Below are positions 1-64,000 of a stretch of DNA of 64,000 nucleotides, one piece after another. Numbering within the stretch: position 1 is the stretch's first letter; every line of letters begins with the position of its first letter. A program made the position numbers and the translations under genes. The notes under the pieces were generated by a model. The model was not told the origin of the DNA. It did no database searches and saw only the letters and a list, made by a program, of their open reading frames with translations. Source of the stretch: an uncultured Cocleimonas sp. (GTDB lineage Bacteria > Pseudomonadota > Gammaproteobacteria > Thiotrichales > Thiotrichaceae); NCBI RefSeq assembly GCF_947495625.1, contig NZ_CANLZW010000019.1, positions 1-64,000 on the forward strand. Direction: 5' to 3'.

Positions 1-90
1 CTTTGCCTGCTCTAGCTTTGCCTGCTCTAGCTTTGCCTGCTCTAGCTTTGCCTGCTCTAGCTTTGCCTGCTCTAGCTTTGCCTGCTCTAG
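1..90 (-). repeat. Six tandem copies of a 15-bp unit encoding LEQAK
   Basis: The unit CTTTGCCTGCTCTAG is repeated six times without a single mismatch and begins exactly at the window edge, so the array probably extends further left. Its length is a multiple of three and in frame with the minus-strand gene. Perfect identity at the DNA level, including synonymous positions, points to recent expansion by slippage or unequal recombination, so copy number may vary between strains. Confidence 0.95.
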
Positions 91-519
91 CTGCTGCTGT
101 TTTATTTTTTCTTTCTGAAGCCTTTCTTGTTCTATTTTTTGCTGATTCGAATCATCAACCTCATCTTCCGTTGATTTATGAACATGCAGGGTTGAACGAA
201 GCTTGTCAAAAACGCTTGGTTTTGTTTTAACAGTTAGAGCAGGAGGCTTGGGAGGAACAACAGGCTGACTATTATTAGTTTGCTGTGATTCTGGTTCTTT
301 TTCGGGAATTTCAGCTGTTTCAAGCACAGGTTCGTGCTTTTGATCTTCTTCTGCGGTCAATGAAGCCAAGATGAGATCTAGCTCATCGTCTGAGCTTATT
401 ATTTCCATAGGGTCAATAGCGATATCATCCTGTTTTTCAGATGCACTTAATTCGTCAAAAGCTAGCTTTTCACCTAGTTCTGATAATGAGGATTTTTGTG
501 GTGCCTTATCCGCAGACAT
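1..519 (-). CDS. Truncated N-terminal part of an acidic, LEQAK-repeat coiled-coil protein (unknown function)
   Basis: The reading frame is open from an ATG at its right end to the left edge of the window, giving at least 173 residues with no stop; the C-terminus lies outside. The N-terminal ~110 residues are acidic and Ser/Glu/Asp-rich (starts MSADKAPQKS), with no signal peptide or membrane segment. A proline-rich stretch (PPKPPAL) follows, then a Gln/Glu/Lys-rich region that runs into six perfect copies of the pentapeptide LEQAK from about residue 144 to the edge, which predicts a long charged helix. The composition resembles TolA-like or cell-envelope linker regions, but TolA would have an N-terminal membrane anchor, which is absent. 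The upstream AGG is a weak ribosome binding site. I do not recognise the family; that this is a real gene is supported by the long frame and in-frame repeats. Confidence 0.75.
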   Translation of the reverse strand, partial: MSADKAPQKSSLSELGEKLAFDELSASEKQDDIAIDPMEIISSDDELDLILASLTAEEDQKHEPVLETAEIPEKEPESQQTNNSQPVVPPKPPALTVKTKPSVFDKLRSTLHVHKSTEDEVDDSNQQKIEQERLQKEKIKQQQLEQAKLEQAKLEQAKLEQAKLEQAKLEQAK

Positions 520-760
520 TTCAACAACCTATACATTTTTTTTATTATTTTTCGCCCAGTATATTCTGGATATATCATATTTAAGCAGTTAAATAGTTTT
601 GGTTAAATTCCTAAAAGAAAACATAACTAAACTTCGAACCACTCCATTTCACTATAAATTATTTTATTCATACAGTCACTTTATACCGGATAGAGGGACT
701 TACTTTTTTGAAAAAAGCTCCAAGAGAATATTGATTTAGTCATGCCGAATTAACAGACAC

Positions 761-790
761 AAAAAAGCCAGCTAGAAAGCTGGCTTTTAA
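761..790 (-). terminator. Rho-independent terminator of tRNA-Arg(ACG)
   Basis: A 10-bp stem (AAAGCCAGCT / AGCTGGCTTT) with a tiny loop is followed on the minus strand by a run of T, immediately after the CCA end of tRNA-Arg. Confidence 0.85.
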
Positions 791-794
791 TGTA

Positions 795-871
795 TGGCGC
801 GCTGGGGAGGAATCGAACCCCCGACCCCCTGGTTCGTAGCCAGGTACTCTATCCATCTGAGCTACCAGCGC
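795..871 (-). tRNA. tRNA-Arg (anticodon ACG)
   Basis: On the minus strand this folds as a complete 77-nt cloverleaf: acceptor GCGCTGG pairs with CCAGCGC, D-arm, anticodon stem CCTGG/CCAGG with loop CTACGAA, T-arm GGTTCGATTCC and an encoded CCA. The anticodon ACG would be deaminated to ICG and reads CGU/CGC/CGA. Confidence 0.97.
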
Positions 872-984
872 AGGTCTTGATAAATCAAGGTTGCGTATTC
901 TGCTTATATAAACTTTACAAGTCAAGAGATAGATATTCTCATCTTATAGAGTTTGCAACGAAATACGGCTTTACTCAATTAAAA

Positions 985-1076
985 TGGCGGAGAAGGAGGG
1001 ATTCGAACCCTCGATCCGGGATAAACCAGATACTCCCTTAGCAGGGGAGCGCCTTCGGCCACTCGGCCACTTCTCC
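985..1076 (-). tRNA. tRNA-Ser (anticodon GCT)
   Basis: A 92-nt minus-strand class II tRNA with the long variable arm typical of tRNA-Ser. Acceptor GGAGAAG pairs with CTTCTCC, discriminator G, encoded CCA, and the anticodon loop CTGCTAA gives GCT for AGC/AGU codons. It lies about 110 bp upstream of tRNA-Arg(ACG) in the same direction and the two may be co-transcribed. Confidence 0.97.
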
Positions 1077-1190
1077 AATTCTAATCGTGTATTTTTACGA
1101 AGCGCAAGAATACCTGTGCACGAGGCCAAGGTAAAGTCCGAATATCAAAAAATCACATACATTTTCACGATTATTTAAAAAAGAGGCTAA

Positions 1191-1205
1191 AAGTAGGGGG
1201 GTGAC
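1191..1205 (-). repeat. C6 element (minus orientation), between tRNA-Ser and ppiC
   Basis: Exact 15-mer AAGTAGGGGGGTGAC, the reverse complement of GTCACCCCCCTACTT; on the minus strand it continues TTAGCC and then T-rich sequence. It lies in a 315-bp gap, upstream of both tRNA-Ser (minus) and ppiC (plus), so it follows no gene on its own strand. Nothing else was recognised in this gap. Confidence 0.9.
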
Positions 1206-1391
1206 CTTTTTTAATCTAAAAATACGCTTAAAAATCTTTTTTTTCACTGTGTTATTTTTCAGATCTAATCTCGACCCTCTCATTACATTTAGCCAATAAA
1301 AATGATAACCACACGAAAAGTAGATTTTTACCCGCAACAATCCTTTTCTTATATATAATCCATCCCGAATTTATTCTATTAGGAGAATACC

Positions 1392-1673
1392 ATGGCACAA
1401 GCCAGCGCTCGTCATTTACTCGTTGATACTGAAGAAAAGTGTAACGATCTTAAAAAACAAATTGAAGAAGGTGCCGATTTTGGCGCAATCGCTCAACAAC
1501 ATTCTAGCTGTCCATCAAAAGCACAAGGTGGTGATTTAGGTTCTTTTGGCCCAGGCCAAATGGTTCCTGAGTTTGATAAAGTTGTATTCAGCGCACCAGT
1601 TAACACGGTTCAAGGCCCTGTTAAAACACAGTTTGGTTATCACTTGCTTGAAGTAACAAGTCGCACAGACTAA
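1392..1673 (+). CDS. ppiC: Parvulin-type peptidyl-prolyl cis-trans isomerase C
   Basis: A 93-residue single-domain parvulin with no signal peptide, the size of E. coli PpiC. It isomerises X-Pro bonds in the cytoplasm. The sequence shows the parvulin landmarks: ASARHLLV at the start, the SSCPSKAQGGDLG segment, GQMVPEFDKVVF, and the C-terminal QFGYHLLEV strand. AGGAG precedes the ATG by seven bases. It stands alone, facing a lipoprotein gene across a shared terminator. Confidence 0.93.
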   Translation: MAQASARHLLVDTEEKCNDLKKQIEEGADFGAIAQQHSSCPSKAQGGDLGSFGPGQMVPEFDKVVFSAPVNTVQGPVKTQFGYHLLEVTSRTD

Positions 1674-1686
1674 TTACAAAAACACA

Positions 1687-1720
1687 TAAAAAAAGCCCTG
1701 ATTTTTCAGGGCTTTTTTTA
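1687..1720. terminator. Bidirectional terminator between ppiC and the facing lipoprotein gene
   Basis: Stem AAAAAGCCCTGA / TCAGGGCTTTTT with A-run on the left and T-run on the right, located between two convergent genes, so it can act on both strands. Confidence 0.9.
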
Positions 1721-1736
1721 TGTCTAAACATTTTAT

Positions 1737-2747
1737 CTAGATAGGATTGCGGTAGGTGTTGGTTCTATTTCTCCAGCCAGGCAACCACTTTCTTTCGTTT
1801 CTACTTGGATTTGAATTTTTTACACGACGCTCAAGTACTCTCATCGACGCATCAGCAAATTCATTAAGTGCTTGTTGACCCGGGTTTACTGGACGCATTT
1901 CTTCGAGAACCTGCAATAGCCCCCAGTTTTGTCCTTTATAACCACCAGTTCGATTTAAACCTTCACCCTTGAAATTAACATAATCAACAAGTACATATCT
2001 ACCGCCGCGCGAATTAGCTACAGCATTAAGGTTATTAGCAACCTGACCACGTAAGTGAGATGGAGTCTTCTTAACTAATTTAGGCATCGCACGCATGGCA
2101 CGATCCATAATGTATTTAGCTTGCAAGTGTCTCGTATTATACAAGAGCTGTGAGAATTGCTTAATCTCTGGACTATTCTTTGCAGCCATTAATTGTGCAC
2201 GATTTCTCCATGGAGCTCCTTCAAACCTTGCTCTTTGAACCCAAGCAGGAAGTTGCACACCATTTTTCTGTAAGTAATCTAGCAAGCCCGGAAAAGTATT
2301 TCCAAATCTTTGACTTCGACCTGATGGGTACCAGGTAAAATGCCCTATTCCCATTGCGGCGAAATCTTCTCTTAGATTCCAGTGAACAAGTTGATCTATA
2401 CGCCCACCTGTTTCATTTTTAAATATTTGATCACCAATACCATAGAGCTCTGATAATTCAGCTTGTTGTCGAGCATTCTGTGAAGGTTGAGCCGGCTTTA
2501 CGACGACCCTTGGCTGTTGAACAACGGGTCGTCTTACTTGCTGCTGAGATACACTCTGCTTATAAGTAGGAGCTCTTCTTTGCTGCTGAAAAACCACTTG
2601 TTGAGGCTTAGGTGTTTGCTTGGGTGTTTTGACATAATATGTCTTTGAAGAATTAGCTGTATTTTGGGGTGCTGCAGATTGCTGAGTACACGCAGATAAT
2701 CCTAATAGGGATACCGCAGCCACTGCACTTAAGGCTTTAACTTTCAT
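1737..2747 (-). CDS. Predicted lipoprotein of unknown function
   Basis: A 336-residue protein with a lipoprotein signal peptide ending in the lipobox LSAC (Cys20), so it should be anchored in the envelope. Residues ~20-95 are a Gln/Pro/Val-rich low-complexity linker. Residues ~100-335 form a globular domain with conserved-looking stretches such as IFKNETGG, GIGHFTWYPSG and GGYKGQNWGLLQVLEEM; the first two recall glycan-active or uncharacterised proteobacterial envelope domains, but I cannot name the family. It is monocistronic, ending at the terminator shared with ppiC. Real gene: high confidence; function: none assigned. Confidence 0.85.
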   Translation of the reverse strand: MKVKALSAVAAVSLLGLSACTQQSAAPQNTANSSKTYYVKTPKQTPKPQQVVFQQQRRAPTYKQSVSQQQVRRPVVQQPRVVVKPAQPSQNARQQAELSELYGIGDQIFKNETGGRIDQLVHWNLREDFAAMGIGHFTWYPSGRSQRFGNTFPGLLDYLQKNGVQLPAWVQRARFEGAPWRNRAQLMAAKNSPEIKQFSQLLYNTRHLQAKYIMDRAMRAMPKLVKKTPSHLRGQVANNLNAVANSRGGRYVLVDYVNFKGEGLNRTGGYKGQNWGLLQVLEEMRPVNPGQQALNEFADASMRVLERRVKNSNPSRNERKWLPGWRNRTNTYRNPI

Positions 2748-2951
2748 TGAGTTACCATGTTTATTATTATTATTTTTGGAGCTACTTATCTAACTAAACA
2801 AATTATTACTAGTTTAAAACAACAAATGTTAGTTAAGTGGTTCGCTGGTCTAACTATGGTACATAATATAGGATTGAAAATTTCAGTCGAGAAACTCACG
2901 ACGAATGGACATATCTATTTAATATAATACATATAAAAACAACAACTTAGA

Positions 2952-3545
2952 TTATTTAAAATATTTATTAAACAACCTTTCCCCGAACAAGATAGTTAAT
3001 ATGGCAGCATATATCACAGGTTCCGTGATATCGAGTTTTACCATCCACCAAAAATGCAGCACACCAAGCATAGAAATAGGATAGATCAACATATGCAGCT
3101 TCTTCCACTTCTTACCCAATCGCTTAATCATCCCTTTAGTTGAAGTTACCGCCAGTGGCGTCAATAAAATAACGGCTACCATACCTACCGTAATAAATGG
3201 ACGCTCCAGAATATCAAACCAGATTTCTTCCCAATCAAAGAATTGATCAAACCAAAGATAACCCAGCAAGTGCAAAACTACGTAAAAATAGGCATATAAA
3301 CCAATCATACGACGCAAGCGCAAAAGCTGAGCCCAGTTGAGTAAACGCCTTAAAGGGGAAATTGCCAGAGTAAGCAATAGAATCCTTAAACCCCAATCGC
3401 CTAAACCTCTTATTACAGCCTCTAAGGGATTAGCACCCAGCGCATCTTGCCAGACTCCCCAACCATAATAGATGGCGGGGAGCAGTAATAATACAAACAG
3501 AGATGGTTTTAGAATACGTGAAAATTTATATTCCGAGATTTTCAT
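2952..3545 (-). CDS. msrQ: Heme-binding membrane subunit MsrQ (YedZ) of the methionine-sulfoxide reductase system
   Basis: A 197-residue, six-helix inner-membrane protein of the ferric-reductase-like transmembrane family. It passes electrons from the respiratory chain to MsrP. Candidate heme ligands are the histidines in YFYVVLHLLGYLW and in KKLHMLIYPISMLGVLHFWW. Length matches the family. It lies 80 bp downstream of msrP in the same direction, the usual msrPQ operon order. Confidence 0.94.
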   Translation of the reverse strand: MKISEYKFSRILKPSLFVLLLLPAIYYGWGVWQDALGANPLEAVIRGLGDWGLRILLLTLAISPLRRLLNWAQLLRLRRMIGLYAYFYVVLHLLGYLWFDQFFDWEEIWFDILERPFITVGMVAVILLTPLAVTSTKGMIKRLGKKWKKLHMLIYPISMLGVLHFWWMVKLDITEPVIYAAILTILFGERLFNKYFK

Positions 3546-3625
3546 TACTAGCCAACTTTCAATTTACTCACTTATTTTTATTAGATGTGTACCGCCGCAA
3601 ATTGCCAAACCTAAATTAATCAAGC

Positions 3626-4549
3626 TTAGAAATTCTTCTTTAAATCCATTCCAGTATAAAGTGATGCTACCTGTTCACCATAACCATTAAACGGTTGCGT
3701 TTTAATTTTTCGAAATTGACCGATTCGTCTTTCTTTACGTTGACTCCAGCGCGGATGAGAAACATCAGGATTCACATTTGAGAAAAAACCATATTCATTT
3801 TTATTCGCTTTTTGCCAGGAATTTACTGGCTGCGTTTCAGAAAATCGTATTTTTGCGATGCTTTTTATACTTTTAAAACCATATTTCCAGGGAACGACCA
3901 GGCGCAACGGCGCACCATTCTGATTTAACAAATCTTTGCCATAAATACCTGTGCCCATTAACGTTAATGGATTCATCGCCTCATCCATTCGCAAACCTTC
4001 TACATAAGGCCAATCCAGTACTGCACGTTTTTGACCTGGCATCTGCTTAGGGTCATGAAGCGTTTCAAAGTAGACATATTTAGCTTTAGAGGTTGGCTGC
4101 ATACGCTTAATCAAATCAGCTAGTGGAAAGCCCATCCACGGTATCACCATTGACCAGCCTTCAACGCAACGAAAACGATAAATCCTCTCTTCGACAGAAA
4201 CTGGCTTTAACAGATCTTCAAGATTATATTTACCCGGATTTTCACACTCCCCTTCTATAACCACATCCCAGGGAGAGGTTACTAAAGTATGCGCATTTTT
4301 TGCGGGATCTTCTTTCCCCGTACCGAACTCGTAAAAGTTACAATACGTTGTAATATCTTTGTAATCTGTCAGCTTTTCATCGGTTGAATAGGGGGATATT
4401 GTTTTTGCGGAAGCCTCGATGATAGGCAAACCACTAACCGCTGCAATACCAAGGCCTGCAGCCGTCTTCATAAATTTACGTCGATTTTGATAGACCGAAA
4501 AGTCTGTTACTTCATTTTCGCTAAGTTCGTTATTTTTCTTGATTAACAT
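3626..4549 (-). CDS. msrP: Periplasmic molybdopterin protein-methionine-sulfoxide reductase MsrP (YedY)
   Basis: A 307-residue Tat-exported molybdoenzyme that reduces oxidised methionines in periplasmic proteins. The N-terminus carries a twin-arginine motif (NRRKFMKTA) before a hydrophobic stretch. The molybdenum-ligand cysteine is Cys128 in [15 protein letters not shown], and the family segments [24 protein letters not shown] and [16 protein letters not shown] are present. GGAGGC lies five bases before the ATG. First gene of the msrPQ operon. Confidence 0.95.
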
Positions 4550-4854
4550 TTAAAGCCTCCGTCCTTATATGCAAAATCAACTATATCATAAGATTTAGCT
4601 GAAACCTTTGGATGAACCATGCACAGGATCAGCCCAATACATAAATCCAGATTTGATTATTAGTACGGTTTTTTTTAGTTCTTGTATGCCAGATAAGGGA
4701 ATTTATTTGCAAAAAGTGAGGGGGGATATAAAATATGACACCAAGAAACAGCAAAGGAGTGTTAACTACACCCCCCTACTTTTAGATGGTTTTTATTAAA
4801 TCGACACTGGATCGATTTAAGCTGTATTCAAATTTAATTTTATTTGACTGTAAT
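4550..4854. other. 305-bp gap between hemE end and msrP start
   Basis: Apart from one C6 element in plus orientation and a weak inverted match (AAGTGAGGGGGGATA near 4715) there is no gene or clear terminator. The msrP promoter should lie at the left end. Confidence 0.6.
4769..4781 (+). repeat. C6 element core (plus orientation), between two minus-strand genes
   Basis: CACCCCCCTACTT followed by TTAGATGGTTTTTA. The first two bases of the 15-mer are changed. No plus-strand gene precedes it; it lies 220 bp upstream of msrP, pointing away from that gene. Confidence 0.85.
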
Positions 4855-5919
4855 TTACTGTTTACCGTATTCGTGAACCGCATCAACCAGAACAGTCACA
4901 TTATCAGGATCAATATGCTGATGAATTCCGTGACCCAGATTAAATACGTGACCTGTACCTTTTCCAAAACCAGTAATCACTTTTTTCACTTCATCTTTGA
5001 TCGTGTCAGCGGATGCATACAAAACACTAGGATCCATATTACCCTGCAAAGTCACTTTATCTCCTACTCGTTGACGAGCGTCAGAGATATCTTGAGTCCA
5101 GTCTAAACCAAGAGCATCACACCCTGTTTCCGCCATGATTTCCAACCATTGCCCACCACCCTTGGTAAACAACGTTACAGGGACTCTACGTCCGTCTGCT
5201 TCACGCGTTAAACCAGATACGATTTTCTGCATATATGCCAAAGAAAACTCTTTGTATTTCTCAGGTGAAAGCACTCCACCCCAGGTATCAAAAACCATTA
5301 CAGCTTGAGCACCAGCAGCAATTTGCGCATTTAGATAAGACGTTACACTAGAAGCTAACTTATCCAATAAAAGATGCATTGCCTGAGGATTTTCAAACAT
5401 CATCCCTTTGACTTTGCCAAAATCTTTGGTTGTCCCACCCTCAACCATATAAGTTGCTAGTGTCCACGGACTTCCAGAAAATCCAATTAACGGCACGCGA
5501 CCATTTAATTCTCTTCGGATAGTGCGCACTGCATTCATCACATATTGCAATTCGTTTTCAGGATCAGGATCAGGAAGTTGTTGAATATCAGCCAGACTTT
5601 TCAAAGGACGCTCAAATTTTGGTCCTTCGCCTTCGGCAAAATAAAGACCTAGGCCCATTGCATCTGGAATAGTTAAAATATCAGAGAAAAGTATCGCGGC
5701 ATCAAGGTCATAGCGCTCCAAAGGCTGAAGCGTAACTTCACATGCTAAATCAGCGTTTTCACATAGATCCATGAAACTCCCGGCTTTCGCACGAGTCGCT
5801 TTATACTCAGGCAAATATCGCCCTGCTTGTCGCATAATCCATATTGGCGTTGTATCTACGGGTTGCTTGAGTAGAGCTCTTAGAAATCTATCGTTTTTTA
5901 ATTCTGACATGGAAGGCAT
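4855..5919 (-). CDS. hemE: Uroporphyrinogen III decarboxylase
   Basis: A 354-residue cytosolic enzyme that decarboxylates uroporphyrinogen III to coproporphyrinogen III in heme synthesis. Signature segments are [15 protein letters not shown] (substrate-binding arginines), [39 protein letters not shown] and [15 protein letters not shown]. The first of two possible methionines is chosen because AGGAC precedes it; the second, three codons on, has no ribosome binding site. Length is normal. Transcribed alone. Confidence 0.97.
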
Positions 5920-6060
5920 TGTCCTGAACTAATAACATCAAAACAGAAAGTCTTAGATGTATTAAATTTAAAAAAAGAAAGCGTCATATTATTAATGACA
6001 AATGATGACAGAATTTACTATGACATATCGCTGGTGAACATACGATATGAAACATTAATT

Positions 6061-6510
6061 TTAACCAGCTAAAGCGCTTTTGATGATACCGCTGATTTTT
6101 CCCATATCAGCACGACCTTGCATTTGAGGCTTGAGAATAGCCATAACTTTTCCCATGTCTTTCATGCTTTCTGCGCCAGAACTTGCGATCGCATCGGTAA
6201 CGAGACTCTGAACTTCATCATCACTCAGTGGCTCAGGCAAATATCGCTGGATAAAACCAAGCTCCATTTCTTCCTGAGCAACAAGATCATCACGGCCCGC
6301 ATCTTTGAACTGACTGATGGATTCACGACGTTGCTTACTCAATTTATCAAGTATAGCAAGAACATCTGTGTCATTGAGGTCTTCGCGAGTATCGACTTCT
6401 TGCTGCTTGATCGCAGCTAAGATAGTACGAACTGTCAATAGCAGGTCTTTCTCTTTGGCACGCATAGCCGTTTTCATATCATCGGAAAGGCGTTGTTTTA
6501 AGTCTGACAT
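6061..6510 (-). CDS. yqeY: GatB/YqeY-domain protein
   Basis: A 149-residue all-helical protein matching the YqeY family, related to the C-terminal tRNA-binding domain of the GatB amidotransferase subunit. Typical segments are MKTAMRAKEKDLLLTVRTILAAIKQQEV and the C-terminal GKISGIIKSALAG. It directly follows rpsU, the widespread rpsU-yqeY arrangement of many gammaproteobacteria and betaproteobacteria; dnaG and rpoD, which often come next, are absent here. Confidence 0.93.
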   Translation of the reverse strand: MSDLKQRLSDDMKTAMRAKEKDLLLTVRTILAAIKQQEVDTREDLNDTDVLAILDKLSKQRRESISQFKDAGRDDLVAQEEMELGFIQRYLPEPLSDDEVQSLVTDAIASSGAESMKDMGKVMAILKPQMQGRADMGKISGIIKSALAG

Positions 6511-6602
6511 ACTAGTGATCTTTGATTTGCTTGAAATAGTTAAACTATTTATTTATCAAAATAACTATATTTAGCATTTAGCGCTATATAGTTAGTGATA
6601 AA

Positions 6603-6630
6603 AGAATGTATTAATTAATACATTCTTACG
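6603..6630 (-). terminator. Palindromic terminator overlapping the end of rpsU
   Basis: A perfect 24-bp A/T-rich palindrome (half-site AGAATGTATTAA) overlaps the rpsU stop codon and is followed on the minus strand by TTTTAT. It may give partial termination before yqeY, leaving S21 in excess over YqeY. Confidence 0.65.
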
Positions 6631-6830
6631 CGACGATTAATCTCGCGCTTTAAATTCTTGATATTACGCTTAACTGCAGCAGCCTTCTCTCTCTTACGGA
6701 TTGAAGTTGGCTTTTCATAAAATTCGCGGCTACGAACTTCAGCTACAACGCCCGCTTTTTCACAGGTACGCTTGAAACGACGTAATGCAATTTCAAAAGG
6801 CTCGTTTTCTCTAACTTTTACACTTGGCAT
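6615..6830 (-). CDS. rpsU: 30S ribosomal protein S21
   Basis: A 71-residue, strongly basic protein starting [20 protein letters not shown] and ending NRRVRMY, the full normal S21 length. The frame is open further upstream, but the family start and high conservation from this methionine fix it. S21 helps the small subunit engage the Shine-Dalgarno helix. It heads the rpsU-yqeY pair. Confidence 0.97.
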
Positions 6831-7082
6831 ATTGTTGCTCTGTTTTATATTACTAATAAGATAGTAAGTTAAATGAATATAGGTTTTAAAAGAACGGGAT
6901 ATTATACGCCTCATAACAGCAAATGCAAAATCGAAATTACAATTAATTTCAAAAATCATCAAAATGATATCTTACGCACCACCAATTAAACAAAGTAATT
7001 CACCTTTTAACGTAAAAAACTAATAGCCCTGCAATAAATATTGTAGAATAATTAACCAATTACAAAATAAGCCTGTAAAACT

Positions 7083-7400
7083 ATGTTTAAAACACGACCC
7101 AACTCAATGCTTAAAGTTATCGCTATGCTCACATTAGCGCTACTAGTCTCCAGTTGCTCCATATATAAAATGGAAGTTCAACAGGGAAATGCATTAAACA
7201 ACGAAACCGTTTCTCAACTTCAAAAAGGCATGAGTAAAGCAGAAGTTGCCTCTTTGCTAGGCAATCCATTACTGCAAGATAACTTTAGAAGCAATCGTTG
7301 GGATTATGTTTACTTCAAACGCGACGGAAAAAAGTTAGGAAACAAACAAAATCTGACGTTATTTTTTACTAACGACCAGCTGACTCAAGTTAAAAAATAG
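7083..7400 (+). CDS. bamE: Outer-membrane assembly lipoprotein BamE (SmpA/OmlA)
   Basis: A 105-residue lipoprotein with lipobox VSSC (Cys25) and a compact BamE fold: the QLQKGMSKAEVASLLGNPLLQD helix-turn segment followed by strands RWDYVYFKRDG and LTLFFTNDQL. It is part of the BAM complex inserting beta-barrel proteins. A second methionine at position 9 could also start a workable signal peptide. It converges on the ratA-rnfH operon, a common neighbourhood. Confidence 0.93.
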   Translation: MFKTRPNSMLKVIAMLTLALLVSSCSIYKMEVQQGNALNNETVSQLQKGMSKAEVASLLGNPLLQDNFRSNRWDYVYFKRDGKKLGNKQNLTLFFTNDQLTQVKK

Positions 7401-7413
7401 TTATCCAACTGTT

Positions 7414-7653
7414 TTAGAGCCACTCACCCAGATAATAGATAAACTGTCCTTCTGAAGATTTAGAAGGACCAACCACAATAGCAGCAAACTTTTTATCTCC
7501 TGAGGAAGCGTTAGCTATTGCCAATTCTTTAGTCTCAAAAATCTCAACGCAATTTGCCGGAAAACGTTTTCTATTTCTTTTAGGCACATAAACAACGGCA
7601 AACCTTGGCAAAGAAACCTTTGTTTGAGGATCTGGCGGAACCATGCCTCTCAT
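7414..7653 (-). CDS. Small conserved-looking protein after rnfH, unknown function
   Basis: A 79-residue protein beginning MRGMVPPDPQTKVSL whose ATG directly follows the rnfH stop codon (TAA ATG), so it is the last gene of ratA-rnfH-this gene and is likely translationally coupled. It looks like a small alpha/beta protein with strands RFAVVYVPKRN and FAAIVVGPSK. No signal peptide or membrane helix. I cannot name a family. Confidence 0.7.
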   Translation of the reverse strand: MRGMVPPDPQTKVSLPRFAVVYVPKRNRKRFPANCVEIFETKELAIANASSGDKKFAAIVVGPSKSSEGQFIYYLGEWL

Positions 7654-7986
7654 TTAATTATCAGCCTTTTCTGCTGCTGCTCCACTACCACCTTTTTTAA
7701 GCACTTTACCTTCAGCTGCTCGTTTTTTACGAACTTCCTTAGGATCTGCGATTAAAGGACGATAGATCTCAATTCGATCTTTATCCCTAACCTTTTGTTT
7801 CATTGTGGTGATTTTCCCGAAAAGCCCTACCTTCATGGTATCTAAATCTAACTCAGGGTATAGCTCTAATACTCCCGATTCAAGAATAACCTGTTGCACT
7901 TCTGAGCCTTCTTCGATCTCTAGATTTAATAAGTCTTGCTCATCTGGCAGCGCATAAATCACTTCTACATGAATTTTATCAGCCAT
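7654..7986 (-). CDS. rnfH: RnfH/RatB-family ubiquitin-like protein
   Basis: A 110-residue protein with a beta-grasp fold pattern: IHVEVIYALPDEQDLLNLEI, EEGSEVQQVILESGVLELYP, VGLFGKITTMKQKVRDKDRI and EIYRPLIADPKEVRKKRA, all landmarks of RnfH (UPF0125). The charged, Ala/Gly-rich tail is disordered. Its start overlaps the end of ratA by eight bases, the standard ratA-rnfH operon. Confidence 0.95.
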   Translation of the reverse strand: MADKIHVEVIYALPDEQDLLNLEIEEGSEVQQVILESGVLELYPELDLDTMKVGLFGKITTMKQKVRDKDRIEIYRPLIADPKEVRKKRAAEGKVLKKGGSGAAAEKADN

Positions 7987-8410
7987 AAACTACCTTCGCT
8001 TGCTTTACAAAAGAATCAACCATTGTATTTGCCACTTGATTGAAGACAGGCCCAACTACCATACCCAGAATTTTACTTGAAAATTCATATTCCAAATCAA
8101 GCGAAACTTTACACGCGCCAGGCTTTAATTCAGTGAATTTCCAAAAACCCTGAAGCTTTTTAAAGGGCCCATCTACTAGAATTATTTCTATTTGTTCATT
8201 TTCAGTAAGAATATTCTTAGTGGTAAAGGATTTTTTCACTGACCCTTTTGATATAGTTACTGAGCCTACAACAACATTACCCTCACGAGAAATTTCCTCA
8301 GAAGCACCACACCATGGCAGAAATTGCTGATACGATGACACATCATCAACCAATTTATACATTTGTTCTGCACTATATGGCACTAATGCGCTTTTATTTA
8401 CTTGAGACAT
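7979..8410 (-). CDS. ratA: RatA / COQ10-like START-domain protein
   Basis: A 143-residue SRPBCC/START-fold protein with typical segments PYSAEQMYKLVDDVSSYQQF, LPWCGASE and ILGMVVGPVFNQVANTMVDSF. Homologues bind ubiquinone precursors (COQ10 role); in E. coli RatA has also been reported to block 70S assembly. Its position upstream of rnfH and divergent from smpB is conserved. Which role dominates here cannot be told from sequence. Confidence 0.94.
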   Translation of the reverse strand: MSQVNKSALVPYSAEQMYKLVDDVSSYQQFLPWCGASEEISREGNVVVGSVTISKGSVKKSFTTKNILTENEQIEIILVDGPFKKLQGFWKFTELKPGACKVSLDLEYEFSSKILGMVVGPVFNQVANTMVDSFVKQAKVVYG

Positions 8411-8526
8411 AGAAAAAAACCACTACAATTCTTAAAGCTGTATTAGATTATATTCTAACAGCGAATATTTAGATTCGTCAGGTTATAATCCCTTTTTACT
8501 CAATAAAACAACAGGCTAGTATTTCG

Positions 8527-9009
8527 ATGGCAAAGAAAAACAAAAAGAAAAAAGGTCATGGTGGCCAATCCATAGCGCGTAACAAAGTTGCATTTCATGA
8601 CTATTTTATTGAAGATACTTTTGAAGCCGGGATGGTACTTGAAGGCTGGGAAGTAAAAAGCCTTCGTGATGGTCGCGCTCAATTAAAAGAAGGCTATGTA
8701 TTCATCAAAAATGGTGAAGCCTGGATGTCTGGCGCTCAAATTACACCGTTGTTGACGGCATCTACGCACATTCATCCAAATGCAACTCGTGTAAGAAAGC
8801 TCTTGTTACATGATTATGAAATCGTAAAACTAAAGGCAGAAGTCGATCGCAAAGGTTATTCTATTTTACCGCTATCACTCTACTGGAAAAACAATCGAGT
8901 AAAGTTAGAAATAGGCGTTGGTAAAGGTAAAAAGCAACACGATAAGCGTGCAACTGAAAAAGAAAAGGATTGGAATAGAGACAAGCAAAGAGTTTTAAAG
9001 GGGAGGTAA
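8527..9009 (+). CDS. smpB: SsrA-binding protein SmpB
   Basis: A 160-residue basic OB-fold protein that carries tmRNA to stalled ribosomes. Diagnostic stretches are [39 protein letters not shown] and the Lys/Arg-rich C-terminal tail [22 protein letters not shown]. Full length. The ssrA gene that often follows is not found in the 130 bp downstream, where a C6-element terminator stands instead. Confidence 0.97.
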
Positions 9010-9046
9010 AATCAAGAAACTAACTATTGTTAGTTATTTGATTTAG

Positions 9047-9076
9047 GTCACCCCCCTACTTTAAGGGTGTTTTTTG
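9047..9076 (+). terminator. C6 element forming the smpB terminator
   Basis: Exact GTCACCCCCCTACTT, then TAAGGGTG and a T-run. CACCC pairs with GGGTG to give a 5-bp stem before the T-run, so this copy is a plausible intrinsic terminator for smpB, facing dnaQ. Confidence 0.85.
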
Positions 9077-9139
9077 CTTCCTTGTTTGAACCTTAAATTT
9101 GATGGTTTTAGATTCGCACTAGGCATTTTTTAGCAGTGC

Positions 9140-9862
9140 CTAATAACTATCCCAAAGGGTTTTACCTGATTCATCTTGAATTTTCTGCAAATACTTCTGA
9201 TGACTATCCAACTCGTTAGCATCAGCTTTTATCACCGCGAAGGGCTGGCGTTTTGAATCTAATCGACTGAATGACTTTGCGCTGACCTCTGCATCACTAG
9301 ACCCCTCCCCTCCTAATAATAACGCAGTTTGACCACCTGTCATCGCTAGATAAACATCAGCAAGTATCTCAGAATCCAGTAACGCCCCATGCAACTGACG
9401 ATGATCATTGCTAATCATATAGCGCTTACACAAAGCGTCTAAGGAGTTACGTTGACCTGGATGAAGCTGTCTAGCTTGCACCAAACTATCACTGATTTCA
9501 CAGATAGTAGCTAGGTCTTGTATACCGCCTGCTACTCCGCTAGATAACAAAGATAGTTCGTAATTTAAAAAACCTATATCAAAAGGTGCATTGTGAATAA
9601 TTAACTCGGCACCTTTCACATACTCTAAAAAGTCGACAGCAATTTCGTTAAATCTGGGTTTATCCGCTAAAAATTCGGTGGTGATACCGTGAACCGCCAA
9701 AGCTTCTTCATCACTTTCACGATCTGGTTTAATGTATTGATGGTAGTTATTATTGGTCAGCTTTCTATCGACCATCTCTACACAACCGATTTCAATAATT
9801 CGGTGTCCATCGCGCGTTTCTAAACCCGTAGTTTCAGTATCAAGAAAAATCTGTCTAATCAT
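9140..9862 (-). CDS. dnaQ: DNA polymerase III epsilon subunit (proofreading exonuclease)
   Basis: A 240-residue DEDDh 3'-5' exonuclease. Exo I is LDTETTGLE (Asp8, Glu10), Exo II is HNAPFDIGFL, and Exo III is HGALLDSEILADVYLAMTGG. The C-terminus carries the segment that tethers it to the alpha subunit. It lies 12 bp after rnhA in the same direction; in E. coli the two are divergent, so the arrangement here is the co-directional one seen in many other gammaproteobacteria. Confidence 0.96.
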   Translation of the reverse strand: MIRQIFLDTETTGLETRDGHRIIEIGCVEMVDRKLTNNNYHQYIKPDRESDEEALAVHGITTEFLADKPRFNEIAVDFLEYVKGAELIIHNAPFDIGFLNYELSLLSSGVAGGIQDLATICEISDSLVQARQLHPGQRNSLDALCKRYMISNDHRQLHGALLDSEILADVYLAMTGGQTALLLGGEGSSDAEVSAKSFSRLDSKRQPFAVIKADANELDSHQKYLQKIQDESGKTLWDSY

Positions 9863-9874
9863 TTATATATTACC

Positions 9875-10324
9875 TTAGGTATTCCCTTTCTTTTCATCCA
9901 TGGCGCGATTCGCTAAATCATCTGCCCGCTCATTGCCCGGGTGACCGCTATGACCTTTGATCCAATGCCAATTTATATTGTGACTTTGCACTGCAGCATC
10001 TAATCGCTGCCATAGATCTTTATTTTTCACAGGCTTTTTAGCCGCAGTTTTCCAGCCACGCTTCTTCCAGCCATCCATCCATTCTAGAATACCTTTTCGT
10101 ACGTATTGAGAATCTGTAGTCAGCTCAATTTCGCAAGAACGAGATAACATTTCCAAAGCGCTTATTGCTGCCATCAACTCCATACGGTTATTTGTGGTTT
10201 CAGCTTCGTAACCATAGATTTCTTTCTCGTGCTCACCGAACTTCAATACTGCACCCCAACCACCTGGACCAGGGTTCCCCCTGCATCCTCCGTCTGTATA
10301 GACGACTACTTTTTGTTCACTCAT
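9875..10324 (-). CDS. rnhA: Ribonuclease HI
   Basis: A 149-residue RNase H that cuts RNA in RNA-DNA hybrids. Catalytic residues are visible in [16 protein letters not shown] (Asp), [10 protein letters not shown] (Glu), LTTDSQYV (Asp) and [17 protein letters not shown] (His, Asp). It overlaps the preceding methyltransferase gene by four bases (ATGA), implying coupled translation. Confidence 0.97.
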
Positions 10325-11184
10325 AAATTAGAATAATTATCTTGTCTTATTTTTCTCGCAGTTCTATTTAAAGCAACCTTACCGCCACTTAATACAGCAG
10401 GAGCTTGCCATACTTTCTTGTCAGGTCGCATTGCAATGACTCGTTTTTTGGCATGAATAACATACATATTACCTAAAATAGGCCCAGTATATTCACCCCA
10501 ACTCTCCATCCAGCGCAAGCTTTCAAAAAGCTTCTTGTTTTTTACACCTGGTCTATAACCAAGGTAATTCACATCAAGCACTTTAAAACCTAGTAATGAA
10601 AACCAGTCTTTCACTCGATTAACACTTCTCATTTTGTATGGACTTTGACGTTTTTCACGAAAATGCCTCATCTGTCTTCCAAGGTTCGAAACAGAATGCG
10701 GGTTAAACCCAATCAAAATACAATGCCCTTCGGGTACAAGTATTCTATCTATCTCTCTCAATACCTGATGAGGGTTTTTTGAAGACTCTAGTATGTGGCT
10801 TGCAACCACAAGATCAACATTATCTGTGGATATTGGCAATTGTTCGTTAGTAGCGATTAAAGAATAGTCTTGCTTAGCTTTTTCATTAATTGATCCGCCT
10901 ATGATAGAACTACTAGTAAGTTCAGCTTTATCTAAAGGTTTACCAGCTTTTTCAACTCTGAATTTGAGAGCATCATCGCTTACCAGAGAAAAATCGGCAG
11001 TAATCCTGGAATGCTTCAGTAAATCTTCCTGACCACTTAACGCGCCCATTTGTATGGCGTAATAACCAAATATCTCTGACAATAAATCAGAAAAAAAGAC
11101 ATCTAATTCTTCTAAAGCTGCGGCTCCAGAATGAGATTCATACCAGTTAAAACAATGCTTTAGTACTTCTTCGTTGTTTCTCAT
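10321..11184 (-). CDS. Class I SAM-dependent methyltransferase (YafS-like)
   Basis: A 287-residue protein with a Methyltransf_11-type core. The acidic post-motif-I region reads [24 protein letters not shown] and the following strand [16 protein letters not shown]. The N-terminal half is less typical. Its position immediately before rnhA-dnaQ and divergent from mltD matches yafS in E. coli. Substrate unknown. Confidence 0.85.
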
Positions 11185-11395
11185 TTATTATTTATATACC
11201 TCTTTTGATTAACGTCCAACTAACTCGAAACCAATATATACCTTGAGATTGAAGCCATATCATACTATATTTACACGTAATATCGGGGGATACTGTAGAG
11301 TCATATTTAGATGATAGCACCGTAAATATTCAATTCATTTTTCATGAAAAAAGTATACTCTATTTTTACTAGCATTTAATTTTTAAGGGCATGGG

Positions 11396-12808
11396 ATGAA
11401 AACCAACAATTCACCTTTCAGGGTGACTATAACTTTTTTTATATCAATTTTATCAATATATGGACTTCCCAACTTAGTTTCAGCACAAACCAACTCCGAC
11501 GACCAAAGCATTCTAAATGCTGCTAGAGCATTAGGTGTTGTTAAAAACATTCCTAGAACCGCTCCAGCCCAACAACAAGCATACACCCCAAGAACACAAG
11601 CTCAGCCGGCTGCAAATACAGTTAAACCTGACCCTTATGCAGCAAAGCGCCAACAGATACTTAGGCAGAACGCCGCTAGAAGAAAAGCGCATCAACAAAG
11701 AATTCAACAAGCTCAACGACAAAAATACCAAAAGGCGAATCTACAGCGAACTCAACAACAAAATTCGCAACACAATCTTTGGAATCGAGTTTACCAAGGC
11801 TTCAGATTTCGCGACTACAAACACCAGCCACTTGTAAAAAAATATACTCGCGAATTTTCTCGTAGCCCACAAAGAATCCAACAACTAGCAGATCGTTCTT
11901 CTGATTACCTCTTCATGGTAGTAAACGAATTGAACCGTCGAAGAATGCCTACAGAGCTAGCATTACTTCCATTTGTTGAAAGTGCCTATAAAAACTCAGC
12001 GTTTTCTCATGCGGGCGCAGCTGGCATGTGGCAATTTATTCCCGCAACTGGTCGTCGCTATGGTTTAAAACAAACACGAAGCTATGATGCAAGATTAGAC
12101 TCTCATCAAGCTACACGTGCAGCATTAGACTATTTACAAAAACTCAATCGACAGTTCAAAGGCGATTGGTTACTCGCTCTAGCAGCATATAATTGTGGCG
12201 AATATAGAGTAGAAAGAGAAATCGCAAAAAATAGAAGTAGAGGAAAAAGAACAGACTATTGGAGCTTAGATCTTCCAAGAGAGACAAGGCAATACGTACC
12301 ACGCTTACTTGCATTTAAAGAGATCTACCGCAATCCAGGTGCTTATCAAGTCCGTCTTAAAGGAATTCCTAATAGCCCTGCTCTCGCACGCATAAACGTT
12401 AATAAACCAGTAAATCTAAGAAAAGCTGCAGCACGTGCCGGCCTTCCTGCCGATAAGTTACTTGCACTTAATTCTGGTTATCTGCATGGTATAACTACAC
12501 CTCGTTTCTCAAACCAAATTACACTTCCACGTCGCTACGCCGGGCGCTTGCACAAAGCGATACAGTCTCTCCCTCCGGCTAAAGACGTGCACAATGTTTC
12601 CGCAAGAGGATACGCTAAGTACTCTCGCGGAAAACGCTCGAAGTTTCGTTATCACAAAGTTAGACGTGGTGATAATTTATTCCAGATTGCACGCAAACAT
12701 GGCACTACTGTCAAGCGCATAAAAAGACTAAACAAAATGCGAAGCAGTAAAATATGGCCAGGCAAACGACTCATAATTGCCAAAAGCTCCAGAAGAAGCT
12801 ACTCTTAG
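11396..12808 (+). CDS. mltD: Membrane-bound lytic murein transglycosylase D
   Basis: A 470-residue secreted lytic transglycosylase that cleaves peptidoglycan to anhydro-muropeptides. An N-terminal signal peptide ends near VSAQ; no lipobox cysteine is seen. Residues ~45-125 are Gln/Arg/Lys-rich and low complexity. The SLT domain follows with LLPFVESAYKNSAFSHAGAAG (catalytic Glu), MWQFIPATGRRYGL and LALAAYNCGEYRVE. A C-terminal LysM domain (VRRGDNLFQIARKHGTTVKR) binds glycan; a degenerate one precedes it. AAGGGC lies shortly before the start. Confidence 0.94.
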   Translation: MKTNNSPFRVTITFFISILSIYGLPNLVSAQTNSDDQSILNAARALGVVKNIPRTAPAQQQAYTPRTQAQPAANTVKPDPYAAKRQQILRQNAARRKAHQQRIQQAQRQKYQKANLQRTQQQNSQHNLWNRVYQGFRFRDYKHQPLVKKYTREFSRSPQRIQQLADRSSDYLFMVVNELNRRRMPTELALLPFVESAYKNSAFSHAGAAGMWQFIPATGRRYGLKQTRSYDARLDSHQATRAALDYLQKLNRQFKGDWLLALAAYNCGEYRVEREIAKNRSRGKRTDYWSLDLPRETRQYVPRLLAFKEIYRNPGAYQVRLKGIPNSPALARINVNKPVNLRKAAARAGLPADKLLALNSGYLHGITTPRFSNQITLPRRYAGRLHKAIQSLPPAKDVHNVSARGYAKYSRGKRSKFRYHKVRRGDNLFQIARKHGTTVKRIKRLNKMRSSKIWPGKRLIIAKSSRRSYS

Positions 12809-12813
12809 CAATC

Positions 12814-12840
12814 AAAACCACCTTTTTAGGTGGTTTTTTT
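12814..12840 (+). terminator. Terminator after mltD
   Basis: Stem AACCACCT / AGGTGGTT followed by a run of T, six bases after the mltD stop. Confidence 0.9.
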
Positions 12841-12879
12841 ATACCTTATAGTTTGCATTAATGTTATTAGTATCAAATT

Positions 12880-13464
12880 ATGGAACATGAACTTAGAGCC
12901 TATTTAAAAGATAAAAGAACATCTTTCTCAAAAAAATTACAAGCAGAGAAATCTAAAAAAATCATTGAAACAGTTGAAAGCTCTGAAGCCTATAAAGATG
13001 CAAAAAATATTGGCACTTACCACTCAGTAAAAGGAGAAGCTAACCCTGCTGATCTTATTCACAAAGCTCAAAGAGAAAAAGCTGAAAAGGTATTTTACTT
13101 GCCTGTTCTGTCCTCAAATAAACAACAAGGTTTGTTATTTGGCCAATTAACACCCATAACTAAATTCAAGATCAATAGATTCTCTATCCCAGAACCCATA
13201 TTTAAGGAAAGCGATTTAGTCAGTGGAGAGCAGTTAGATCTTGTTCTAGTACCGCTTCTTGGTTTTGACAAAAATGGAAACAGACTTGGAATGGGAGGTG
13301 GTTTTTATGATCGTTGCTTTGCCTTCAAAAAAGACAAACCAAATAAAACCATACTGATGGGATTTGCCTACGATTTTCAGGAAATAGATGAACTCAAACC
13401 AGAAACCTGGGATGTTAGATTAGATTTGATCGCGACCGAAACCCAACTTATCGATTTACGTTAG
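12880..13464 (+). CDS. 5-formyltetrahydrofolate cyclo-ligase family protein
   Basis: A 194-residue enzyme that converts 5-formyl-THF to 5,10-methenyl-THF with ATP. Shows the family ATP/substrate motif RLGMGGGFYDRCF, the preceding LVLVPLLGFDKNGN, and the N-terminal basic helix with LRAYLKDKRTSFS. E. coli ygfA often lies next to the 6S RNA gene, but only a 70-bp gap precedes it here, too short for 6S RNA. It converges on a lipoprotein gene with four bases of overlap. Confidence 0.93.
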   Translation: MEHELRAYLKDKRTSFSKKLQAEKSKKIIETVESSEAYKDAKNIGTYHSVKGEANPADLIHKAQREKAEKVFYLPVLSSNKQQGLLFGQLTPITKFKINRFSIPEPIFKESDLVSGEQLDLVLVPLLGFDKNGNRLGMGGGFYDRCFAFKKDKPNKTILMGFAYDFQEIDELKPETWDVRLDLIATETQLIDLR

Positions 13465-14069
13465 ATTTGCTTTCCTGAATGTTTCTTTTCAACCTGAGGG
13501 ACAGACTCATTCGGCATCAATAATGGCTTAGAAAGCTCTCTCTTCAACTCTTGTGTACCTTCTTCTATTGCACGACCCAATTCATTCATTGACTCTGACA
13601 GGGACTCATCCAGGCCTTTTACGCCTTCTTGCATTAAACCATTCAATTGATCAAAAATATTATTGGCCGTGTATTTCACGACAGAAGTCATAGACTTTTT
13701 CACATTCACACGCCAACCATGTCTTGTCTTCACAAGAACAGTTACACCTGGCATCTTAACTCCAGACTCACCTATTTTACTCGTATATAGAACGGTCGAA
13801 ACTTCAGATCGGGTTTCCCCCATCATCTGCTCACCCAATTCAAATCTTTCTGGATGCAGTTTATCTGTATTTAAATATTTCAGATAATCAACGGTATCCC
13901 ACGTTGCCATTATTTTTGCTGATTCCATATCACGATCTTGAATCGCCTGCCAAAAAGCCTGACTTACTTGCTTAGGAGATTCAGCTTTATTTGCATTACA
14001 AGCACCTAAAGACAACAGAATCGCCAATATAGAACCCACACATACAAACTTTTTGAATGTGTTTTTCAT
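13461..14069 (-). CDS. Predicted lipoprotein, NTF2-like (DUF4878-type)
   Basis: A 202-residue lipoprotein with lipobox LGAC (Cys24). Residues ~30-140 resemble the NTF2-like DUF4878 family: the SPKQVSQAFWQAIQDRDMESAK helix pair followed by strands ending HGWRVNVKKSM. The C-terminal ~60 residues are amphipathic helix with repeated GLDESLSESMNELGRAIEEG-like heptads. It begins two bases from the mtaB stop, so both are likely one operon. Function unknown. Confidence 0.75.
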   Translation of the reverse strand: MKNTFKKFVCVGSILAILLSLGACNANKAESPKQVSQAFWQAIQDRDMESAKIMATWDTVDYLKYLNTDKLHPERFELGEQMMGETRSEVSTVLYTSKIGESGVKMPGVTVLVKTRHGWRVNVKKSMTSVVKYTANNIFDQLNGLMQEGVKGLDESLSESMNELGRAIEEGTQELKRELSKPLLMPNESVPQVEKKHSGKQI

Positions 14070-14071
14070 CG

Positions 14072-15361
14072 TTAAAGCACCTTTCCTGTTAATACACTTT
14101 TATCAGAAGAATAACCCAGAATTTGAGTTTGCTTTACTCTTCCCTCTAATAAGACATCATTCTGCCCAATAGATTCAACACGACAGAAGTTTGGAGCATA
14201 TCCACTATAAACGCGCCTACCCTCTTCATTTTTTTTCTGTCCTTCCCATAACACATCGACTGCTTGATTAATTTGCTGCTGGTGAAAATCTTTCTTTAAA
14301 CTTTCCGCCAATAAATGAAGCTCATGGCTTCTTTGTTTTTTAATATCTTCCGCGATCTGGTTTTGCAAACCTGCGGCCTTGGTTCCCTCTCTAGGGGAAA
14401 AAGCAAATATATGCATATGTCCAAAACCAATAGACTCAACATTTTCTAAAGTTAACGACCATTCTTCATCTGTTTCCCCAGGAAAACCAACAATTATATC
14501 TGTTGTCACATTGAAATCTGGAATTGAAGATCTTGCCTGATTAATCAGAGCAGAAAAATCAGCAACCTTACAACGTCGTGACATACGACGTAAAACTGAA
14601 TCGGCCCCACTTTGCAGTGGTAAATGCATATGCGGCATTAACCGTTTATTTTCGAAAAGAGTAAAGAAATCTTCAGGCAAATCCCAAGGCTCAACGGAAG
14701 CAAAACGTATTCTTGGAATATCAGTTTCGGCCAGTAACACTTTCACCAAGTCAGTTAATGAGCTGCCAATATCACTACCATAACCGCCTACGTGAACACC
14801 TGTTAAGACAATTTCCTCAATTCCCTGCTGATGCAAATGATTAACTTCTTCTACAATATCAGCTAAGGTACGGCTTTTTTCTTCGCCTCTCGCAACAGTA
14901 ACTATGCAATAGGTACAACGGTATCGACAGCCATCTTGAATCTTGATGAATGCACGCTGCTTTCCCCTAAGGAACAATGATGATTGATCCGGCTCCATCG
15001 CATTTAAAGGCATGGTATTGGCTGAAAACTCATCCATTACCTTTCTCGGCAATAGGTCTTTGTCTTGATTATTCACAACCAGATCTACACCAATTCGCTT
15101 TGCCACTTCCTGCTCTTCAAGTGTCGCATAACAACCACTGACAACTAATTTCGATTGCGGATTTTCACGATGCAAACGATTCATCAATTTACGAGATTTC
15201 TTTGTGGCCTCGGTCGTTACAGCACAAGTATTAACTACTACTACATCAGCAACTTCTGCATCTTTTACAATGCTATGCCCCTCTCCAGTAAATTCTCTGG
15301 ACCATTGCTCAAGTTCTGCTTCGTTGAGCCTACAACCTAGTGCTTTTAAATGTATTTTCAT
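14072..15361 (-). CDS. mtaB: tRNA t6A37 methylthiotransferase MtaB
   Basis: A 429-residue radical-SAM enzyme converting t6A37 to ms2t6A37 in tRNAs reading ANN codons. The N-terminal MTTase domain opens with LKALGCRLNEAE and VVVNTCAVT, the radical-SAM cluster motif is DGCRYRCTYCIV, followed by ARGEEKSR, GVHVGGYG and IIVGFPGETDEEW. A short TRAM-like C-terminus is present. The N-terminal GCRLNEAE and YRCTYCIV variants fit MtaB rather than MiaB or RimO. Confidence 0.92.
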   Translation of the reverse strand: MKIHLKALGCRLNEAELEQWSREFTGEGHSIVKDAEVADVVVVNTCAVTTEATKKSRKLMNRLHRENPQSKLVVSGCYATLEEQEVAKRIGVDLVVNNQDKDLLPRKVMDEFSANTMPLNAMEPDQSSLFLRGKQRAFIKIQDGCRYRCTYCIVTVARGEEKSRTLADIVEEVNHLHQQGIEEIVLTGVHVGGYGSDIGSSLTDLVKVLLAETDIPRIRFASVEPWDLPEDFFTLFENKRLMPHMHLPLQSGADSVLRRMSRRCKVADFSALINQARSSIPDFNVTTDIIVGFPGETDEEWSLTLENVESIGFGHMHIFAFSPREGTKAAGLQNQIAEDIKKQRSHELHLLAESLKKDFHQQQINQAVDVLWEGQKKNEEGRRVYSGYAPNFCRVESIGQNDVLLEGRVKQTQILGYSSDKSVLTGKVL

Positions 15362-15504
15362 GGCTAATTTAAATATCGAAATTATTAGGAATATTGTTTA
15401 TAGATTAAAGCATATAGACAAATTGTATTTGGATTAATATTACATTAAATACATAATCAATTAAGCCAATGATCTTGCGACTCATTGGCTTAAAAACCCC
15501 TTAT

Positions 15505-15520
15505 AAGTAGGGGGGGGGTC
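15505..15520 (-). terminator. C6 element variant (nine C) after ppiD
   Basis: On the minus strand a run of nine C (instead of six) is followed by TACTTATAAGGGGTTTTTAA; CCCC can pair with GGGG before the T-run. It lies 50 bp after the ppiD stop, in the right orientation to terminate it. The bases before the C-run differ from the consensus (GAC for GTCA). Confidence 0.75.
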
Positions 15521-15572
15521 TTTAAATTTAAAGAGACAATAAACGGACTCTTTAAGTTTTAAAAGCAGCTAA

Positions 15573-17480
15573 TTATTGAATATTCTCTGGGAACAGCTCA
15601 ACCTCAGCATTTTCACGTAAAGATTTTAATACTGCTGCCTGTTCGCGAGACGCAATCATTTGAGTAAAGCTCTTTTGCAGATTAGTATCCAACTCTGTTG
15701 CCCCGTCTTTAACACCCGTTAAAGCAATCAAGACATAGTCTCCAGCAGGAAGAATGGTATTAGCAAAAGTCTTTTTACCTGATTCCGGCTTATCCATGCT
15801 GAATAGTTTATCAACGATAGTATTAGATAAACGTGTATCTGTTCGCTTTACATCAGCATTGATCTCTACTTTATCTGCACTTGCACCAATAGATTCTAAT
15901 GCCGACCATTCTCCAGATTGCTTAAGAGATGCGAGCACCAACTCGCCTTTGTCAATTAACAGTTTACGAAGCTTTTGACTAAGCAAGCTACTTTTAATTT
16001 GCTCTTCAACATCAGCCAGTGATTTTTGTTCTGGGACTTTGTGTTCTTGTAAACGAAGCACCGCTACTTTTGTAGGGTCAATCTCTATCAGCTCTGAATT
16101 CTTACCTCCGTTCAAAACTTCATCACTGTATGCCGCTTGAATAAATTTTGCAGAAGAATACTTCTTATCAGGATTTGGGGTTTCACCACGTTGAATCCAG
16201 TCTGAAGTTTCAACTTTTGCTCCAATCCCATCTGCTGCACCATCAAGACTACTATCATTCTCAAAAGCCAATGTTTGTAATTTATCTGATTGTTCCAGGA
16301 ATAATTTCTCAGCCTGCTCTCTACGATAAAGAGTCTCTACTTCAGTCTTTACTTCATCAAATGATTTTTGTTTAGACTCAATGATGTCTTGAACTTTTAA
16401 TATTTCAAAACCAGCTTCAGTTTTAACAACTTCAGATATAGCACCTTTTTCCAAAGCAAAAACCTCAGTTTCAAACAATGGCCCCATTTCGCCTCTTGCG
16501 ATTAAACCGAGTTCTCCATTTTTCTCTGCGGCAAGTTTGTCATCAGAATCAGTTTTAGCAACATCTTCGAAAGTTTTAGCTCCAGACTTTATTTCTTCAT
16601 ACAGCGCTTTAGCTTTTTCTTCTGCTTGAGCTTCAGCACCATCTTCATCACCAACTTTAATGAGGATATGAGATACCTTGCGTTGCTCTGGATCTGTATA
16701 TCGACTTAAATTATCATCATAAAATAACTGTAATGCATCATCTTCTACAGGAATGGTTTTTGCGAGCTCAGACTGTTCCAATAAGACATAACTCACTTTG
16801 ACTTTATCGTTGGTCATATAATTCGATAAGTTTGCATCGTATTGCGCTTTTATCTCTTCAGCAGAAACTTGAACTTGAGATTCAAAATCCGCCTGCTTCA
16901 AAGTATAGGTCTCAGCATTTCTTTGCTGATTCTGCAAACCCTGATATCGAGTAACCTCTTCAACTGGAAGGAAAGCCGCTTTACTAATCCCTTGAGAAAA
17001 CTGCTGATTAGTAATACTCGTTCTGATTTCTGTTTCAAAACTATTTTTACTTCTTCTTTGAGACTCTAACAACAATTCATAAGTCTTAGGGTCAAACTGA
17101 CCATCTTTTTGAAAAGCCGGAATGTTTGCAATAGTGTCATAGACTTCCTGATTACTTGCTCGATAACCATTATTTGCAGCTTCCTGCCTTAATAACGCCT
17201 GATTCACCACCTGATCTAAAGCTTGCTGTTTGATCGTATCTTCATTAAATCCGGGAGGTAATTTCCCGCCGAAAATTTGCATCATTCTTTGGCGTTGTTG
17301 CAATACCAGGTTTTGCACTTCTTGAACCTGAATCTCTTCACCATTCACCGTTGCAGCGACTAGCGAACCACTTCCACCTAAATACGAACTGATGCCAAAT
17401 AGAGCAAAAGGAACTGCAATAAATCCCACGATTAAATATGCAACCCAACCTTTAGCTTTGTCATGAATATTTTGTAACAT
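15573..17480 (-). CDS. ppiD: Periplasmic folding factor PpiD (SurA-like, parvulin domain)
   Basis: A 635-residue protein with one N-terminal membrane anchor (WVAYLIVGFIAVPFALFGIS, residues ~12-31) preceded by the typical MLQNIHDKAKG; the rest is periplasmic. A SurA-N-like chaperone domain (~35-190) is followed by a parvulin domain (RKVSHILIKVG to GFEILKVQDI, ~265-365) and a second, non-catalytic-looking C-terminal region. PpiD works at the exit of SecYEG. The order hupB then ppiD is conserved; here two tRNA pairs lie between them. Confidence 0.95.
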   Translation of the reverse strand: MLQNIHDKAKGWVAYLIVGFIAVPFALFGISSYLGGSGSLVAATVNGEEIQVQEVQNLVLQQRQRMMQIFGGKLPPGFNEDTIKQQALDQVVNQALLRQEAANNGYRASNQEVYDTIANIPAFQKDGQFDPKTYELLLESQRRSKNSFETEIRTSITNQQFSQGISKAAFLPVEEVTRYQGLQNQQRNAETYTLKQADFESQVQVSAEEIKAQYDANLSNYMTNDKVKVSYVLLEQSELAKTIPVEDDALQLFYDDNLSRYTDPEQRKVSHILIKVGDEDGAEAQAEEKAKALYEEIKSGAKTFEDVAKTDSDDKLAAEKNGELGLIARGEMGPLFETEVFALEKGAISEVVKTEAGFEILKVQDIIESKQKSFDEVKTEVETLYRREQAEKLFLEQSDKLQTLAFENDSSLDGAADGIGAKVETSDWIQRGETPNPDKKYSSAKFIQAAYSDEVLNGGKNSELIEIDPTKVAVLRLQEHKVPEQKSLADVEEQIKSSLLSQKLRKLLIDKGELVLASLKQSGEWSALESIGASADKVEINADVKRTDTRLSNTIVDKLFSMDKPESGKKTFANTILPAGDYVLIALTGVKDGATELDTNLQKSFTQMIASREQAAVLKSLRENAEVELFPENIQ

Positions 17481-17684
17481 AATTTCTCTTTTGTGTTATC
17501 AAGTTAGATTACTGAAAAGCCCTATCTCAGTAATATAGTGTTATAAATTCAGCGCGTAATGATACCTTATGCGCCCGTAGTTACCAAGAAAGACAAGCCT
17601 TGCTAGTGATAATAATTATTGGAAATTGACCGAAAATGTGATTTAACAAATACAGACACAATAATTTTAAAAAAATATGCCTAT

Positions 17685-17699
17685 AAGTAGGGGGGTGAC
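17685..17699 (-). repeat. C6 element (minus orientation), between tRNA-Asp and ppiD
   Basis: Exact AAGTAGGGGGGTGAC. On the minus strand it follows the tRNA-Asp terminator by about 80 bp and is itself followed by ATAGGCATATTTTTTTAA. It occupies a 335-bp gap with no recognisable gene; the ppiD promoter must lie on its left. Confidence 0.9.
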
Positions 17700-17780
17700 T
17701 TTTAAATTACTGAATTTCAAATATAAAACCCCTCTTTTCAAATAGACATTAAAAATAATAGCTATCTATTTATTTTGAGC

Positions 17781-17812
17781 AAAAAAAAGGATGCCTTACG
17801 GCATCCTTCTTA
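17781..17812 (-). terminator. Terminator after tRNA-Asp (copy 1)
   Basis: Stem AAGGATGCC / GGCATCCTT with loop TTAC and a T-run of eight on the minus strand. Confidence 0.9.
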
Positions 17813-17815
17813 ATA

Positions 17816-17892
17816 TGGCGGAGCGGACGGGACTCGAACCCGCGACCCCCGGCGTGACAGGCCGGTATTCTAACCAGCTGAACTACCGCTCC
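17816..17892 (-). tRNA. tRNA-Asp (anticodon GTC), copy 1
   Basis: 77-nt minus-strand cloverleaf: acceptor GGAGCGG / CCGCTCC, anticodon loop CTGTCAC, T-arm GGTTCGAGTCC, encoded CCA. Identical in sequence to copy 2. Confidence 0.98.
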
Positions 17893-17925
17893 GGATCACA
17901 TTTTTCATAAAAATGTAAAAAAAAG

Positions 17926-18001
17926 TGGTGGGTGATGAGAGATTCGAACTCCCGACATTCGCCTTGTAAGGGCGACGCTCTACCAACTGAGCTAATCACC
18001 C
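17926..18001 (-). tRNA. tRNA-Val (anticodon TAC), copy 1
   Basis: 76-nt minus-strand cloverleaf: acceptor GGGTGAT / ATCACCC, anticodon loop CTTACAA, encoded CCA. Lies 33 bp upstream of tRNA-Asp copy 1 and is identical to copy 2. Confidence 0.98.
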
Positions 18002-18132
18002 ACTGAATCAAAATCCATCAGATTTCGAAATTACTAAAAATTGTCACCTTTTTAGCAAGTGGGAAAAACTTTAAACAATATTGTTATTAAAATCCGACAG
18101 GATAGTAATCAGCAACAAATACATCTTATATT

Positions 18133-18160
18133 AAAAAAGGATGCCCTAAGGCACCCTTCA
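18133..18160 (-). terminator. Decayed terminator between the two tRNA pairs
   Basis: AAGGATGCC and a degenerate right arm GGCACCCTT; a mismatch breaks the stem compared with the copy after the other tRNA-Asp. Transcription may read through into the second tRNA pair. Confidence 0.6.
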
Positions 18161-18165
18161 TAATA

Positions 18166-18242
18166 TGGCGGAGCGGACGGGACTCGAACCCGCGACCCCC
18201 GGCGTGACAGGCCGGTATTCTAACCAGCTGAACTACCGCTCC
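18166..18242 (-). tRNA. tRNA-Asp (anticodon GTC), copy 2
   Basis: Same 77-nt sequence as the other tRNA-Asp copy, 350 bp away, again followed by a terminator-like hairpin. Confidence 0.98.
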
Positions 18243-18277
18243 GCATAACATTTTTTAAAAAAAAACGCAAAAAAAAA

Positions 18278-18353
18278 TGGTGGGTGATGAGAGATTCGAA
18301 CTCCCGACATTCGCCTTGTAAGGGCGACGCTCTACCAACTGAGCTAATCACCC
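18278..18353 (-). tRNA. tRNA-Val (anticodon TAC), copy 2
   Basis: Same 76-nt sequence as the other tRNA-Val. Order on the minus strand is Val-Asp-Val-Asp, a tandem duplication of the pair. It lies 38 bp after the hupB stop, so it could be processed from a longer hupB transcript. Confidence 0.98.
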
Positions 18354-18391
18354 ACTGGATTGAGGCCAACCATCTGGCCTCAGAAAGCGCG

Positions 18392-18664
18392 CTAGTTTAC
18401 TGCATCTTTTAGAGCTTTACCAGCCTTAAATGCAGGATTATTTGCAGCTTTAATTTGGATAGTTTCACCAGTGCGTGGGTTACGTCCAGTACGTGCTTTA
18501 CGCTCACGAACTAGAAATGTTCCGAAACCAATCATAGTAACTTGGTCGCCCTTTTGTAGAGCTTCTGTGATACTTTCTACAAAGCCTTTAAATGCTCTTT
18601 CTGTATCAGCTTTAGTTAGCCCTGACTTAGCAGCAACAGCATCAATTAGTTCTGATTTGTTCAT
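18392..18664 (-). CDS. hupB: DNA-binding protein HU
   Basis: A 90-residue histone-like protein starting MNKSELIDAVA. The DNA-binding beta-arm carries GRNPRTGETIQI and the family core FGTFLVRERKAR is present. HU dimers bend and compact DNA. Located directly after lon, as in E. coli. Confidence 0.97.
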   Translation of the reverse strand: MNKSELIDAVAAKSGLTKADTERAFKGFVESITEALQKGDQVTMIGFGTFLVRERKARTGRNPRTGETIQIKAANNPAFKAGKALKDAVN

Positions 18665-18966
18665 AAAATTCTTCCTTTATGTAAATAGTGGCAATATTAA
18701 TTTCATATTATAATTATTTATGACAATAATTAGAAACGATAATAACAATGTAAATTAAAATCTCAATGTATTTCTTGAGTTATTAGTATAAAGCTATGTG
18801 GCTAAAGTACCACCACATCTCACAAGCGGAGACATTTATACCAGCGCACATAGCAAGTTTCAACACAAACTAACAAAAAAGATAAATTAAATAGATTGAT
18901 TTATAAATACCCGACCAAAAACACTATAAAATGCTTTCAGACGGGTATAAAGTAGTGATTTACACG
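18665..18966. other. 302-bp gap between lon and hupB
   Basis: No gene seen. It should hold the hupB promoter. Near the lon end ATACCCG and CGGGTAT can form a 7-bp stem around a 28-nt loop (18907-18948), a weak candidate lon terminator with no T-run of note. Confidence 0.5.
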
Positions 18967-21417
18967 CTAGTGAGCGCGTGACTCTTCTTCCTGATCAGGA
19001 TTATTTTGAGACTGTGTAGATTGCTCCAAATCTTCTTCAAGATCATCTTCTTCATCAATAGCTTCTGGCATTGACTCTAATGCGAACTCTAAAACTTCAT
19101 CAATCCACTTAACAGGCTTGATACTCAGTCCTTTTTTAACGTTATCCGGAACATCCGCCAAATCTTTTTCATTATCAGCAGGAATTAACACAGTTGTAAT
19201 ACCACCACGATGAGCAGCTAATAATTTCTCTTTTAGCCCGCCTATTGGAAGCACTTCACCACGCAGAGTAATTTCACCCGTCATTGCCACTTCAGCTTTT
19301 ACTGGTATTCCCGTCATAGAAGAAACAATAGCTGTGACCATGCCGACACCAGCACTTGGTCCATCCTTAGGCGTTGCTCCTTCTGGAACATGTATATGCA
19401 CATTCTTTTTCTTCAAGAACTTTTGCGTAATACCTAAATGACGTGAACGGCTTTTTACAACTGTCTCAGCCGCCTGGATAGATTCCTGCATTACTTTACC
19501 AAGACTCCCCGTGCTCTTTACATGACCATTACCAGAAACAACTACACTCTCAATCGTTAGTAATTCACCACCAACAGAAGTCCACGCAAGTCCGGTTACC
19601 TGACCAACCTGATTCTTCTTATCGGCTTTACCGTAATCAAATCGTTGCACACCTAGGTACTTGGAGATATTTCTACCAGTAACAGATGACTTGCTCTTCT
19701 TACCTAGCAAATGCTCACGAATTACTTTGCGACAGATTTTAGATATTTCTCTTTCCAAGCTACGTACACCAGCTTCACGAGTGTAATGACGAATAATAGA
19801 TAGAATCGCTGAGTCACTGATTGTGACCTCACCTTTTTCAACACCATTATCTTTATACTGCTTAGGCACTAAGTAATTCTTAGCAATATTCAGTTTTTCA
19901 TCTTCCGTATAACCAGGTATACGTATGATTTCCATTCTATCTAACAACGGACCTGGAATATTCATACTATTAGATGTAGCAACAAACATTACATCCGAGA
20001 GATCAAAGTCCACTTCGAGATAGTGATCAGCGAATGAATTATTTTGCTCCGGATCTAGCACCTCAAGCATTGCTGATGCAGGATCACCACGAAAATCTGT
20101 CGCCATCTTATCGATTTCATCTAATAAGAACAGTGGGTTACGTGTTTTAACTCTTGATAAATTCTGAATAATTTTACCTGGTAGCGCACCAATGTAAGTA
20201 CGACGATGACCACGAATTTCCGCCTCATCCCTTACCCCACCAAGTGCCATACGCGTGTAATTACGTCCAGTAGCCTTAGCTAAAGATTTACCTAGAGAGG
20301 TTTTACCCACACCAGGAGGCCCTACCAAACACATGATTGGACCTTTTAGTTTTTTAACGCGTTGCTGCACCGCAAGGTACTCAACAATCCGCTCTTTAAC
20401 TTCATCAAGACCATAATGATCTTCATCGAGAACTTTTTGCGCTTTAGCAAGATCTTTACTGATCTTAGACTTTTTACTCCACGGTAAACCTACCATCCAA
20501 TCGATATAGTTTCTTACTACAGTAGCTTCTGCCGACATTGGCGACATCATCTTTAATTTCTTTAGCTCTTCTTCAGCCTTCTCTTTGGCCTCTTTAGGCA
20601 TCTTAGCTTTTTCTAGCTTTTCTGCTAACTGTTCTAGCTCGTTTGAAGGAGCATCATCCAAGTCACCCAATTCTTTCTGGATAGCTTTCATTTGCTCATT
20701 AAGATAATACTCACGCTGACTGCGATCCATTTGCTGCTTAACACGCCCACGGATACGCTTTTCAACTTGAAGTAAATCAATTTCACCTTCGACCAAACTC
20801 ACCAAATGCTCTAAACGCTCTTTCACCGAGGTGATTTCAAGGATCTTTTGCTTATCAGTAACTTTCAAACCCAAGTGTGCAGCAATAGCATCTGACAAAC
20901 GATCTGGCTCATCAATGCCTGACAATGACGATAATATCTCAGGTGGAACTTTCTTATTTAAATTTACATATTTATCGAATAAATTAACTAGTGCTCGACT
21001 TAATAACTCTGTCTTTCTCTTATCAAAGCTATCATCCACTGGGATAACATCAATATCGGCAGTAAAGTATTCACCCTCTATATCCATAGAGGCAATTTTT
21101 ACGCGTTCTACGCCTTCAACCAGTACTTTCAAAGTACCATCAGGAAGTTTCAGAAGCTGTAATATAGTAGCTAAAGTTCCTACTTCGAAAATATCATCTG
21201 GGCCGGGCTCATCTACTTCAGCACTTTTTTGTGCAACCAATAAAATTTGTTTGTTGTTTTCCATCGCTTCATCAAGAGAACGAATAGATTTCTCTCTACC
21301 AACGAATAATGGAATAACCATATGAGGATACACAACCACATCTCGGAGTGTGAGAACCGGTATCCCTTTAATATTCTTTTCAGTCTCTGCTGTCTTATTA
21401 TCTTTTTCAGTAGCCAT
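18967..21417 (-). CDS. lon: ATP-dependent protease Lon
   Basis: An 816-residue AAA+ protease. N-terminal substrate-binding LAN domain ([19 protein letters not shown]), AAA+ module with Walker [10 protein letters not shown] and Walker [13 protein letters not shown], and a C-terminal protease domain with the serine of [12 protein letters not shown] and the partner lysine near [14 protein letters not shown]. The frame opens at a GTG seven codons earlier, but the ATG of MATEKDN has AGAGG at good spacing and is preferred. An acidic tail ends the protein. Third gene of the clpP-clpX-lon order. Confidence 0.96.
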
Positions 21418-21506
21418 TTTAGCCTCTTCTTTAAGCACCTCTGTATAATCACAGAAGTCTAATTAGTTAGATTGGGACGTTTTAGAAAAAAATCAATACT
21501 TATATA

Positions 21507-21543
21507 AAATAAAGCCTCGCTAGTTTCCACTGCGAGGCTTTAT
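21507..21543 (-). terminator. Terminator after clpX
   Basis: Stem AATAAAGCCTCGC / GCGAGGCTTTATA with an 11-nt loop, between clpX and lon; lon is therefore probably transcribed from its own (heat-shock type) promoter as well. Confidence 0.85.
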
Positions 21544-21583
21544 AGAACATCTAATGAAGGACTAACTAGAAATCAGCGTTACT

Positions 21584-22873
21584 TCACTTAGATGATGTCG
21601 CTTTCTTTTTAACGTCTTTGTTTTCGTATATGAGATATGGCTGAGATTCCCCATTCACAACCGACTCATCTACAACAACTTTTGTAACATCTTTCTCTGA
21701 AGGCAAATCATACATAGTATCCAATAATATCTTTTCCATTATTGAACGTAATCCACGAGCACCCGTCTTTCTTTCCATTGCTTTTTTAGCAATAGCATGA
21801 AGCGCATCATCACGGAAATCTATTTCTGCACCTTCCATATCGAATAGCTTTGTATACTGCTTAGTCAAAGCATTTTTTGGCTCAGTCAATATTCTCACAA
21901 GAGCATCTTCATTAAGCTCTTCAAGAGTAGCAATCACTGGTAAACGACCAACAAACTCAGGTATTAGGCCATAGCGAACCAAGTCTTCCGCCTCAATTTC
22001 CTTGATAACATCACCAAAAGCTCGATCATCATCCGGCGCTTTAACTTCTGCTGAGAAACCAATACCACCTTTGGAAGTTCTATCAAGAACCACTTTATCC
22101 AAACCAGAGAAAGCACCACCACATATAAACAGAATATTCTTGGTATCTACCTGCAAAAATTCTTGCTGCGGATGCTTACGACCACCTTGCGGAGGAACAG
22201 AAGCAACAGTTCCTTCAATAAGTTTCAAAAGCGCTTGCTGAACACCTTCACCCGAAACATCACGAGTAATCGATGGATTGTCAGATTTGCGCGAAATCTT
22301 ATCAATTTCATCAATGTAGACTATGCCTGTTTCCGCTTTAGCAACATCATAATCACATTTCTGTAATAACTTCTGAATGATATTTTCAACATCTTCACCC
22401 ACATAACCTGCTTCGGTTAATGTCGTCGCATCAGCCATAGTAAATGGAACATTCAACATTCTCGCTAAAGTTTCAGCTAATAATGTTTTACCACTCCCTG
22501 TTGGACCAATTAATAGGATGTTACTTTTAGAAAGCTCAATCTCATCTTTTGACGAATTGCTTTCTAATCTTTTGTAGTGATTATAAACAGCAACAGACAA
22601 AACTCGTTTAGCTGCATTTTGATCGATAACATAATCATTTAAGAAATCATTGATTTCTTTAGGGATTGGAAGACTTCTCTTCTCTCCTTCGTCTTTTTCC
22701 TGCAGTTCTTCAGTGATAATATCGTTACATAAATCTACGCATTCATCACATATGAATACTGAAGGACCAGCGATTAACTTTCTTACTTCATGCTGGCTTT
22801 TTCCACAAAAAGAGCAATAAAGTAACTTACCGTCACCCTTGCCATTTTGCCCATCTTTCTTATCTTTGCTCAT
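21584..22873 (-). CDS. clpX: ATP-dependent Clp protease ATP-binding subunit ClpX
   Basis: A 429-residue AAA+ unfoldase. The N-terminal zinc-binding domain has CSFCGKSQ and ICDECVDLC; Walker A is GPTGSGKT, Walker [10 protein letters not shown], and the IGF tripeptide loop for docking on ClpP is present in [10 protein letters not shown]. Length matches E. coli. Lies 184 bp downstream of clpP across a terminator. Confidence 0.97.
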
Positions 22874-23003
22874 TGACGAAAAACCTCAATTTTACTTTTC
22901 CCCTAATACTAACCCTAAAGTTAATCCTAATCTGCTTAAAAGTACAGTAAGAACAGATAAAGTCGGTTAATTATTTTATAGGCGAATAGTTAGAAAACAA
23001 CAA

Positions 23004-23030
23004 TAAAAAAAGCCTGATAATTCAGGCTTT
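23004..23030 (-). terminator. Terminator after clpP
   Basis: Stem AAAGCCTGA / TCAGGCTTT with a 5-nt loop and a T-run of seven on the minus strand. Confidence 0.88.
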
Positions 23031-23057
23031 AAATAAAAATTAGTGATATTAATGTGT

Positions 23058-23690
23058 TTATTTACTTCTACTGTCTAAAACATCATCAATTAACCCATAT
23101 GCTTTTGCAGCCTGAGAATCCATGAAGTTATCACGATCTGTATCTTTCTCAATAGTCTTCATATTTTGACCAGTATGATGAGCCAGAACAGAGTTAAGTT
23201 CTTTACGAATTTTAAGAATCTCTTTTGCATGGATATCAATATCAGATGCCTGACCTTGAAAACCACCTAATGGCTGGTGAATCATTACTCTTGAGTGAGG
23301 TAATGCAAAACGCTTTCCTTTTGCTCCACCCGCTAACAATACGGCACCCATACTAGCTGCTTGACCAACACACAATGTACTAACATCAGGCTTGATAAAT
23401 TGCATCGTATCGTAAATAGCCATTCCAGCTGTAACAACACCACCTGGTGAATTGATATACATATGGATGTCTTTTTCTGAATTATCAGCTTCTAAAAACA
23501 AAAGCTGAGCCATAACAGAAGTAGACATATAGTCTTCTACCTGACCGACTACGAAAATTACTCGTTCTTTCAGCATGCGTGAAAGAATATCTGAGCCTCT
23601 TTCCTGACCTCGTACCGTTTCAGTAACACCCGGCATAGGTAAGATACCGTTCACTCCGAGTATTTCATCTTGAAATCGAGCATTTGACAT
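23058..23690 (-). CDS. clpP: ATP-dependent Clp protease proteolytic subunit ClpP
   Basis: A 210-residue serine protease. Catalytic Ser lies in [12 protein letters not shown], His in [14 protein letters not shown] and Asp in [10 protein letters not shown]. The frame also opens six codons earlier at MFKGNN, but the second methionine (MSNARFQ) has AAAGG at seven bases and fits the family start. Forms the two-ring protease chamber with ClpX. Preceded by tig. Confidence 0.96.
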
Positions 23691-23748
23691 ATTATTACCT
23701 TTAAACATTGATTATTTTATTTTTTAACTCAAAAAAAGAATAAAACAA

Positions 23749-25041
23749 TTAAGCCTGAGTATTCATAAGATCTGTAAATTTAACAGTCTCATCTTCAACT
23801 TTAGCTTTATCCAATACCCAATCTACGATCATTTCTTCCATAACAGCAGCTTCGATAGTTTGCATCGCCTGCAGATCACTTCGGTAATATTCGATTAACG
23901 CTTGTGGATCTTCGTAACTCGCAGCCAAAGAATTCAGCATATCGTCAACACGAGCCTGATCTTTTTCTAATTTGTTCTTAGTGATAATTTCACCAACAAT
24001 CAAACCGAGCTTAACGCGTCTTGCTGCCTGATCTTTAAACATATCATCAGGTAAAGACGACATATCTGCACCTTGAGAGTTTTGCTCCATTTCGCTACGA
24101 ACTTGCTTTATTTCATCTTCAACCAAAGATGTAGGTAAATCAATTTCATGCAAATCATGCAAACCTTCCATTACAGACTGTTTAACTCGGCTTTTAACAC
24201 GCTGCTCTACTTCACGCTGCATATTAGATTTTATTTCTGCTTTGAAGCTTTTACTTGTTCCGTCTTCTACACCAAATTTCTTGATGAAGTCTTCATCAAC
24301 TTTAGGCAGAGAAGGAGCGCTAACTGTTTTAACATTCAAAGTGAACTGTGCAGTTTTACCTTTTAGGTTTTCTGCAGGATATTCTTCAGGGAAAGTAACA
24401 TCTGCTTCTTTTTCAGAACCAGCTTTCATTCCAGTTAAGGCATCTTCAAAGTCTTTCAACATACGACCAGCGCCAAGCTCTACAGAAAAGTCTTGAGCTG
24501 CTCCGCCTTCGAACTCTTCGCCATCAACTTTACCGTTGAAATCAACAACCAGAAGATCACCTTCTTTAGCGGCACGCTTAACTTCTTTCCAGTCTTGCTG
24601 TTGCTTACGTAGAGTTTCGATCATTTCATCAACATCAGCAGCTGCCAACTTAACGACTGGCTTAGTTACTGTCATTTTTGAAATATCGCCAATCTCGAAT
24701 TCAGGATAGATATCGAAAGTTGCAGTGTACTCAAGGTCTTTACCAGGCACTAAAGTAGTTGCATCGATCTTAGGCATTCCAGCTACACGTAGCTTTTCCT
24801 GCTCTGCAGCTTCATAAAAGGTAGACTGAAAAATCTCACCAACAACTTCTTGATAAACAGAATCGCCATATTGTTGACTAACAACACTCATTGGCACTTT
24901 TCCTGGACGGAAGCCATCAATCTTTACTCTGCCACGCATAGACTTAAGTCGTTTATCAACTTCTCCGTCAACGCGCTCGGCTGGCACAGTTATTGATAAT
25001 TTACGTTCGATATTTCCGGTAGTCTCGACTGAAACCTGCAT
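23749..25041 (-). CDS. tig: Trigger factor (ribosome-associated chaperone)
   Basis: A 430-residue three-domain chaperone. The ribosome-docking signature GFRPGKVP is at the N-terminus (about residues 44-51), an FKBP-type PPIase domain runs from ~160 to 250 (GDLLVVDFNGKVDGEEFEGG) and the helical C-terminal arms follow. It binds near L23 at the tunnel exit. First gene of the tig-clpP-clpX-lon block. Confidence 0.97.
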   Translation of the reverse strand: MQVSVETTGNIERKLSITVPAERVDGEVDKRLKSMRGRVKIDGFRPGKVPMSVVSQQYGDSVYQEVVGEIFQSTFYEAAEQEKLRVAGMPKIDATTLVPGKDLEYTATFDIYPEFEIGDISKMTVTKPVVKLAAADVDEMIETLRKQQQDWKEVKRAAKEGDLLVVDFNGKVDGEEFEGGAAQDFSVELGAGRMLKDFEDALTGMKAGSEKEADVTFPEEYPAENLKGKTAQFTLNVKTVSAPSLPKVDEDFIKKFGVEDGTSKSFKAEIKSNMQREVEQRVKSRVKQSVMEGLHDLHEIDLPTSLVEDEIKQVRSEMEQNSQGADMSSLPDDMFKDQAARRVKLGLIVGEIITKNKLEKDQARVDDMLNSLAASYEDPQALIEYYRSDLQAMQTIEAAVMEEMIVDWVLDKAKVEDETVKFTDLMNTQA

Positions 25042-25146
25042 GCAATAAACCTCATCTCAAGCCATACGATAATGTCTTGAGTTCTTCTTATAGTTTAATA
25101 AAAGATTAATAGTAAGCTTAACAAAGCTAAGCTTACTATTTATATA

Positions 25147-25231
<85 letters not shown>

Positions 25232-25335
25232 AAAAAGAAAGCGATTATACATTGCATTTCAACGCTTGTATAACCTGAATAAAGAAAAAAGTATTTATAA
25301 ACAAAACAACTTCTTTTCTTTAATTTAAAAAAATC

Positions 25336-25412
25336 TGGGGTGGGTAATGGGACTCGAACCCACGACGACCGGCATCACAAGCCGGGGCTCTACCAACTGA
25401 GCTATACCCACC
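25336..25412 (-). tRNA. tRNA-His (anticodon GTG)
   Basis: Acceptor GTGGGTA / TACCCAC with the extra G(-1) opposite discriminator C that marks tRNA-His, anticodon loop TTGTGAT, encoded CCA. Confidence 0.97.
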
Positions 25413-25436
25413 ATAAAATCATGGCCTACCATTTAA

Positions 25437-25513
<77 letters not shown>

Positions 25514-25553
25514 AATATTAAGGTCCACCACGTACATCATTTCATGTTGTAAA

Positions 25554-25630
25554 TGGTCGGGGTAGAGAGATTCGAACTCCCGACATCCTGCACCCAAAGC
25601 AGGCGCGCTACCAGACTGCGCTATACCCCG
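25554..25630 (-). tRNA. tRNA-Pro (anticodon TGG)
   Basis: 77-nt cloverleaf, acceptor CGGGGTA / TACCCCG, anticodon loop TTTGGGT, encoded CCA. First of the Pro-Arg-His-Leu group, the conserved tRNA cluster between folD and tig in gammaproteobacteria. Confidence 0.97.
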
Positions 25631-26189
25631 ACACGTCGCTATCAAATAAATAATAATAGCTTCTACCAAAACAACAGAGCGCGAATGATACGCATCAAAA
25701 TTATACTCGTCAACCCAATATTAGTAGTTATTTTAAGTTTAAAAGATTCTTACAAAATTATTCGCTATAAAAGCCTAAAATACTCTTTCGCGTTCAATAT
25801 CATAAAAGGCATAGTCACTCTCATGCATTATCCATCTGCCTTACAAGATAAGCTATGCTTATTTTTTAAGGCAAGATATATCATTTGTTTTAATCTGAGA
25901 TTTTTCTTACGATATTCCCACATTCCTACCAAGCTTAATGACTTCAGACTAACCTCGCCCCATATCAGTTTTTTAAATAACAAAACCTTAAGAAAGAACA
26001 GTTTTCAATTACAGTAAAACAAATTAAATAGATTGCTTCCACAATACAAAAAAGAGTTATCGCGTTTAGTCTCAAGTATTTTAAACAGCGCTCTAAATAA
26101 ACTTCTCTTTTGACACTTGTAATGTCGCTTAAAAACAAGCTTAATTTACAAACAATTAGTAACGTTTACATTTTTATTGGATATCTAGT
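25631..26189. other. 560-bp gap between the tRNA cluster and folD
   Basis: Should hold the divergent promoters of the tRNA operon (left) and folD (right). An open frame runs through part of it on the plus strand, but it is an extension of a frame crossing tRNA-Pro and its amino-acid composition (Ile/Lys/Phe-rich, no domain) looks random. No terminator, repeat or RNA gene recognised. Confidence 0.5.
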
Positions 26190-27044
26190 ATGTCGGCTCA
26201 AATTATCGATGGAAAAAAAGTTTCAGCAGAAGTAAGAAACGAATTAAAAGCAGCAATAGACGTGAGAAACTCACAAGGAAAACGGCCTCCGGGTCTTGCT
26301 GTTATTCTCGTTGGCAGTGACCCTGCCTCTGAAGTTTATGTTGGTCATAAACGCAGAGCGTGCTCTGAAGTGGGTATTTATTCACGCTCTTATGACTTAC
26401 CTGAAGAAACCACTCATCATGAGCTTGTTTCATTAATTGACCAGCTAAATAGCGATCATTTCATCGATGGCATACTTGTTCAATTACCTTTACCTGACCA
26501 TCTTGATGCTTCATTAATCATTGAACGAATTGACCCGAGTAAAGATGTTGATGGCTTTCACCCCGTAAACGTTGGTCGTTTAACGTTACGTATTCCAGGT
26601 CTTAGACCATGCACGCCTTACGGAATAATTAGATTACTCGAATCTATAGATGTAAACCCTAAAGGCTTAAATGCGGTTGTTGTTGGCGCATCAAATATTG
26701 TGGGGCGACCCATGATGCTAGAGCTACTTCTGCAAGGTGCTACCGTTACAGTATGTCACCGCTTTACAAAAAATACCCCAGAACTAGTGTCTCAAGCTGA
26801 CCTAGTCGTAGTTGCCGTAGGTAAAGCTGGGCTTGTCAAAGGCGAGTGGATTAAACCTGGCGCGGTAGTGATTGATGTTGGCGTTAACCGCTTAGAAGAC
26901 GGAACACTTGCAGGTGATGTTGAATTCAAAGAAGCATCTGAAAGAGCTTCATGGATTACCCCCGTCCCTGGTGGAGTTGGCCCTATGACAGTTGCCATGC
27001 TAATGAAGAACACATTATCTGCCTGCGAAAAACATCAATTCTGA
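26190..27044 (+). CDS. folD: Bifunctional methylenetetrahydrofolate dehydrogenase / methenyl-THF cyclohydrolase
   Basis: A 284-residue cytosolic enzyme interconverting 5,10-methylene-, methenyl- and 10-formyl-THF with NADP. Signatures are [17 protein letters not shown] (catalytic Lys in the YVxxK pattern), [38 protein letters not shown] and the C-terminal [15 protein letters not shown]. Full length. Followed immediately by a large inverted C6-element pair. Confidence 0.97.
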
Positions 27045-27055
27045 TTGTTAATATT

Positions 27056-27138
27056 AATTAGGTCACCCCCCTACTTTTAGCCTGTTTTTTATTAAACTGA
27101 AAAACAGGCTAAAAGTAGGGGGGGGGGGTGACCTAATT
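27056..27138. repeat. Inverted pair of C6 elements between convergent genes (bidirectional terminator)
   Basis: Left arm 27056-27089 begins AATTAGGTCACCCCCCTACT and continues TTTAGCCTG plus five T; the right arm 27100-27138 is its reverse complement with a 10-nt loop between. The only difference is the homopolymer: six C on the left, eleven G on the right. The foot carries T-runs on both strands, so folD and the facing gene can both terminate here. Confidence 0.95.
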
Positions 27139-27170
27139 TTTTTAAATTAGCTTATACTTTTTGCAGCTCA

Positions 27171-27716
27171 CTATTTCGGGCAGCTCGCCTTATCTCCGGG
27201 TACTTTTCCCGCAACTTTCAAGAACGCTTCAAAAGGCGACATAACTTTCATTGCCTCACCTTTGGGTCCTTTGAATTTTAATTTACCCGTCATCATGGCA
27301 CCCATTGCACCGCAACCAAATGAACCTCTACCCATACATGCCCAGTTTTTATCGCTAGCATGCATTAAGTAATCCACATTAAAATTCATCTTCTTACCAT
27401 CAGGCTTACCCGCTGCGACACACATTGCCGCGCCATTCTTATTTTGAATTATCAACTGTACTTTGGTTTGTTCGCCACATTTCGAACGATACATCTGCAC
27501 TAATTTATAACCACGTTTAGCATCATTATTAATCCAGGAATAACCACCCGCTACTTCTTCATTAATATCGACATCAACTAGCTGCTTAGTGAGTACTGGA
27601 CTTGCATTCCAGGCATTACACGCTTTTTTAGCCCATGCTGCATCCATATAAGTATCTGCTAGCGCTGGGCTAGCCGACGCTCCCAATAAAAACATTAATC
27701 CAAGCTTTTTATACAT
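27171..27716 (-). CDS. Secreted SCP2-like (sterol-carrier-fold) protein
   Basis: A 181-residue protein with a signal peptide cleaved after SPALA. The C-terminal half has the look of an SCP2 lipid-binding domain: KVQLIIQNKNGAAMCV, then the helix-turn GAMGAMMTGKLKFKGPKGEAM and KVMSPFEAFLKVAG, which matches the family's late GKLKxxGD..LAMK segment. Seven or so cysteines suggest disulfides in the periplasm. It lies downstream of a FadL porin in the same direction, so a periplasmic carrier for fatty acids or other hydrophobic compounds is plausible but inferred. Confidence 0.7.
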   Translation of the reverse strand: MYKKLGLMFLLGASASPALADTYMDAAWAKKACNAWNASPVLTKQLVDVDINEEVAGGYSWINNDAKRGYKLVQMYRSKCGEQTKVQLIIQNKNGAAMCVAAGKPDGKKMNFNVDYLMHASDKNWACMGRGSFGCGAMGAMMTGKLKFKGPKGEAMKVMSPFEAFLKVAGKVPGDKASCPK

Positions 27717-27780
27717 AATTCGTTCTCCGTAATTGTCTGGATATTTTCTACAGACATTCGTACTTAATTTTTTTAAAGCA

Positions 27781-27810
27781 AAAAAAAGCGAGCTATAGCC
27801 CGCTTTTTTA
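27781..27810 (-). terminator. Terminator after the FadL-like gene
   Basis: Stem AAAAAGCGaGCTA / TAGCcCGCTTTTT with a T-run of seven on the minus strand; it separates the porin gene from the SCP2-like gene, which may rely on read-through or its own promoter. Confidence 0.8.
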
Positions 27811-27821
27811 ACAACTGAATT

Positions 27822-29174
27822 TTAAAAGTTCTTAGTATATGAAATACCAAATGAATTTTGATTCATACTAATATCAGCCGCTGTAACATCCGTTAATGGA
27901 TTTGGACCAACCTGAATAATAGAACCTGGTGAAGCAGGACCTTGTGCCGTTAAAGTACCATCACCCTTTATTTTATTTTCAAAAGCATGCATGTACTGGA
28001 ATGTCAGATTTGAAGTTTTGGAAAGCTTATAATCCATACCTAGAGTTAAGTGATCTTCAACAGTAGCAGGCGCCAATACATTAAACGCTGTTTCTGTCTC
28101 AGGAATCGGTGCTTTACCGTGATTATAACCAGCCAAAAGTGTCATTCTATTATTTAGTTGATGCTTAATACCTAGCTTTATTACATTTTGATCTTTCCAA
28201 CCAAAACCTGCACCATCATCATCACCTAGTTTCGGACCTTGCAAATCTGCTGGTGCCACACCTTGTAATAACTGCCCCTGTAACTGAGCGGTATTATTAA
28301 CATTAGATATTGATGCTACATCAGTATAGTTAATGCGAGCAAAATCCAGAGCAATCGTTGTTTTAGGCGTCGCTTTAAAAGATACACCTGCGGTGATCAT
28401 ACTGGGTATATCAAAGTCACCCTGTTCTGCCAATAGACCACTGTAGTTATCAAACTTACTCATCTTGGTCTTGCTACGATAAGCCAAACCAAGTGTTACC
28501 TTATCATTTACCTGACCTTGCCAACCTAGCGTTAAACCAGCACCAGTAGATCCATCATACCCATTGTTAGATAAATTACTTGGATCACTACTAAATGGAG
28601 CAAAAGAATCTACACCACCTATTTTGATGCGTTGATAGACAAGATTTAAAGAAGCACCAATACTATTTTTCTCACCCAGCTTCATTGACACACCAGGTGC
28701 TAAAAACAACTGAGAAAAATCGATACCTGTATTATGAGTCTGACTAAAAATAGGTCGATCGTAAGTGGCGTTCATACCACCATTACCATAGGCAGCAATA
28801 CCTATAGAAAATTTATCATTTAGATGCCTTTGATAAGCGATCTCCGGAATAGGAAAGTTGCCATCATCATTTGCATCAAGATCAGCACCCGAAATACCTG
28901 GGTTATATTGAGGAGAGTCGTAACTTGTCCCTCTATCCGGTACAAAAATATCCAGACCCGCCGTCCAGTTATTAGAACCAAAAGATAACGCAGCCGGGTT
29001 TGTTGCCTGATTCATCGCATTATCGCTACCTGCAACCGCAGTTCCACCCATGGCCTTTTGAACTATACCAAAACCATGTGACGCATAGCCATTAGTTGCG
29101 TGTGCCGACGTTGATATAACACATGCTATTGTGATTGAGGCCGCAAGCACTGACTTTTTTAATTGATACTCCAT
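27822..29174 (-). CDS. FadL-family outer-membrane transporter for hydrophobic compounds
   Basis: A 450-residue outer-membrane beta-barrel with a signal peptide (cleavage after SAHA). The mature N-terminus has the FadL hatch pattern YASHGFGIVQKAMGGTAVAG and the NPAALSF motif; alternating strands fill the rest and the last residue is aromatic (YTKNF), the BAM signal. It moves long-chain fatty acids or aromatic hydrocarbons across the outer membrane; substrate not determined. AGGAG lies upstream of the ATG. Confidence 0.9.
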   Translation of the reverse strand: MEYQLKKSVLAASITIACVISTSAHATNGYASHGFGIVQKAMGGTAVAGSDNAMNQATNPAALSFGSNNWTAGLDIFVPDRGTSYDSPQYNPGISGADLDANDDGNFPIPEIAYQRHLNDKFSIGIAAYGNGGMNATYDRPIFSQTHNTGIDFSQLFLAPGVSMKLGEKNSIGASLNLVYQRIKIGGVDSFAPFSSDPSNLSNNGYDGSTGAGLTLGWQGQVNDKVTLGLAYRSKTKMSKFDNYSGLLAEQGDFDIPSMITAGVSFKATPKTTIALDFARINYTDVASISNVNNTAQLQGQLLQGVAPADLQGPKLGDDDGAGFGWKDQNVIKLGIKHQLNNRMTLLAGYNHGKAPIPETETAFNVLAPATVEDHLTLGMDYKLSKTSNLTFQYMHAFENKIKGDGTLTAQGPASPGSIIQVGPNPLTDVTAADISMNQNSFGISYTKNF

Positions 29175-29381
29175 CCATCTTCTCCTATTTTATATTTTTT
29201 TAGTGTGGTTTTTATTCCCTTACTAAGAGTGTCAGAAATACTGCCTCCTATCAATACACATTTATGGGTAGGTTTTTTGCAGATAGGTTATTGATTTTAC
29301 TTATATTATTAAATTATAATATTCTTCTATATTAAGTATAGCTAGATGAGAGCGCTTTCATCATAACTATATGTTATTACC

Positions 29382-29396
29382 ATCACCCCCCTACTT
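29382..29396 (+). repeat. C6 element (plus orientation) between fadL-like gene and tgt
   Basis: ATCACCCCCCTACTT (first base changed), then TACTCAGC and a run of six T. It lies in the 420-bp divergent gap, about 210 bp upstream of the fadL-like start and pointing away from it, with no plus-strand gene before it. Nothing else recognised in the gap, which must contain both promoters. Confidence 0.88.
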
Positions 29397-29555
29397 TACT
29401 CAGCTTTTTTGTTCTTTTTTATATTAAAAATTATTTTCTTTTAACAAAACTTCTAAGATTCAAATAACCTCGACTATACCCACACAAAGTGTTTTTTGAT
29501 GATTTACTTGTGATCTTTTAAACAAATATGTGCATAGATCTAAAAGAACAATTAA

Positions 29556-30716
<1,161 letters not shown>

Positions 30717-30746
30717 TTATCAACAGCAACATTTAATATAACTATA

Positions 30747-30777
30747 GTCACCCCCCTACTTTGGGGGCTTTTTTTTA
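30747..30777 (+). terminator. C6 element forming the tgt terminator
   Basis: Exact GTCACCCCCCTACTT, then TGGGGGC and a T-run. CCCCC pairs with GGGGG (loop TACTT), giving a strong short hairpin, 30 bp after the tgt stop. Confidence 0.88.
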
Positions 30778-30795
30778 TATAAAAAAAGCAGACAC

Positions 30796-30825
30796 AAAAA
30801 AGCCGCGAATTTCGCGGCTTTTTTG
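30796..30825 (-). terminator. Terminator after the peptidoglycan-binding repeat protein
   Basis: Stem AAAGCCGCGAA / TTCGCGGCTTT with T-runs at both feet; serves the facing minus-strand gene and could back up tgt termination. Confidence 0.9.
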
Positions 30826-30849
30826 ATACTTATTAAAACGAAGTGTTGA

Positions 30850-32262
30850 TTACATGACACCAAGCTTTTCAAGTGTATCGATCGTTAGACCACCAGTAGC
30901 AAGGCCGTTATCTTTCTGGAATCTTTCTACCGCTGACATTGTGCCACGTCCAACATTTCCATCTACAGCACCTGTGTAAACACCAGCATCTTTAAGCGCT
31001 TGTTGGATTCTTTTGTTGATATCAGGCCCCATGTTTGTCTTACAAAGAACTCGACGCCATTCTAAACGTTCGCTAGCAACTTTCGCACGCTTTTCAACAG
31101 TGTTGTATTCAGCAGGAATCATGGTACGAATTTCTTCAGCTTCTGTAGCTACATTGCTAACTTTGATTAGCTTAGCAACCGGCTCAACTTTTTCTTCTTC
31201 AATTGCAGCTGGCGTATCAATCACAAGCTTCTTAACTTTAGTGAATTTAGCTGGGATTTCTTTAAGACAAATCTGGTTTCCAGTATAAGTACCTTCACCG
31301 TCAACCGCTGCCCCTCTCCATGTAAAGCTCGCATCAGATACTTTATTCGTTAGAGTAATTTTCTTGTACTCAGCTGGTATCTTAACTTTATCGATCGTAG
31401 CATCGCTAACTAGCTTAGATACTTTAACGCCTTTAGCTTCTTCAGGGATTTCTACTAAATCGATAGTAGAAGGAGTCTTAAGAACAGTCTTCTTGATGAT
31501 CTTGTATTTAGCAGGAACCTGGATCAAACACATTATTTCACCAGTAGAGTTATCAATCTTAGTGATTGGACCGTCACCCTTCTTCCATACTGCTTTAGCT
31601 GGCTCGATTTCGATCTTCTCTTCAATCGTCTCGTATTCAGCTGGCTTGTATACTTTTTTCTTGCTTGCCTGCTTAACTACAACTGTTTCTTCAGTTTCTT
31701 CGAACTGAGCAGCAGCAACTTTGATTTCTTCTGACTCTTCTTTAACAAGCACTTCTTTCTCAGATTGCTCATACTTTGCAGGTACGTAGAATTCTTTGAA
31801 ACACTCACCAATAGCCGCACTAGAAATATCAATGCTGTTAGTTTTTGCAGCTGCTAATAATGCAGGGCTTGCAGGAATACCTTTTTTACCAAGGTCTGTA
31901 ACCCATTCTGTACTTGCCTTAGCCACTTCAACTTCTTCAAATTCTTCGCGGAATTTTGCAGGAATGACTTTAACTTTAGTGAAACCTTCTTTAGCAACAA
32001 TTGATTTTTCTGCCACATCAAAAACAGCTGGCTTAACTTCAACTTTTTCTGATTCTGGTTTAACTAATACTTGCTCTGTTTTAGTTTCGTATTGTGCTGG
32101 TACAATTACTTTTGCATAACACTCACCTGGTTTCGCATCAGGTAAAGTATCAGTAGCATCGATTCTGTTTTTTTCTTCATCACTATGAGAAGCAGCCATT
32201 GTCTGTGTAGCTGGTAGCAAAAGCGCCAATACGGCTGCTGAAGCAAAAGTTTTAGTGAACAT
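30850..32262 (-). CDS. Secreted repeat protein with C-terminal peptidoglycan-binding domain
   Basis: A 470-residue protein with a signal peptide (cleavage after TMAA). Residues ~45-390 consist of degenerate repeats of ~35-45 residues built on the pattern VPAxYExxxxxVLVK, with four G(E/N)xC(Y/F/L)xxxxVPA module starts, each probably a beta-hairpin unit. The last ~65 residues are a PG_binding_1 domain (NKRIQQALKDAGVYTGAVDG, MSAVERFQKDNGLATGG). This suggests a long periplasmic spacer anchored to the cell wall. Partner unknown; monocistronic. Confidence 0.8.
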   Translation of the reverse strand: MFTKTFASAAVLALLLPATQTMAASHSDEEKNRIDATDTLPDAKPGECYAKVIVPAQYETKTEQVLVKPESEKVEVKPAVFDVAEKSIVAKEGFTKVKVIPAKFREEFEEVEVAKASTEWVTDLGKKGIPASPALLAAAKTNSIDISSAAIGECFKEFYVPAKYEQSEKEVLVKEESEEIKVAAAQFEETEETVVVKQASKKKVYKPAEYETIEEKIEIEPAKAVWKKGDGPITKIDNSTGEIMCLIQVPAKYKIIKKTVLKTPSTIDLVEIPEEAKGVKVSKLVSDATIDKVKIPAEYKKITLTNKVSDASFTWRGAAVDGEGTYTGNQICLKEIPAKFTKVKKLVIDTPAAIEEEKVEPVAKLIKVSNVATEAEEIRTMIPAEYNTVEKRAKVASERLEWRRVLCKTNMGPDINKRIQQALKDAGVYTGAVDGNVGRGTMSAVERFQKDNGLATGGLTIDTLEKLGVM

Positions 32263-32791
32263 TTGAAACTCCTTAATTATTTTTTAACTTTGATGGTTAC
32301 AAGTTATTCTTGGCTTTAAGCCCACAATATTTTTTCCGAGCCGAATAACAGATTTTGCAAGGATAATCCATTAGTCTCTAATGAGCAACCGTCTATCGCC
32401 TCATACATAACGCGATTACAGTTTAATTTAAGTTATTTTTACCTGGAATTTCACTCAAAAATGACAAACTCAGAAATAATGCAATAACAAAAAAATACAA
32501 ACTTAAATAAAAAGAACTCTATTTATATAGTAGAAGCTGAAATTATTTAGAATTTCATCAATCTATCTTAAAGAGTTACATGACGATTGAAAACGGTGAC
32601 TTTACCCTGCGGATCAATTTTAATCTGTTGTATTTGTCAATTCCAAACTACAAAAAGTTCAAAAGAGAATCATATTTCTCGCGGCTGATTAATTGATTTA
32701 TCTTAAAGAACAGAAACAAGACAATCAAAATACTTACAGAAAGCCTTAAATTTAACCTATTCAAAAAAGTTACTAATCAATCATTCAAAGT
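32263..32791. other. 530-bp gap without gene
   Basis: A/T-rich sequence between ybbP and the peptidoglycan-binding gene, both on the minus strand. It should contain the latter's promoter. I see no RNA gene, C6 element or convincing terminator for ybbP in it. Confidence 0.5.
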
Positions 32792-35254
32792 TCAACGAAA
32801 TAAAGAAACCGGTACCACTGACAATAAACCTCTGACATTTAAATAACCGGCAATACTCACAAGTGTTGCTCCTAAAGCTGTCCCGATAAAGATTAATCCC
32901 AGATTGATCTGTGGAGTCAATTCGAATAGCTGGTAAGCTGCTGCATTCCCTGCAATCAATGCTAAAACTGCGGCTAAAAATCCTGCTAAACCACCAATCA
33001 TGGCAAACTCTAGTATCAGGTTACGACGCAAATAGGCTCTATTAGCACCGAGCGTTTTTAGAATTGCGAGCTCTTTTCTGCGCAATGCTTTTTGTGACTG
33101 CAAAGCGGCAAACAGAACCACTACTCCTGCTACTAAGGTAAACAAAAATATCGCCTGTACCGCGAAAGCCGCTTTGTTAATTAAGTCTCGCACCTGAGTC
33201 AGTATCGCGCTGATATCGATATCAGTCACACTTGGGAATTTCTTTATTAAATTCGGTAAAACTTCTGTTTTGGTTTTATCCAGATGGATACTGGTGATAA
33301 AGGTTTTCGGGTAATTCTCAAAAGCATTAGGTGCTGCCAATACGAAAAAATTGGGCTTCATGCTATCCCACTGAACCGTTCGCATACTCGTGATTGTTTC
33401 GATTAATCGTTGACCCGCAATGTCAAAAGTCAGCTTATCACCCATCTTCACACCCAGATTATCTGCGATTCCCTGTTCCATAGAGAAGCCTGTCTGAGCA
33501 TCCTTTTCGAACCATTTACCTGCAGTAATGATATTTCCCTCGGGCATATCTTCGCTTGCCGATAGATTAAACTCACGAATTAACAAACGTTGCGCACGTT
33601 CATTTTCAGCGTATTTAGAATCATCAGGGGATATAGGCTTATCATTGACCTCAACTAATCGTCCCCGCACCATAGGATATATAGGCGCTTCGGTATTATC
33701 TTTAGCGAGTAATTCTTTTAGTGGCTTAACTTCATCTGGCTGGATATTAATCAGGAAATGATTAGGTGCGCCTTCAGGAAGACTCGCTTGCCAACGATCG
33801 ATAAGATCACTACGCAAAGTGGTTAATAGTAATAAACTAAATAAGCCCACACCAAAAACTACCACCATCAAAGCCATGCGACGGTTGGCTTTGGGTAGAT
33901 GCCAGCGCTCACCTATTTTACGAACCAGCTTTAGCATTAATAATGCACACACCCAGAAAACAGCCAGTGCGATGATTACCGCAACCAATAGATAAAAGCT
34001 CAGCTTGATATCACCTGTTTGCAGCCACATCAAACCCAGTATTGATAGGGTTAAACTAAAAACAGGCAACAATAGTGGAGCTTTTGAAACAGTACTTGCG
34101 CGCTGAAGTATTTGGACAGGCGCTGTTTTCACTAGTTGGAATAGGTGAGGTGCAGAAAAACCAATCACTAATACCTGTGAAGTCAGTAATCCCACCCAAA
34201 CAGGAGTCCATCCCGGACTGGGCAATTCCTGACCGATAAAATCCTGTAAGTAATTCGCCAAAAAGAACTGGATAAAATATCCAAAGAGAGAACCAACAAT
34301 CCCTGCGATAAGTGCAACCACCAATAACTGGAATAGGTAATGTTTTGTAATTTGCCAGCGAGATGCACCCATGGTTTTAAGTACAGCTACCGCAGAGGTT
34401 TCATGTCTGGTTAGACTATAACTACTCAAAGCTATTCCAGCGCCCGCTAGAATAACAGCCAATAACGCCGCCATTTTCAAGAAACGTTGTCCGCGTTGTA
34501 AGGCTTGTTGAATGGCCGGCATACCATCTTCTAGTGTTCGAATTCTTTCATTCTGTTTGAGCTTTGGCTTCAACCAATTACCAAACGATTTGACCTGCTG
34601 CTCATTACCCGCGAATAACAAACTGTAGCTAGCTCGACTTGCTCCCGTTAATAATCCAGTCGCAGGAAGTTGCTCTATAGGCATGATCAAAGTCGGCGCA
34701 AACTGAAAAGCATTACTCGCCTGGTCCGGCATCTTCTGGATGATTTTCGCCAGCGTCTTTTCGGTTTGTCCTAATTGAACAATATCTCCAGCGGTGGTTC
34801 CCAGGGAAACGAACAATCTGTTATCCGCAATGATTTCATTATCCGCCAAAGTATCAATGGAGGTTATATTAATCACCCCCCCACTTTTAGCCATTGTTTC
34901 TATTTCACCGTGTAACGGGTATTTATCTGATACTGCTTTAACTTGCGCTAATTGAAACTTCTCTCCACGAGAAACCATGCTGCTGAAAGTAATGGTACTC
35001 GCAGTTCTCAAACCTCTTTGCTCGGCTTCTTTTAGATAGGCTTCATCAATAGGTCGTGTCGATACGATAACCATATCACCACCCAATAATTGCGTAGCCT
35101 GAGCATTCATCACTCGATCAGCTCGATCAGTAAAAAAGCCTACTGAGGTTACGGCAACAACTGCAACGAGTAGTGCTAAAAAGAGTAAGCGCGTTTCTGC
35201 GAGTCGCCAGAAACGTTTAGTCTGAATTAAAAACTGCTGGATTAAAGATATCAT
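32792..35254 (-). CDS. ybbP: FtsX-like ABC transporter permease (YbbP)
   Basis: An 820-residue MacB/FtsX-type permease with an N-terminal membrane helix, a large periplasmic domain, a cluster of helices in the middle and three C-terminal helices around a second periplasmic loop. Cytoplasmic coupling segments AVLKTMGASRWQITKHYL and AILKTLGANRAYLRRNLI mark the two FtsX domains. It pairs with YbbA, 24 bp upstream. Likely a mechanotransmitting or lipid/lipoprotein-handling ABC system rather than a classic importer. A C6-like sequence is embedded in the first periplasmic domain. Confidence 0.92.
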   Translation of the reverse strand: MISLIQQFLIQTKRFWRLAETRLLFLALLVAVVAVTSVGFFTDRADRVMNAQATQLLGGDMVIVSTRPIDEAYLKEAEQRGLRTASTITFSSMVSRGEKFQLAQVKAVSDKYPLHGEIETMAKSGGVINITSIDTLADNEIIADNRLFVSLGTTAGDIVQLGQTEKTLAKIIQKMPDQASNAFQFAPTLIMPIEQLPATGLLTGASRASYSLLFAGNEQQVKSFGNWLKPKLKQNERIRTLEDGMPAIQQALQRGQRFLKMAALLAVILAGAGIALSSYSLTRHETSAVAVLKTMGASRWQITKHYLFQLLVVALIAGIVGSLFGYFIQFFLANYLQDFIGQELPSPGWTPVWVGLLTSQVLVIGFSAPHLFQLVKTAPVQILQRASTVSKAPLLLPVFSLTLSILGLMWLQTGDIKLSFYLLVAVIIALAVFWVCALLMLKLVRKIGERWHLPKANRRMALMVVVFGVGLFSLLLLTTLRSDLIDRWQASLPEGAPNHFLINIQPDEVKPLKELLAKDNTEAPIYPMVRGRLVEVNDKPISPDDSKYAENERAQRLLIREFNLSASEDMPEGNIITAGKWFEKDAQTGFSMEQGIADNLGVKMGDKLTFDIAGQRLIETITSMRTVQWDSMKPNFFVLAAPNAFENYPKTFITSIHLDKTKTEVLPNLIKKFPSVTDIDISAILTQVRDLINKAAFAVQAIFLFTLVAGVVVLFAALQSQKALRRKELAILKTLGANRAYLRRNLILEFAMIGGLAGFLAAVLALIAGNAAAYQLFELTPQINLGLIFIGTALGATLVSIAGYLNVRGLLSVVPVSLFR
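34872..34886 (+). repeat. C6-like element embedded in the ybbP coding sequence
   Basis: ATCACCCCCCCACTT followed by TTAGCC, the same continuation as the intergenic copy at 27 kb. One consensus T is replaced by C. On the coding strand it yields AKSGGVI within a periplasmic loop (GEIETMAKSGGVINITS). Confidence 0.6.
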
Positions 35255-35278
35255 TGTTATGCCAATTTTCGTTTACAG

Positions 35279-35974
35279 TTACAGCGCCAGTGCGCCATTA
35301 ACTAATTTGTAATGCGTTTGGCATTTCTCAGCTAAATCATCATCATGGGTAACCAGCACTAGTGTGGTGTTACTTTCTTTTTGCATTGCAAATAACAAGT
35401 CGATGATTTCATCACCCGTTTGGCTGTCTAGATTACCTGTTGGCTCATCTGCAAATAACACTAAAGGCTTGGTCACGAAAGCTCTCGCAAGTGCAACTCG
35501 CTGCTGCTCTCCACCCGATAACTGTGTTGGTAAATGAGTAAGTCGTTCACCCAAACCGACTTGATTCAATGCCTCGCTCGCACGCTGTCTAATTTCAGTG
35601 AGTTTTAATCCAGACTGTCTATCTAACTCTAACGGCAACATGACATTTTCAAGTGCGGTTAAATTATCCATTAGATGAAAGGATTGAAACACAAAGCCGA
35701 CTTTACTCAGTCGTAACTCTGCACGTTGATCTTCATCGAGCTCGGTTAATTCCTTATTGAGCAGACTCACTTCACCTTCAGAAGGAACATCCAAACCTGC
35801 CAGCAACCCTAAAAGCGTTGTTTTACCCGAGCCCGAAGTGCCCGTAATTGCAACAGATTCACCCTGCTCTACAACCAAAGAAACGTCATTTAGAATGTGT
35901 AATTTTTCACCCGTTGAAACCGGTAAGTTTTTACTTAAATTTTGTGATTCAATTACAATAGAATTATTTGGCAT
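35279..35974 (-). CDS. ybbA: ABC transporter ATP-binding protein (YbbA)
   Basis: A 231-residue LolD/MacB-type ATPase: Walker A GTSGSGKTT, Q-loop FVFQSFHLM, signature LSGGEQQRVALARAF, Walker B LVLFADEPTGNLD, H-loop LVTHD. First gene of ybbA-ybbP, divergent from tesA as in E. coli. Confidence 0.95.
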   Translation of the reverse strand: MPNNSIVIESQNLSKNLPVSTGEKLHILNDVSLVVEQGESVAITGTSGSGKTTLLGLLAGLDVPSEGEVSLLNKELTELDEDQRAELRLSKVGFVFQSFHLMDNLTALENVMLPLELDRQSGLKLTEIRQRASEALNQVGLGERLTHLPTQLSGGEQQRVALARAFVTKPLVLFADEPTGNLDSQTGDEIIDLLFAMQKESNTTLVLVTHDDDLAEKCQTHYKLVNGALAL

Positions 35975-36013
35975 TTATGTGGTCATATATTAGGAATAAT
36001 AAGAGTATTAACT

Positions 36014-36658
36014 ATGGGTTTCATATTGAAAGTTTTCAAGCCAGTACAACGTTGTTTTCTGTTTATAGCGGTAATGCTTTTTAGCAGCGTCTTCAGTAGC
36101 ACCGTGTTTGCCGATCAAAAAATTCTGATTTGGGGGGATAGCCTCAGCGCGGCTTATGGGATACCGCTAGAAAAAGGCTGGGTAAATCTGATGCGCACTG
36201 AACTCGGAGAGAAGTTCGAGATCATTAATGGCAGCATTAGCGGCGAGACTACTCAAGGCGGTAGAACGCGTTTACCAAAAGCCTTGGAAGAGCATCAGCC
36301 AAATTATATCGTTTTAGAACTGGGAGCGAATGATGGTTTAAGAGGAATTCCTCCCAATATAACCAAAATAAATCTGGATAAAATGATACAAGCCGCACAA
36401 GCAGCGAATGCAAAAGTGATTTTATTAGGAATGAAAATCCCACCCAATTATGGGGCTGTTTATTCAGAAAAGTTTGAGGCTGTTTTTACAGATTTGGCTG
36501 AGCAATACAAACTTCCGTTTATTCCTTTCTTTCTGGAAGACGTTGCCGAGAACTTTGATTACTTACAAGCGGATGAATTACACCCGACGGCTTCGGCGCA
36601 ACCGATATTGCTAAAAAGAATACTGCCAACTATCAAGAAAGAATTGCCTTCAAGTTGA
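36014..36658 (+). CDS. tesA: Periplasmic acyl-CoA thioesterase I / protease I / lysophospholipase L1
   Basis: A 214-residue SGNH hydrolase with a signal peptide (cleavage after VFA). Catalytic blocks: GDSLSAAYG (Ser), GSISGETT (Gly), LELGANDGLRG (Asn) and ADELHPT (Asp, His). Hydrolyses thioesters and lysophospholipids in the periplasm. Its divergence from ybbA-ybbP is the conserved arrangement. Confidence 0.96.
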   Translation: MGFILKVFKPVQRCFLFIAVMLFSSVFSSTVFADQKILIWGDSLSAAYGIPLEKGWVNLMRTELGEKFEIINGSISGETTQGGRTRLPKALEEHQPNYIVLELGANDGLRGIPPNITKINLDKMIQAAQAANAKVILLGMKIPPNYGAVYSEKFEAVFTDLAEQYKLPFIPFFLEDVAENFDYLQADELHPTASAQPILLKRILPTIKKELPSS

Positions 36659-36718
36659 AGTGATTTTTAAGAAACGAAGAAACGTCGTTAAAAGAAATTC
36701 GCATAAATCACAGACATA

Positions 36719-36752
36719 AAAAAACCCACTCAAGTTAACTTGAGTGGGTCTG
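36719..36752. terminator. Bidirectional terminator between tesA and the rhodanese gene
   Basis: A perfect 26-bp palindrome (half ACCCACTCAAGTT) preceded by seven A, between convergent genes; strongest on the minus strand. Confidence 0.88.
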
Positions 36753-36766
36753 TACTCTTCAGGTTT

Positions 36767-37444
36767 TTACTGAGGTGGTACAGTAGTTAAACCTAAAGTT
36801 ACCCAGGATTGCATACCACCGCGATACCACTTAATTTTATTCGCAGGATAGCCTTTTTTAACTAATGATCTGATATTGACTGTTGATTGATGACACCATG
36901 ATCCATTACAGAAAAACACCAGTGTTTTAGCATCGCTAAAGTCTAATTTATCTTCATCACCTTTCACGCCAAAACGATCTTTCATTACGTCTGTTGCTGT
37001 AGGAGCATCTTCTGACTCTTCCCACGCGCCCTTACCTGCAACACTTAAATCAGTCCAGGGAATGTTGACAGATCCAGGAATCGTTCCACGTGCTACCCAG
37101 TCACTGGTTCTAGAATCGATCACAATCACTGAGTTATCTGTAGAAGCCTGCTTTACATAGTCCAGCATTTCTAATTCAGCAATCGTCTCAACACCCGGTG
37201 CTGCAACGCCAGGTTGAATACAGAATGGAGGACAAGAACGCGACGTTTTTGAGTAAAGCTTAGGAATCGTATGACCCTTATCCTGATCTCTCTGGATAGT
37301 GATTCTATCTCCCATGTGAACAACACCGACTGAATCTAATTTTGGTGAAATTTTCACGTTCATAGAGTCATCAGCAACTGCTGAAAATGATATTAGAGAA
37401 GCCACGAGACCCCCCGCTAAAATTGAAACTGCCTTGTTTTTCAT
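36767..37444 (-). CDS. Periplasmic rhodanese-domain protein
   Basis: A 225-residue protein with a signal peptide ending VADDS. Residues ~75-220 are a rhodanese domain: VIVIDSRTSDWVARGTIPGS, the active-site loop FFCNGSWCHQS (catalytic Cys in the CxxxxC loop) and KIKWYRGGMQSWVTLG. The frame opens five codons earlier, but the ATG of MKNKAV follows GAGGTGG at proper spacing. Homologues act in sulfur transfer or cyanide detoxification; the substrate here is unknown. Confidence 0.87.
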   Translation of the reverse strand: MKNKAVSILAGGLVASLISFSAVADDSMNVKISPKLDSVGVVHMGDRITIQRDQDKGHTIPKLYSKTSRSCPPFCIQPGVAAPGVETIAELEMLDYVKQASTDNSVIVIDSRTSDWVARGTIPGSVNIPWTDLSVAGKGAWEESEDAPTATDVMKDRFGVKGDEDKLDFSDAKTLVFFCNGSWCHQSTVNIRSLVKKGYPANKIKWYRGGMQSWVTLGLTTVPPQ

Positions 37445-37616
37445 GATGTACCACCTCATCTGTTAATTAAAATATTAATGGATGCTAATATACGATAGAG
37501 ATAGCTTGCAGTAATTGACTAAAATCAACTTAATGTTTTATTTCGAATAAGGGATAAAGGGGGAGAAAAGTAGGAGAAGAGTATAAAAGTAATATTAGAG
37601 TTCAATGAGGGGGTAA

Positions 37617-38534
37617 TTAGAGTGAAAATACTTTTTCCTGGAGGCTCACAGGACAAATAAACGACAAGCGGACCGCACTCAATTGAAGATCAAGACCTTT
37701 AGCACTGTCACTGTTAGCAATATCACTATCTGATAAGTCTGTAAATGTTCCATTGTCTGATTGAGATGGCCCATAAAGCCGGTCACCAACCACAGGAAAC
37801 CCTAAACCTGAGAGATGTTTTCTAATTTGATGCTTCCTACCCGTTTCGATATTAACTTCTAATAAGGTTTGATTGTTAATCTCATCAAATTTCAAAACGC
37901 TAACGTGCGAGACAGCTATTTTTCCATCTAGCTCAGCACCTATAGTGACAGAGCCATTTTCATCTGTATCAGCAATAACATTAGCATTGGCCGCAGTAAA
38001 ACAACCTTCGACCAAAACCTGATAAATCTTGGTGATCTGTCTTTGCTCGAACATTCGTCCGAACTGAGCCGCTACTTTCTTCTTATGGGCGAGAATAATT
38101 AAGCCATTCGCAGCACGATCCAGACGGTGCACCACAAAAGCTACGCGCTCAGGCACCAAGGTCTTCTCCGCCCAACGTTTTATCGTACAATGATCACCCC
38201 ATTTAGAGCCTTGCGAAAACATGCCAGATGGTTTATTCCAGATGCTGTAATCACCTTCGTCACTGATTAAAGTAGCGGGTTGTGGTATCTGCTGGAGGAT
38301 ATTTTCATCGTAATAAAAATGCAGGATATTTCCTGTGCTAAGCACTTTTTTTGCTCGGCGAAGTCTTGAAACGGGTTGATTTTTTTGCTCTAACCACACG
38401 CAACCTTGTTGCATCACCGTTTTAATTTTTTGACGAGATAAGCCGGACGCCTCAGCAAGATAATCCAGAGCTATTTTGTCGTCGCTAGTAATCTCAATAT
38501 GAAATTCTTGTTTTTGATTATCGGTGCTGGTCAT
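37617..38534 (-). CDS. RluA-family RNA pseudouridine synthase
   Basis: A 305-residue enzyme with an N-terminal S4-like RNA-binding region (~20-75: LAEASGLSRQKIKTVMQQG) and the catalytic core with the diagnostic VVHRLDRAANGLIILA (catalytic Asp), QRQITKIYQVLVEG and GRKHQIRKHLSGLGFPVVGD. Target uridine cannot be read from sequence; TruC- or RluA-type are possible. Confidence 0.9.
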   Translation of the reverse strand: MTSTDNQKQEFHIEITSDDKIALDYLAEASGLSRQKIKTVMQQGCVWLEQKNQPVSRLRRAKKVLSTGNILHFYYDENILQQIPQPATLISDEGDYSIWNKPSGMFSQGSKWGDHCTIKRWAEKTLVPERVAFVVHRLDRAANGLIILAHKKKVAAQFGRMFEQRQITKIYQVLVEGCFTAANANVIADTDENGSVTIGAELDGKIAVSHVSVLKFDEINNQTLLEVNIETGRKHQIRKHLSGLGFPVVGDRLYGPSQSDNGTFTDLSDSDIANSDSAKGLDLQLSAVRLSFICPVSLQEKVFSL

Positions 38535-38587
38535 ATGAGATTTTTTATCGTCTGATTATATAGAAGGATATTGATCGGTATCATAGT

Positions 38588-38618
38588 ACACCCCCCTACT
38601 TTAAGGCGCTTTTTTTCA
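38588..38618 (+). repeat. C6 element (plus orientation) between two minus-strand genes
   Basis: ACACCCCCCTACTT followed by TAAGGCGC and a T-run of seven. It stands 54 bp upstream of the pseudouridine synthase start, pointing away from it, and just after the end of the next minus-strand gene, opposite to both genes. Confidence 0.85.
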
Positions 38619-38632
38619 GAATAAATACAGCT

Positions 38633-38944
38633 TTAAAAAGCCTTGATACTCTGACAATTCCAGCAATCGGTGAATCGTGAACTGTGTTGCTCACCACAAT
38701 TTTTACAGACCCAATTTTCTTCCGCATTAGTCGGTTGTAGCGCTTGCTCAATAATCTCTTTCGCCCACGCTTCTTTTAAGGAGTCTTTAACCCAAAGCTC
38801 TGGCCAGCACACCAACAATGGGAGTTCTCCTGCCAGAGATGAAAGTCGATCATTTTTCATCATGCAGTCAATACCCTCAGCTTCCAGTATGTTTTTTAGA
38901 TGATGTAAATAAACAACATCTGCCGATGTATGTACTAACTTCAA
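38633..38944 (-). CDS. DUF2007-domain protein with C-terminal zinc ribbon
   Basis: A 103-residue protein. The first ~70 residues match DUF2007 (signal-transducing-like PII fold): VYLHHLKNILEAEGIDCMMKN, LPLLVCWPELWVKDS. The tail WVCKNCGEQHSSRFTDCWNCQ is a Cys4 zinc ribbon. Function unknown; monocistronic. Confidence 0.85.
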   Translation of the reverse strand: MKLVHTSADVVYLHHLKNILEAEGIDCMMKNDRLSSLAGELPLLVCWPELWVKDSLKEAWAKEIIEQALQPTNAEENWVCKNCGEQHSSRFTDCWNCQSIKAF

Positions 38945-39249
38945 ATTCGCAACCCTTTCGTAGCCATATCGCAGCTGTTCTCAACTTAACTATTATGTAC
39001 CTAAAATATTTTTTTTGATCTCTCTGCGTATATTTTACCGCAATATTCGCCACATTAATAAATGCTTGCCTTGAATCTTACTCATAATATTCAACACCAA
39101 TTCGTAATAATCAATTTTAATCCCGCATATTAATCTAGCATTCAGACAAATTAACATATAGTTTGCATATTAACTGCTTTAATAGAAATATAAGGCTTAG
39201 CACCAAAATACTCACTCTCATAAATCTAACGATAAGGAGTCAATAAAGA
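38945..39249. other. 305-bp divergent promoter region
   Basis: A/T-rich sequence between divergent genes. AAGGAG precedes the right-hand gene. No RNA gene or repeat recognised. Confidence 0.5.
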
Positions 39250-39777
39250 ATGGATAGCCAAAGATATCGCATAGTTGCTATCGGTGATAAGTCACCCAAT
39301 ATGCTATCTGAATTCTGCAATGAGTTATTGGGGTGTAACTGTGAAATTCAAAGCATTTCATCGCTTAGGTTAGGGCACAGTTTTGTTGTTGTAGTGATGG
39401 TTGAATCGTATATTGATTCGCTGGAGATTGAACGTTGTCTTCTAGCAGTGGTTAACGATTATAAACTTAAATTAATCATCGACACCTGCACCCGCAAAAC
39501 CTTTAAATTTCAAAAGTCTGATGTATTTATGCGCGTTAAAGGGATTAATACCACAGGCATTAAAGAGGCCGTTATTTCAAAATTAACTGCCGGCGGATTA
39601 GATATCCACGGCTTAGAATCAGATATTTATAGAGAAGATGAAAAGAATATTTTTGTGATCAATGTCAAAGGACATGCATCAACAGAAAACTTTGATAATT
39701 TAACCAGAGTAGCCGCAGAACTTCAGGAAGAAAATATGGAAGTGGCTATTTCTAACGAATGGAAATTATTGATTTAA
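39250..39777 (+). CDS. GcvR-like protein with two ACT domains
   Basis: A 175-residue protein built of two ACT-like halves: YRIVAIGDKSPNMLSEFCNEL (~5-80) and MRVKGINTTGIKEAVISKL (~90-170), the organisation of the glycine-cleavage repressor GcvR and related ACT regulators. It has no DNA-binding domain, so it would act by binding a partner. Conserved spelling is weak, so the GcvR name is tentative. Its transcript ends at a large hairpin. Confidence 0.75.
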   Translation: MDSQRYRIVAIGDKSPNMLSEFCNELLGCNCEIQSISSLRLGHSFVVVVMVESYIDSLEIERCLLAVVNDYKLKLIIDTCTRKTFKFQKSDVFMRVKGINTTGIKEAVISKLTAGGLDIHGLESDIYREDEKNIFVINVKGHASTENFDNLTRVAAELQEENMEVAISNEWKLLI

Positions 39778-39833
39778 ACGATTTACAGCTCCCCTCCCCC
39801 GACGTAATGATTTTTGATCATTACATTTAGAAT

Positions 39834-39890
39834 GATAATAACTGGCTAGTTTCCTATACTAGCTCAGTTATTATCAATCTTTTTTTCTTC
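39834..39890 (+). terminator. Strong terminator after the GcvR-like gene
   Basis: Eleven-bp outer stem GATAATAACTG / CAGTTATTATC plus inner CTAGT / ACTAG, followed by a T-run of seven. A smaller hairpin GTAATGAT / ATCATTAC lies just before it. Confidence 0.88.
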
Positions 39891-39911
39891 AAATGATTAA
39901 CATCTGAAGGC

Positions 39912-40496
39912 TTATTTTTTAACCTCGCCTTTCGTTCTGACACCTTCAACAGAAAGAATCATTTCAACATCCGCAGATTTAGGGCCAAGATCTTTCTTGA
40001 TACCGAAGTCAGCCATTTTGAATGTAGTACGACCTTCAAATCCGGCACGGTAACCACCCCATGGATCTTCACCTTCACCGATTTTCTCAATAGCGATATC
40101 AACAGGTTTAGTCACACCATGCAGTGTTAAATCACCTTTTAAGGTTTTACCATCAAAGCTGGTACTGGTAAATGTCGCTTCAGGGAATTTATCCACATTA
40201 AGGAAATCATCACTACGGATGTGCTTATCACGTTCTGCGTGGTTAGTATCCACACTTGATGTATCAATCTTTACCGATACTTTTGCTTTTTCTGGCTGCT
40301 CAGCATCGTAGCTGAAGTTACCATCAAAATCGTTGAAACGGCCATACAACCAGCTGTAACCTAAATGCTGTACTCTAAATTGTACAAACTGATGTGCACC
40401 TTTTTTATCGAAGGCATAGTCAGCCGCTTGTGCAGATACTGTACCGGCAAGTAAACCCAGTGCTAAAAATGATGTTGCTATTGTCTTTAATTTCAT
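39912..40496 (-). CDS. YceI-family periplasmic lipid-binding protein
   Basis: A 194-residue lipocalin-like protein with signal peptide (cleavage after AQA). Typical lines: [72 protein letters not shown]. Binds polyisoprenoids such as ubiquinone. It follows a cytochrome b561 gene, a frequent partnership. Confidence 0.93.
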
Positions 40497-40510
40497 AATT
40501 CCTTCCTTTG

Positions 40511-40533
40511 TTGATAATTGATAATTGATAATT
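40511..40533. repeat. Short tandem repeat upstream of yceI
   Basis: Three copies of the 7-bp unit TTGATAA/TTGATAAT-type repeat lie 15 bp before the yceI start, in the leader or promoter region. Copy number could vary by slippage. Confidence 0.7.
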
Positions 40534-40616
40534 AATTTTCTACTTCTGTCTCTATTACTTTTGTAATGCCTGTCAAACTTGTGATTTTTGTATTTCTTTT
40601 TTATGTATTCAAATGC

Positions 40617-41171
40617 TCAACTTTTAAGACCTAACATTCTCTTTAACGTTCGATCTTTCATAAAGAAATGATGAACCAGTGCTGCTAGTGCATGAATCGC
40701 TACCAACACCATGAATCCTAACCCTAAATATTCATGTACTTTGCCCGCTAATTCTCCACGGTCTTTATCGTCTGGTAACAAAGCTGGCACTTCGAAAAGT
40801 CCAAATATCTCAACGCCTTGGCCATTTGCCGTAGAAATCAGATAGCCACTGACCACCATGATAAAGACCATCAGGTAAAAAAAGTAATGTGTTAGTGAAG
40901 CCATCATATTCATTACTGTACTTTTAACATCAAGATATGTTGGTTTCGCTTGCAACACATTCCACAGCAGGCGCGCGAGCATTAACAAGCCAATAATCAC
41001 ACCGATGCTTTTATGAATATAGGGCGCATCTTTATACCACTTGTCGTAGTAGTCCAGACCCACCATCCAGTCACCCACAAAATACATCGCGATGAGTGCC
41101 ACAGCCATTAGCCAATGCAGGCTGATAGACACCCATCCGAAACTATCTTTGGTATTTGTTAAACTCGCCAT
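40617..41171 (-). CDS. Cytochrome b561
   Basis: A 184-residue membrane protein with four helices and heme-ligand histidines in SISLHWLMAVALIAMYF, YIHKSIGVIIGLLMLARLLW, KVHEYLGLGFMVLVAIHALAALVHHFF. Transfers electrons between quinol and periplasmic partners such as superoxide. Lies between pirin and yceI genes, all minus-strand, 16 bp from pirin. Confidence 0.92.
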   Translation of the reverse strand: MASLTNTKDSFGWVSISLHWLMAVALIAMYFVGDWMVGLDYYDKWYKDAPYIHKSIGVIIGLLMLARLLWNVLQAKPTYLDVKSTVMNMMASLTHYFFYLMVFIMVVSGYLISTANGQGVEIFGLFEVPALLPDDKDRGELAGKVHEYLGLGFMVLVAIHALAALVHHFFMKDRTLKRMLGLKS

Positions 41172-41187
41172 CTGAAGTTCTTATCCT

Positions 41188-42048
41188 TTAAAACCTGTTA
41201 TTTCTAAAATCGTCAAACGCTTGTCTGACTTCGTCTTGGGTGTTCATCACAAAGGGACCACCTCTGGCGACTTTTTCATTCAATGGCAGTGCCGATACAA
41301 TCAGAAATCGGGCAGTATCAGTTTTCGCTTTAACCAGAACTTGTTCACCAGCGTTTAAAATTCCCAGCGTTTTTGCTGACAATATCTGTTGCTGTGTTCC
41401 TATTTCAACGTCGCCATCAATCACATAAATGAACGTGTTATCTTGTGCATTTACGGTTTGCTCAAATGGGTCTGAGGTCGCTAACGACACATCCATAAAT
41501 AACGGACTGACATAATCATTCTTTACCGGGCCCGTTGTTCCTTTTTCGGTAGTACCCGCAACAACGCGAATTTCGGTGCCATTATCCCAGCTTTCCAGTG
41601 GTACTTCTGATGCTGAAAATTCCTGATAAGCAGGATCTGTCATTTTATTTGCAGCGGGTAAATTCACCCAAAGCTGAAATCCCTGAAGTAGGCCATTTTC
41701 CTGCTCCGGCATTTCTGAATGCATAATACCTTTGCCCGCAGTCATCCACTGCACACCGCCAGATTCGATAACACCTTCGTTGCCTGCATTATCCTTATGG
41801 CGCATCTTACCTTCTAAAAGATAAGTGACCGTTTCAAAACCACGATGCGGGTGCGGTGGAAAACCACCAATATAGTCGTTTGGCTCATCCGAACCAAAAG
41901 CATCCAGCAGTAAGAACGGATCAACCATATTAAGCTCAGCTGTGCCGATGAGTCGAGTCATCGACACACCATCACCGTCAGATGTTTTGAATCCAACACT
42001 AGAACTTACTAACTCTTTTACAGAATTTTTATTACTCGCAATAGTCAT
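41188..42048 (-). CDS. Pirin-family cupin protein
   Basis: A 286-residue two-cupin protein. The metal-binding N-terminal cupin has FPPHPHRGFETVTYLLEG (His ligands), GVQWMTAGKGIMHSEMP (His, Glu); the C-terminal cupin ends MNTQDEVRQAFDDFRNNRF. Bacterial pirins act as iron-dependent quercetinases or regulatory redox sensors. First gene of pirin-b561-yceI. Confidence 0.93.
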   Translation of the reverse strand: MTIASNKNSVKELVSSSVGFKTSDGDGVSMTRLIGTAELNMVDPFLLLDAFGSDEPNDYIGGFPPHPHRGFETVTYLLEGKMRHKDNAGNEGVIESGGVQWMTAGKGIMHSEMPEQENGLLQGFQLWVNLPAANKMTDPAYQEFSASEVPLESWDNGTEIRVVAGTTEKGTTGPVKNDYVSPLFMDVSLATSDPFEQTVNAQDNTFIYVIDGDVEIGTQQQILSAKTLGILNAGEQVLVKAKTDTARFLIVSALPLNEKVARGGPFVMNTQDEVRQAFDDFRNNRF

Positions 42049-42312
42049 ATTAAAACCCTCAAAAAATGTTCAGTTCTTAACAAGAAGTATTTCCTGCCAG
42101 TTATTGAATAATAGCTAGTCATTAGAAAAGAATAAATATCGAAAAGCGCAACTCATTATTCACTTTATTAGAACAATAATTTCACTTCCAGCCACAACTA
42201 CAACTTTAAAAGAAACAATGAATATCCAGATACTTTTAATAATTCCCAAAATAACTCTAACTAAATAACGGCTTTAACTGCCCACCATTTCACCTTATTT
42301 CAACAAAATAAA

Positions 42313-42340
42313 GTCACCCACCACCTTTTAGGGCTTTTTT
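42313..42340 (+). repeat. Decayed C6 element (plus orientation) in a divergent gap
   Basis: GTCACCCACCACCTT followed by TTAGGGC and a T-run of six: two or three substitutions from consensus with the downstream architecture kept. About 265 bp upstream of the pirin start, pointing away from it. The rest of this 388-bp gap shows only A/T-rich promoter-like sequence. Confidence 0.7.
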
Positions 42341-42436
42341 AAGGTTTACAAAACAGCCGAACAAGGAACAAAATACAAACCATACTGATTACATAAAATA
42401 ACGAATAATAAACAACTAGAAATTTTGGAGTTTCAA

Positions 42437-43084
42437 ATGGAAGCAGATTTTTGGCACGAACGTTGGAGTAAAAATGAAATTGGATTTCATGAGAAAGAAG
42501 TTAATCCACTTCTGATTAAACACATCAACGATTTGAAGCTTTCAAAAGGCAGTCGTATTTTTTTGCCCCTTTGTGGAAAAACAAGAGATATTGCCTGGTT
42601 ACACAGTCAGGGTTTTTCAGTCGTTGGCATCGAACTCAGCGAGCACGCCGTAAAACAACTGTTTGAAGATCTATTGGGTGATGAATCAATAAAACCAACG
42701 GTTACTCAATTAGGCAATCTGACTCTATATACTATTGAAAATATTGAAATCTATGTTGGAGACTTCTTCAATTTCAGTAAAGAACAACTCGGGCAGATTG
42801 ATGCCGTTTACGATCGCGCCTCACTGATTGCGCTACCAGATGCCATGCGAGAAAAATATGCTCAGCATCTTATCGAGATTACAGCTGGTATTCCTCAACT
42901 GTTGATAACGCTCGAATACGATCAAAGCATTATCAACGGCCCTCCTTTTTCTATCTCGAATGAAATGATCAAAAACTATTACAACGATGATTTCAATATT
43001 ACCGAGCTAGATAGAATTGAAGAAAGCTTAAAGGGCAAAGTAGATGCAGATAATGTAGTTTGGCATTTAGCACCTAAAACTTAA
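42437..43084 (+). CDS. tpm: Thiopurine S-methyltransferase family protein
   Basis: A 215-residue SAM-dependent methyltransferase of the bacterial TPMT family: ADFWHERWSKNEIGFHEKEVNPLL, RIFLPLCGKTRDIAWL, GFSVVGIELSEHAV and YDRASLIALPDAMREKYAQ. Bacterial homologues detoxify tellurite or selenite. The frame opens at a TTG four codons earlier; the ATG after TTGGAG is the better start. Ends just before the composite repeat. Confidence 0.92.
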   Translation: MEADFWHERWSKNEIGFHEKEVNPLLIKHINDLKLSKGSRIFLPLCGKTRDIAWLHSQGFSVVGIELSEHAVKQLFEDLLGDESIKPTVTQLGNLTLYTIENIEIYVGDFFNFSKEQLGQIDAVYDRASLIALPDAMREKYAQHLIEITAGIPQLLITLEYDQSIINGPPFSISNEMIKNYYNDDFNITELDRIEESLKGKVDADNVVWHLAPKT

Positions 43085-43089
43085 AACTA

Positions 43090-43219
43090 GTCACCCCCCT
43101 ACTTTTAAGTGATTTTTATGCGGCTGCGCCTACCCTACGGTAAGCATTAAACAACAATGCTTTTGTCTCGCTATATCTCGGCTCATTTCGTTGTTTGAAA
43201 TGACTAAAGGAACTTATGC
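43090..43219 (+). repeat. Composite 130-bp repeat, copy A, starting with a C6 element
   Basis: Begins with exact GTCACCCCCCTACTT, continues TTAAGTGATTTTTATG and a GC-richer central part with AAACAAC / GTTGTTT arms, and ends at AACTTATGC. Copy B 3 kb away is identical at 128 of 130 positions. Lies five bases after the tpm stop. Confidence 0.93.
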
Positions 43220-43231
43220 TTTGCGGAATGA

Positions 43232-43271
43232 TTTACGTTTTTATTTTTTAAAAACGTAAATAGAATTTATG
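43232..43271. repeat. Palindromic ACGT module shared with the 45.6-kb repeat
   Basis: TTTACGTTTTT and AAAAACGTAAA form an 11-bp stem, followed by TAGAATTTATG. The same hairpin and tail occur directly after the C6 element at 45.6 kb. The 260 bp from here to the acyltransferase start hold nothing else recognised. Confidence 0.85.
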
Positions 43272-43532
43272 CTTTTCGAAAGTACTTTTCCAGACAAATC
43301 ATTTAGTAAGAAAATATCAAGAACTCAAGATCCAATTTGGGTTCTTGATACAGTAACTTTTCTGCAGACTGTGACCAATGGATATCATTTTCCGATCAAC
43401 GCAAAAATCTTACATAAAGTGACATTTCTTTGATATTTTTTTCTAATTTAAGGAGTAATATAAATTTCAACAAATAAACATCTGTTTCGTTCTATTCGTT
43501 AAAAGCTCCTTTCCTAAACAAGATTAAGCCGA

Positions 43533-44645
43533 ATGAAATGGCACACGCTAAGCTCTAATGAAACACTGATAATGAAAGGAATCGCTATTCTTATGATAGC
43601 GGTGCATAACTTTATGCATTTGTTTCCTTTTCCTAAAGAAAACGAATTCGATTTTTCATTCGAACGCACCTCCAGCATGTTGCATCTTCTCTGGACAGAA
43701 CCAGAAAATAGCATACGAGTGTTGTTTTCGTTCTTCGGGCATTTTGGTGTCGAAGTTTTTATCTTTCTTAGCGCTTATGGACTAACCAAAAAGTCTTCAA
43801 AGCATACTCTCACCTATTGGTCTTTTATTAGCGATCGCATCGCCAAGCTTTTCCCTGCATTTATTATCGCTATTCTGATCTGGTTGGCGCTAGAAGGTTT
43901 TTATTCTCATGGGATTTTGGGGCCTTTTAAAATGCTTTCCATGCATTATCAGGAAATCCTGTTAAAGCTGACTCTAGTTTCAAATTTCATCCCTGATATG
44001 GCACTAGAGTCGATTGGCCCCTGGTGGTTCATCCCGTTTATCTTCCAGTTTTATTTCGCGTTTCCGTTTTTACTAAAACTCTATGATCGCTGGCAAACAA
44101 TGGGACTGGTTACACTCTCTGTTTTCTGCCTGGTATTTTCTGCTACTGTTGACGGCAGTATTTCCGGGGTAAATCTCTATTATACGATTGTGCCTTATAT
44201 GCCAGTATTCGCGCTTGGCATCTATCTGGCAAAACAAGATATCTCGATAAAAGCCATAGAAATTCCAGGGTCCTTGTTATTACTTACTGTGTTAATTTTT
44301 ATACTCGGTAACGTCAATCCTTATTTATGGGTTTTGAGTAATATCAGTTTTATCATCCTGTTTCTGGTGACAATGAATACTGTGATTCCCAAGATACAAG
44401 GCAATCTTCAAAATATATTGATCTTTACCGGTGAGATATCTATGGCGCTGTTTCTAGTTAATGGCTTCTTACGATTCCCCATGTTGCGATGGGCAGTTGA
44501 AAAAGACAACTGGCTGATCACCATTGCCTTATGCTTAGTCTTCCTTGCGATTTCTTATATTGTCGCAATCATTCTGATTCGTTTAGAACGCTTACTGACC
44601 CCAAAATTAAAAGCATATCGATACAAATACAAACGCGCTGCTTAA
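43533..44645 (+). CDS. Acyltransferase 3 family membrane protein
   Basis: A 370-residue integral membrane protein with about ten helices and the acyltransferase-3 pattern: an early KGIAILMIAVHNFMH (with the essential-type His), GHFGVEVFIFLSAYGLTKK, RIAKLFPAFIIAI and GPWWFIPFIFQFYFAFPF. Such enzymes O-acetylate surface polysaccharides or lipids. No other polysaccharide genes are adjacent, so the substrate is unknown. Confidence 0.88.
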   Translation: MKWHTLSSNETLIMKGIAILMIAVHNFMHLFPFPKENEFDFSFERTSSMLHLLWTEPENSIRVLFSFFGHFGVEVFIFLSAYGLTKKSSKHTLTYWSFISDRIAKLFPAFIIAILIWLALEGFYSHGILGPFKMLSMHYQEILLKLTLVSNFIPDMALESIGPWWFIPFIFQFYFAFPFLLKLYDRWQTMGLVTLSVFCLVFSATVDGSISGVNLYYTIVPYMPVFALGIYLAKQDISIKAIEIPGSLLLLTVLIFILGNVNPYLWVLSNISFIILFLVTMNTVIPKIQGNLQNILIFTGEISMALFLVNGFLRFPMLRWAVEKDNWLITIALCLVFLAISYIVAIILIRLERLLTPKLKAYRYKYKRAA

Positions 44646-44648
44646 ATT

Positions 44649-44677
44649 GACACCCCCTACCTTTTACGGGATTTTTT
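44649..44677 (+). repeat. Decayed C6 element after the acyltransferase gene
   Basis: GACACCCCCTACCTT followed by TTACGGG and a T-run. One C is lost and one gained relative to consensus. Starts three bases after the acyltransferase stop, so it is probably its terminator. Confidence 0.75.
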
Positions 44678-44795
44678 AACCAGGCTATCAATAAGCTTGT
44701 ATTTATAAATTCACCCGCTAAATAAAAACAGTTTCAATATATGACGGTTATATGGTTTTATCCATTTCACTGATAGCGCTTGTGAGAGAACCTCG

Positions 44796-45329
44796 ATGAA
44801 TTCATCAACTACAGCAACAAAACCATCTAAACCAGCAAAATTAACAACGAAACAACAAATTATCGGATTAGTCGGCTGGATACTTTTATCCTTTGCTGCA
44901 TCAGCCGCTGGCGCGATAGCTTCTATACAGGCTAAATCATTCTACGGAAAACTCACCCAACCCGAATGGGCGCCACCCGGCTGGGTGTTTGGCCCTGTCT
45001 GGAGTGCACTATTCCTGATGATGGCGATTGCCGCGTGGCTGGTTTGGCGCGATGGCGGTTTTAATAAACATCGCGGCGCACTTACCTTATTTATACTGCA
45101 GCTGATACCCAATATACTCTGGAGCTGGCTATTCTTCGCCTGGAATCGTGGCGGAATGGCTTTCGCTGACATCTTATTGTTATGGGTAATGATTGCCGCC
45201 ACCGTCATCAGTTTCTGGCGTATCAATCGCATCGCTGGCGCATTGTTGATCCCTTATTTACTCTGGGTGAGTTTTGCCGCGTTTCTTAACTACTCGGTTT
45301 GGCAGTTGAATCCACAGATTTTGGGTTAG
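44796..45329 (+). CDS. tspO: TspO/MBR-family tryptophan-rich sensory protein
   Basis: A 177-residue five-helix membrane protein. Family motifs: WYGKL-type FYGKLTQPEWAPPGWVFGPVW, RGGMAFADILLLWVMI and YLLWVSFAAFLNYSVWQLN. Binds porphyrins and cholesterol-like ligands. The N-terminal ~25 residues are Thr/Lys-rich and may be an extension. Confidence 0.92.
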   Translation: MNSSTTATKPSKPAKLTTKQQIIGLVGWILLSFAASAAGAIASIQAKSFYGKLTQPEWAPPGWVFGPVWSALFLMMAIAAWLVWRDGGFNKHRGALTLFILQLIPNILWSWLFFAWNRGGMAFADILLLWVMIAATVISFWRINRIAGALLIPYLLWVSFAAFLNYSVWQLNPQILG

Positions 45330-45396
45330 CTACACTTTTTATTATTGATTTAGTTATTGTTTGAGTTATTGATGAACAACTTGAAGAATATTAGTT

Positions 45397-45588
45397 TTGA
45401 TTAAAACACTCCGACCCATCATATTTTTTAACGCTTAGGTACTGCTTATTATCGGGGTAGCTGCGTCAATACCCTTTGGATTTTCTTTTTTTGACGATGA
45501 TTATATTGATGAAAAACTATTCTTTTTCGGATGCATGGAAATTATGACTATTATGATTCTGCTAACACTCAATATCTGGAAGAAATAA
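45397..45588 (+). pseudogene. Possible remnant of a small two-helix membrane protein gene
   Basis: Translating from a TTG gives LIKTLRPIIFFNA, an in-frame TAG (codon 14), then VLLIIGVAASIPFGFSFFDD and ICMEI-like second hydrophobic segment ending NIWKK and TAA. Two membrane-helix-like segments around an acidic loop look protein-like, but no start with a ribosome binding site was found. It sits in a 458-bp gap after tspO. Could also be non-coding. Confidence 0.3.
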
Positions 45589-45635
45589 ACGCATCAAATA
45601 GCTAAGCAGTTTAATCAATACAAAAACATTTAAAG

Positions 45636-45698
45636 GTCACCCCCCTACTTTAAATGATATTACGTTTTTACTTTTAAAAAACGTAAATAGAATTTATG
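45636..45698 (+). repeat. C6 element fused to the ACGT hairpin module
   Basis: Exact GTCACCCCCCTACTT, a short spacer TAAATGATAT, then TACGTTTTT / AAAAACGTA hairpin and TAGAATTTATG. It equals copy A of the composite repeat with the central ~115 bp missing. About 300 bp after tspO and 90 bp before the next gene. Confidence 0.9.
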
Positions 45699-45787
45699 GA
45701 GAGCTAGAATTTTTTTGTTTGAAACATTCTTATTAGAATGTATAAGTAGCTCGTAAAAAAACACCTTAAAATAGAACAGGAAATCTT

Positions 45788-46081
45788 ATGTCAGAAGAAT
45801 TATCAGTCGTGGTACTAATCGACGTCATACCAGGAAAAAGAGAAGATCAAATAAATGCCTTTAAGAAAGTAGAACCGCTCGTATTGGCTGAAGATGGCTG
45901 CATTCAATACGAATTAAAAGCAGACCAAGACAATGAGAATCGTTTTGTGATTATAGAAAGATGGGCATCAGCAGACGCCTTAGCCGCGCACGCCGTATCA
46001 GAACACATGGTAGAAGCGGGTAAAAGCAATCATTTATTTAGAGCAAAGCCGCCAGAAGTGATAAAGCTATCAGATACCTAA
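45788..46081 (+). CDS. Antibiotic biosynthesis monooxygenase (ABM)-domain protein
   Basis: A 97-residue dimeric ferredoxin-like protein with the ABM pattern VVLIDVIPGKREDQINAF, EDGCIQYELKADQDN, FVIIERWASADALAAHAVSEH. Homologues oxidise quinols or handle small aromatics; substrate unknown. AGGAAA precedes the ATG. Flanked on both sides by C6-type repeats, which suggests a mobile or recombination-prone spot. Confidence 0.88.
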   Translation: MSEELSVVVLIDVIPGKREDQINAFKKVEPLVLAEDGCIQYELKADQDNENRFVIIERWASADALAAHAVSEHMVEAGKSNHLFRAKPPEVIKLSDT

Positions 46082-46105
46082 AGAACACCTAAAACTATTT
46101 AAAAG

Positions 46106-46235
46106 GTCACCCCCCTACTTTTAAGTGATTTTTATGCGGCTGCGCCTTCCCTACGGTAAGCATTAAACAACAATGCTTTTGTCTCGCTATATCTCGGCTC
46201 ATTTCGTTGTTTGAAATGACTAAAGGAATTTATGC
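46106..46235 (+). repeat. Composite 130-bp repeat, copy B
   Basis: Same as copy A at 43 kb with two substitutions; begins with exact GTCACCCCCCTACTT and ends AATTTATGC. Lies 24 bp after the ABM gene and 15 bp before the end of a facing gene. Confidence 0.93.
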
Positions 46236-46250
46236 AGAGCCAGGCACTTT

Positions 46251-46607
46251 TTACGTCAGTATACTAGCGCCCAATTTACAGGCAATTGCATCAATCATAG
46301 GTTCTGGTGGATATTCGATAGGATTACTTAAACGATAGGCCTGCCACTCGTTAAAATCATTCGCCACACAAGTGTTATTTCCGAGACACGATAAGACCTT
46401 AATCACATGTCCAGAAATCTTCCACGGGCCTTCACCCTCTATCCAGCCTTTAATGAGCTGAATACCTTGCTGATCATCCTGTAAATGCCAATAAGGTTCG
46501 AACACTAATAAACCTTTAGGGTGTTTATAGAATTCAGCCATCAGCAATTCGTCACCATCTGGATTGGTTATAGTGAGCGGTGCAGTAACTGTGAATAAAT
46601 TAGCCAT
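46251..46607 (-). CDS. Hypothetical protein, 118 residues
   Basis: No signal peptide or membrane helix. Visible segments: a beta-rich start LFTVTAPLTITNPDGDELL, aromatic-rich FEPYWHLQDDQQGIQLIKGW, and two cysteines in SCLGNNTCVAND that could form a small loop. I do not recognise a family. The well-formed start and codon use similar to neighbours support a real gene. Flanked by C6 repeats on both sides. Confidence 0.65.
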   Translation of the reverse strand: MANLFTVTAPLTITNPDGDELLMAEFYKHPKGLLVFEPYWHLQDDQQGIQLIKGWIEGEGPWKISGHVIKVLSCLGNNTCVANDFNEWQAYRLSNPIEYPPEPMIDAIACKLGASILT

Positions 46608-46642
46608 ACGAGGGATTATATAGCGAAGTGATTATTAGGAAA

Positions 46643-46671
46643 GTCACCCCCCTACTTTAAGGGTGTTTTTC
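46643..46671 (+). repeat. C6 element (plus orientation) between two minus-strand genes
   Basis: Exact GTCACCCCCCTACTT, then TAAGGGTG and a T-run; the same hairpin-forming version as after smpB. It is 36 bp upstream of the hypothetical gene's start and 40 bp beyond the GH26 gene end, but points opposite to both. Confidence 0.88.
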
Positions 46672-46711
46672 ATATTTATTCTGATTTAGTCAGAAAATGA
46701 CTTATAAAGAA

Positions 46712-47974
46712 CTAATCTAAATTAAGACGTTGTTGGCGAAGTTTTTCTAAAACATCAGTGGGAAGATTTCTCATACCCTCTGCTTGTTTCTGGCGTGATT
46801 CAACACCCACGACATCAGGCAACTTACTCAACGCTAGCTCTTTATAATTATATGAAGACAAAGAAGAAGTAGCAGAAATTTTTGCTGAAATATCTGGGTT
46901 AGGCGGATTAAGCGGAACGAATTCACTCAAAATATTGGCATCTAAAATGCTCTCGTTGTATGCACTCAGACCGGTATTGGCTAATCCATTTCTAGCCGTT
47001 TCATTCAAAGACCAACTCAACTCTTTATTCACATTAAACCAGGAAACCGCGCGTATTGCGGGGTAGCTTTCGTGGATTCTCTTTAGCATATTGCTGATCC
47101 AAAGCTCTTTGCTTTCAACCGCATCTGAATCATCACCATATTGACCCCAGGCAGGATCAGGAAGGTCACTGGGTTCAGCGCTAGCCACCTCTGCAATCAA
47201 GATCGGTTTGTGTGGATAGTTATTTACCAGCTTCACATAAGCCGCACTAAAAACCTCGTCGAACGTTCTCCAACTAGACCAAGTGTAATTACTACCCCAG
47301 TTATAACCATCGAGACTGGTCCAGTCGACCACATCATCGCCCGGGTAATAAACTGTTATATCGTTATAGTCATCAGTATCCGTAGCACTTGCAGACCAAA
47401 TCCACTCCACACTGTCATTCACCCCAGCGGCTTCAAATAAACCATGGATATGTCGCCAAGCCGCTTTGTATGCCTCAGGCTGATTTCCCCATGCATACCA
47501 ATTCCCATTAAATTCGTGACCAAAGCGCAGTAAAATAGTTGGTCGACTATCTTTAGGATAACTATCGCGCCATGCTTTAAAATCAGTAATCCATCTATTG
47601 ATATAACTGTCTTTCTCACCCATTGCAATCATACTTAATAAATCTTCATGACCTGAGTTGAAAGGCATCAAGGTAATCAAAGGCATCGAGCCACTAGCAA
47701 CAATATTCGACGTTTGAGTCGTTAAAAAACTCCAATCCATCTCGAAGTTGGTATAGAGCGTAATGATGGACGTTTGTTTGTGGGTATCGGCCTTAAATTT
47801 CTCCAGAATATCTAATGACCAACCATCATTTTTAAGATAAGCACCCAGCATGATTTTAGAATCTGGCACATTCGGAGTTTTCGTATCAGTAGAATCAGAC
47901 GACGCCCCACAAGAGACGATAAATATGCAGGTAAATAAAAAGAGAATAAGGTTTTTCTTATTGGATAGAGGCAT
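46712..47974 (-). CDS. GH26-like glycoside hydrolase lipoprotein (beta-mannanase type)
   Basis: A 420-residue lipoprotein with lipobox IVSC. Residues ~40-350 form a GH26 TIM barrel: LLRFGHEFNGNWYAWG carries the acid/base Glu, DWTSLDGYNWG follows, and KPILIAEVASAE the nucleophile Glu. GH26 members cut beta-1,4-mannan or related glycans. The C-terminal ~70 residues are not part of the barrel. No transporter or PUL-type neighbours are present, so it may scavenge at the cell surface. Confidence 0.87.
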   Translation of the reverse strand: MPLSNKKNLILFLFTCIFIVSCGASSDSTDTKTPNVPDSKIMLGAYLKNDGWSLDILEKFKADTHKQTSIITLYTNFEMDWSFLTTQTSNIVASGSMPLITLMPFNSGHEDLLSMIAMGEKDSYINRWITDFKAWRDSYPKDSRPTILLRFGHEFNGNWYAWGNQPEAYKAAWRHIHGLFEAAGVNDSVEWIWSASATDTDDYNDITVYYPGDDVVDWTSLDGYNWGSNYTWSSWRTFDEVFSAAYVKLVNNYPHKPILIAEVASAEPSDLPDPAWGQYGDDSDAVESKELWISNMLKRIHESYPAIRAVSWFNVNKELSWSLNETARNGLANTGLSAYNESILDANILSEFVPLNPPNPDISAKISATSSLSSYNYKELALSKLPDVVGVESRQKQAEGMRNLPTDVLEKLRQQRLNLD

Positions 47975-48235
47975 AGCTTTTCTGATTTTTCCGTTTTATT
48001 AAGGTTAATTATCAAGAGTGAAACGTGCTACTCGAATAATCATATTAGGCACTTAACAGGAATAAAATCGGGAAAAGAAAACCTTGCGGGCAAAATAAAT
48101 TAAATAGCAAATGAGTGCAAGTTTTAGGAAGCTAATTACGGTGTTTTTGGGAGGTATTCGATGAGTGGTGGGGATTTATTAAAAATATCAGTTACCACCT
48201 TTTTGATGTTTTTGTTAAACAGGCCTATAATCATA

Positions 48236-48255
48236 AGTAATACTTAGTAATACTT
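48236..48255. promoter_or_regulatory. Candidate operator of the toxin-antitoxin operon
   Basis: Two perfect tandem copies of AGTAATACTT, each nearly palindromic (AGTA-A-TACT), directly before the ribosome binding site of the antitoxin gene. Tandem half-sites are typical for binding by CopG/RHH antitoxin dimers and autoregulation. Confidence 0.6.
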
Positions 48256-48266
48256 GGAGAAACGCC

Positions 48267-48509
48267 ATGCCAATCACCTCAGTTGCAGTAAAACTTGAAG
48301 ACGATATTAAAGAACGCATTCAACATCTTGGCGAACTCAAAGATCGCTCAAGCCACTGGCTGATGAAACGAGCGATCCTAGATTATCTTGAAAAAGAAGA
48401 ACAGTTTGAACAGGAAAAACTAGAAGATAAAAAACGCTGGGAAACCTATGCAGAAACAGGCGAAGCGATCTCACACAAAGACATGAAAAACTGGCTAAAA
48501 TCTCTCTAG
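48267..48509 (+). CDS. CopG/ribbon-helix-helix antitoxin
   Basis: An 80-residue protein with a ribbon-helix-helix N-terminus (SVAVKLEDDIKERIQHLGEL, followed by RSSHWLMKRAILDYLEKEE) and a charged C-terminal tail that would wrap the toxin. GGAG lies seven bases before the ATG. Five bases separate it from the toxin gene. Binds DNA and neutralises the partner toxin. Confidence 0.9.
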   Translation: MPITSVAVKLEDDIKERIQHLGELKDRSSHWLMKRAILDYLEKEEQFEQEKLEDKKRWETYAETGEAISHKDMKNWLKSL

Positions 48510-48514
48510 ACACT

Positions 48515-48820
48515 ATGTCAAATAAAGAATTGCCAAACAAAGCATTAATCTGGTTGCCCGAAGCCAAAGACGACATTTCCCGCCTGCATGAATTCCTAAA
48601 AAGTAAAAATCCTGAAGCAGCTACAAGAATGGTGAATTTACTTTTAACTGGGGCGGATAGGCTAATAGACTTCCCAGAAATTGGAAAACCTATAGGTGAT
48701 GAATTAAAACGCCGCGAGTTATTTCTCGCATTTGGGGCTGGCGCTTATGTAATACGATATATTTTGACTGAAAATAGCATTGTGGTAATACGTGTTTGGC
48801 ATTCTCGAGAAATGCGATAG
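48515..48820 (+). CDS. ParE/RelE-superfamily toxin
   Basis: A 101-residue protein with the ParE pattern: LIWLPEAKDDISRLHEFLKSKN, GADRLIDFPEIGKPIGDE, YVIRYILTENSIVVIRVWHSREMR ending in the typical HxRE-R tail. ParE proteins poison gyrase; RelE-type mRNA cleavage is the alternative. No own ribosome binding site, so translation is probably coupled to the antitoxin. Confidence 0.9.
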   Translation: MSNKELPNKALIWLPEAKDDISRLHEFLKSKNPEAATRMVNLLLTGADRLIDFPEIGKPIGDELKRRELFLAFGAGAYVIRYILTENSIVVIRVWHSREMR

Positions 48821-48834
48821 GTAATAAAGTTAAA

Positions 48835-48863
48835 TGACACCCCCTACTTTTGGGCACTATTTC
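48835..48863 (+). repeat. Decayed C6 element after the toxin gene
   Basis: TGACACCCCCTACTT followed by TTGGGCACT; five C rather than six. Lies 14 bp after the toxin stop; the T-run is weak. Confidence 0.7.
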
Positions 48864-48886
48864 TAATTATGTTATGCAAAATGGGT

Positions 48887-48964
48887 GGTCGGATAAATAC
48901 AGTTCCATCCGACATGACGATGATTATTCGGATACAAATGTCGGATGGCGTTCCTTATCCGACC
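48887..48964. repeat. REP/MITE-like element with nested hairpins
   Basis: Terminal inverted repeats GGTCGGATAA and TTATCCGACC enclose two internal hairpins, each with arms GTCGGAT / ATCCGAC (48888-48913 and 48940-48963). The layout is that of a BIME or small MITE rather than of a terminator (no T-run). The remaining 200 bp up to the next gene hold an A/T-rich promoter region. Confidence 0.8.
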
Positions 48965-49166
48965 TACGCGCTACCTAGGTTTTAGCTTATTTCAATGATA
49001 TATATTTCTACCGCCTATCTGACAAATTCGTAGTGAGTCCGTCTTTGCGCTAATGTCATACGACTATTTTAAGAATTCGTGCTACATTTAAATATAATAA
49101 TTATAAATATGCACAACGAAAACAATTAAAAGACCGATTCAGGATAAATTTAACTCCCTAAAAACA

Positions 49167-49697
49167 ATGAAAAAACAGTGGCTTAAAAAACTGAAAGTAC
49201 TGTTGCTATTATCCTTTGCGGTAACTGCATCTTTATCTTTGCATGCAGCAGAAGATTCTACAGAAATAGAGTTGAGTTATACTTATGTTGAGTATTTAAA
49301 CTTTGTAGGTACCGCCGCTGGGGCTGCACGATATTTTAATCATGATGAAGTTATGCCCTTATCCAATAAAGGAAATCCTGCAAATAGAATAGGTCAAAAA
49401 GTTAATTTAGGAACGTTAGGCTTAAACTCAAACATAACGGGTGACTGTACTCTGGATTTTTCTACCCAAAACGATTTTCAGTTAGAACATACAACATCAG
49501 GAAAAGTACTGACATCTTATAGACTTGAATACAGAAATACTGAGATTACTAGCGGTAGTAATTTACAAATGATACTACCTTGCAGTTATCCTGTTAGTAA
49601 TATTGATTTCACCACAACGGGAAAATACCAAAATAGCAATAAACCCAAAGCCGGGGTCTATCAAGATATCGTCAATATCACGGTTACTTCCCAATAA
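49167..49697 (+). CDS. Secreted beta-rich protein of unknown function
   Basis: A 176-residue protein with a signal peptide (cleavage after LHAA). The mature part is beta-strand rich with two cysteines (GDCTLDF and LPCSYPV) and ends GVYQDIVNITVTSQ, a pattern seen in the last strand of spore-coat-U/CS1-type pilin domains. Without a chaperone or usher gene nearby this is only a resemblance. Confidence 0.7.
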   Translation: MKKQWLKKLKVLLLLSFAVTASLSLHAAEDSTEIELSYTYVEYLNFVGTAAGAARYFNHDEVMPLSNKGNPANRIGQKVNLGTLGLNSNITGDCTLDFSTQNDFQLEHTTSGKVLTSYRLEYRNTEITSGSNLQMILPCSYPVSNIDFTTTGKYQNSNKPKAGVYQDIVNITVTSQ

Positions 49698-49744
49698 AGA
49701 CTGCTTTTAGAAATAGAGTTATTTACTAATCAGGAATAGCATTA

Positions 49745-49774
49745 AACACCCCCCTACTTTTAGGGTGTTTTTGT
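49745..49774 (+). terminator. C6 element as terminator between convergent genes
   Basis: AACACCC and GGGTGTT form a perfect 7-bp stem around the CCCTACTTTTA loop, then a T-run. Best terminator-like version of the element; 48 bp after the secreted-protein gene. Confidence 0.9.
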
Positions 49775-49776
49775 TT

Positions 49777-50352
49777 CTAAACTCCTTCAAACAACTTTTG
49801 TAATTTTAATTTTAGTACATCAAAGTTTGTGTGGGAAAAATCAAATGGCGCGTTGGGATAACCGATATTATAAATTTGATTAAGAATGGCTTTATGATTT
49901 TCTTTTGATTTAAAGTCTGAACAATCTAAAAAAGCATTTAAACATTCTTTCTGTTCTTCAGGAATTGTTGAAAGTATTAGTGATTCTAGATACCCACATT
50001 TTTCATCAGGATCGCAAGTAATATAAATATCAGTACTGGCATTTAAGTCTAATTTATCAAGTGTTTTTTCTAGTTCAGTTTTTGTATTTTCAAAACCACC
50101 ATACTTTTCATCATTTCCTTCAAAGTCGGCATCTAGAACAAAAAGTATCTTCTCAATTGATTCGTTTTTTATATTAAGCAATAACTCTTTATAATTTTTG
50201 TCATCCACTTTAAAGAAATTACTTTTAGTTCCCATCCCAAAAAATTTAACATTTTTTTCATCTAAACCAAGATTATCTAATAAAAGCAGTAGAAGTTCGT
50301 TATCGTGAGTTTTTTTTGCATTTCCTTCATGCAATATTGCAACTTTTACCAC
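49777..50352 (-). CDS. TOPRIM-like protein (DUF3226 type), partner of the adjacent ATPase
   Basis: A 191-residue protein with a TOPRIM-like acidic layout: ILHEGNAKKTHD with Glu8 and Gly9 near the start, the DxD-type FVLDADFEGND around residues 71-79, and DPDEKCGYLESLIL with a further conserved-looking Glu. This matches DUF3226/OLD-type TOPRIM proteins, some of which are nucleases. Its start overlaps the end of the ATPase gene by seven bases, so the two are co-translated. Probable effector of the pair. Confidence 0.8.
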   Translation of the reverse strand: MVKVAILHEGNAKKTHDNELLLLLLDNLGLDEKNVKFFGMGTKSNFFKVDDKNYKELLLNIKNESIEKILFVLDADFEGNDEKYGGFENTKTELEKTLDKLDLNASTDIYITCDPDEKCGYLESLILSTIPEEQKECLNAFLDCSDFKSKENHKAILNQIYNIGYPNAPFDFSHTNFDVLKLKLQKLFEGV

Positions 50353-51305
50353 CCTCTTAACTCATGGTCTTGCTCAAGTGTATTGGTCAGCATTTCAGCA
50401 TCATAAACACCTGCATCAATAGACCCATCTTTTAGTTTTGTTAAGATCGTATAAGTAATATTTTGATCTTGTAATTTATTGGCTGTTCTTTCGTAAGATT
50501 CAATGCATTCTTTAGAATGGGTAGTTGCAAAGACCTGCACATTAAGCTCTTTAGATAAGGTTAAAATAATATTCCATACATCATCTAGTATTGTGTAATG
50601 AAGACCATTATCTATTTCATCAATAAATAATTGCCCATTCTCCGAACTATATAATGATGAGATAATATTAATTAGATGCCGAATACCATCACCCATATCG
50701 CTAACTTCAATATATCTCGTATTCACTTTACATTGAGGAACATCTTCAATAACCTTAAATGACTCAATTCTTGAATCTACTTTATTCAAAAAATGATTTA
50801 GATATTCTTCTTTATCATTTTTCTGTAATGAGGAATAGTTTGCCATCAAAGCTCTATCGGTAGCCCCAAGACTACTCATAAATATTATATTTCCCTTGAA
50901 AACTTTTTCGAACGTAAAGTCCTTAACATTTATTGAAACGCTCTTATCCCCTATTGAAATTTTATATTTTTTAACGCCATCTTTACTATTTACCTTGAAA
51001 GAAGAACTTCTAATATTTGAAGTTACCGTTAGATCACTTGTTTTTTCTAAATATGATGTTAACTCTATATTGTTTAGTGATGGATTGTTTAATCGTTCAC
51101 GACGATATTTAATGGAAGCAAGTGCAGCTGTAAAATTTTTAACATCTACTCCCCTTATATTCACATTACAAGCTTCCATTAATGCAGTCTTACCCACATT
51201 ATTCTTACCTCCAATAAGATTTACACGAGCAAAACCAGATGCTTTAAATAGGTTAAAGCATTTAAAATGTCTTATCTCAATGTTTTTTATAAAGTGATCT
51301 GTCAT
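50346..51305 (-). CDS. OLD/AAA_15-type ATPase
   Basis: A 319-residue SMC/ABC-like ATPase: RHFKCFNLFKASGFARVNLI, Walker A GGKNNVGKTALME, signature-region DMGDGIRHLINIISSLYSSE, Walker B QLFIDEIDNGLHYTI and H-switch VQVFATTHSKEC. It is of the OLD/AbiL/RecF-like class but lacks a fused TOPRIM domain, which is encoded by the next gene. The layout resembles PARIS (AriA/AriB) and other two-gene ATPase-nuclease defence modules. No phage or transposase genes adjoin. Confidence 0.88.
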   Translation of the reverse strand: MTDHFIKNIEIRHFKCFNLFKASGFARVNLIGGKNNVGKTALMEACNVNIRGVDVKNFTAALASIKYRRERLNNPSLNNIELTSYLEKTSDLTVTSNIRSSSFKVNSKDGVKKYKISIGDKSVSINVKDFTFEKVFKGNIIFMSSLGATDRALMANYSSLQKNDKEEYLNHFLNKVDSRIESFKVIEDVPQCKVNTRYIEVSDMGDGIRHLINIISSLYSSENGQLFIDEIDNGLHYTILDDVWNIILTLSKELNVQVFATTHSKECIESYERTANKLQDQNITYTILTKLKDGSIDAGVYDAEMLTNTLEQDHELRGW

Positions 51306-51419
51306 GACTTCCTTTTATTTAACGTTTTTATGTATATTAACAAAAAGGAACTTAAGTTTTCTCATTATTATCCCAACCACTCTGTCCCCCAAGAGAACCA
51401 TACTTATAATAGTAAGTTT

Positions 51420-51540
51420 GAAACTCTAAGCATTCAGATTTTGTTTCAGATCAAGGCTCACCGACGCACAGTGAGGGAGCATACGATAAGTATGTGACCG
51501 ATCGAGCATCGGAGCAACGCCGAGCTGGGACAAAAGCTGA
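51420..51540. other. GC-richer, hairpin-rich stretch after asparagine synthase
   Basis: In an otherwise A/T-rich gap this stretch contains CTCAC / GTGAG and CATAC / GTATG small stems and the repeated-looking CGATCGAGCATCGGAGCAACG. Composition differs from flanking DNA and it may be another dispersed repeat type or an RNA leader. No gene seen. Confidence 0.45.
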
Positions 51541-51554
51541 GTGCGAAACCGAAA

Positions 51555-53336
51555 CTACAACCCGTTGTCTTGTAGCCAATATTCTAGTAGCGCCATGTGC
51601 CACAACTTATTACCCTGAATCCTAGTATGGTGTTCATCAGGAGCGCCTAAAAGCTTCTCCACATAAGTCCTTTGATAAATCCCTCTATCCTTACACTTCT
51701 GCGAATTCAGTATATCTTGCATAAATTCCAGGAACTCACCGCGTACGTATTTAAGCGCGGGTACTGGGAAGTAACCTTTCTTACGATCGATGACGCTATC
51801 TGGAATCATTCCGCGTGAGATTTCTTGCAGTACGTGTTTACCACCACTGTTGAGTTTCATGTGAGGAGGCATTTTCGCGGCGAGTTCTACCAGTTCGTGA
51901 TCAAGGAAAGGTACACGTGCTTCCAGGCCATGAGCCATGGTCATATTGTCGACGCGTTTTACAGGATCATCGACAACTAGCATGGTGGTGTCAGCTCTGA
52001 AAACGGCATCAATAAAGGTATCGGCATTGGGTGCTTCCAATATGCTTTTCATTGTTTCTGCGGTGAAATCTCTGTCGATATATTTCGGTGTTAGCATTTC
52101 TGCCATTTCATCGTGATCTCTATCGAAATAGAATTGGCGGAAGCGTTCTAAATGCGTGCCTTTTGCCTTATTCATTTTATCGAACCAGAAGTAGCCACCG
52201 AATACTTCATCGGCTCCCTGCCCTGATTGCACTACTTTTACGTCTTTCGCGACTTGCTCTGATAGTAAGTAGAAACCAATCGCGTCCTGGCCGAACATTG
52301 GCTCGGACATATTCGCTATCGCTTCAGGCAAACGACTGAGGGTTTGCTCGTTTGGAATATGGATTTTGTGGTGGTTGGTATTGAAACGCTCTACCACTGC
52401 ATCGGAGAATTCAAACTCACTGCCTTTTTCTTCTGGCTGATCGTCAAAACCGATACTGTAAGTTGGGATATCTTTAATGCCTATTTCATCGAGTAGTCCA
52501 ACCAGTAGACTTGAGTCTAATCCACCTGAGAGTAATACGCCCACGGGTACATCAGATACATCATTACGACGACGGACTGCTACGCGCAGTGCTTCGTGAA
52601 TTGCTTCTGTCCATTCTGCATCGCTACGTTCTTCTTTTGGACGCGTTGCATCTAAAGTCCAGTAACGGTTGAGTTGTTGCTCGCCGTTTTCTTTGATTAA
52701 TAAGGTATGCGCTGGTTCTAGTTTACGAATACCTTTGAGTACCGTCATTGGTGCGGGTACTACTGCATGCAGAGTAAATTGATGATGCAGAGCGACTGGG
52801 TCGATTGATGTATCGATTGCAGCGTCATCATTTGATGCGAGTAACGCTTGGGTGTTTGATGCAAAGCGAAAGCCTTTGCCAGTGTTTGCATAGTAAAGCG
52901 GCTTGATGCCCATACGATCACGCGCGAGGAATAATGTCTTTTTCTTTAAATCCCAAATGGCGATGGCGAACATGCCGAGGAAATGCTTTACGCAATCTGT
53001 GCCCCATTCTGCATAGGCTTTTAGAATAACTTCAGTATCACCTGTAGAAAAGAAGGTATGGCCTTTGGCGCCAAGCTCTTTGCGTAATTCTGGGTGATTG
53101 TAGATTGTGCCGTTGAAGACTAATGCGAGGCTTAATTGCGGGTCAATCATCGGTTGATTGCCTTTCTCAGACAAATCTAGAATTGAGAGTCTTCTATGAC
53201 CAAACGCTAACGCACCGTCGGAGAATGTACCGGCGTGATCTGGACCACGCTTTTCTAACTTCTCCATCATCGACTGGATGTGATCTAAATTCGGCAAGGT
53301 GCCGTCTAATCGATATTCACCACAAATTCCGCACAT
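51555..53336 (-). CDS. Asparagine synthase-type amidotransferase (probable N-acetylglutaminylglutamine amidotransferase)
   Basis: A 593-residue two-domain protein. Class II glutaminase domain starts MCGICGEYRLDG (Cys2 nucleophile) with KRGPDHAG and VFNGTIYNHPEL; the ATP-pyrophosphatase domain has GVLLSGGLDSSLLVGLL and QGADEVFGGYFW. The frame opens ten codons earlier, but the Cys must be residue 2. The segment HAVVPAPMTVLKGIRKLEPAH and the overall length resemble AsnO/NAGGN amidotransferase, which makes an osmoprotectant dipeptide; its usual partner ngg is not in the window. Confidence 0.8.
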   Translation of the reverse strand: MCGICGEYRLDGTLPNLDHIQSMMEKLEKRGPDHAGTFSDGALAFGHRRLSILDLSEKGNQPMIDPQLSLALVFNGTIYNHPELRKELGAKGHTFFSTGDTEVILKAYAEWGTDCVKHFLGMFAIAIWDLKKKTLFLARDRMGIKPLYYANTGKGFRFASNTQALLASNDDAAIDTSIDPVALHHQFTLHAVVPAPMTVLKGIRKLEPAHTLLIKENGEQQLNRYWTLDATRPKEERSDAEWTEAIHEALRVAVRRRNDVSDVPVGVLLSGGLDSSLLVGLLDEIGIKDIPTYSIGFDDQPEEKGSEFEFSDAVVERFNTNHHKIHIPNEQTLSRLPEAIANMSEPMFGQDAIGFYLLSEQVAKDVKVVQSGQGADEVFGGYFWFDKMNKAKGTHLERFRQFYFDRDHDEMAEMLTPKYIDRDFTAETMKSILEAPNADTFIDAVFRADTTMLVVDDPVKRVDNMTMAHGLEARVPFLDHELVELAAKMPPHMKLNSGGKHVLQEISRGMIPDSVIDRKKGYFPVPALKYVRGEFLEFMQDILNSQKCKDRGIYQRTYVEKLLGAPDEHHTRIQGNKLWHMALLEYWLQDNGL

Positions 53337-53403
53337 ATTTTTGCTTCCATTTTCTTCCAAATTCAATTAAATGTAATTATAGAGTAAAACGATTGTTTAA
53401 AAA

Positions 53404-53434
53404 GTCACCCCCCTACTTTCAGGCACTTTTTTAT
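53404..53434 (+). repeat. C6 element (plus orientation) between asparagine synthase and sodB
   Basis: Exact GTCACCCCCCTACTT then TCAGGCAC and a T-run. AAAAAGT before it can pair with ACTTTTT after it, a 7-bp outer stem. It lies 68 bp upstream of the asparagine synthase start, pointing away from it, and 230 bp upstream of sodB. The rest of the gap shows only promoter-like A/T-rich sequence. Confidence 0.88.
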
Positions 53435-53646
53435 AATTAATTTTTCTTAACATTAAAAATACTAAGAGCTATTGCTTTTCAAGGGTGATTTAAATAGTCT
53501 TACGCTGTAATAAGAAACCCCTGATCAAGTCCGTTTATTTACTTCTTTAATTTTAGTTAAGTTGTAACCGACTGAAGCAGGGCTTTCCCAAAAAAACGCG
53601 CTAGTTTTTATCTCAATCAATCTAATTACAATCAAAGGAATCTATC

Positions 53647-54225
53647 ATGACACATGAATTACCAGGTTTACCATACGAAAAAAATGCTCTTGAGCCATAC
53701 ATTTCTGCTGAGACTTTAGACTATCACCACGATAAGCATCACCAGGCTTATGTGACTAACCTAAACAATTTGATTGAAGGCACTGAGTTTGCTGATAAAT
53801 CATTAGAAGAAATCGTTACTTCTGCACCTGCTGGTGGCGTTTTCAATAACGCTGCTCAAGTTTGGAACCACACATTCTACTTTAACTGTATGGCTCCTAA
53901 AGCTGGTGGCGAGCCTACTGGTGCGGTTGCAGATGCAATCAACGCTGCATTCGGTTCTTTCGCAGACTTCAAAGAGAAGTTCTCTGCATCTGCTGTTGGC
54001 AACTTCGGTTCTGGCTGGACCTGGTTAGTGAAGAATGCTGACGGTTCTGTTGAGATCGTTAACACAACCGCTGCTGGCTGCCCACTAACTGATGGCAAGA
54101 CACCTGTACTAACTATCGACGTTTGGGAACATGCTTACTACGTTGATAAGCGTAATGCTCGTCCTGCTTATGTTGCTGATTTCTGGAACCTGGTTAACTG
54201 GGATTTCGTTAATAGCAATATGTAA
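53647..54225 (+). CDS. sodB: Iron superoxide dismutase
   Basis: A 192-residue Fe-SOD. Metal ligands are visible in YHHDKHHQAYV (His), VWNHTFYFN (His) and TIDVWEHAYYVD (Asp, His); FNNAAQVWNHTF with the Gln at this site and AAGCPLTDG mark the Fe rather than the Mn form. Cytosolic. AAAGGA precedes the ATG. Two terminators follow. Confidence 0.96.
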   Translation: MTHELPGLPYEKNALEPYISAETLDYHHDKHHQAYVTNLNNLIEGTEFADKSLEEIVTSAPAGGVFNNAAQVWNHTFYFNCMAPKAGGEPTGAVADAINAAFGSFADFKEKFSASAVGNFGSGWTWLVKNADGSVEIVNTTAAGCPLTDGKTPVLTIDVWEHAYYVDKRNARPAYVADFWNLVNWDFVNSNM

Positions 54226-54282
54226 GACAACTGTCATAAACCTATAACAAGCCATAACAGGCTTGATATATTGACAAAAAAG

Positions 54283-54345
54283 AGAAAAGCGAGCAATATT
54301 GCTCGTTTTTCTGCAAAAGGGCAGCTTCTAGCTGCCCTTTTCTAT
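54283..54345 (+). terminator. Two tandem terminators after sodB
   Basis: First stem GCGAGCAA / TTGCTCGT with T-run, second stem AAAAGGGCAGCT / AGCTGCCCTTTT with T-run, 3 bp apart; this should isolate sodB from argD. Confidence 0.9.
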
Positions 54346-54444
54346 TGCCTTTGTAACGCGCTTTAACCGCTAAACTTAAGTTATTTTCCAGTTAAGTCCA
54401 AGCTAACAGAATCGTGTTTTGGGTTGTAATATAGGAATATTATT

Positions 54445-55614
54445 GTGTCAGATTCATTAATGTCTACTTACGCACGTCTTCCAGTCTCTTTTGAGAAAGG
54501 CGAAGGTGTGTATCTTTTTGATTCAGAAGGTAATAAATACTTAGACGCGCTTGCGGGTATCGCGGTGTGTAGTCTAGGTCATGCGCACCCTCGTGTTGCG
54601 GATGCTATTGCTGATCAGGCACGAACACTTATTCATACGTCTAATGTGTATAACATTCCTCACCAGACTGAGCTTGGCGATAAGCTTTGTAGCCTATCTG
54701 GTATGAGCCGTGTGTTCTTTGGCAATTCAGGCGCTGAAGCGAATGAAGCGGCGATTAAAATAGCGCGTCTATTTGGTAAGAAGCAAGGCATTGATCGTCC
54801 TAAAATTATTGTGGCTAGTGGTAGTTTTCACGGTCGTACCTTAGCAACTCTTTCTGCAACGGGTAGTCGTAAAGTACAAGCCGGTTTCTCTCCATTGGTT
54901 GAAGGTTTTGTTCGTGTTGAATACAACGATATCGAAGCGATTCAAAAGATTGCTGAGAATAGTAGCGAAGTTGCTGCAATTTTAGTTGAGCCTGTTCAGG
55001 GTGAAGGCGGAATTATAGTTCCTGACGAAGGCTACCTAAGCAGTATCAGAAAAATCTGTGATGACAATAACTGGCTGATGATGCTCGATGAGATTCAAAC
55101 GGGCATGGGCAGAACAGGAAAGATGTTTGCTTTCCAACATGAAGGTATTACGCCTGATGTGATGACTTTAGCCAAAGCACTTGGTAATGGCGTTCCCATT
55201 GGTGCGTGTTTAGCAGCGGGTAAAGCTGAAGAAATCTTCACTCCGGGAACTCATGGTTCTACTTTTGGTGGTAATCCTTTAGTGACGCGTACTGCGCTTG
55301 AAGTGATCAGTATTATGGAAGAGCAAGATATTCCGAATAAAGCAGCTGAAATGGGTAGCTATATGCTTTCTCAATTCAAACAAGCGCTTGCAGATGTCGA
55401 TGGTGTTCAAGATATTCGTGGTCATGGAATGATGCTGGGTATTGAGTTGAATAAAGACTGCGGGGAATTGGTTGCTAAAGCATTAGAGAAGAAACTTCTC
55501 ATCAATGTAACTGCACATAAAACTATTCGACTATTACCACCTTTGGTAATCACTAAAGATCAAGCGGATGACGTTGTTTCAACACTCGTTCCACTTATCA
55601 AAGAATTTCTTTAA
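54445..55614 (+). CDS. argD: Acetylornithine aminotransferase
   Basis: A 389-residue class III PLP aminotransferase, step four of arginine synthesis, possibly also N-succinyl-DAP aminotransferase. Motifs: FGNSGAEANEAAIKIAR, GSFHGRTLATLSATG, DEIQTGMGRTG and the PLP lysine in TLAKALGNGVPIGA. Start is a GTG preceded by AGGA; an ATG five codons later lacks a ribosome binding site. Followed by argF with a 69-bp gap. Confidence 0.95.
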   Translation: MSDSLMSTYARLPVSFEKGEGVYLFDSEGNKYLDALAGIAVCSLGHAHPRVADAIADQARTLIHTSNVYNIPHQTELGDKLCSLSGMSRVFFGNSGAEANEAAIKIARLFGKKQGIDRPKIIVASGSFHGRTLATLSATGSRKVQAGFSPLVEGFVRVEYNDIEAIQKIAENSSEVAAILVEPVQGEGGIIVPDEGYLSSIRKICDDNNWLMMLDEIQTGMGRTGKMFAFQHEGITPDVMTLAKALGNGVPIGACLAAGKAEEIFTPGTHGSTFGGNPLVTRTALEVISIMEEQDIPNKAAEMGSYMLSQFKQALADVDGVQDIRGHGMMLGIELNKDCGELVAKALEKKLLINVTAHKTIRLLPPLVITKDQADDVVSTLVPLIKEFL

Positions 55615-55683
55615 GCTTACATAAAAAGCTATAGCTAACGCCAAATTAACGTTAACGGCGTACCCAAACAGAAGGTATTTATT

Positions 55684-56616
55684 ATGTCTAAACTGAGACA
55701 TTTTCTTACATTAATGGATTTCAGCCCAGAAGAGCTTCAGCAATTAATTGCTAGAGCCATTGAGCTAAAAAAGATGCAGAAAAGTGGTGAAATTTACGAA
55801 CCGCTGAAAAATATGACATTGGCGATGATTTTTGAAAAGTCATCGACTCGTACACGCGTATCTTTTGAAACAGGCATGGTCCAGTTAGGTGGTCATGGCA
55901 TGTTTTTATCTTCACGTGATACTCAACTAGGCCGTGGTGAACCACTCGAAGATAGCGCACGCGTTATTTCAAGCATGGTTGATATCGTTATGATCCGTAC
56001 TTTCGGACACAATATTGTTGAAACCTTTGCGGAGAATTCACGCGTTCCTGTCATCAATGCATTGACTGATGATTTTCATCCTTGTCAGCTACTTGCGGAC
56101 ATGATGACGTATGAAGAACATCGCGGTAGCATTAAAGGTAAAACAGCAACATACGTGGGTGATGGCAACAATATGTGTCATTCGTGGATGAATGCGGCGA
56201 AACAGTTTGGTTTCCACCTGAATATTGCTAGCCCAAAAGGCTATGAGCCGAATGCTGAGCTTTTAGCAAAACTATCTGATCACGTAACATTGTTCAATGA
56301 TATTAATGAGTCTGTTGAAAACACAGACTTAATCACAACTGATGTCTGGGCAAGCATGGGACAGGAAGAAGAGCAAAAAATACGCGAAAAATCTTTCAAA
56401 TCCTTTAAAGTGGACTCTGCGGTAATGGCTAAAGCGAATAAGGATGCTATCTTCATGCATTGCTTACCAGCACATCGTGAAGAAGAAGTCAGCGCGAAAG
56501 TCATAGACGGCCCACAGAGTGTTGTTTGGGACGAAGCTGAAAATCGCCTACATGCACAAAAAGCATTGCTAGAAGCATTAGTGATTGGTTTACCAAACTC
56601 AAAAGAAGATTCTTAA
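55684..56616 (+). CDS. argF: Ornithine carbamoyltransferase
   Basis: A 310-residue enzyme making citrulline from ornithine and carbamoyl phosphate. Carbamoyl-phosphate site [27 protein letters not shown], ornithine site region and the [11 protein letters not shown] signature are all present. Its stop codon overlaps the prfC start by one base (TAATG), so argD-argF-prfC is one operon. Confidence 0.97.
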
Positions 56617-58232
56617 TGGCTAGTCATTCAAAAGAAGTCTCTTTACGACGCACGTTTGCGATTATTTCGCATCCCGATGCGGGTAAAACGACCATCACCG
56701 AAAAACTATTGTTATTCGGGGGTGCGATTCAGCTTGCCGGATCGGTAAAAGGTAGAAAAGCAGCGCGTCATGCGACATCTGACTGGATGGCAATGGAGAA
56801 AGAGCGTGGCATCTCGGTAACATCATCAGTGATGCAGTTTCCTTATAAATTAAATAAGAAACATCCGAGTGATCCTGATCCCATTATCAATCTACTGGAT
56901 ACACCGGGTCATGAAGATTTCTCGGAAGATACTTATCGTACACTGACTGCTGTTGACTCGGCGTTAATGGTAATCGACGTCGCTAAAGGCGTTGAGGATA
57001 GAACAATCAAATTAATGGAAGTTTGTCGTCTGCGTGATACGCCGATAATGACTTTCATCAACAAGCTTGACCGTGAAGGTCGAGACCCGATTGACTTACT
57101 TGATGAAGTTGAAAGTGTACTAAAAATACAGTGCGCGCCAGTTACCTGGCCAATCGGCATGGGTAAACGCTTGAAGGGTGTTTATCATATTCAAAATGAT
57201 AAGGTCCATTTGTATGACCCAAATCATGATGGGAAAATCCTTGAAGGCGAAACTATTCAGGGCCTTGATAATCCACGCTTAGACGAATTGTTAGGTACGC
57301 AAGCCGAAGAGCTTCGTGATGAGATTGAATTGGTTCAAGGGGCAAGTAACGCTTTTGATAAGGAAGCTTATCTTGCTGGAAAACTCACTCCGGTGTTCTT
57401 CGGTTCAGCGGTGAACAACTTCGGGGTTGCTGAGCTGTTAGCAGACTTTGTTGAACATGCTCCTGCCCCACAACCTCGTGCGACAAATACACGTGTGGTT
57501 TCACCAAACGAAGAAAAATTCAGTGGCTTCATTTTCAAAATTCAAGCCAATATGGACCCGCAACACCGTGATCGCATAGCGTTTATGCGCGTTTGTTCGG
57601 GAAGCTTTAAGAAAGGCATGAAATTAAGCCATGTGCGTATCAAGAAAGAAGTAAAAATTCCTGATGCTCTGACGTTTCTTGCCGCAGATCGTGGTCACGT
57701 TGATGCCGCTTACCCAGGCGATATTATCGGCATTCACAACCACGGAACGATTCGAATTGGAGATACTTTCTCTGAAGGTGAGGAATTATTCTTCACAGGT
57801 ATTCCGAGTTTTGCGCCAGAATTATTCCGTCGCGCGCAGTTGAAAGATCCACTCAAGATGAAGCAGCTACAAAAAGGTTTGGATCAGTTGTGTGAAGAAG
57901 GTGCGACGCAGTTATTTCGCCCATTCAAAAACAATGATCTTATTCTTGGTGCGGTTGGTGTATTACAGTTTGATGTGGTTGCCCAAAGACTTAAAGACGA
58001 ATACAAAGTTGACTGTCAATTTGAAGGGGTTAGCGTACAAACTGCACGCTGGATTCATTGTGAAGATGAAGCCATGTTGGCACAATTCAAAATCAAAGCA
58101 GAAGCAAATCTATCAATAGATCATTCTGGTGAGTTGGTTTATATCGCACCTACACGAGTGAATTTACAGATGGCTATTGAGAAATGGCCTGATATTGAAT
58201 TCTTATCAACTCGTGAACATGGTACTTATTAA
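56616..58232 (+). CDS. prfC: Peptide chain release factor 3 (RF3)
   Basis: A 538-residue translational GTPase that recycles RF1/RF2. G1 [13 protein letters not shown]3 DTPGHEDF, G4 NKLDREG; RF3-specific [20 protein letters not shown] near switch I. Full length. Coupled to argF by start-stop overlap, an unusual pairing of arginine synthesis with termination; it ends at a bidirectional C6 pair. Confidence 0.96.
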
Positions 58233-58249
58233 CGTAAAACAAATGCCCG

Positions 58250-58309
58250 TAAGTAGGGGGGTGACTTTCTTGGCTCTTAGTTAGCCTATGAAAGTCACCC
58301 CCCTACTTA
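58250..58309. repeat. Perfect inverted pair of C6 elements between convergent genes
   Basis: Twenty-bp arms (TAAGTAGGGGGGTGACTTTC and its exact complement) with a 20-nt loop. Lies 18 bp after prfC and 12 bp from the end of the facing metalloprotease gene. The plus copy is followed by ATAGCGAG and a T-run. Acts as, or replaces, a bidirectional terminator. Confidence 0.95.
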
Positions 58310-58320
58310 TAGCGAGTTTT

Positions 58321-61089
58321 TTATTTCTTAAATCGACGCAGTCTAGCTAATCCTAATAACGGAATAAGTAGGAATCCAAAACTACCACCACCGCTTGAAC
58401 TGGTGCTTTTATCAGTCTCTACACTAGTGCTTGTGCTCGTATCTGTTACTGTATCTTCCTCATTATTTGTATCTGTAACAGGCACTTGATCATCGTGAGC
58501 TTCGACAGCCTCTACAACAACCGTTCTTTTTACTACCGTTGTATTTCCAGCTGCATCTTTCGCTGTATAGGTAATTATGTATTCCCCAGCTTTTGATGTA
58601 TCTACTGCACCAATACCGGTAACAGTTACAGTGATGACACCATCAACATTATCTAGAGCGGAGGCACCTTCATCAACATAAGTAGCACCCGTTGTAAGAG
58701 TAATCGAACTCTCCCCATTGATCGCTATGACAGGGGCGGTAGTATCAGTATTTTCAACCACAACATCTGGAGTCTCTTCAGGAGCAGCCTTTATTACATT
58801 AACTTCACGAGTTTTAGATGTTGAATTACCAGCATCATCTTCCGCGTTATAAGTAATCGTGTAAGTTCCAACAACCGCTGTATTGACAGTGCCCGAAGTG
58901 GACACCGTCACAGCGCCATCGACATCATCGATGGCTGTTGCACCCTCGTCAGTATAAACAGACCCCTGAGGAATACTGACAGGGTTAACACCTTGCAAGG
59001 TAATAACGGGTGGCGTTAAATCCTCCGATACGCCAACGCCTTTTTCAATGGAGATATTACCTTTTGATATATTAAAGAATGAATTATCACTACAAGAAAC
59101 CATCATTCTGGCTCCCGACATAGTAGGAGTAGATCCCGGAATTGTTAGTTGCTGGTTACCATCATTATCTGTATCCGCTAACAGCATGTTTTTCACGCCA
59201 TTAGAGCGAATTAATTGAATGTCTACTTTTGCACAGTTTACTGGCGCTACATTGGTACTCGCAGTATTCCAAAGTACACTAATACTTTGACCTGTAGAAA
59301 GCGTCTCACTAGATGATTGCGATACGACTGAGAAGGTGCTGTGCGTATCAGTAACATTGATTTTTTTATCATCAGTTCCAATACCGCCATTGCCATCACG
59401 CACTACATAGGTAAAGTTTAATTCACGTGTAGTCTGTGGTAATTTTTCTCCAACGGTACTCGTATCAGCAAATAAGTCATTTAGATTTGGAATAAAGCGA
59501 TCCTGTTCTGAACCTGGAAGAAGACTACGAATAATCGCATTATTTCCCATATCGACATCTACTGGCGATGCACTACCAGTATCTGTTTGATCCCAGGTAT
59601 AACTCGAACCACCGGTTGATGAGCCATCCAAGAGAAACGGAGTGTTAGCGGGAATATTAATATCACTGCCAGCATTTGCTGTTGGATTTTGATTTCCCGT
59701 AGAGGTATTTGTACCACAAGTACTACCTAGGTCACTCCTTGTATATTCATTGATTTGACTAATACTGGCAAAATGAAAATATGCTTCTGAATTGTATTGA
59801 ATATCATCAGAACCACATAAGCCACTGTATGACATTACAGTGCTTCCACTACCTGGCTCAACCGCAGTTTCTCCCGTTCTATTTCCACCGCCACAACCAT
59901 TTTGAGTACTGTTGAATGTGTGACTTGCACCTAGTTGGTGCCCTACTTCATGCGCAACATACTCAATACTAAAAATTTCTCCCTGGGGATCAATAGTTCC
60001 AGTTGCTCCACCGGCTTTAATACCGCTGGTAATTCCATTTGAGGTATTTGCAGAGTCAAGACAAGCCACTCCAATGTAGGCAAGCCCTCCCAAAGAACCT
60101 TGCGCAAACACATGACCTAAATCGAAGTTTGAAAGCCCCATAGTAGAGGTCATATTGGCCATGTTTTCATCAACTAATGAGCTAGCGTTATTGTTTGTGT
60201 AAGGATCTGTCGCAGCTTCGGTATAGAGCATTTGCTCACCGCTAACTAACTCTAGGCGAATCCCTAAATCATTTTGATAAATCTGATTTACACGATTAAC
60301 CGTTGTTACCATCGAAGCATAAGCTGAAGCAGGAGTTCCACCTTGGCTTGCTGTATATTCTGCCGTTCCAGCTGCGGCAAATCGATAGGTCTTTAGATCT
60401 AATGCCGGTGAACTTGCTAATATTTTTTGAGCAAGTTTTTGTGCAGATTCTGTTATTTTTGTGAATGAATTGACAGGATGATGGTCATGAACCTGACAAT
60501 TAAACTCTGTATGAAAATGGTCTGCATTGTCGCGCTTACTTAAAGTACTATAAACATTTCCTGATTTATCAGCATCTGGGTCGATGTAAATAGTGTCTCC
60601 ATCACTCATTACCAGCATTCCATGGAAACCTTTACTAGTGAAATCGATACGACCGGTAATCGAAGGATCATCAGCCCCAACAACTCGCCAGGTTTTTATC
60701 TCTGGATATTTTTCAGCGAGCTCTTTAGACAAGATTGGAGAGTTAAAAGCCTTGACCTTTACAAAGCTACCATCTGGTAAGGGCAAATCAATTTCGACTG
60801 AAGTTTCAGCAACGACATTGCTGTTATTACTGCTTTCATTCGCTTTAATATTTTTTAGAGATAGATCTTTTGATTGATTTAAACGATTTTGTAGCTCAAC
60901 TTCATCAAGCAATAAAGAATGCTTTTTTAATGCTTTTATTGCAGAGAATTTATTTGCTGATGACAAGTTTGGAAAAGGCTGAGTTTGAGATTCCGAATCA
61001 GAATAATGCTGCCAAATTGAAGAATCTTGAGATTGTGCAAAAGCACTTGAAGTCGTTAATACACTGAGCGTAAAAATGATTTTTTTCAT
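58321..61089 (-). CDS. Secreted M12B-like metalloprotease with two DUF5011 domains and GlyGly-CTERM
   Basis: A 922-residue exoprotease. Signal peptide (cleavage after AFA); a propeptide-like region with the DLPLPDGSFVKVKAF segment; a reprolysin-type catalytic domain with zinc motif YVAHEVGHQLGASHTFN (~residues 378-394) and Met-turn STVMSYSGLCG; a beta region; two bacterial Ig-like DUF5011 domains (~700-870: PPVITLQG...PVSIPQGS and the second copy); a Thr/Asp linker; and a C-terminal GlyGly-CTERM tail (SSSGGGSFGFLLIPLLGLARLRRFKK core, shown in parts). Should leave by type II secretion and be trimmed by rhombosortase. Confidence 0.92.
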   Translation of the reverse strand: MKKIIFTLSVLTTSSAFAQSQDSSIWQHYSDSESQTQPFPNLSSANKFSAIKALKKHSLLLDEVELQNRLNQSKDLSLKNIKANESSNNSNVVAETSVEIDLPLPDGSFVKVKAFNSPILSKELAEKYPEIKTWRVVGADDPSITGRIDFTSKGFHGMLVMSDGDTIYIDPDADKSGNVYSTLSKRDNADHFHTEFNCQVHDHHPVNSFTKITESAQKLAQKILASSPALDLKTYRFAAAGTAEYTASQGGTPASAYASMVTTVNRVNQIYQNDLGIRLELVSGEQMLYTEAATDPYTNNNASSLVDENMANMTSTMGLSNFDLGHVFAQGSLGGLAYIGVACLDSANTSNGITSGIKAGGATGTIDPQGEIFSIEYVAHEVGHQLGASHTFNSTQNGCGGGNRTGETAVEPGSGSTVMSYSGLCGSDDIQYNSEAYFHFASISQINEYTRSDLGSTCGTNTSTGNQNPTANAGSDINIPANTPFLLDGSSTGGSSYTWDQTDTGSASPVDVDMGNNAIIRSLLPGSEQDRFIPNLNDLFADTSTVGEKLPQTTRELNFTYVVRDGNGGIGTDDKKINVTDTHSTFSVVSQSSSETLSTGQSISVLWNTASTNVAPVNCAKVDIQLIRSNGVKNMLLADTDNDGNQQLTIPGSTPTMSGARMMVSCSDNSFFNISKGNISIEKGVGVSEDLTPPVITLQGVNPVSIPQGSVYTDEGATAIDDVDGAVTVSTSGTVNTAVVGTYTITYNAEDDAGNSTSKTREVNVIKAAPEETPDVVVENTDTTAPVIAINGESSITLTTGATYVDEGASALDNVDGVITVTVTGIGAVDTSKAGEYIITYTAKDAAGNTTVVKRTVVVEAVEAHDDQVPVTDTNNEEDTVTDTSTSTSVETDKSTSSSGGGSFGFLLIPLLGLARLRRFKK

Positions 61090-61472
61090 GTAATTATTTT
61101 TATATTTTTATTAGCCCTCATTTTAAATCACATCAATATTTCAACTTTTAAACAGACTAAAAGATACGTGTAATAATGAGAACTAGATTATCAAAGGGAG
61201 TTTGATTATCACATGAGAAAGCTGAACGGCAGCTAAACAAGGTGCACAGTTCATCTGATTAGATAAGGTTTATTCACGAGTGCTATAAAAGGTAATAAGT
61301 TCTTAGACCTGAATTTTCAACCTTCCTAATTTGGTAAATAAGCGAACAACTTCCTTATTTTATAAAGAAAGATGAAATTACGTTAATTTCAATCTCATCA
61401 TGATTTATGAGAAAGTTTTTAAGAAAAGGACGCTTAATATAAAGCGAGAATGAGGAGAAGATTACAAAGGAT
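61090..61472. other. 380-bp gap without gene
   Basis: Between two minus-strand genes; should contain the promoter of the 922-residue protease gene. A/T-rich, with short inverted segments but no convincing terminator, repeat or RNA gene. Confidence 0.5.
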
Positions 61473-61904
61473 CTAGCGGCAGTAAGTCATCATTCTGGCG
61501 TTAAATGCGCTAGCGTATTCACGTAACGCTATTCTGTATTTTAGATGGTTTTCCCCATAGATAACGTCACCCATACCATCTAACTGTAACACTCTGCAGT
61601 TTACAGTGATTGGTTGAGGCTCAAGCAAACCAGGTATCTTTCGCTCCGCACCTCTTCCAGGATTATAAGCAAGTAAATAAATACTGTTACTTTTAACTGC
61701 TTTAGCAACTTCATCAGAAGGGTTCATTTTCTTTAAATCAGCATATTTTTTTGCGTATTCCGCTTCTTTTTGCTTCTTGATATTTTCAATCGAAAAACGT
61801 TTATTAGGCTGTGCAGATGAATTATTAGATGATGATTCGTTAGGGACAGCAACACATGCCTGCATCAACAAACTAACACAACTTATTAACAATAATTTTT
61901 TCAT
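61473..61904 (-). CDS. Small predicted lipoprotein, unknown function
   Basis: A 143-residue protein with lipobox LMQAC. The middle is charged and helical (KKQKEAEYAKKYADLKKM); the C-terminal half has two cysteines (VNCRVLQLDG, MMTYCR). The frame opens twelve codons earlier, overlapping the protease gene, but the ATG of MKKLLLIS after GGGGTGA gives a proper lipoprotein signal. It starts 25 bp after the protease stop, so probably the same operon. Confidence 0.75.
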   Translation of the reverse strand: MKKLLLISCVSLLMQACVAVPNESSSNNSSAQPNKRFSIENIKKQKEAEYAKKYADLKKMNPSDEVAKAVKSNSIYLLAYNPGRGAERKIPGLLEPQPITVNCRVLQLDGMGDVIYGENHLKYRIALREYASAFNARMMTYCR

Positions 61905-61929
61905 TGAATCACCCCATTCCTGCATTAGC

Positions 61930-64000
61930 TTATTTGACATTTTTAATGCGTATTACTCTACGCATTAAAAATGGTAATAGTATCATAGCCATATATCCAA
62001 ATGACCCACCGCCACCTGAACTACTTGTATCATCTTCCCCAGAACCTAAGCTACTCAGAATAGTTAGATTAGCTTTGGACACACTAAAGAATTGACTCGT
62101 CGCACATGAAACGATGAATCTTGCACCACTCAAAGCTGGCGCATCTTCAGGTATCGTGATTGTTTCAGATCCATCATTAGTAGTTGTCGTAATGTCGATA
62201 CCTGTCCCATCCAATGTAATTAAACCAATATCAACAGAGCCACATGATATTGGTGATGAGTTAGTACCCGCTACATCCCAACTAACAGTAGTCTGATCAG
62301 TTTGACCGTAGGTTCTGGAAGAAGTGTGAGAAGTCACTTCAAAAGAAGAGCCTGTATTATAAACACTCATGATTACAGCATCAGATTGAATGCCGCCTTT
62401 TCCATCCCGCACTGTCACCCTCAAATCCATGTCACGATTAGTTACAGGTAAATGCTCGCCTATAGCCGCTTCATTGTTAAAAACATCACTCAACCGAGGG
62501 ATAAATCGTAAATGTGAAGACGTTAATGCTCTGCTTCTAAATAATGCATTATCTCCTGAATCAACATCAACATCTGTTGCAGCACCTGAGTCTGCTTGCT
62601 CCCAAGAATAACTAAGTTCATCACCGTCTAAATCAGAAGCTTCAGCGATTAACACAATAGGCGTTGCAGCTGGTACAGTAAAATCTTCTCCCGCACTTAC
62701 AATCGGGTTTTCATTGGTAACTTCAGTAATACTGCCACAACTATTTCCGGCACCATTTCGACTGAAATCAAACATTTCTTCAATGCTTACCACATGAAAT
62801 TGTGCGTCAACTTCGGTTTGTAAATTATTTGCCCCACATAGACCTGCATAAGACATGATGGTAGATCCACTTCCTGGCTCAACCGCTGTGCCGACACCTC
62901 GCTCACCACAATCACTATTAAATGTATGCTGTGCACCCATTTGATGACCAATTTCATGAGCGACATAATCGAGAGAAAATGCATCGCCTATTGGGCTTGT
63001 AGAACCTGTCGCACCACCCGCTTTAAAATTAGCATTACAGGTGCTACCGACAAATGCCAAACCACCTACATTACCTGAACCAAACACATGGCCAATATCG
63101 TAATTTGCAGAACCTAGTACACTTGTATCATTCAAATTCGCGATGTTTTGCTCAAGTAATGCATTTATATCTGTATTGGAATAAGGATCATCGCTTGCAT
63201 CGGTATACATCAAATCAAGTTGCTGAGGTACCAGTTGAAACGTAATACTCGAATCACGTTCATAAATCTCATTGACACGATTGATAGTGGTAGTAACTGC
63301 ACTTAAGGCTGCGGTTTTGGTGCCGCCATGGTACTGAGTGTATTCACCCGTTGTAGCAACGGCTAAACGATAAGTGATTAGATTGAATGCAGGTTTTGCT
63401 AATACATTTTTTGCACTTGATTGAAGAACATTACCATCGGAAAAACTTGAAATAACACTATTATGATCAACACCACATTTAAAATCGGATTGAAACTGAC
63501 CGTGGTTTTCATGCTTGCTGAAACTTAGATACTTTGCAGCGCTTGAGGTTACTCTTTCACCCTTTTTATTATCATCTGGTTCGATAAATACCGAATCACC
63601 ATTTGGCATAATTAACATTGCATGAAAGCCGAGTGAGGTAAAATCTATACGGCCGGATATTTTTTGATTAACACCAGTCACGCGCCATGTTTTTATCTCG
63701 GGAAATTGCTGAGCTAGTTCTGGAGCAAGTACAGCAGTCTCTGTTGCAATTACTTCAACTTCCGTACCATCTGGTAGAGGTAATACGAGCTTATCTGCAA
63801 CTAAATCCTGATCATCAGAAGGCTTGGCAGATACATTTTTTTGCAAAAGATCTTTCCATGCATATTCATCTAACTCGAGACTTCTATATTTTAAAGGTGT
63901 GATTGATTCACCTTGTGGTTTTGCAGACTGATTTTGGTTTACTTGTGTAACAGATTCAGAAATAAAATCTGCATCTTTCCAGGGAGATGAGAATACTGAA
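61930..64000 (-). CDS. Secreted M12B-like metalloprotease with GlyGly-CTERM, N-terminus cut by the window edge
   Basis: The frame is open to the right edge (first visible residues SVFSSPWKDADFISES), so 690 residues are seen and only the signal peptide and a few residues are probably missing. A paralogue of the neighbouring protease: LPLPDGTEVEVIATETAVL propeptide segment, zinc motif YVAHEIGHQMGAQHTFN, Met-turn STIMSYAGLCG, and tail SSGGGGSFGYM followed by a hydrophobic stretch and RR. It lacks the DUF5011 pair, so it is shorter. A TTG inside the frame is not a real start. Confidence 0.9.
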   Translation of the reverse strand, partial: SVFSSPWKDADFISESVTQVNQNQSAKPQGESITPLKYRSLELDEYAWKDLLQKNVSAKPSDDQDLVADKLVLPLPDGTEVEVIATETAVLAPELAQQFPEIKTWRVTGVNQKISGRIDFTSLGFHAMLIMPNGDSVFIEPDDNKKGERVTSSAAKYLSFSKHENHGQFQSDFKCGVDHNSVISSFSDGNVLQSSAKNVLAKPAFNLITYRLAVATTGEYTQYHGGTKTAALSAVTTTINRVNEIYERDSSITFQLVPQQLDLMYTDASDDPYSNTDINALLEQNIANLNDTSVLGSANYDIGHVFGSGNVGGLAFVGSTCNANFKAGGATGSTSPIGDAFSLDYVAHEIGHQMGAQHTFNSDCGERGVGTAVEPGSGSTIMSYAGLCGANNLQTEVDAQFHVVSIEEMFDFSRNGAGNSCGSITEVTNENPIVSAGEDFTVPAATPIVLIAEASDLDGDELSYSWEQADSGAATDVDVDSGDNALFRSRALTSSHLRFIPRLSDVFNNEAAIGEHLPVTNRDMDLRVTVRDGKGGIQSDAVIMSVYNTGSSFEVTSHTSSRTYGQTDQTTVSWDVAGTNSSPISCGSVDIGLITLDGTGIDITTTTNDGSETITIPEDAPALSGARFIVSCATSQFFSVSKANLTILSSLGSGEDDTSSSGGGGSFGYMAMILLPFLMRRVIRIKNVK

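Follow-up and report, generated by a model that had tools for sequence, protein, structure and literature searches.

A dispersed C-tract element with clade-specific spellings in Cocleimonas, a candidate DNA uptake sequence

In the window, by which we mean the whole 64,000-nucleotide stretch of DNA analysed here, a palindrome at 27056-27138 lies between two convergent genes, folD (26190-27044, +) and an SCP2-like gene (27171-27716, −). The folD product matches two folD domains in Pfam (E 3.4e-68 and 1.9e-41), and the SCP2-like gene matches SCP2 at E 4.4e-4 and 21.0 bits, slightly below the cut-off of 21.3. The left arm (27056-27089) reads AATTAGGTCA-C6-TACTTTTAGCCTGTTTTT, the loop occupies 27090-27099, and the right arm (27100-27138) reads AAAAACAGGCTAAAAGTA-G11-TGACCTAATT. 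We verified what the earlier note had described as an uneven palindrome between convergent genes: the arms are exact complements except that C6 (27066-27071) faces G11 (27118-27128), a tract that lies outside any reading frame with convergent genes on both sides. Folded as RNA, the palindrome is predicted to reach −56.4 kcal/mol (z −9.4) on the plus strand and −53.3 kcal/mol (z −11.0) on the minus strand. Known RNA families gave 30 matches over it (E up to 1), nearly all of them hairpin-shaped microRNA models, and none at the gathering score. The window opens with a perfect 15-bp tandem repeat (1-92, 6.1 copies) that reaches the contig start. The palindrome is made up of two inverted copies of a dispersed element, and its features are as follows.

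27056-27089 (+): left element of the pair, with flank, CA, C6 at 27066-27071, TACTTT and T tract; Cocleimonas flava has a C6 copy here too
27100-27138 (−): right element, spelled as the left, with a tract of eleven (27118-27128); degenerate complement in C. flava
27056-27138 (no strand): entire palindrome, a possible two-way terminator judging from its RNA fold, with convergent genes on either side

The earlier note's claim of a repeated element is supported across the genome. The 13-mer CACCCCCCTACTT has 777 exact copies (343 + 434) in 4.6 Mb, and its reversed control has none. Allowing up to two mismatches, CCCCCCTACTTT matches 26 times in the window, compared to 3.1 expected and at most 8 in any shuffle. 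The density of the element is about one per 6 kb, and its further occurrences in the window are listed below, where the core runs from the C tract to TACTT.

1191-1201 (−): element core; mutated, with no insertion gap, in C. flava
4771-4781 (+): element core; common to C. flava
9051-9061 (+): element core; common to C. flava
15505-15518 (−): element core with a tract of nine; C6 in C. flava
17685-17695 (−): element core; mutated, with no insertion gap, in C. flava
29386-29396 (+): element core; common to C. flava, tail aligns poorly
30295-30305 (+): core match within an ORF, without T tract, which may be a chance coding match; identical in C. flava
30751-30761 (+): element core; common to C. 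flava
34876-34887 (+): variant core CCCCCCCACTTT; common to C. flava
38591-38601 (+): element core; probable counterpart at C. flava C1:293898, outside the aligned blocks
43094-43104 (+): element core, pattern match
44653-44663 (+): variant core with C5 (CCCCCTACCTT); compared with C. flava
45640-45650 (+): element core followed by a second repeat, pattern match
46110-46120 (+): element core, pattern match
46647-46657 (+): element core, pattern match
48840-48849 (+): element core with C5, pattern match
49749-49759 (+): element core, pattern match
53408-53418 (+): element core, pattern match
58251-58308 (no strand): second inverted pair of the window, in the opposite arrangement, with cores at 58251-58261 (−) and 58298-58308 (+); predicted RNA fold −45.7 kcal/mol, z −8.6

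The 118 copies profiled in the window's genome, drawn from 453,700 bases (the window and 20 stretches picked after a partial view of the match lists, hence not random), give a-a-a-G-T-C-A, C6, TACTT(T/A), n, a/g, g, g, c, n, n, TTTTT. In this genome the first T tract consists of three T only, and the second, at positions 13-17 after the C tract, is found in 85-97% of copies. Perfect cores outnumber singly mismatched ones in the sampled stretches, 111 vs 19 here and 85 vs 26 in C. flava, while the reversed core yields none of either.

The element also adjoins other repeats. At 45654-45698 a second repeat (ATGATATTACGTTT..., with a small inverted repeat at its end) stands directly after an element core and replaces the usual tail; it has a near copy at 43233-43271, and further occurrences lie in stretches L012 (near 6864 and 9148) and L035 (near 984). 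Its exact 14-mer occurs 39 times in this genome, 11 times in C. flava, 9 times in G004, once in G008 and not at all in the eight other genomes of the genus (control 0). A 130-bp repeat that starts with the element is present at 43090-43219 and 46106-46235 with 98% identity.

Between positions 793 and 45,331 the window contains blocks that match C. flava contig C1 in the same order, with 75-88% identity. Over the eight C6 copies in these blocks, identity amounts to 99/104 in the 13-bp core, 33/40 in the T tract, 583/817 in the flanks and 32/56 in the spacer. Evidence on insertion comes from only the two copies private to the window that align, 1191 and 17685 (38591, 43094 and 45640 lie outside the aligned blocks): at both, C. 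flava has a mutated motif and no gap across the core, with a one-base gap immediately beside the core at 1191. Small alignment gaps also occur near the shared copies 9051, 15505 and 29386.

The tract is six bases long in 109 of 116 copies in this genome (5 in two, 7 in three, 9 and 11 in one each) and in 153 of 165 in C. flava (5, 7 and 9 in three each; 8, 11 and 13 in one each). At the site after folD, C. flava has a C6 element, and the degenerate complement that takes the place of the right arm still folds, at −25.3 kcal/mol compared to −56.4 in the window. Because C. flava has both C6 and a degenerate second arm at this site, the G11 arm appears to be a local expansion; the earlier suggestion that one arm had expanded is thus backed by the modal length of six and by the C. 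flava site. Elsewhere in C. flava (L029) there is another pure C11, and therefore expansions by five bases occurred more than once. The CA beside the tract is kept in the window C11 and in one C. flava C11, and these two look like pure expansions. Several tracts of eight and nine look like the product of an A-to-C change in the adjoining CA, fusing the tract with the neighbouring C, rather than of slippage. The second long tract that the earlier note placed at 15.5 kb does exist (nine bases, 15510-15518), but slippage alone does not explain it: aligned with C. flava, its adjoining CA is changed, so that it reads as a substitution combined with slippage by about one base.

For the G11 arm, slippage is a plausible reading, and most likely the tract grew by slippage in one arm after the two arms of the pair had become homogenised. 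From the degenerate C. flava arm and the similarity of arms within pairs, we infer that an imperfect pair was probably homogenised into a perfect palindrome before one arm expanded. The competing view, that G11 is an assembly or sequencing error and the true count is nearer six, draws on the proneness of homopolymers inside hairpins to errors and on our use of one draft assembly of 89 contigs; since long tracts, including a pure C11 and a C13, also occur in the separate assembly of C. flava, we regard such an error as unlikely, though worth keeping in mind.

Copies of the element fall outside predicted ORFs in 115 of 118 cases in this genome, in which 85% of the DNA is coding, and in 161 of 169 cases in C. 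flava, whose loci for placement counts were partly chosen because the element was present. Four copies in this genome, at stretch ends, are unplaced. Convergent gaps hold 39 of the 111 placed copies and 18% of the intergenic length, and divergent gaps hold 15 of the 111 and 26%. Relative to tandem genes, the element points with transcription 29 times and against it 28 times (41 and 47 in C. flava). With a looser pattern and crude gene calls, the share within ORFs is 9/108 in this genome, 7/74 in C. flava, 1/27 in G007, 5/22 in G010, 4/24 in G009 and 7/18 in G002; given this last figure, the element does not lie between genes to the same degree throughout the genus.

In at least the window's genome, the orientation of the element follows the replication strand. 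Fifteen stretches with negative GC skew carry 73 plus and 19 minus copies, and six with positive skew carry 3 plus and 23 minus, although stretches from the same contig cannot count as independent (among the matches listed, contig C2 has 53 copies, 48 of them plus). With the elements masked, single copies divide 84 lagging to 10 leading and paired copies 12 to 12. Stretch by stretch, orientation correlates with skew at −0.71 here and at −0.05 in C. flava, where sampled stretches hold copies on both strands and the count of 76:12 is weaker evidence because nearly all of these stretches share one skew sign. Unpaired copies in the sister genomes divide 13:1 in G004, G008 and G011 together, 17:7 in G007 (p 0.06), 9:3 in G002, 4:1 in G010 and 12:9 in G009. 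One run, G000:C2:76330-132343, holds 24 copies in 56 kb, all plus among the matches listed. A CCTCCC form in C. flava showed no link to one strand (3 and 3).

Strand polarity of this kind recalls KOPS and Chi, which are G-rich on the leading strand and polar along the chromosome. They are about 8 bp long, lie in coding DNA, where they are tolerated, have no T tracts and are kept in sister species. A polar site of this type, serving a segregation or repair enzyme with its G run on the leading strand, would account for the 84:10 division of single copies, and the element shares with KOPS and Chi its polarity along replication in this genome. It differs from them in its two T tracts and its intergenic placement (3 of 118 copies in ORFs), in its spelling changes and losses within the genus, being near absent from G001, G005 and G006 and differently flanked in sister clades, and in an orientation bias that is weak or absent in G009 (12:9) and G007 (17:7). 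We therefore think it improbable that the element is such a site.

Inverted pairs with the C tracts outward are spaced 27-30 nt from T tract to T tract in 6 of 9 cases in this genome and 5 of 9 in C. flava. Their arms agree at variable positions more often than random ones do, 0.71 vs 0.50 here and 0.67 vs 0.48 in C. flava (10 pairs each; none of 5000 simulations as high), with extremes of 1.00 for the window pair and 0.27 for one other pair of the same genome. Such pairs form strong predicted hairpins and may end transcription; 7 of 10 lie between convergent genes in this genome and 2 of 7 placed pairs do so in C. flava. Single copies behave differently: the folding energy of native halves is −3.66, compared to −3.56 for swapped halves (sd of means 0.10), and −4.39 compared to −4.42 in C. 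flava. With no covariation of halves and no link to gene direction, single copies were rejected as terminators. That the whole family consists of transcription terminators, with C-rich hairpins that precede U tracts where genes end, would fit the strong folding of pairs, their convergent position in this genome and the 39 of 111 copies in convergent gaps that make up 18% of the intergenic length. Since native halves of single copies fold no better than swapped ones, element direction is unrelated to gene direction in both genomes and just two of the seven placed C. flava pairs are convergent, we give this explanation little credence.

Beyond the window's genome, the 13-mer spelled as in that genome occurs 721 times in C. 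flava (G003), 453 in G004, 388 in G011, 232 in G008 and 74 in G007, with 0-2 copies in the six other genomes of the genus; 27 genomes from outside the genus lack it. In a pattern scan of GTDB, the matches listed fall on 72 stretches, of which C. flava DSM 24830 accounts for 71 and an uncultured Cocleimonas for the remaining one; the trigger factor of C. flava is 98% identical to that of the window organism. The pattern typical of the window's genome had no match in viral contigs, so phage carriage was set aside. Scanning 63 genomes of the family, 12 of them from the genus, with a pattern of layout only (C6-N3-T3-N7-T4) gave 137-925 matches in 9 of the 12 genus genomes and 0-7 in the 51 others (reversed controls 0-1). 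The counts are 925 in G009, an overcount of elements because long tracts yield overlapping matches, 840 in G002, 617 in the window's genome, 529 in C. flava, 442 in G007, 393 in G004, 236 in G011, 143 in G008, 137 in G010, 9 in G001, 5 in G005 and 0 in G006. Among 274 genomes drawn from the class, more than 3 layout matches occur in the window's genome only and 1-3 in 25 others (reversed control at most 3 per genome). A class member of another family has two matches with G007-like spelling (G259:C7:103843-105642), for which transfer or contamination is possible.

The consensus spelling differs between these genomes. It is aaaGtCA-C6-TACTTT.aggc..TTTTT in the window's genome (108 copies) and aaag.CA-C6-TACTTTggGGcacTTTTTT in C. 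flava (74 copies), and, from samples of 3-27 copies in each of the other sisters, aaAAAGTACA-C6-.cCTTTTt..c..TTTT in G007 (27), atACCCaT-C7-TtTTTTTacAttTTTT in G009 (24), CCA-C7-TgTTTTTCG.tGtTTTGTA in G010 (22), atACCCAT-C6-TGTTTTTtAtATATTTTT in G002 (18), AAaTGACA-C6-TACTTTTT in G011 (7) and AAA..aCa-C6-TACTTTT in G004 (7). G008 and G001 contributed only 3 copies each to this sample, and G005 and G006 none. A trigger-factor tree, built from one gene and with no match in G004, supports the clades G009 with G002, the window's genome with C. flava, and G008 with G011, and places the element-poor G001 and G005 as sisters. Flank spellings agree with these clades, being alike within each of the three. 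The G008 assembly may mix strains because it holds two different trigger-factor genes (L177, L186). In G009, stretches L146-L148 may hold an array, with 12-mers such as CCCCACGAGTGT counted 40 times over 45 kb. The wider finding here, which goes beyond the earlier note, is a signal that spans the genome and is spelled differently in each clade.

REP elements with RAYT transposases are likewise intergenic, present in many copies, marked by GTAG and found in inverted pairs. Here single copies form no hairpin, and a Y1 transposase was not found in four of the seven carriers searched (C. flava, G004, G007 and G008; G010 and G011 were outside the search), and on this ground REP/RAYT was rejected; the transposase is present in the element-poor G001, G005 and G006. 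More broadly, a mobile repeat (REP/RAYT, MITE or similar) spread by insertion would suit the high copy number, the strong consensus, the GTAG at the G-rich end and the patchy carriage in the genus, but is most improbable given that the layout stays constant while flanks differ in sister clades and that neither of the two private sites that align has an insertion gap, on which ground we rejected an origin by insertion at these two sites.

We favour the reading that this dispersed element of about 30 bp is a DNA uptake sequence, with a probability of roughly 0.6. On the cell surface, a receptor that is probably a type IV minor pilin would read the C6 core, and the AT tracts 3' of it would help the DNA to bend into the pore. 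DNA from the same or a sister species would then be taken up preferentially, and the motif would accumulate through uptake bias and recombination. Recognition, uptake and drive are all read from the sequence pattern by analogy with known systems. High copy number, an excess of perfect over singly mismatched cores and spellings that follow phylogeny are traits of uptake sequences found here, as is, at two aligned sites, origin by mutation without an insertion gap. For the DUS, one study makes the case that recombination, and not point mutation, accounts for the spread (PMC2397512).

The machinery is present in most of the genus: ComEC in 11 of 12 genomes (all but G004) and, in 9 of 12, the window's genome among them, a minor pilin of the ComP_DUS family. 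The gene for this pilin lies at G000:C48:12282-12575 in the window's genome and at C3:457830-458138 in C. flava. The pilin was not found in the carriers G004, G008 and G010, whose completeness is 80-92%. Neither protein tracks carriage, as the element-poor G001, G005 and G006 have both, and the pilin family is common across the class, occurring in 28 of 39 genomes.

One trait of uptake sequences, the absence of orientation bias, does not hold for the element, with single copies at 84:10 here and 13:1 in G004, G008 and G011; known uptake signals are described as free of such bias (PMC1626085, PMC2346458). A speculative and rather doubtful extension of the uptake reading would accommodate the bias: in a third, independently evolved uptake system, motif direction might set the strand that enters, annealing to the lagging template might recombine best, and drive might fix one orientation per replichore.

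As of 2006, uptake signals were, according to PMC1626085, known only from Pasteurellaceae and Neisseriaceae, and in the open-licence literature that we searched we found none reported for Thiotrichaceae or Cocleimonas. If the uptake reading is true, the element would be a third case of an uptake signal, and one that is spelled in five or more ways within a single genus. With the cultured C. flava DSM 24830 and the element-poor sisters, the origin, change and loss of such signals could be followed in a natural experiment, and the replication-strand bias would give a new way to ask which strand enters the cell and how recombination then proceeds.

Many copies, a strong consensus, a leaning towards non-coding DNA, inverted pairs close together and clade dialects are described for USS and DUS (PMC1626085, PMC12616744, PMC3630211, PMC7811141). 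Their inner cores are given as GCGG and CTG, respectively (PMC12616744), and the density of both as near one per kb (PMC1626085). Like the Neisseriaceae DUS, whose pairs are linked to terminators (PMC3630211), the element has clade dialects, high copy number and inverted pairs. It differs from the DUS in having AT tracts and no CTG inner core; DUS have no flanking AT tracts, and no strand bias is reported for them. As described, the USS core is followed in the 3' direction by two AT-rich segments (PMC1626085, PMC12616744, PMC7811141), and ORFs contain 65% of the USS of H. influenzae (PMC2346458). Unlike the USS, the element has a core of C6 or longer without GCGG in all consensus spellings, occurs about once per 6 kb, lies almost entirely between genes in the window's genome and is strongly oriented by replication strand. 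Like the Pasteurellaceae USS, it has a strong consensus, prefers non-coding DNA, forms close inverted pairs and has clade dialects, of which the USS shows two. USS are also not insertions, and neither, at the two sites that align, are copies of the element. It also shares with the USS a GC-rich core followed by AT-rich 3' segments about a helical turn apart, an arrangement found as C6-N3-T3-N7-T4 in 9 of the 12 genomes of the genus.
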